A stretch of 12,584 nucleotides of DNA from Saprospirales bacterium (GTDB lineage Bacteria; Bacteroidota; Bacteroidia; Chitinophagales; Saprospiraceae): NCBI GenBank assembly GCA_003448025.1, contig DLXL01000457.1, positions 1,899 through 14,482 of the forward strand, given 5' to 3'. This document shows, piece after piece, positions 1-12,584 of this stretch; positions within the stretch are counted from its first letter, which is position 1, and every line of letters starts with the position of its first letter. Under the pieces are notes generated by a model. It ran no database searches. It was not told where the DNA came from and was given only the letters and a program-made list of their open reading frames with translations. The translations under genes and the position numbers were made by a program.

Positions 1-1
1 A

Positions 2-36
2 CCGTAGGCCGTCTACCGTCTACCGTAGTCCGTTTA
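2..36. repeat. Heptamer tandem array (CCGTNNN, 5 units), window start
   Basis: Five perfectly phased 7-base units run without interruption: CCGTAGG, CCGTCTA, CCGTCTA, CCGTAGT, CCGTTTA. The first four bases are invariant and the last three vary. Read in the sense of the adjacent minus-strand LOG-family gene, the array is ACGGNNN and begins immediately after its TAA stop (34-36), which itself lies inside the last unit. The array is cut by the window edge, so its real length is unknown. The same family recurs at 1157-1219, 1269-1316 and 12562-12584. Confidence 0.93.
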
Positions 37-762
37 CAACTCAAAATTCGGCTCCAGCAGACTGGCATCTTCCGCGTAGAATTTATTGATGTATTGAACA
101 GCCTCTTCCACATCGTCGGTAACGAGGAACAGATCCAGATCTTCGGTGTGGATGTTGTGATGACGTTTAAGCATGATCTCCACGATCCAGTTTTTCAATC
201 CTTCCCAGAATTCAACGCCCATGAGTACGATGGGCATGCGCGAAATTTTATTGGTTTGAACGAGGGTTAACACCTCAAACAGTTCATCCAACGTACCAAA
301 GCCGCCGGGCATTACTACGAATGCCTGGGCGTATTTTACAAACATTACTTTCCGCACAAAGAAATAGCGGTATTTCAGGTTGTGATCCGGTGCAATGAAC
401 GGATTGTGGTGCTGCTCAAACGGCAGGTTGATATTGAGACCAATAGACGTGCCGCCTTTCATCCAGGCTCCTTTGTTGCCCGCCTCCATGATGCCCGGAC
501 CACCGCCGGTAATCACACCATAGCCTTCTTCTACCAATCTCGAAGCTGTTTTTACTGCCAGTTCGTAATATACAGTGCCCGGTTTGGTTCGGGCCGATCC
601 GAAAATGGACACGCAGGGGCCCACTTCATTCAGCACCTCGAATCCATCCACAAATTCGGCCATCACTTTAAACATGGTCCAGGCATTCTCGCCGCGTTTT
701 TTACTCCATTGTTTTTGTTTTCTCGTTGAGCCGTTTTTGGGCTCCAGATTTTCTTTTTCCAT
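34..762 (-). CDS. LOG-family / TIGR00730 Rossmann-fold nucleotide phosphoribohydrolase
   Basis: A 242-residue protein of the LOG family, often mislabelled lysine decarboxylase. Characterised members release the free base from a nucleoside 5'-monophosphate (cytokinin riboside monophosphate or AMP-type substrates). The family signatures are visible: the nucleotide-binding GGGPGIMEA at residues 86-94, the RK pair at 137-138 and PGGFGTLDE at 152-160, which carries the catalytic region PGGxGTxxE. The N-terminal ~25 residues are lysine-rich and probably a flexible extension. No signal peptide is seen, so it should be cytosolic. The ATG at 762 is the only good start. It follows the monooxygenase-like gene on the same strand, separated by a strong hairpin (788-852), so co-transcription is uncertain. 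The stop codon is embedded in a heptamer array. The family is certain; the substrate in this organism is not known. Confidence 0.92.
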   Translation of the reverse strand: MEKENLEPKNGSTRKQKQWSKKRGENAWTMFKVMAEFVDGFEVLNEVGPCVSIFGSARTKPGTVYYELAVKTASRLVEEGYGVITGGGPGIMEAGNKGAWMKGGTSIGLNINLPFEQHHNPFIAPDHNLKYRYFFVRKVMFVKYAQAFVVMPGGFGTLDELFEVLTLVQTNKISRMPIVLMGVEFWEGLKNWIVEIMLKRHHNIHTEDLDLFLVTDDVEEAVQYINKFYAEDASLLEPNFEL

Positions 763-787
763 ATTCGATATTGATTATGATGACTAT

Positions 788-852
788 TCACCGCGAAGAA
801 CGCTAAGTACGCAAAGTTTTGATTTTTGCGTACTTAGCGTTCTTCGCGGTGA
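788..852. repeat. Perfect 28-bp inverted repeat with 9-nt loop
   Basis: Arms at 788-815 and 825-852 are exact reverse complements over 28 bases; the left arm begins TCACCGCGAAGAACGCTAAG. The loop is 816-824 (GTTTTGATT). In the minus-strand transcript it forms a very stable hairpin between the monooxygenase-like gene and the LOG gene. There is no U-tract after either arm, so it is not a classic intrinsic terminator, though it may still affect termination or mRNA decay. The right arm encodes the last five residues and the stop codon of the upstream gene. It resembles dispersed intergenic palindromes (REP or small MITE-like); whether other copies exist cannot be seen here. Confidence 0.93.
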
Positions 853-1148
853 TCTGGTTCGTCAATGACCTCGGTTGTCCAGGCTTCAGCCCTGGCAGCA
901 AACAATGCCTTGGTTTTAACCCAGGTGTCGGCAAACAGCTCCGAAGCGCGGTATGCATTCAGCGCCTCTTCGTTATCCCAGATACTTAGGGTGAACATTA
1001 CGTTGGGATTGTTTTTCTGCCGCAACAATTCCATATGGCGGCAGCCGTCAAAAGCGCGGATCTTTTCCTTGCTCTGCTCAAAAACTTTCGATACAAAAGT
1101 GTCTGCCGCGTCTTCGCGGAAGGTCATTTTTACAATTCGCTTGATCAT
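834..1148 (-). CDS. Antibiotic biosynthesis monooxygenase (ABM)-like small protein
   Basis: A 104-residue protein resembling the ABM dimeric alpha/beta-barrel family (YgiN-like quinol monooxygenases, heme-degrading relatives). The N-terminus is a beta strand (MIKRIVKMTF). It is followed by a helix, then a strand containing the FTLSIWDNEEALNAYRAS segment (about 52-69) and a final helix with F72, W76 and F83, which is the usual family pattern. The start is set at ATG 1148. The frame stays open further upstream to 1304, but that part is only translated heptamer repeat and low-complexity sequence. Residues 100-104 and the TAA stop come from the 28-bp inverted repeat, so the original C-terminus has probably been replaced. 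No Shine-Dalgarno is evident, and a heptamer array starts 9 bases upstream of the ATG. The family call is moderately firm; the substrate is unknown. Confidence 0.75.
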   Translation of the reverse strand: MIKRIVKMTFREDAADTFVSKVFEQSKEKIRAFDGCRHMELLRQKNNPNVMFTLSIWDNEEALNAYRASELFADTWVKTKALFAARAEAWTTEVIDEPDHREER

Positions 1149-1156
1149 TTTTTTAT

Positions 1157-1219
1157 ACGGTGGACGGCTTACGGTGGACGGTTTACGGCTTACGGTGGAC
1201 GGTTTACGGTAGACGGTCG
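1157..1219. repeat. Heptamer tandem array (ACGGNNN, 9 units)
   Basis: Nine contiguous 7-base units: ACGGTGG, ACGGCTT, ACGGTGG, ACGGTTT, ACGGCTT, ACGGTGG, ACGGTTT, ACGGTAG, ACGGTCG. ACGG is invariant and the trailing triplet is drawn from a small set. Bases 1157-1181 are an exact 25-base inverted match to 1276-1300 in the facing array. It lies just upstream of the monooxygenase-like gene, in its presumed leader. Confidence 0.95.
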
Positions 1220-1268
1220 CGTTGCGCTTAGCATTTGACTTAGAACGAATCCCAAGATCAACGCCAAA

Positions 1269-1316
1269 CCGTCCACCGTCCACCGTAAGCCGTCCACCGT
1301 CCACCGTCCACCGTTA
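1269..1316. repeat. Heptamer tandem array (CCGTNNN, 6 units plus partial) abutting rlmN stop
   Basis: The units are CCGTCCA, CCGTCCA, CCGTAAG, CCGTCCA, CCGTCCA, CCGTCCA and then CCGTTA. Its last three bases (1314-1316) are the TAA stop of the minus-strand rlmN. In the rlmN sense direction the array reads ACGGNNN. It faces the array at 1157-1219 across a 49-base spacer (1220-1268) that shows no repeat or gene, so the pair can fold into a large stem of at least 25 exact pairs. Confidence 0.95.
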
Positions 1317-2363
1317 CTTGTTCGCTAATTGTCCGCATGCGGCATCAATATCCTTGCCCCGGCTGCGCCTAACGGTTACGGTTACGCCTTCTTTGGCCAG
1401 GAAAGCACCGAACTCATTCAGACGGTTCTCGTCAGATTTCTCGAAAGGTACCCCGCCAATAGGGTTGTATTCAATGATGTTGACCCTAACCGGGAACTGC
1501 TTTCGGCAGAGTTGCACCAACCGGCGGGCATCGTCCAAAGAGTCGTTAAATTGCTGAAAGGCAATATATTCGTAAGAAATCCGCCCCTTGGTTTTCCGGT
1601 AAAAATACTCCAGGCTATCCATCAATACCTCGAGGTTGTTGGTCTCGTTGATGGGCATGATCTCATTACGTTTGGTATCGTCAGCGGCATGTAAACTGAG
1701 GGCCAGATTGGAACGGAACCCGTCGTCGGCCAGCTTGCGAATCATTTTGGCAATACCTGCTGTACTTACCGTGATCCGCCGGGCGCCCAGTCCAAGGCCT
1801 CCGTCTTCCGGAGGCGCAGTGAGGCGGGCAATACTGGCCATGGTATTGGGATAAGTGAGAAGCGGCTCGCCCATACCCATATATACCACATTCGTGATGG
1901 GTTTGCCGAAGTATTCCATGCTTTGGCGGTTAACACCTACCACCTGATCAAAAATTTCTGCGGCATCCAGATTCCTGCGCCTGCCCATTCGCCCGGTGGC
2001 GCAAAAGGCGCAGGTGAGGCTACAGCCTACCTGGGTACTTACACACACCGTATAGCGATCATCATCCGTTACCGGGATTAGTACACTTTCAATACGGTGT
2101 CCGTCGTAAGTCAGCCAACGCGTTTTCAAGGTTCCATCCAGGCTATGTTGCGTTTTTTCCTCCGTAAGGGAATTAAGTGCATAGGTCTCGGCCAGGCGCG
2201 CGCGCAAGGCTTTCGACAGGTTGGTCATGGCATTAAAATCCGGCGCGCCCTTGCTCCAAAGCCAGTCCCACACCTGGCCGGCGCGGAAACGTGGCTCCCC
2301 CCATGCGGCAAACGCCACTTCAAGGTCGGGGAGAGAGAGGGTGCGGATGTCAGGTCGTTCCAT
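1314..2363 (-). CDS. rlmN: 23S rRNA (adenine-2503-C2)-methyltransferase RlmN (dual-specificity, also tRNA A37)
   Basis: A 349-residue radical-SAM enzyme that methylates C2 of A2503 in 23S rRNA, and of A37 in some tRNAs in characterised homologues. The 4Fe-4S motif CxxxCxxC is at C114, C118 and C121 (GCSLTCAFC). The two cysteines of the methyl-transfer mechanism correspond to C107 (VCVSTQVGC) and C343 (DAACGQL) near the C-terminus. MGMGEPLL at 162-169 and YNPIGG at 299-304 are further family signatures. The length is normal for the family. The ATG at 2363 lies 4 bases after the stop of the HNH gene, so the two are probably translated from one message, although an internal promoter is possible. 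The TAA stop is shared with a heptamer array. All catalytic residues are present and the gene appears intact. Confidence 0.97.
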   Translation of the reverse strand: MERPDIRTLSLPDLEVAFAAWGEPRFRAGQVWDWLWSKGAPDFNAMTNLSKALRARLAETYALNSLTEEKTQHSLDGTLKTRWLTYDGHRIESVLIPVTDDDRYTVCVSTQVGCSLTCAFCATGRMGRRRNLDAAEIFDQVVGVNRQSMEYFGKPITNVVYMGMGEPLLTYPNTMASIARLTAPPEDGGLGLGARRITVSTAGIAKMIRKLADDGFRSNLALSLHAADDTKRNEIMPINETNNLEVLMDSLEYFYRKTKGRISYEYIAFQQFNDSLDDARRLVQLCRKQFPVRVNIIEYNPIGGVPFEKSDENRLNEFGAFLAKEGVTVTVRRSRGKDIDAACGQLANK

Positions 2364-2367
2364 TTGG

Positions 2368-3081
2368 TTAAGCGTAATTGTTTAAAACTGAAATAATTGC
2401 GGTGCAAAAGGGGGAATACCGATTGTCCACTCTTTGCATTAGTTGATTAATGGCTGCTTCTGTTTCAAGTTCCGGCCATACCTCTTTAATGAAAGTATCT
2501 ATAGCAGCTTTCCTCAACAGAGTCAGCGCTTTTGAATTTAACCCATAAAAATGAATGGTTTTTTCTGCCATTGATCCCTCTTGGGCCGGTTTTATAATGC
2601 CGAATTCATCGTATGAAAAATGATCGGCACAATCTTTATCCAAAGGCGAAACCAACCTGTCAGGCTGCGTAGGGTCCTTGGATTTTTTTGTAGTGTCGCA
2701 ATATAATTCTCTGGGCCTAGCCTTGTCCCTTTCGCCCCCATCGCAACAGGCTAACAAGTTCGAGTATTCAAAAACAAGGTGAGGATATTGCTGGTTTTCT
2801 TTAGGCTGAAAATGATCAATTTTAGTCCTGTGATTATTTTCAATCCGTTGTGTGCAATATGCACATAAAAACCCCTGATCATGCAGCAAATCTTCTCTCA
2901 ATTGCGTTTTGGTATATGGATCAAGTTCAGCTACTCCGGTTTCCTGTCTTGGTTGATTTTGCAGCAACCCGAATATATTATCCATATTTCCCGCTCTGGA
3001 AAGCCGGGTAATATCTGCTGATTTTACGCGTTTCCATTCGGTAAAGTTTTCAGGTTCTTTGCTTTTTTGAATATATTTCAT
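2368..3081 (-). CDS. HNH endonuclease, PtuB-like (TIGR02646-type), of a Septu-like pair
   Basis: A 237-residue protein with an HNH core in the middle. C73 and C76 (FLCAYC) form the first zinc knuckle, followed by IDHFQPK at 88-94 (the metal-binding H90 in the family's EH/DHxxPK position). Then comes the NLLACCDGG segment with N108 and C112/C113, and C128 in YCDTTKK likely completes the zinc site. This layout matches HNH proteins found next to AAA ATPases in Septu systems (PtuB) and in some retrons. In characterised systems the nuclease cuts nucleic acid, reported as DNA or tRNA, once its ATPase partner senses infection. The start ATG overlaps the ATPase stop by 4 bases (ATGA), indicating translational coupling. 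Its base composition is AT-richer than the flanking conserved genes. Substrate and activity here are inferred. Confidence 0.85.
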   Translation of the reverse strand: MKYIQKSKEPENFTEWKRVKSADITRLSRAGNMDNIFGLLQNQPRQETGVAELDPYTKTQLREDLLHDQGFLCAYCTQRIENNHRTKIDHFQPKENQQYPHLVFEYSNLLACCDGGERDKARPRELYCDTTKKSKDPTQPDRLVSPLDKDCADHFSYDEFGIIKPAQEGSMAEKTIHFYGLNSKALTLLRKAAIDTFIKEVWPELETEAAINQLMQRVDNRYSPFCTAIISVLNNYA

Positions 3082-4343
3082 CTGGTTTTCGCCGATTTTT
3101 TCTGAATCAAAATATCTGCCTTTACCAATTCCGGATCATCCGAACCAATCATTTCTACCAGTGCCTCTCTTAAGGTATCAGCCTTATCAAGGTCGCCCTG
3201 TCTAATGAATTCAATATATCGGGCGAGGTCTTTTTGAACCTTTTTATCCCGAATCTCATCATCCATTATCACATGTAACAACCAGTTATTGTCCTTTCCG
3301 AAGGTATTTCTTACCCGTATCTGAAAATCTTCAATTTCAAATACATTTCCATTTTCCACACCGCCAAGTACCTGTGGCGAATGGGTCGCCACAATAAATT
3401 GAATATTAGGAAATGTATTCCGGAGCGCGCCAATCACTGCTCTTTGCCATTTAGGGTGCAGATGAAGTTCAATTTCATCAATCAGAACAATACCTGAGCT
3501 TTCAAGTGGATTGATGAACTCTGTATTGAGTATGGCTGCTCTTCTGGCAATGTCTGCCACTAATAAAAGGATGGAACGTTCTCCGGCAGACAACTGTGAT
3601 AGCTTAAGCTCGGTATCTCCCTTTAGGATGTGGAGTTCCGCCTTTACGGAAGGTTTAGCAAAGTCAATTTCCGAAGTGCTTTGTCGCTTAATCCGCAATT
3701 CGGAAAAGTCCAGACCCATCTGAGTCAGAAACGTAGTAATGCCCTGACGAATGGTATATAGGGTAGGACTCTCCCAGTTGAAATCCTTTTTGTCTATTTT
3801 TTGCTGATTTTCAATATCTTCCTCGTATCGCCACCATTCGGTAAAATCAAAAAACGTTCCCGCTTTGGCGTTTACTGAAGTCGCATAAGCATATGTGCGT
3901 GAATCGAACAATGGTCTAAGGCTATTCGTATACTCAGTCTTTCTATCTATTGGAATCTCCCTGTTTGTACGGTAATAGGCTATAACTGGTAGAACATCTG
4001 TCAATACAACAAACGGAATTTTAACTGAAGTTGAAAAGTTTGAATCTTTACCTAAAGTCTTAGATTCTGAAATAAAAATATCTTTTCCTAAACGTTCCAC
4101 ATGGGCATGTATAGTAGCTTCATTTTGTCCCGCACTTATATCCTCATCCTCCAGCCAAATGTTGTGTGATTTGTTCTTTTTAGGAAAAGGAATACCGCTT
4201 ATCAAAGTAGCAATGGCATCTAAAACAGAGGTTTTGCCTGATCCATTCCAACCGAACAGAACAGCTATATTATCTTCGGAAAATGCAACTGAAGCATCTT
4301 TGAATCCTCGATAATTTTGAAGCTCTAATTTTTTAATCCTCAT
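3078..4343 (-). CDS. ABC/AAA-type ATPase, PtuA-like, of a Septu-like pair
   Basis: A 421-residue RecF/SMC-like ATPase without a coiled-coil insertion of SMC length. The N-terminus MRIKKLELQNYRGF is typical of the class. Walker A is GWNGSGKT (31-38), the ABC signature LSAGE is at 251-255, Walker B is GIVLIDE (284-290) with E290 as the catalytic acid, and the switch histidine is H321 in ATHSPQ. The C-terminal ~65 residues form a charged helical tail ending in a GSDDPELVKAD segment, which resembles tails of ATPases paired with HNH proteins. I chose the ATG at 4343. An in-frame TTG at 4361 would add six residues, but the protein then begins before the conserved MRIKKL start. It lies 24 bases downstream of the VWA gene and overlaps the HNH gene by 4 bases. 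The row at 4021 has only about 23% G+C by hand count, against about 65% at 8761, which suggests transfer. A role as a phage sensor/regulator of the nuclease is inferred from known Septu systems. Confidence 0.87.
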   Translation of the reverse strand: MRIKKLELQNYRGFKDASVAFSEDNIAVLFGWNGSGKTSVLDAIATLISGIPFPKKNKSHNIWLEDEDISAGQNEATIHAHVERLGKDIFISESKTLGKDSNFSTSVKIPFVVLTDVLPVIAYYRTNREIPIDRKTEYTNSLRPLFDSRTYAYATSVNAKAGTFFDFTEWWRYEEDIENQQKIDKKDFNWESPTLYTIRQGITTFLTQMGLDFSELRIKRQSTSEIDFAKPSVKAELHILKGDTELKLSQLSAGERSILLLVADIARRAAILNTEFINPLESSGIVLIDEIELHLHPKWQRAVIGALRNTFPNIQFIVATHSPQVLGGVENGNVFEIEDFQIRVRNTFGKDNNWLLHVIMDDEIRDKKVQKDLARYIEFIRQGDLDKADTLREALVEMIGSDDPELVKADILIQKKSAKTR

Positions 4344-4367
4344 AAAGCACTTTTCAAGCAAAGATAA

Positions 4368-6467
4368 TCAATACGCTCCGAAATACCTTCTCAGGAACCA
4401 TTCGCCAGCCAGCAGCAAAGCCAGCAGGGCAAAAATCCATTTCAGGTTGATGAGCGGGTTGGTTTGTGTGGTTTGGTAAATAACAGGCTTCACGGTTTCG
4501 TTGGCCTTGATTTTGTCGGCAATGCTGTTGAGTTGGGTGGAAAACACCGTTTCTCCGCCAAATTTGGCGCTCAGTTGCCGCAGTACGGCATGATTGGCCG
4601 TGGTTTCGAACAATTCTAACTCGATGGGTTGCACGCTAAATTTGCCCTCATACGCTAATGGCTGGCCATTAAAATTGGTGGTGGCCTTAAAGGTATACGG
4701 ACCAACCGGCAATATGCCGGCATTGAGGGTGTATGCTTTACCCAGCTTATTAAAAGTATAGGTGAACTCTTTCCCGTCGCGGTTGCGAATGCTCATGGCC
4801 ACATCGGGGTCGTTGGTGAGTTCGTAGTTGTCGTTATACAATTCCGCCCCAAAAGTGACGGCTTCATTTTCGTTGAATATATTCTTGTCCAGAGTTATCC
4901 GAAACTTGCGCTTATCTTCTTTCAGCGACAGGTATTGTACGGTTTTACCCACCAATTCATCAAAGATTTCGTGATTTTGGTGCTGCAAAAAGTCGAACAA
5001 ACGCCAGCGCCAGAGGCCTTCTCCAAGCAGAATGCCGGTTTTAATGCCGTTGGTTTCGCCCAGTGCCAGCATTGGCTGTTCTGTATCCACTTTGCCGATG
5101 CGTTTGTACAACAACACTTGAGCCTGTGGCGTTGCGCCGAAATTTCCGAACGCAGCGGTCATGGGGTTGAAACGGGGCAACTCTTCCTTCACTTTCGGAC
5201 TTAGCGAAAATGCGGCGAAGGATGGGGAAACACGCCCCTGTACTTCATCGCTCTGTGCGGCGTTGCTTTGCATACTCACCAGCCCTTGTGCCTTGCCCAA
5301 AGCCGTGTAACTGGTTTGCATTCCAGCTATGAACAGTCGCGGAATGCGCTTATCGTTCATAGTATTCAGCAAACCTGAAAGGTCGTTGGTGGTTGAGGGT
5401 AAATTATGCAGCACCACAAAATCATATTTGCCCACATCTACACCGGCATCGCCAATGTATTGGATGAATAGCTGGTAATTTTTATTGCCTTCCAGGGAGG
5501 TTTTCAGGGCAGACAGATCCGGGTGCGGACTATTGGCTAGGAGCAGGATTTTTTGACGTGCATCCAGAACGTCGATAAAAATCTCGCGGCGGTTGTTGGA
5601 GGTTACGGCTTCGCCGGGAAGCGCAGCAGCACTGATCACGTAAGAAACCACACCTGCCTGGTCAGCATCAAGTATTACTTCTTTGGTGATGAAAAAGTCA
5701 TTGCCGGATACTGATACCGGGATGCTTTGTAATTGTTTGAGTCCGTTATCCGTAGATTTAGATACGGTGACTACGGTTTGCTGGCCGGCCAGATTGGTTG
5801 CGGTCAGGTCAATTTGTAAGGTGAACTTATCGCCCAGGTAGGCAATTTTGTTGTGGAACACCCGCTTAAGCAGCAAATCTTTTTTGGGAGTAGTATCGCC
5901 CAAGGCTACTGTATACACCGGCGCCGACAGCGGTGCATCGGAATAAGCAGGGTTACTGCCCTCATTGTAATTGCCATCAGAAGCAAGCACCAGTGCGCCG
6001 AAGTTTTGACCACCAAACAGGTCATATACTCCGCGGATGAGTTCCGAAAAATTAGAAACCTTATCCGTGAAACTAAAATCTACGCCTTCCCGCACCTGAT
6101 CACCAAAAGCAATTTCATGTACTTCGTAGGATTCCGCCAGGGCCTCTTTCAATCCTGCCCAATCCTGCTTATACTTTTCAAGCGCCTCTCCTTTTAAATC
6201 CGAGGCCATACTTTCTGATTGGTCCTGTGCCAGTACAACAATGGGCTTTTTAGTTTCGGTGAAATAGCTTTTCAGGAGTGGTGATAACAACAAGGCACTC
6301 AAAATCGTAACCGCCAAAAAACGCAATATACCTAACCAAAGGTTCAGCCTCGGCGCCTGCTCCTTGAACGTAGTATCCCGGTAATACAGCAACATTGCGT
6401 ACCCAAGCCCCAGCAACACGCATAAAATCAAAAACCAGGCAGGGTATTGAAAAGACAAGTCAAGCAT
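4368..6467 (-). CDS. VWA-domain membrane protein with large ectodomain
   Basis: A 699-residue inner-membrane protein. Hydrophobic segments at about 10-28 and 43-63 form an N-terminal hairpin, and a third at about 674-691 lies just before the C-terminus (WIFALLALLLAGEWF). Directly after the second segment is a von Willebrand A-like fold with a MIDAS motif D82-Q-S84-E-S86 and a later metal-site aspartate D164 (ASDGN). It ends in the usual VYTVALG strand (184-190). The region ~195-660 looks like beta-rich, Ig-like domains with a Rossmann-like GATase-type middle (ILLLANSPHPDLSALK). This architecture is common as an uncharacterised conserved protein in Bacteroidota and resembles BatA/BatB-type proteins in domain content only. 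The ATG at 6467 is the only fitting start. Function unknown; a cell-envelope scaffold or sensor is a guess. Confidence 0.8.
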   Translation of the reverse strand: MLDLSFQYPAWFLILCVLLGLGYAMLLYYRDTTFKEQAPRLNLWLGILRFLAVTILSALLLSPLLKSYFTETKKPIVVLAQDQSESMASDLKGEALEKYKQDWAGLKEALAESYEVHEIAFGDQVREGVDFSFTDKVSNFSELIRGVYDLFGGQNFGALVLASDGNYNEGSNPAYSDAPLSAPVYTVALGDTTPKKDLLLKRVFHNKIAYLGDKFTLQIDLTATNLAGQQTVVTVSKSTDNGLKQLQSIPVSVSGNDFFITKEVILDADQAGVVSYVISAAALPGEAVTSNNRREIFIDVLDARQKILLLANSPHPDLSALKTSLEGNKNYQLFIQYIGDAGVDVGKYDFVVLHNLPSTTNDLSGLLNTMNDKRIPRLFIAGMQTSYTALGKAQGLVSMQSNAAQSDEVQGRVSPSFAAFSLSPKVKEELPRFNPMTAAFGNFGATPQAQVLLYKRIGKVDTEQPMLALGETNGIKTGILLGEGLWRWRLFDFLQHQNHEIFDELVGKTVQYLSLKEDKRKFRITLDKNIFNENEAVTFGAELYNDNYELTNDPDVAMSIRNRDGKEFTYTFNKLGKAYTLNAGILPVGPYTFKATTNFNGQPLAYEGKFSVQPIELELFETTANHAVLRQLSAKFGGETVFSTQLNSIADKIKANETVKPVIYQTTQTNPLINLKWIFALLALLLAGEWFLRRYFGAY

Positions 6468-6484
6468 TAAAATAGTTATTTATT

Positions 6485-6731
6485 GGTCATTAAGGGTCAT
6501 TTGGGGGTCATTTGGGTTATTTATTGGTCATTTAGGGGTCATTTAGGGGTCATTTGCCCAACTTGAGTTGTTATCCAGAGCGCAGCGAAGGACCTACACA
6601 AGCCAGGTTCTCGAAATGCTTTGGCCTAACGCAACCGAATAGCCGGGCTTGTGTAGGTTCCGAGTACTCGGAATGACAACTCAGGTTGGGTAAATGACCC
6701 CATAAATGACTCAAATGACCCCCAAATAACC
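6485..6731. repeat. Composite nested palindrome: GGTCATTT tandem arrays flanking an inner hairpin element
   Basis: This fills the only gap over 300 bases (6468-6782). On the left, seven GGTCATTT-type units start at 6485, 6495, 6506, 6515 (variant GGTTATTT), 6526, 6537 and 6548, giving a period of about 11 bases. On the right, four reverse-complement units (AAATGACC type) lie at 6692, 6704, 6713 and 6724. Inside is a second inverted repeat: 6557-6571 pairs with 6676-6690 (14 of 15), and 6592-6604 pairs exactly with 6646-6658 around a 41-base loop. The intervening parts of the arms differ: the left carries a CCAGAGCGCAGCGAAGGA segment and the right a perfect 16-base palindrome at 6658-6673. The inner part resembles widespread GTCATCCTGAGCGCAGCGAAGGA-type intergenic repeats. 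I see no convincing gene in it; a short open frame here is only translated repeat. Confidence 0.9.
6658..6673. repeat. Perfect 16-bp palindrome
   Basis: TTCCGAGTACTCGGAA is fully self-complementary. It lies in the right arm of the composite element at 6485-6731, at the position where the left arm has an unrelated imperfect hairpin (CCAGAGCGCAGCGAAGG). It can form a lateral hairpin, giving the whole element a cloverleaf or cruciform shape. Confidence 0.9.
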
Positions 6732-6782
6732 TCGAATCCTTCCTCCCAAGACGCAAAATTGCGGAAAAAGTTGCTGCCGTTT

Positions 6783-9700
6783 TCAATTTCTCATATCAAA
6801 GCGCACCCAATCCACCGCAATAACCGGTTTTGAAGGGTTTTTTTCGTTTTTTAACACAAAATACAAGTCATGGAATGAGCCATCAGCAACAGTTTCCAGG
6901 GGAATATTGACTTCCGCGAAGGTCATTCGGGGTGCTTGTTCAGGCACGGGTAGTACTACCTGTCCTAAAAGCTTGCCTTTGGCAGAGCCGAGGCGGGCTT
7001 CAATCCTGCCTCCACCATACTGATAACGCCCGTCGCTCATCCCTATGCCCACTGCTACACCGTGTATCCCAGTTAGATCCACATGTTTAAACATGAAAAA
7101 ACTGTTGGGCTTGATTTCATTCAACACCACGGTATCCCCATTAAACGGCCGATACGTCCGAATGTTTTTCGACATGCTGTCTGCTTGTTCGGCCTGCTGA
7201 AACGCCGGACGCATGGCTATGGTTTCGCCGTGTTCCAGCGGCCCCTGATTGGCGCTGCCTCTGTCGCGATAGCTGGCTTTGAAGATAAAAGTGCCCTGCT
7301 TCGGCTTGGCATTTTTGTCGGCCGGCGGAGGCGGGGTTAAGGCGTAATCTCCTGCCAGCGGGAAAGATTGTTGCGGTTTGGGCGGACTGCCAAGCGATAA
7401 TATCCAGCGTACCATTTCGCCCGCGTCTTCTTCTGATACTTGCGGGTGAGCGCTCATTACGGTTTCGCCCCAATTTCCGGCGCCACCCTTGATCACTTTC
7501 TTGGATAAGTTGCGTACAGCAAAATCGTCTTTCCGGTAGCGTTCGGCGATGGCCGTGTAGGAAGGGCCGTTCACCAGTCGTTCTTCAGCATGACAGGTGC
7601 CACAATCCGAGCGACTGATAAGCAGTTTGCCGCGAGCATATTCTACTGCCTGTTTGGCGGCCTGGTGCCCCTGGGCAATGCTGGTGATATCAAAGCCCGT
7701 TTCCAGATAATCTACCGTAGTTGCCACCGCAGTAGCCGAAATATTGCCTTTGGTCAGCGACCCATCTTCTGCATCCGTTACTTCCAGTTGGTAGTGCAGC
7801 ACATCGCCGGGTTGATAAAAGCTCCGGTTTTTGCCGTTGAAATTCCAGTACACCAGCGGAGGCTCGTTGCCTACCTGTATTTTAACCTTGGCGGTGCGTA
7901 CGGCTGCTGCTGCATCTTTCACTTTCAGGGTAATTTCATAGTTGCCCGGTTTTTGATACAGGTGCACAATACTGTCCAGCTCCGAATGCTTGTGCAGCAT
8001 GTTTTTGGGCTCCACTGAAGCCAGTCCGCCCCGTGCTGTGGGCTTTTTGGGGTGAATGTCCAGCACTGGCGTACCATCGCCAAAATCAAGGGAATATTCC
8101 AGGTATTCGCCATCGTAATCCTGGGTTTTGGAGATGTCTGCACAGACTGTGAACGGCGCCGCGCCGGCGGTTTTTTTAATCTGGAGCGAAGGTATGGGCG
8201 GACGGTTTCCGCGCACATAATCAATCCGCGAGAGACGGGCATCCGGGTTGGTGGCAAACCATTGCGTGCCGTATTCCAGAACCCAGATGGAGCCGTTTTT
8301 ATCCACCACCATATCCATGGGGCGGGAGAATTTAAGCTGCTCCGCAAAAGGCTCCATTTTACTGAAATTACCCATTGAGTCTACCGTAACAGCCATCATC
8401 CAGCCGCGCATCCATTCATAAATGATGAGTTTGCCGTTGTAATAATCCGGCATTCTTGTTTCTGCCGGATATTTATCGCAGTAATATACCGGGCCGGCCA
8501 TGGCATTGCGGCCACCGGTGCCAACCAGTGGGAATTCCGGGGAATTTCCATAGGGGTACCAGATGAAGGCAGATTGAGCCGGTGGTAATTCCCGCAAGCC
8601 GGTATTATTGGGCGATTCGTTGATAGGGCGCTCCGGATTGTGCAGCGGGCCATTTTTCCCGCTCGCAAAATCGTGATCACGATACGGTTTGTTATTCCCC
8701 ACAAAATAAGGCCAGCCAAAAAATCCGGCAGCGCGGGCCCGGTTTACCTCGTCGTGCCCTTGCGGACCACGGGCAGTATCCGGCTCCCCGGCATCCGGAC
8801 CAACTTCGCCCCAAAACAGCAGCTTGCGGCGTTCGTCAATGGAAATCCGGAATGGGTTTCGGCAACCCATTACGTAAATTTCCGGCCGTCCTTTTTGCAA
8901 CTCCGGCAATTTTTTGTGATCCGGCCAGCGCATATTCATTTCTTTGGCGCCGTTAAATAAGTTACCAGCCGGGCATATGTAACTGCCGTCAGGCAAAGGC
9001 TTGATGCGCAGGATTTTGCCACGTAAATCATTGGTGTTGGCAGAAGACCCTTGTGCATCCCAGGGACTGCGGCCGGGGCGCTCGTCGGAGGGAGAATACC
9101 CTTCTGACGCAAAAGGATTGGTGTTGTCGCCCGTACTCAGGAAAAGGTTCCCTTCAGGGTCAAACTCCAGGCATCCACCGGCATGGCAACATTCTTCGCG
9201 TTGTACGGCCACCTGCAGAATCACTTTTTCGGAAGAACGATCTAAGGAATCACCTTGAAAAACAAAGCGGGAAAGGTTGTTTACGGCTTCGTTGCCCACC
9301 GGCGAATAGTACAGGTATATCCAGTGGTTTTTTTCATAGCTGGGATCCAATGCAAGGCCCATCAGGCCATCTTCCTGTTCCGAATAAACGGGCAGTTTAC
9401 AGGCTATATTGGTTAGCCCTGTGGCGGGATCGTACAATTTTATGTTGCCCCGGCGCTCAATAAACATCACTTTGCCGTCGGGGAGAAGCTCCAGTTCCAT
9501 AGGCTCGGTGAGTTCTGATGCGAGTACCGTTTTTTGAAAACGAGTAGGATCCGGGATTTCCGGCGTTCGGCAGGCGGTATAATCCAGGCGTTTCCGTTTG
9601 CCAATGGCATAGCGGATTCCACCCAGGATGTGTTTCAGAAAATCAGGCTCGGCGTAACTTTCTTTAGTATGACCTCCGGCAGTATAAAATGCACGGCCTC

Positions 9701-10346
9701 CGTCGTACTCGTGGTACCAAGCGGCAGGGTGGCATGATCGATTGCCAGAAACCCCGTCTTTGCAATTGGTTCCTCCTTCGTAGGTAGACTCATCGAGGCT
9801 CAGCAGCACCGTTACGTTGGGGTTGAGGTTTTTGAAATTATACCACTCATCTTTACGTTGCCAGGTGTCGCCTTTGAGGTGGCGGGTAGCGGCGTGTTCG
9901 TGGTTTTCAATGTTCAGGCTGGCGTCCTGAATGGCCGGGTGACCATTGAAATAGCCGCCAGCCAGGCCACCATACCAGGTCCAGCCGTATTCGGTATCCG
10001 TGGAAGAGTGGATGCCCACGTAGCCGCCTCCCGCCTGGATGTAACGTTCAAAATCTGTTTCCTGCGCCGGGTTGAGTACATCGCCGGTGGTGCATAGGAA
10101 TATGACGGCGTTGTAGCGGCGCAGATTTTTGGCGTTGAAATCTTCGGCATCCTCGGTGGTATCCACAGCAATGCCGTTTTCCAGACATAGTTTGCGCAAA
10201 GCAGCAGTAGCTACCGGGATACATTCATGCCGATAACCCTCCGTTTTGGAGAAAATGAGTATGCGTGGCGGGATGTGATCGGAGCAATTTGGCAGAAAAA
10301 TGGAAAGGGCAAGAAAGACGAAAAACGGGCGAACCAATTGCTGCAT
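6783..10346 (-). CDS. Mosaic lipoprotein: ThuA - GSDH beta-propeller - PKD - cytochrome c - CBM6-like
   Basis: An 1187-residue exported lipoprotein. A hydrophobic signal ends in LPNC with lipidated C21. Residues ~28-248 are a ThuA (trehalose-utilisation, GATase-like) domain, with GHPAIQD and DEWYNF typical segments. Residues ~265-710 are a glucose/sorbosone dehydrogenase-like beta-propeller (DGLMGLALDP, GGCLEFDPEGNLFLSTGDNT, LRGKILRI). Residues ~715-825 are a PKD-type domain (YSLDFGDG, GNYEITLKVKD). Residues ~895-985 are a class I cytochrome c with the heme motif C915-G-T-C918-H919 and probable axial M964. Residues ~1013-1187 resemble a family-6 carbohydrate-binding module (GGGRIEARL, VDWVRFD). 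This order recurs in Bacteroidota. The likely role is oxidation of a sugar or glycan at the envelope, with electrons passed to the fused heme; substrate and quinone cofactor are not shown by sequence. It is divergent from the haloperoxidase-like gene, with 179 bases between starts. Confidence 0.92.
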   Translation of the reverse strand: MQQLVRPFFVFLALSIFLPNCSDHIPPRILIFSKTEGYRHECIPVATAALRKLCLENGIAVDTTEDAEDFNAKNLRRYNAVIFLCTTGDVLNPAQETDFERYIQAGGGYVGIHSSTDTEYGWTWYGGLAGGYFNGHPAIQDASLNIENHEHAATRHLKGDTWQRKDEWYNFKNLNPNVTVLLSLDESTYEGGTNCKDGVSGNRSCHPAAWYHEYDGGRAFYTAGGHTKESYAEPDFLKHILGGIRYAIGKRKRLDYTACRTPEIPDPTRFQKTVLASELTEPMELELLPDGKVMFIERRGNIKLYDPATGLTNIACKLPVYSEQEDGLMGLALDPSYEKNHWIYLYYSPVGNEAVNNLSRFVFQGDSLDRSSEKVILQVAVQREECCHAGGCLEFDPEGNLFLSTGDNTNPFASEGYSPSDERPGRSPWDAQGSSANTNDLRGKILRIKPLPDGSYICPAGNLFNGAKEMNMRWPDHKKLPELQKGRPEIYVMGCRNPFRISIDERRKLLFWGEVGPDAGEPDTARGPQGHDEVNRARAAGFFGWPYFVGNNKPYRDHDFASGKNGPLHNPERPINESPNNTGLRELPPAQSAFIWYPYGNSPEFPLVGTGGRNAMAGPVYYCDKYPAETRMPDYYNGKLIIYEWMRGWMMAVTVDSMGNFSKMEPFAEQLKFSRPMDMVVDKNGSIWVLEYGTQWFATNPDARLSRIDYVRGNRPPIPSLQIKKTAGAAPFTVCADISKTQDYDGEYLEYSLDFGDGTPVLDIHPKKPTARGGLASVEPKNMLHKHSELDSIVHLYQKPGNYEITLKVKDAAAAVRTAKVKIQVGNEPPLVYWNFNGKNRSFYQPGDVLHYQLEVTDAEDGSLTKGNISATAVATTVDYLETGFDITSIAQGHQAAKQAVEYARGKLLISRSDCGTCHAEERLVNGPSYTAIAERYRKDDFAVRNLSKKVIKGGAGNWGETVMSAHPQVSEEDAGEMVRWILSLGSPPKPQQSFPLAGDYALTPPPPADKNAKPKQGTFIFKASYRDRGSANQGPLEHGETIAMRPAFQQAEQADSMSKNIRTYRPFNGDTVVLNEIKPNSFFMFKHVDLTGIHGVAVGIGMSDGRYQYGGGRIEARLGSAKGKLLGQVVLPVPEQAPRMTFAEVNIPLETVADGSFHDLYFVLKNEKNPSKPVIAVDWVRFDMRN

Positions 10347-10381
10347 ATAATGACATAAATTTTGAGGCTGAAAAGTAGCAG

Positions 10382-10411
10382 TTGTTTTTCCTTTTTCGTG
10401 CTTTATTTTTG
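10382..10411 (+). promoter_or_regulatory. Candidate Bacteroidota promoter for the haloperoxidase-rsmE transcript
   Basis: A TTG at 10382-10384 is followed 19 bases later by TATTTTTG (10404-10411), which fits the Bacteroidota -33/-7 consensus (TTTG, N19-20, TAnnTTTG). Transcription would begin near 10418, leaving a leader of about 110 bases before the ATG at 10526. The motif is short and the region is AT-rich, so chance cannot be excluded. I found no equally good element for the divergent minus-strand gene; TACTTTTC near 10370-10378 on that strand is a weak candidate. Confidence 0.45.
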
Positions 10412-10525
10412 CCGAAGTCAGCCATTAGAATAGTATTAAAAAGCCCAAAACCTTATTGTTCACGTGTTATTACCCGGATTTTTGCATTAGAAAATGGCTT
10501 TTGCATTTTCCATAAAACGTTTATC

Positions 10526-11860
10526 ATGAATTTAAAATCATTCTTGTTTGCCGCATTTGCTTTGCTGATGTGGCTCCCCGCTTGCCAAACCGGCAGTAAC
10601 GAATACCAACAAAAAGCGAACAATGCCGAGTTTATTCACGCAGGCGTTCGCCGTATTACCGACATTATTCGCCACGACATTTTTGCGCCGCCCATTTCTT
10701 CCAGAATCTATGCTTACGGCGCAGTTGCCGCCTATGAAGCGCTGGTACCGGGTTTCCCGAATTACCAAAGCCTCGCCGGCCAGCTCAATGGGCTTACGCC
10801 TGTGCCACAGCCGGATGCCGGCAAGGATTATTGTTTCCCTCTGGCCAGTGTGAATGCTCAGTTGATTGTGGGCAAGGCACTGGTTTTTTCAGAAGGCGAT
10901 GTGGAAGACCTCAAGGAGCAAATCTTCGAAGACTTCCAGAAAATGGGTATCCCGAAGGATGTTTATGATCGCTCCATGGCTTATGGCGAGGCGGTGGCCA
11001 AGCACATCATTGCATGGTCAAAAACCGACAACTACGCGCAAACACGCAGCGCAGCCAAGTTAACCATTGATGTAGAAAATCCTTCCCGCTGGCGCCCAAC
11101 CCCGCCTGCTTATGGCGATGCCCTGGAGCCACACTGGCCCAAGATTCGGCCATGGGTCATGGACTCTGCAGCGCAATTCCCTGCTGATGCTCCGGTTCCA
11201 TTCAGCAAGGAAAAAAACAGCGAATTCTACAAGCAGGCGCTGGAGGTTCGTGACATCGTGAATGAGAAAAACCCGGAAAAAGAAGCCATCGCCTGGTACT
11301 GGGACGATAACCCGTTTGCCATGGAGGTGAGCGGCCACGTAGCGTTTGCCAAAAAGAAAATCAGCCCGGGTGGCCACTGGATGAACATCGTAGGTCATGC
11401 CTGCCGCAAAGCCAATGCCGATGCCATGGTGTCTGCCGAAGCTTATGTGAAAGTAGCCTGCGCCCTGGCCGATGCTTTTATTTCCAGCTGGGATACCAAG
11501 TACAAAACCAACCTGATTCGTCCGGAATCTTATATTAACCAATACATTGACCAAAGCTGGCAGCCACTGATCCAAACGCCTCCGTTCCCGGAACATACCA
11601 GCGGTCACAGTACCATTTCTATGGCCTCTGCGGCGGTATTGACCGGCATTTTTGGTGAAAACTTTGCGTTTACCGATAGCACTGAAGTAGAGTTTGGACT
11701 CCCTACCCGCTCTTTCAAATCATTCTATGAAGCTTCTGAAGAAGTAGGCGTCAGTCGTTTGTATGGTGGTATTCACTACCGCCGTGGCAACGAAGCGGGT
11801 TTGAAAGTTGGCAAGCAAATCGGCGAGTATGTAAACAAAGAACTGAAGACCCGCAAGTGA
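10526..11860 (+). CDS. Vanadium-dependent haloperoxidase-like / PAP2-superfamily lipoprotein
   Basis: A 444-residue lipoprotein. The signal peptide ends in LPAC with C20 as the lipidated residue, so I chose ATG 10526; the frame is open back to 10382, but that stretch would bury the signal peptide. The C-terminal part carries the three PAP2/vanadium-haloperoxidase motifs. K325-x6-R332-P333 is in KYKTNLIRP; motif 2 is S359-G-H361 in PEHTSGHS, with Thr where the classical motif has Pro; and S410-R411-x5-H417 is in SRLYGGIH. These residues bind phosphate or vanadate, and H361/H417 are the expected catalytic histidines. The N-terminal ~250 residues are helical and typical of bacterial VCPO-like proteins. 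It could act as a haloperoxidase or as an acid phosphatase; sequence alone does not decide. rsmE follows after 4 bases, so the two probably share a transcript. Confidence 0.88.
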   Translation: MNLKSFLFAAFALLMWLPACQTGSNEYQQKANNAEFIHAGVRRITDIIRHDIFAPPISSRIYAYGAVAAYEALVPGFPNYQSLAGQLNGLTPVPQPDAGKDYCFPLASVNAQLIVGKALVFSEGDVEDLKEQIFEDFQKMGIPKDVYDRSMAYGEAVAKHIIAWSKTDNYAQTRSAAKLTIDVENPSRWRPTPPAYGDALEPHWPKIRPWVMDSAAQFPADAPVPFSKEKNSEFYKQALEVRDIVNEKNPEKEAIAWYWDDNPFAMEVSGHVAFAKKKISPGGHWMNIVGHACRKANADAMVSAEAYVKVACALADAFISSWDTKYKTNLIRPESYINQYIDQSWQPLIQTPPFPEHTSGHSTISMASAAVLTGIFGENFAFTDSTEVEFGLPTRSFKSFYEASEEVGVSRLYGGIHYRRGNEAGLKVGKQIGEYVNKELKTRK

Positions 11861-11864
11861 CCCT

Positions 11865-12575
11865 ATGAGTCAGTTGTTCTTCACGCCGAAGATTGAAAAC
11901 GGTTTCGCTATTTTTGAAGAAGAGGAGGGCCGGCACCTGAGCACGGTTTTGCGCAAAAAACCGGGCGACAGGCTCCGCCTCACCGATGGAAAAGGTCATT
12001 TTTACGAAGCCGAACTGGCTGATGCGGGCAAGCGACAGGTGCTTGCCCGCATCATTTCCAGTGAAAGTGTACCGCGGCCGGATCGCGGACGCCTTCACAT
12101 GGCCATTGCGCCAACCAAAAACATGGATCGCCTGGAGTGGTTTCTGGAAAAAGCCACAGAAATAGGCGTGGATGAAATCACGCCCATCCTGTGCAAACAT
12201 TCAGAACGGGAAACACTGCGCCTGGACCGTCTGGAGAAAATCCTGGTTTCGGCCATGAAACAGAGCCTGCGCGCCTGGCTGCCGCAACTCAACCCGCTCA
12301 CGAAGTTTACAGATTTTGTCAAAAAAACAGGCGAGACGCAAAAGCGCCTCGCCTGGTGTGGGGACGAACCTATGCCGCATCTGAAAAACACCCTTCAACC
12401 GGATCAAAACACCGTGGTAGCCATCGGCCCGGAAGGCGATTTTAGTCCGGAAGAAGTAACCCTCGCGCTTTCCAGCGGCTTTCAGGCCGTCAGCCTCGGC
12501 GAAGCCCGCCTGCGCACGGAGACGGCTGGTTTATATGCGGTGACGGTTTTTGCGACGATTGACGGTGGACGGTAG
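11865..12575 (+). CDS. rsmE: 16S rRNA (uracil-1498-N3)-methyltransferase RsmE
   Basis: A 236-residue SPOUT-class methyltransferase that methylates N3 of U1498 in 16S rRNA using S-adenosylmethionine. An N-terminal PUA-like region (~1-70, with RHLSTVLRKKPGD) precedes the SPOUT domain. Family motifs are KATEIGVDEITPI (96-108), AMKQSLR (130-136), IGPEGDFSPEE (187-197) and LGEARLRTETA (211-221), where the deep trefoil knot binds SAM. The ATG is 4 bases after the stop of the haloperoxidase-like gene, so it is probably translated from the same message. The last four residues (DGGR) and the TAG stop are read from a heptamer array, so the native C-terminal codons appear to have been overwritten or extended. 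All core motifs are intact and function should be retained. Confidence 0.96.
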   Translation: MSQLFFTPKIENGFAIFEEEEGRHLSTVLRKKPGDRLRLTDGKGHFYEAELADAGKRQVLARIISSESVPRPDRGRLHMAIAPTKNMDRLEWFLEKATEIGVDEITPILCKHSERETLRLDRLEKILVSAMKQSLRAWLPQLNPLTKFTDFVKKTGETQKRLAWCGDEPMPHLKNTLQPDQNTVVAIGPEGDFSPEEVTLALSSGFQAVSLGEARLRTETAGLYAVTVFATIDGGR

Positions 12576-12584
12576 ACGGCCTAC
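12562..12584. repeat. Heptamer tandem array (ACGGNNN, 3 units then cut), window end
   Basis: The units are ACGGTGG, ACGGTAG, ACGGCCT and then AC at the window edge. It overlaps the 3' end of rsmE and contains its TAG stop (12573-12575). In the gene's sense direction it reads ACGGNNN, the same orientation as beside the LOG gene and rlmN. Its reverse complement shares GTAGGCCGTCTACCGTC with positions 5-20 region of the window start. Confidence 0.92.

Follow-up and report, generated by a model that had tools for sequence, protein, structure and literature searches.

The ACGGNNN heptamer arrays of this uncultured bacterium are anchored at stop codons, in the fetched parts of its own genome and of two relatives. 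The arrays form the arms of large palindromic elements that lie in intergenic spacers. By analogy with REP elements, we infer that these elements are hairpins that may act at transcript 3' ends, a reading to which we give about an even chance of being right.

The window, which is the whole 12,584-nt stretch that was analyzed, contained 16 matches to ACGGNNNACGGNNNACGG, compared with 0 in 200 dinucleotide shuffles. The first-pass annotation had reported arrays at the stop codons of the LOG gene, rlmN and rsmE; all three are real, and a fourth array, lying next to the start of the ABM-domain gene, had been overlooked. This array and that of rlmN constitute an inverted pair flanking a core, indicating that the arrays are the arms of large palindromic spacer elements. 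At the position of this core, an unrelated palindrome was found in the relative G020. Almost all of the final residues of RsmE, DGGR, and its stop codon are encoded by the array. On its left the window adjoins a run of N, and on its right it stops with the contig itself; therefore, no partner of the rsmE array is visible.

Table. Heptamer arms and associated features (window positions unless stated otherwise).
Feature	Position	Strand	Remark
Heptamer arm, 3' end of LOG gene	1..36 (array 2-33)	-	Outer edge directly behind stop TAA 34-36, which lies immediately ahead of the first ACGG
Arm facing the LOG array	contig 1569-1586, outside the window		Past a run of N
9-unit arm, start side of ABM-domain gene	1157..1216	+	8 nt from the start codon (complement 1146-1148)
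Core between the arms 1157-1216 and 1269-1314	1217..1268	.	52 nt
7-unit arm, 3' end of rlmN	1269..1316 (units 1269-1314)	-	Final A of stop TAA 1314-1316 shared with the first ACGG
Spacer between rlmN and ABM-domain gene	1150..1316	-	Predicted single long hairpin
Heptamer arm, 3' end of rsmE	12562..12584 (array 12562-12579)	+	Stop TAG 12573-12575 within the second unit; truncated at contig end

Each complete element consists of an [ACGGNNN]n array, a core and an inverted array. The core is 4-175 nt long in the cases free of N and is itself often palindromic, and the elements that were folded measured 49-362 nt. Folding of the rlmN/ABM spacer predicted a minimum free energy of -105.1 kcal/mol (z = -12.55), and none of 200 shuffles was equally stable; median z scores of the predicted folds were -7.9 (16 elements) and -13.5 (15 elements). 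Many intergenic gaps of this bacterium are occupied by such large hairpin-forming elements. The earlier proposal that the arrays may be post-transcriptional 3' signals fits the predicted hairpins. A scan of window positions 1-1500 for intrinsic terminators, in which a G+C stem precedes a stretch of T, accepted loops of 3-8 nt only and found five terminator-like sites, none of them at an array. An Rfam search with the window and two G020 loci returned no match.

We examined covariation between the two arms of an element by unit identity and arm swapping, and none was found. Corresponding units were identical in 14/82 (random, 0.165) and 16/85 (random, 0.22) cases when counted from the outer end and in 15/82 (random, 0.18) and 25/85 (random, 0.26) cases when counted from the inner end, and native arm pairs were more stable than swapped ones in 17/31 comparisons (p = 0.49). 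The two arms are unmatched beyond their common register, and thus nothing shows selection on arm pairing.

Arm statistics were obtained from the fetched parts of the bacterium's own genome (G000, 603 kb) and of G020 (1.14 Mb). In the whole own genome, three-unit matches numbered 183 in forward and 185 in reverse orientation; the reversed pattern gave 0 and 3, respectively. Neighboring arms less than 500 bp apart were arranged head to head (+-) in 28 cases in the own genome and 15 in G020, and never tail to tail (-+); the remaining nine (++ 2, -- 7) and two (++ 2, -- 0), respectively, pointed in the same direction. Such convergent pairs accounted for 56/92 arms in the own genome and 30/41 in G020, and many arms were without a partner. 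The orientation rule proposed earlier, that ACGG points away from the gene, held for 43/47 and 25/26 arm-stop pairs; it is not specific to stops, since arms beside start codons followed it in 13/13 and 8/8 cases. The rule is a consequence of the inverted pairing of the arms, which the first-pass annotation had not noticed.

Plain slippage repeats of heptanucleotides, comparable to the STRR of cyanobacteria or to long simple sequence repeats, would account for the 7-nt period and for the unit number that varies among orthologous arms. However, ACGG is invariant, the triplets come from a restricted set in which C-type triplets are rarely adjacent (8 and 4 cases), and the arms stand head to head. 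Because of the fixed ACGG, the restricted triplets and the inverted arms, plain slippage, which the first-pass annotation had considered, is disfavored and in our judgment highly improbable. The host is not a cyanobacterium; its nearest named relatives are Chitinophagales/Saprospiraceae metagenome-assembled genomes.

The enrichment at stops, first proposed from the window, holds in the genome-wide test called for there, run on the fetched parts of all three genomes. Eighty-one arms faced a stop and 43 a start (p = 8e-4). Among stop-facing arms, 42/55 in the own genome lay within -56 to +6 nt of the stop, and 25/26 in G020 within -21 to +6. The other 13 of the 55 were at least 26 nt away, with an intervening run of N in eight and none in five. 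In tandem spacers, 16/25 element blocks of the own genome and 10/12 of G020 started at most 6 nt from the stop, compared with 6.4 and 3.0 expected when each block was slid at random within its own spacer (0/20000 simulations in both). Elements in these spacers were nearer the stop than the start in 20/25 and 11/12 cases. In convergent spacers, both stops were flush in 6/11 and 6/9 cases against 6.0 and 6.0 expected, showing no excess. We rejected extending the rule to every 7-8 nt family, since the other families were nearer the stop in only 9/15 and 18/36 cases in tandem spacers.

The array often supplies the stop codon (ACGGTAG) and sometimes also the last codons. TAG stops were overrepresented in anchored genes, in the own genome (21/42 versus 96/428 overall, p = 4e-5) and in G020 (13/25 versus 154/843, p = 1e-4). 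We rejected self-capping as a full explanation: when arrays of at least five units were entered in each of three frames, no stop was met in 88/174 (own) and 57/102 (G020) frames.

The main rival explanation, a real possibility that we nevertheless hold to be short of probable, is that the elements are neutral or parasitic MITE-like spacer DNA, functionless and surviving where harmless. Such elements would overrun gene ends until coding constraint halts them, and ACGGTAG and TTGACGG would provide chance stops. The arms without co-adaptation are in keeping with this, as is the scarcity of elements in divergent spacers (3/39 in the own genome and 2/23 in G020). So are the G020 spacers, which harbor other families of 7- and 8-nt period (28 and 50 arrays, with 27 overlapping ACGG arms as a comparison), and the C-termini of RsmE, which change with the array (ATIDGGR, ATVEG and GLLDVGLLDDGQ). 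However, tolerance alone predicts elements in mid-spacer, and few were seen. Occupancy also weighs against it: 13 of 70 own-genome flanks, representing 8 sites, matched the fetched G020 sequence, some stretches of which had been picked for arrays or for rlmN, and all were occupied there.

Sites are kept between related species, although the units and cores found there vary, as does the repeat family itself. In the second relative, G043, a different heptamer family is flush with the same stops on genes of the window's contig, the C-terminus of RsmE is array-coded, and 24/29 stop-facing arms lay within -41 to +4. Another reading, which we consider unlikely, is that elements insert directly behind or into stops through a mechanism recognizing gene ends, such as one that acts on transcripts or terminating ribosomes, and that different 7-nt families take over the same sites in sister species. 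Targeted insertion or selection at gene ends, as suggested by the first-pass annotation, may apply: the comparison with relatives yielded one site, empty in G000 and G020, at which an element was inserted directly behind TAA in G043, and the empty site was too diverged for a target-site duplication to be read. Between G000 and G020, 43/392 spacers had both flanks adjacent and nine of these differed by at least 40 nt, with no readable clean ACGG empty site. That the L327 site is a paralogue was rejected, as each genome gave a single strong match in both directions.

Mobilization of REP elements by a Y1 (RAYT) transposase is a further alternative. Y1_Tnp was detected in 26/31 genomes of the genus, the five without it also lacked a four-unit ACGG match, and REPs occupy the same positions (PMC3733652). 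Against this, several Y1-bearing genomes have no arrays. Moreover, a cognate RAYT gene is flanked by its own REP, whereas none of four Y1 loci that were read (one each in G000, G020, G043 and G010) was directly flanked by an ACGG arm. Other palindromes lie beside the gene, with no adjoining three-unit arm; in G020 a large ACGG element is separated from the Y1 gene by ~1.2 kb and an intervening gene, and the G043 locus has a two-unit remnant nearby. The transposase link raised by the first-pass annotation thus finds no support at these loci, and we regard mobilization by Y1 as quite improbable. The elements do have MITE-like inverted ends, and a parent transposon was sought as Y1_Tnp only.

If the elements are REP-like 3'-end hairpins, an element behind a stop codon would be transcribed with the upstream gene and would fold into a long hairpin. 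The hairpin might affect the 3' end of the message by terminating transcription, by shielding the message from 3' decay or by influencing terminating ribosomes, and between convergent genes one element could serve both messages. The repetitive arms would let copies swap their inner parts by recombination with position retained. Many 3' ends in this lineage would then carry fast-changing palindromes that rewrite stops and C-termini at kept positions, offering a natural test of 3'-end hairpin action and of concerted short-repeat turnover across a genome. Such spacers assemble badly, with several arrays at contig ends or adjoining runs of N.

Cyanobacterial STRR are direct repeats of seven-nucleotide tandem units. 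The present arms share such units; unlike STRR, they are inverted and stop-anchored. TAACTGA direct repeats are described from Beggiatoaceae, cyanobacteria and five Bacteroidetes; they are likewise heptamer arrays in spacers, patchy by species and in some cases overlapping stops (PMC4679880). In the main genome described there, they have an invariant unit and lie mostly just upstream of starts, with one inverted case (PMC4679880), in contrast to the 28 and 15 inverted pairs and the stop-facing excess found here.

Similar positions are occupied by known hairpin repeats of other bacteria, and the closest known kind is the REP element. REP/BIME are GTAG- and CGTC-tagged palindromes whose ends often supply a TAG stop; they occur mainly in tandem and convergent spacers, and in the two species shown, copies in tandem spacers lie near the upstream 3' end and most of those in convergent spacers <20 bp from both 3' ends (PMC3733652). 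A location within 15 nt of stops is also stated in PMC12306157, citing Liang 2015. Both kinds are intergenic palindromes that lie beside 3' ends, often supply the stop and occur mainly in tandem and convergent spacers. CGTC occurs inside many heptamer units, and a G precedes the array-abutting TAG in only 6/14 cases (3/9 in G000 and 3/5 in G020), an inconsistent match to the GTAG tag of REPs. REPs are short palindromes of 20-40 bp in many copies, whereas the present elements, also numerous, are larger and have heptamer arrays as arms, and here another repeat family occupies the same sites in a relative. The heptamer arms and the different repeat at the same spot in relatives appear to set these elements apart from known hairpin repeats.

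The three arrays of ACGGNNN units that the first-pass annotation placed at the stops of the LOG, rlmN and rsmE genes were all found in the window (G000:C400:1899-14482, from a draft genome of 5.32 Mb in 648 contigs). A fourth array faced one of them, and the two occupied most of the spacer between rlmN and the ABM-domain gene, for which folding predicted one long hairpin (MFE -105.1, z -12.55). By RlmN, the nearest named relative was the Chitinophagales MAG UWPOB_CHIT8 (96% identity), the match from its genome being the same as that from the relative G020, and the next was the Saprospiraceae MAG SJ858 (93%), with a match identical to that of the relative G043.

Features of the window
Feature	Positions	Assignment or remark
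LOG gene		Pfam PF03641
ABM-domain gene		Pfam PF03992
rlmN		Pfam PF21016, PF04055
rsmE		Pfam PF04452, PF20260
Second stem-loop family (CACCGCGAAGAACGCTAAGTACGC...)	782-850	Behind the ABM-domain gene; codes last residues and stop in the source genome and G020
Fourth array	1157-1216	Faces 1269-1314
Array facing the fourth	1269-1314	
Inverted element, 11-nt arms (GGTCATTTAGG)	6475-6790	5' of a gene start; other palindromes in its spacer in G020 and G043

Across the whole source genome, three-unit runs matched 183 and 185 times and the control pattern 0 and 3 times. We sampled 603 kb of this genome in 60 stretches, of which 48 were picked for holding arrays or for lying on array-bearing contigs and 12 were not. 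The 1.14 Mb from G020 comprised 58 stretches; the first 18 included some picked for arrays and two for rlmN, and the remainder were not selected in this way. Neighbouring arrays less than 500 bp apart lay mostly head-to-head (28 pairs, with 0 tail-to-tail, 2 ++ and 7 --; in G020 15, 0, 2 and 0), such pairs accounting for 56/92 and 30/41 arms, and the remaining arms lay at contig ends, at N runs or without a three-unit partner. Because many long cores of the source-genome elements were runs of N, cores and folding were assessed from N-free elements only (16 and, in G020, 15). Among these, no matching of units between the two arms of an element was found, and pairing therefore rests on the common ACGG/CCGT register.

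Of 92 arms in the source genome, 55 faced a stop, 29 faced a start and 8 had no gene on that side. The stop-facing arms clustered at -56 to +6 nt (42/55, 26 of them at -1, 0 or +1; negative values place the stop inside the array), and N separated arm and gene in 8 of the 13 distant ones but not in 5. In G020, 26 of 41 arms faced a stop, 14 faced a start at 1-214 nt and 1 lay within a called gene; 25/26 stop-facing arms were at -21 to +6, with 14 at -1, 0 or +1. Start-facing arms lay within 21 nt in 13/29 cases in the source genome; gene starts may be off, as gene calling relied on a home-made hexamer caller. When each element block was slid at random within its own spacer (20000 simulations), the proposed stop anchoring was borne out in tandem spacers, where 16/25 blocks (6.4 expected) and 10/12 in G020 (3.0 expected) lay within 6 nt of the stop, values reached in 0/20000 simulations each. 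At least one stop lay within 6 nt in 10/11 (6.6 expected) and 9/9 (6.2) convergent spacers, with no excess for both stops (6/11, 6.0 expected; 6/9, 6.0). ACGG pointed away from the gene in 43/47 and 25/26 arm-stop pairs, as had been claimed, and did so near starts as well (13/13 and 8/8), so that the rule holds at stops without being specific to them. The orientation rule is a property of the inverted element, not of the stop.

Arrays also rewrote gene ends. TAG was over-represented among anchored genes (21/42 and, in G020, 13/25). RsmE ended in ATIDGGR in the source genome, ATVEG in G020 and GLLDVGLLDDGQ in G043, the last coded by the array. The product of the ABM-domain gene ended in EVIDEPF in G043, where the CACCGCGAAGAACGCTAAGTACGC... 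stem-loop was absent; in the other two genomes this different stem-loop supplied DHREER or DHREVR plus the stop TAA, indicating that repeats outside the ACGG family can provide stops too.

Orthologous places were compared by their flanks. A match in the fetched part of G020 was obtained for 13/70 source-genome flanks (8 sites), and all 13 were array-occupied there, with the edge unchanged or displaced by between a few nt and two degenerate units; at the rlmN site, the core in G020 was an unrelated palindrome. The reverse search, which is biased because source-genome stretches were array-chosen, matched 17/43 flanks (12 occupied, 2 duplicates of those, 1 degenerate, 2 uninformative repeat matches). 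Unit agreement in 12 orthologous arms, counted from the outer edge, was 6/12, 5/12, 4/12, 3/9, 2/7, 0/3 and 0/1 (random expectation ~0.19), which in this small sample is suggestive of unit exchange from the inside of the arms.

G043 carried a second family of arrays, built of GTTGGAC/AATGGAC units and perhaps a derived form, since they have TGGAC in common with the commonest source-genome unit. A 17-mer of this family gave 29 matches in G043 and none in the 30 other genomes of the genus that were searched. At 35 loci, 29 of 45 arms faced a stop (28 at -41 to +13, 24 at -41 to +4), the motif takes TAGAC as a unit, and at least 2 of the 29 were ACGG arrays; pairs were 19 head-to-head, 1 tail-to-tail and 1 ++. 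TAA ended 1/24 anchored genes versus 21/49 others at these loci (p 8e-4). From 54 flanks (16 and 18 matches), nine G043 sites of this family had a readable orthologous place in the source genome or G020, which held an ACGG array in 6 (one degenerate in the source genome), a GGAC array in 1 and neither in 2. Support for family switching is therefore local, five of the six ACGG-holding sites being on the contig that carries the window.

The search for empty sites in relatives proposed in the first-pass annotation was productive at L327, a G043 locus reading TAA, the element, then ~24 nt to the next ATG. The orthologous places read TAA, 25 nt, ATG in the source genome (L063) and TAA, 28 nt, ATG in G020, both without the element; orthology is supported by the upstream gene, for which searches in either direction gave a single strong match in each genome and, in G020, an additional weak one. 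If the two empty relatives represent the older state, the element entered immediately after the stop codon and the earlier spacer was retained. At the other site with neither family (L349 versus L294), G020 held different repeats.

The four-unit pattern occurred in 11 of 40 genomes (25 of the genus, source included, and 15 of the order), all within the genus and with >200 matches in six; 28/150 genomes of the family sample matched, source included. Among the matches listed, five-unit hits in named genomes came from many phyla and were often plain repeats. In the relative G014, the reversed control pattern (GGCANNN units) matched 256 and 226 times, and another heptamer family seems abundant there. 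G020 spacers held other arrays of period 7 (28) and period 8 (50), which as a group had no stop preference in tandem spacers with a looser detector; the matches listed (L211-L228, L265-L304) included GAGTGAGT, GAGTGTTT, CGCAGAGG and TTGGATA, and some formed facing pairs.

In a literature search judged mainly from titles listed and from selected passages, no earlier description of inverted ACGG heptamer elements was found; the TAACTGA repeats of PMC4679880 served as a comparison. At L080 6700-8300, a Y1 transposase gene had repeated palindromes GGACCTCGCAAGAGGTCC on both sides with GTAG close by, an arrangement that may be a separate RAYT-REP set. According to PMC12306157 (citing Liang 2015), translation can be reduced by REPs lying <16 nt from a stop. 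By analogy, the chances that ACGG elements have a REP-like role at 3' ends appear evenly balanced, the main rival being that they are neutral parasitic DNA. The elements resemble REPs, as described in PMC3733652, both in their placement and in the supply of TAG stops by the repeat.
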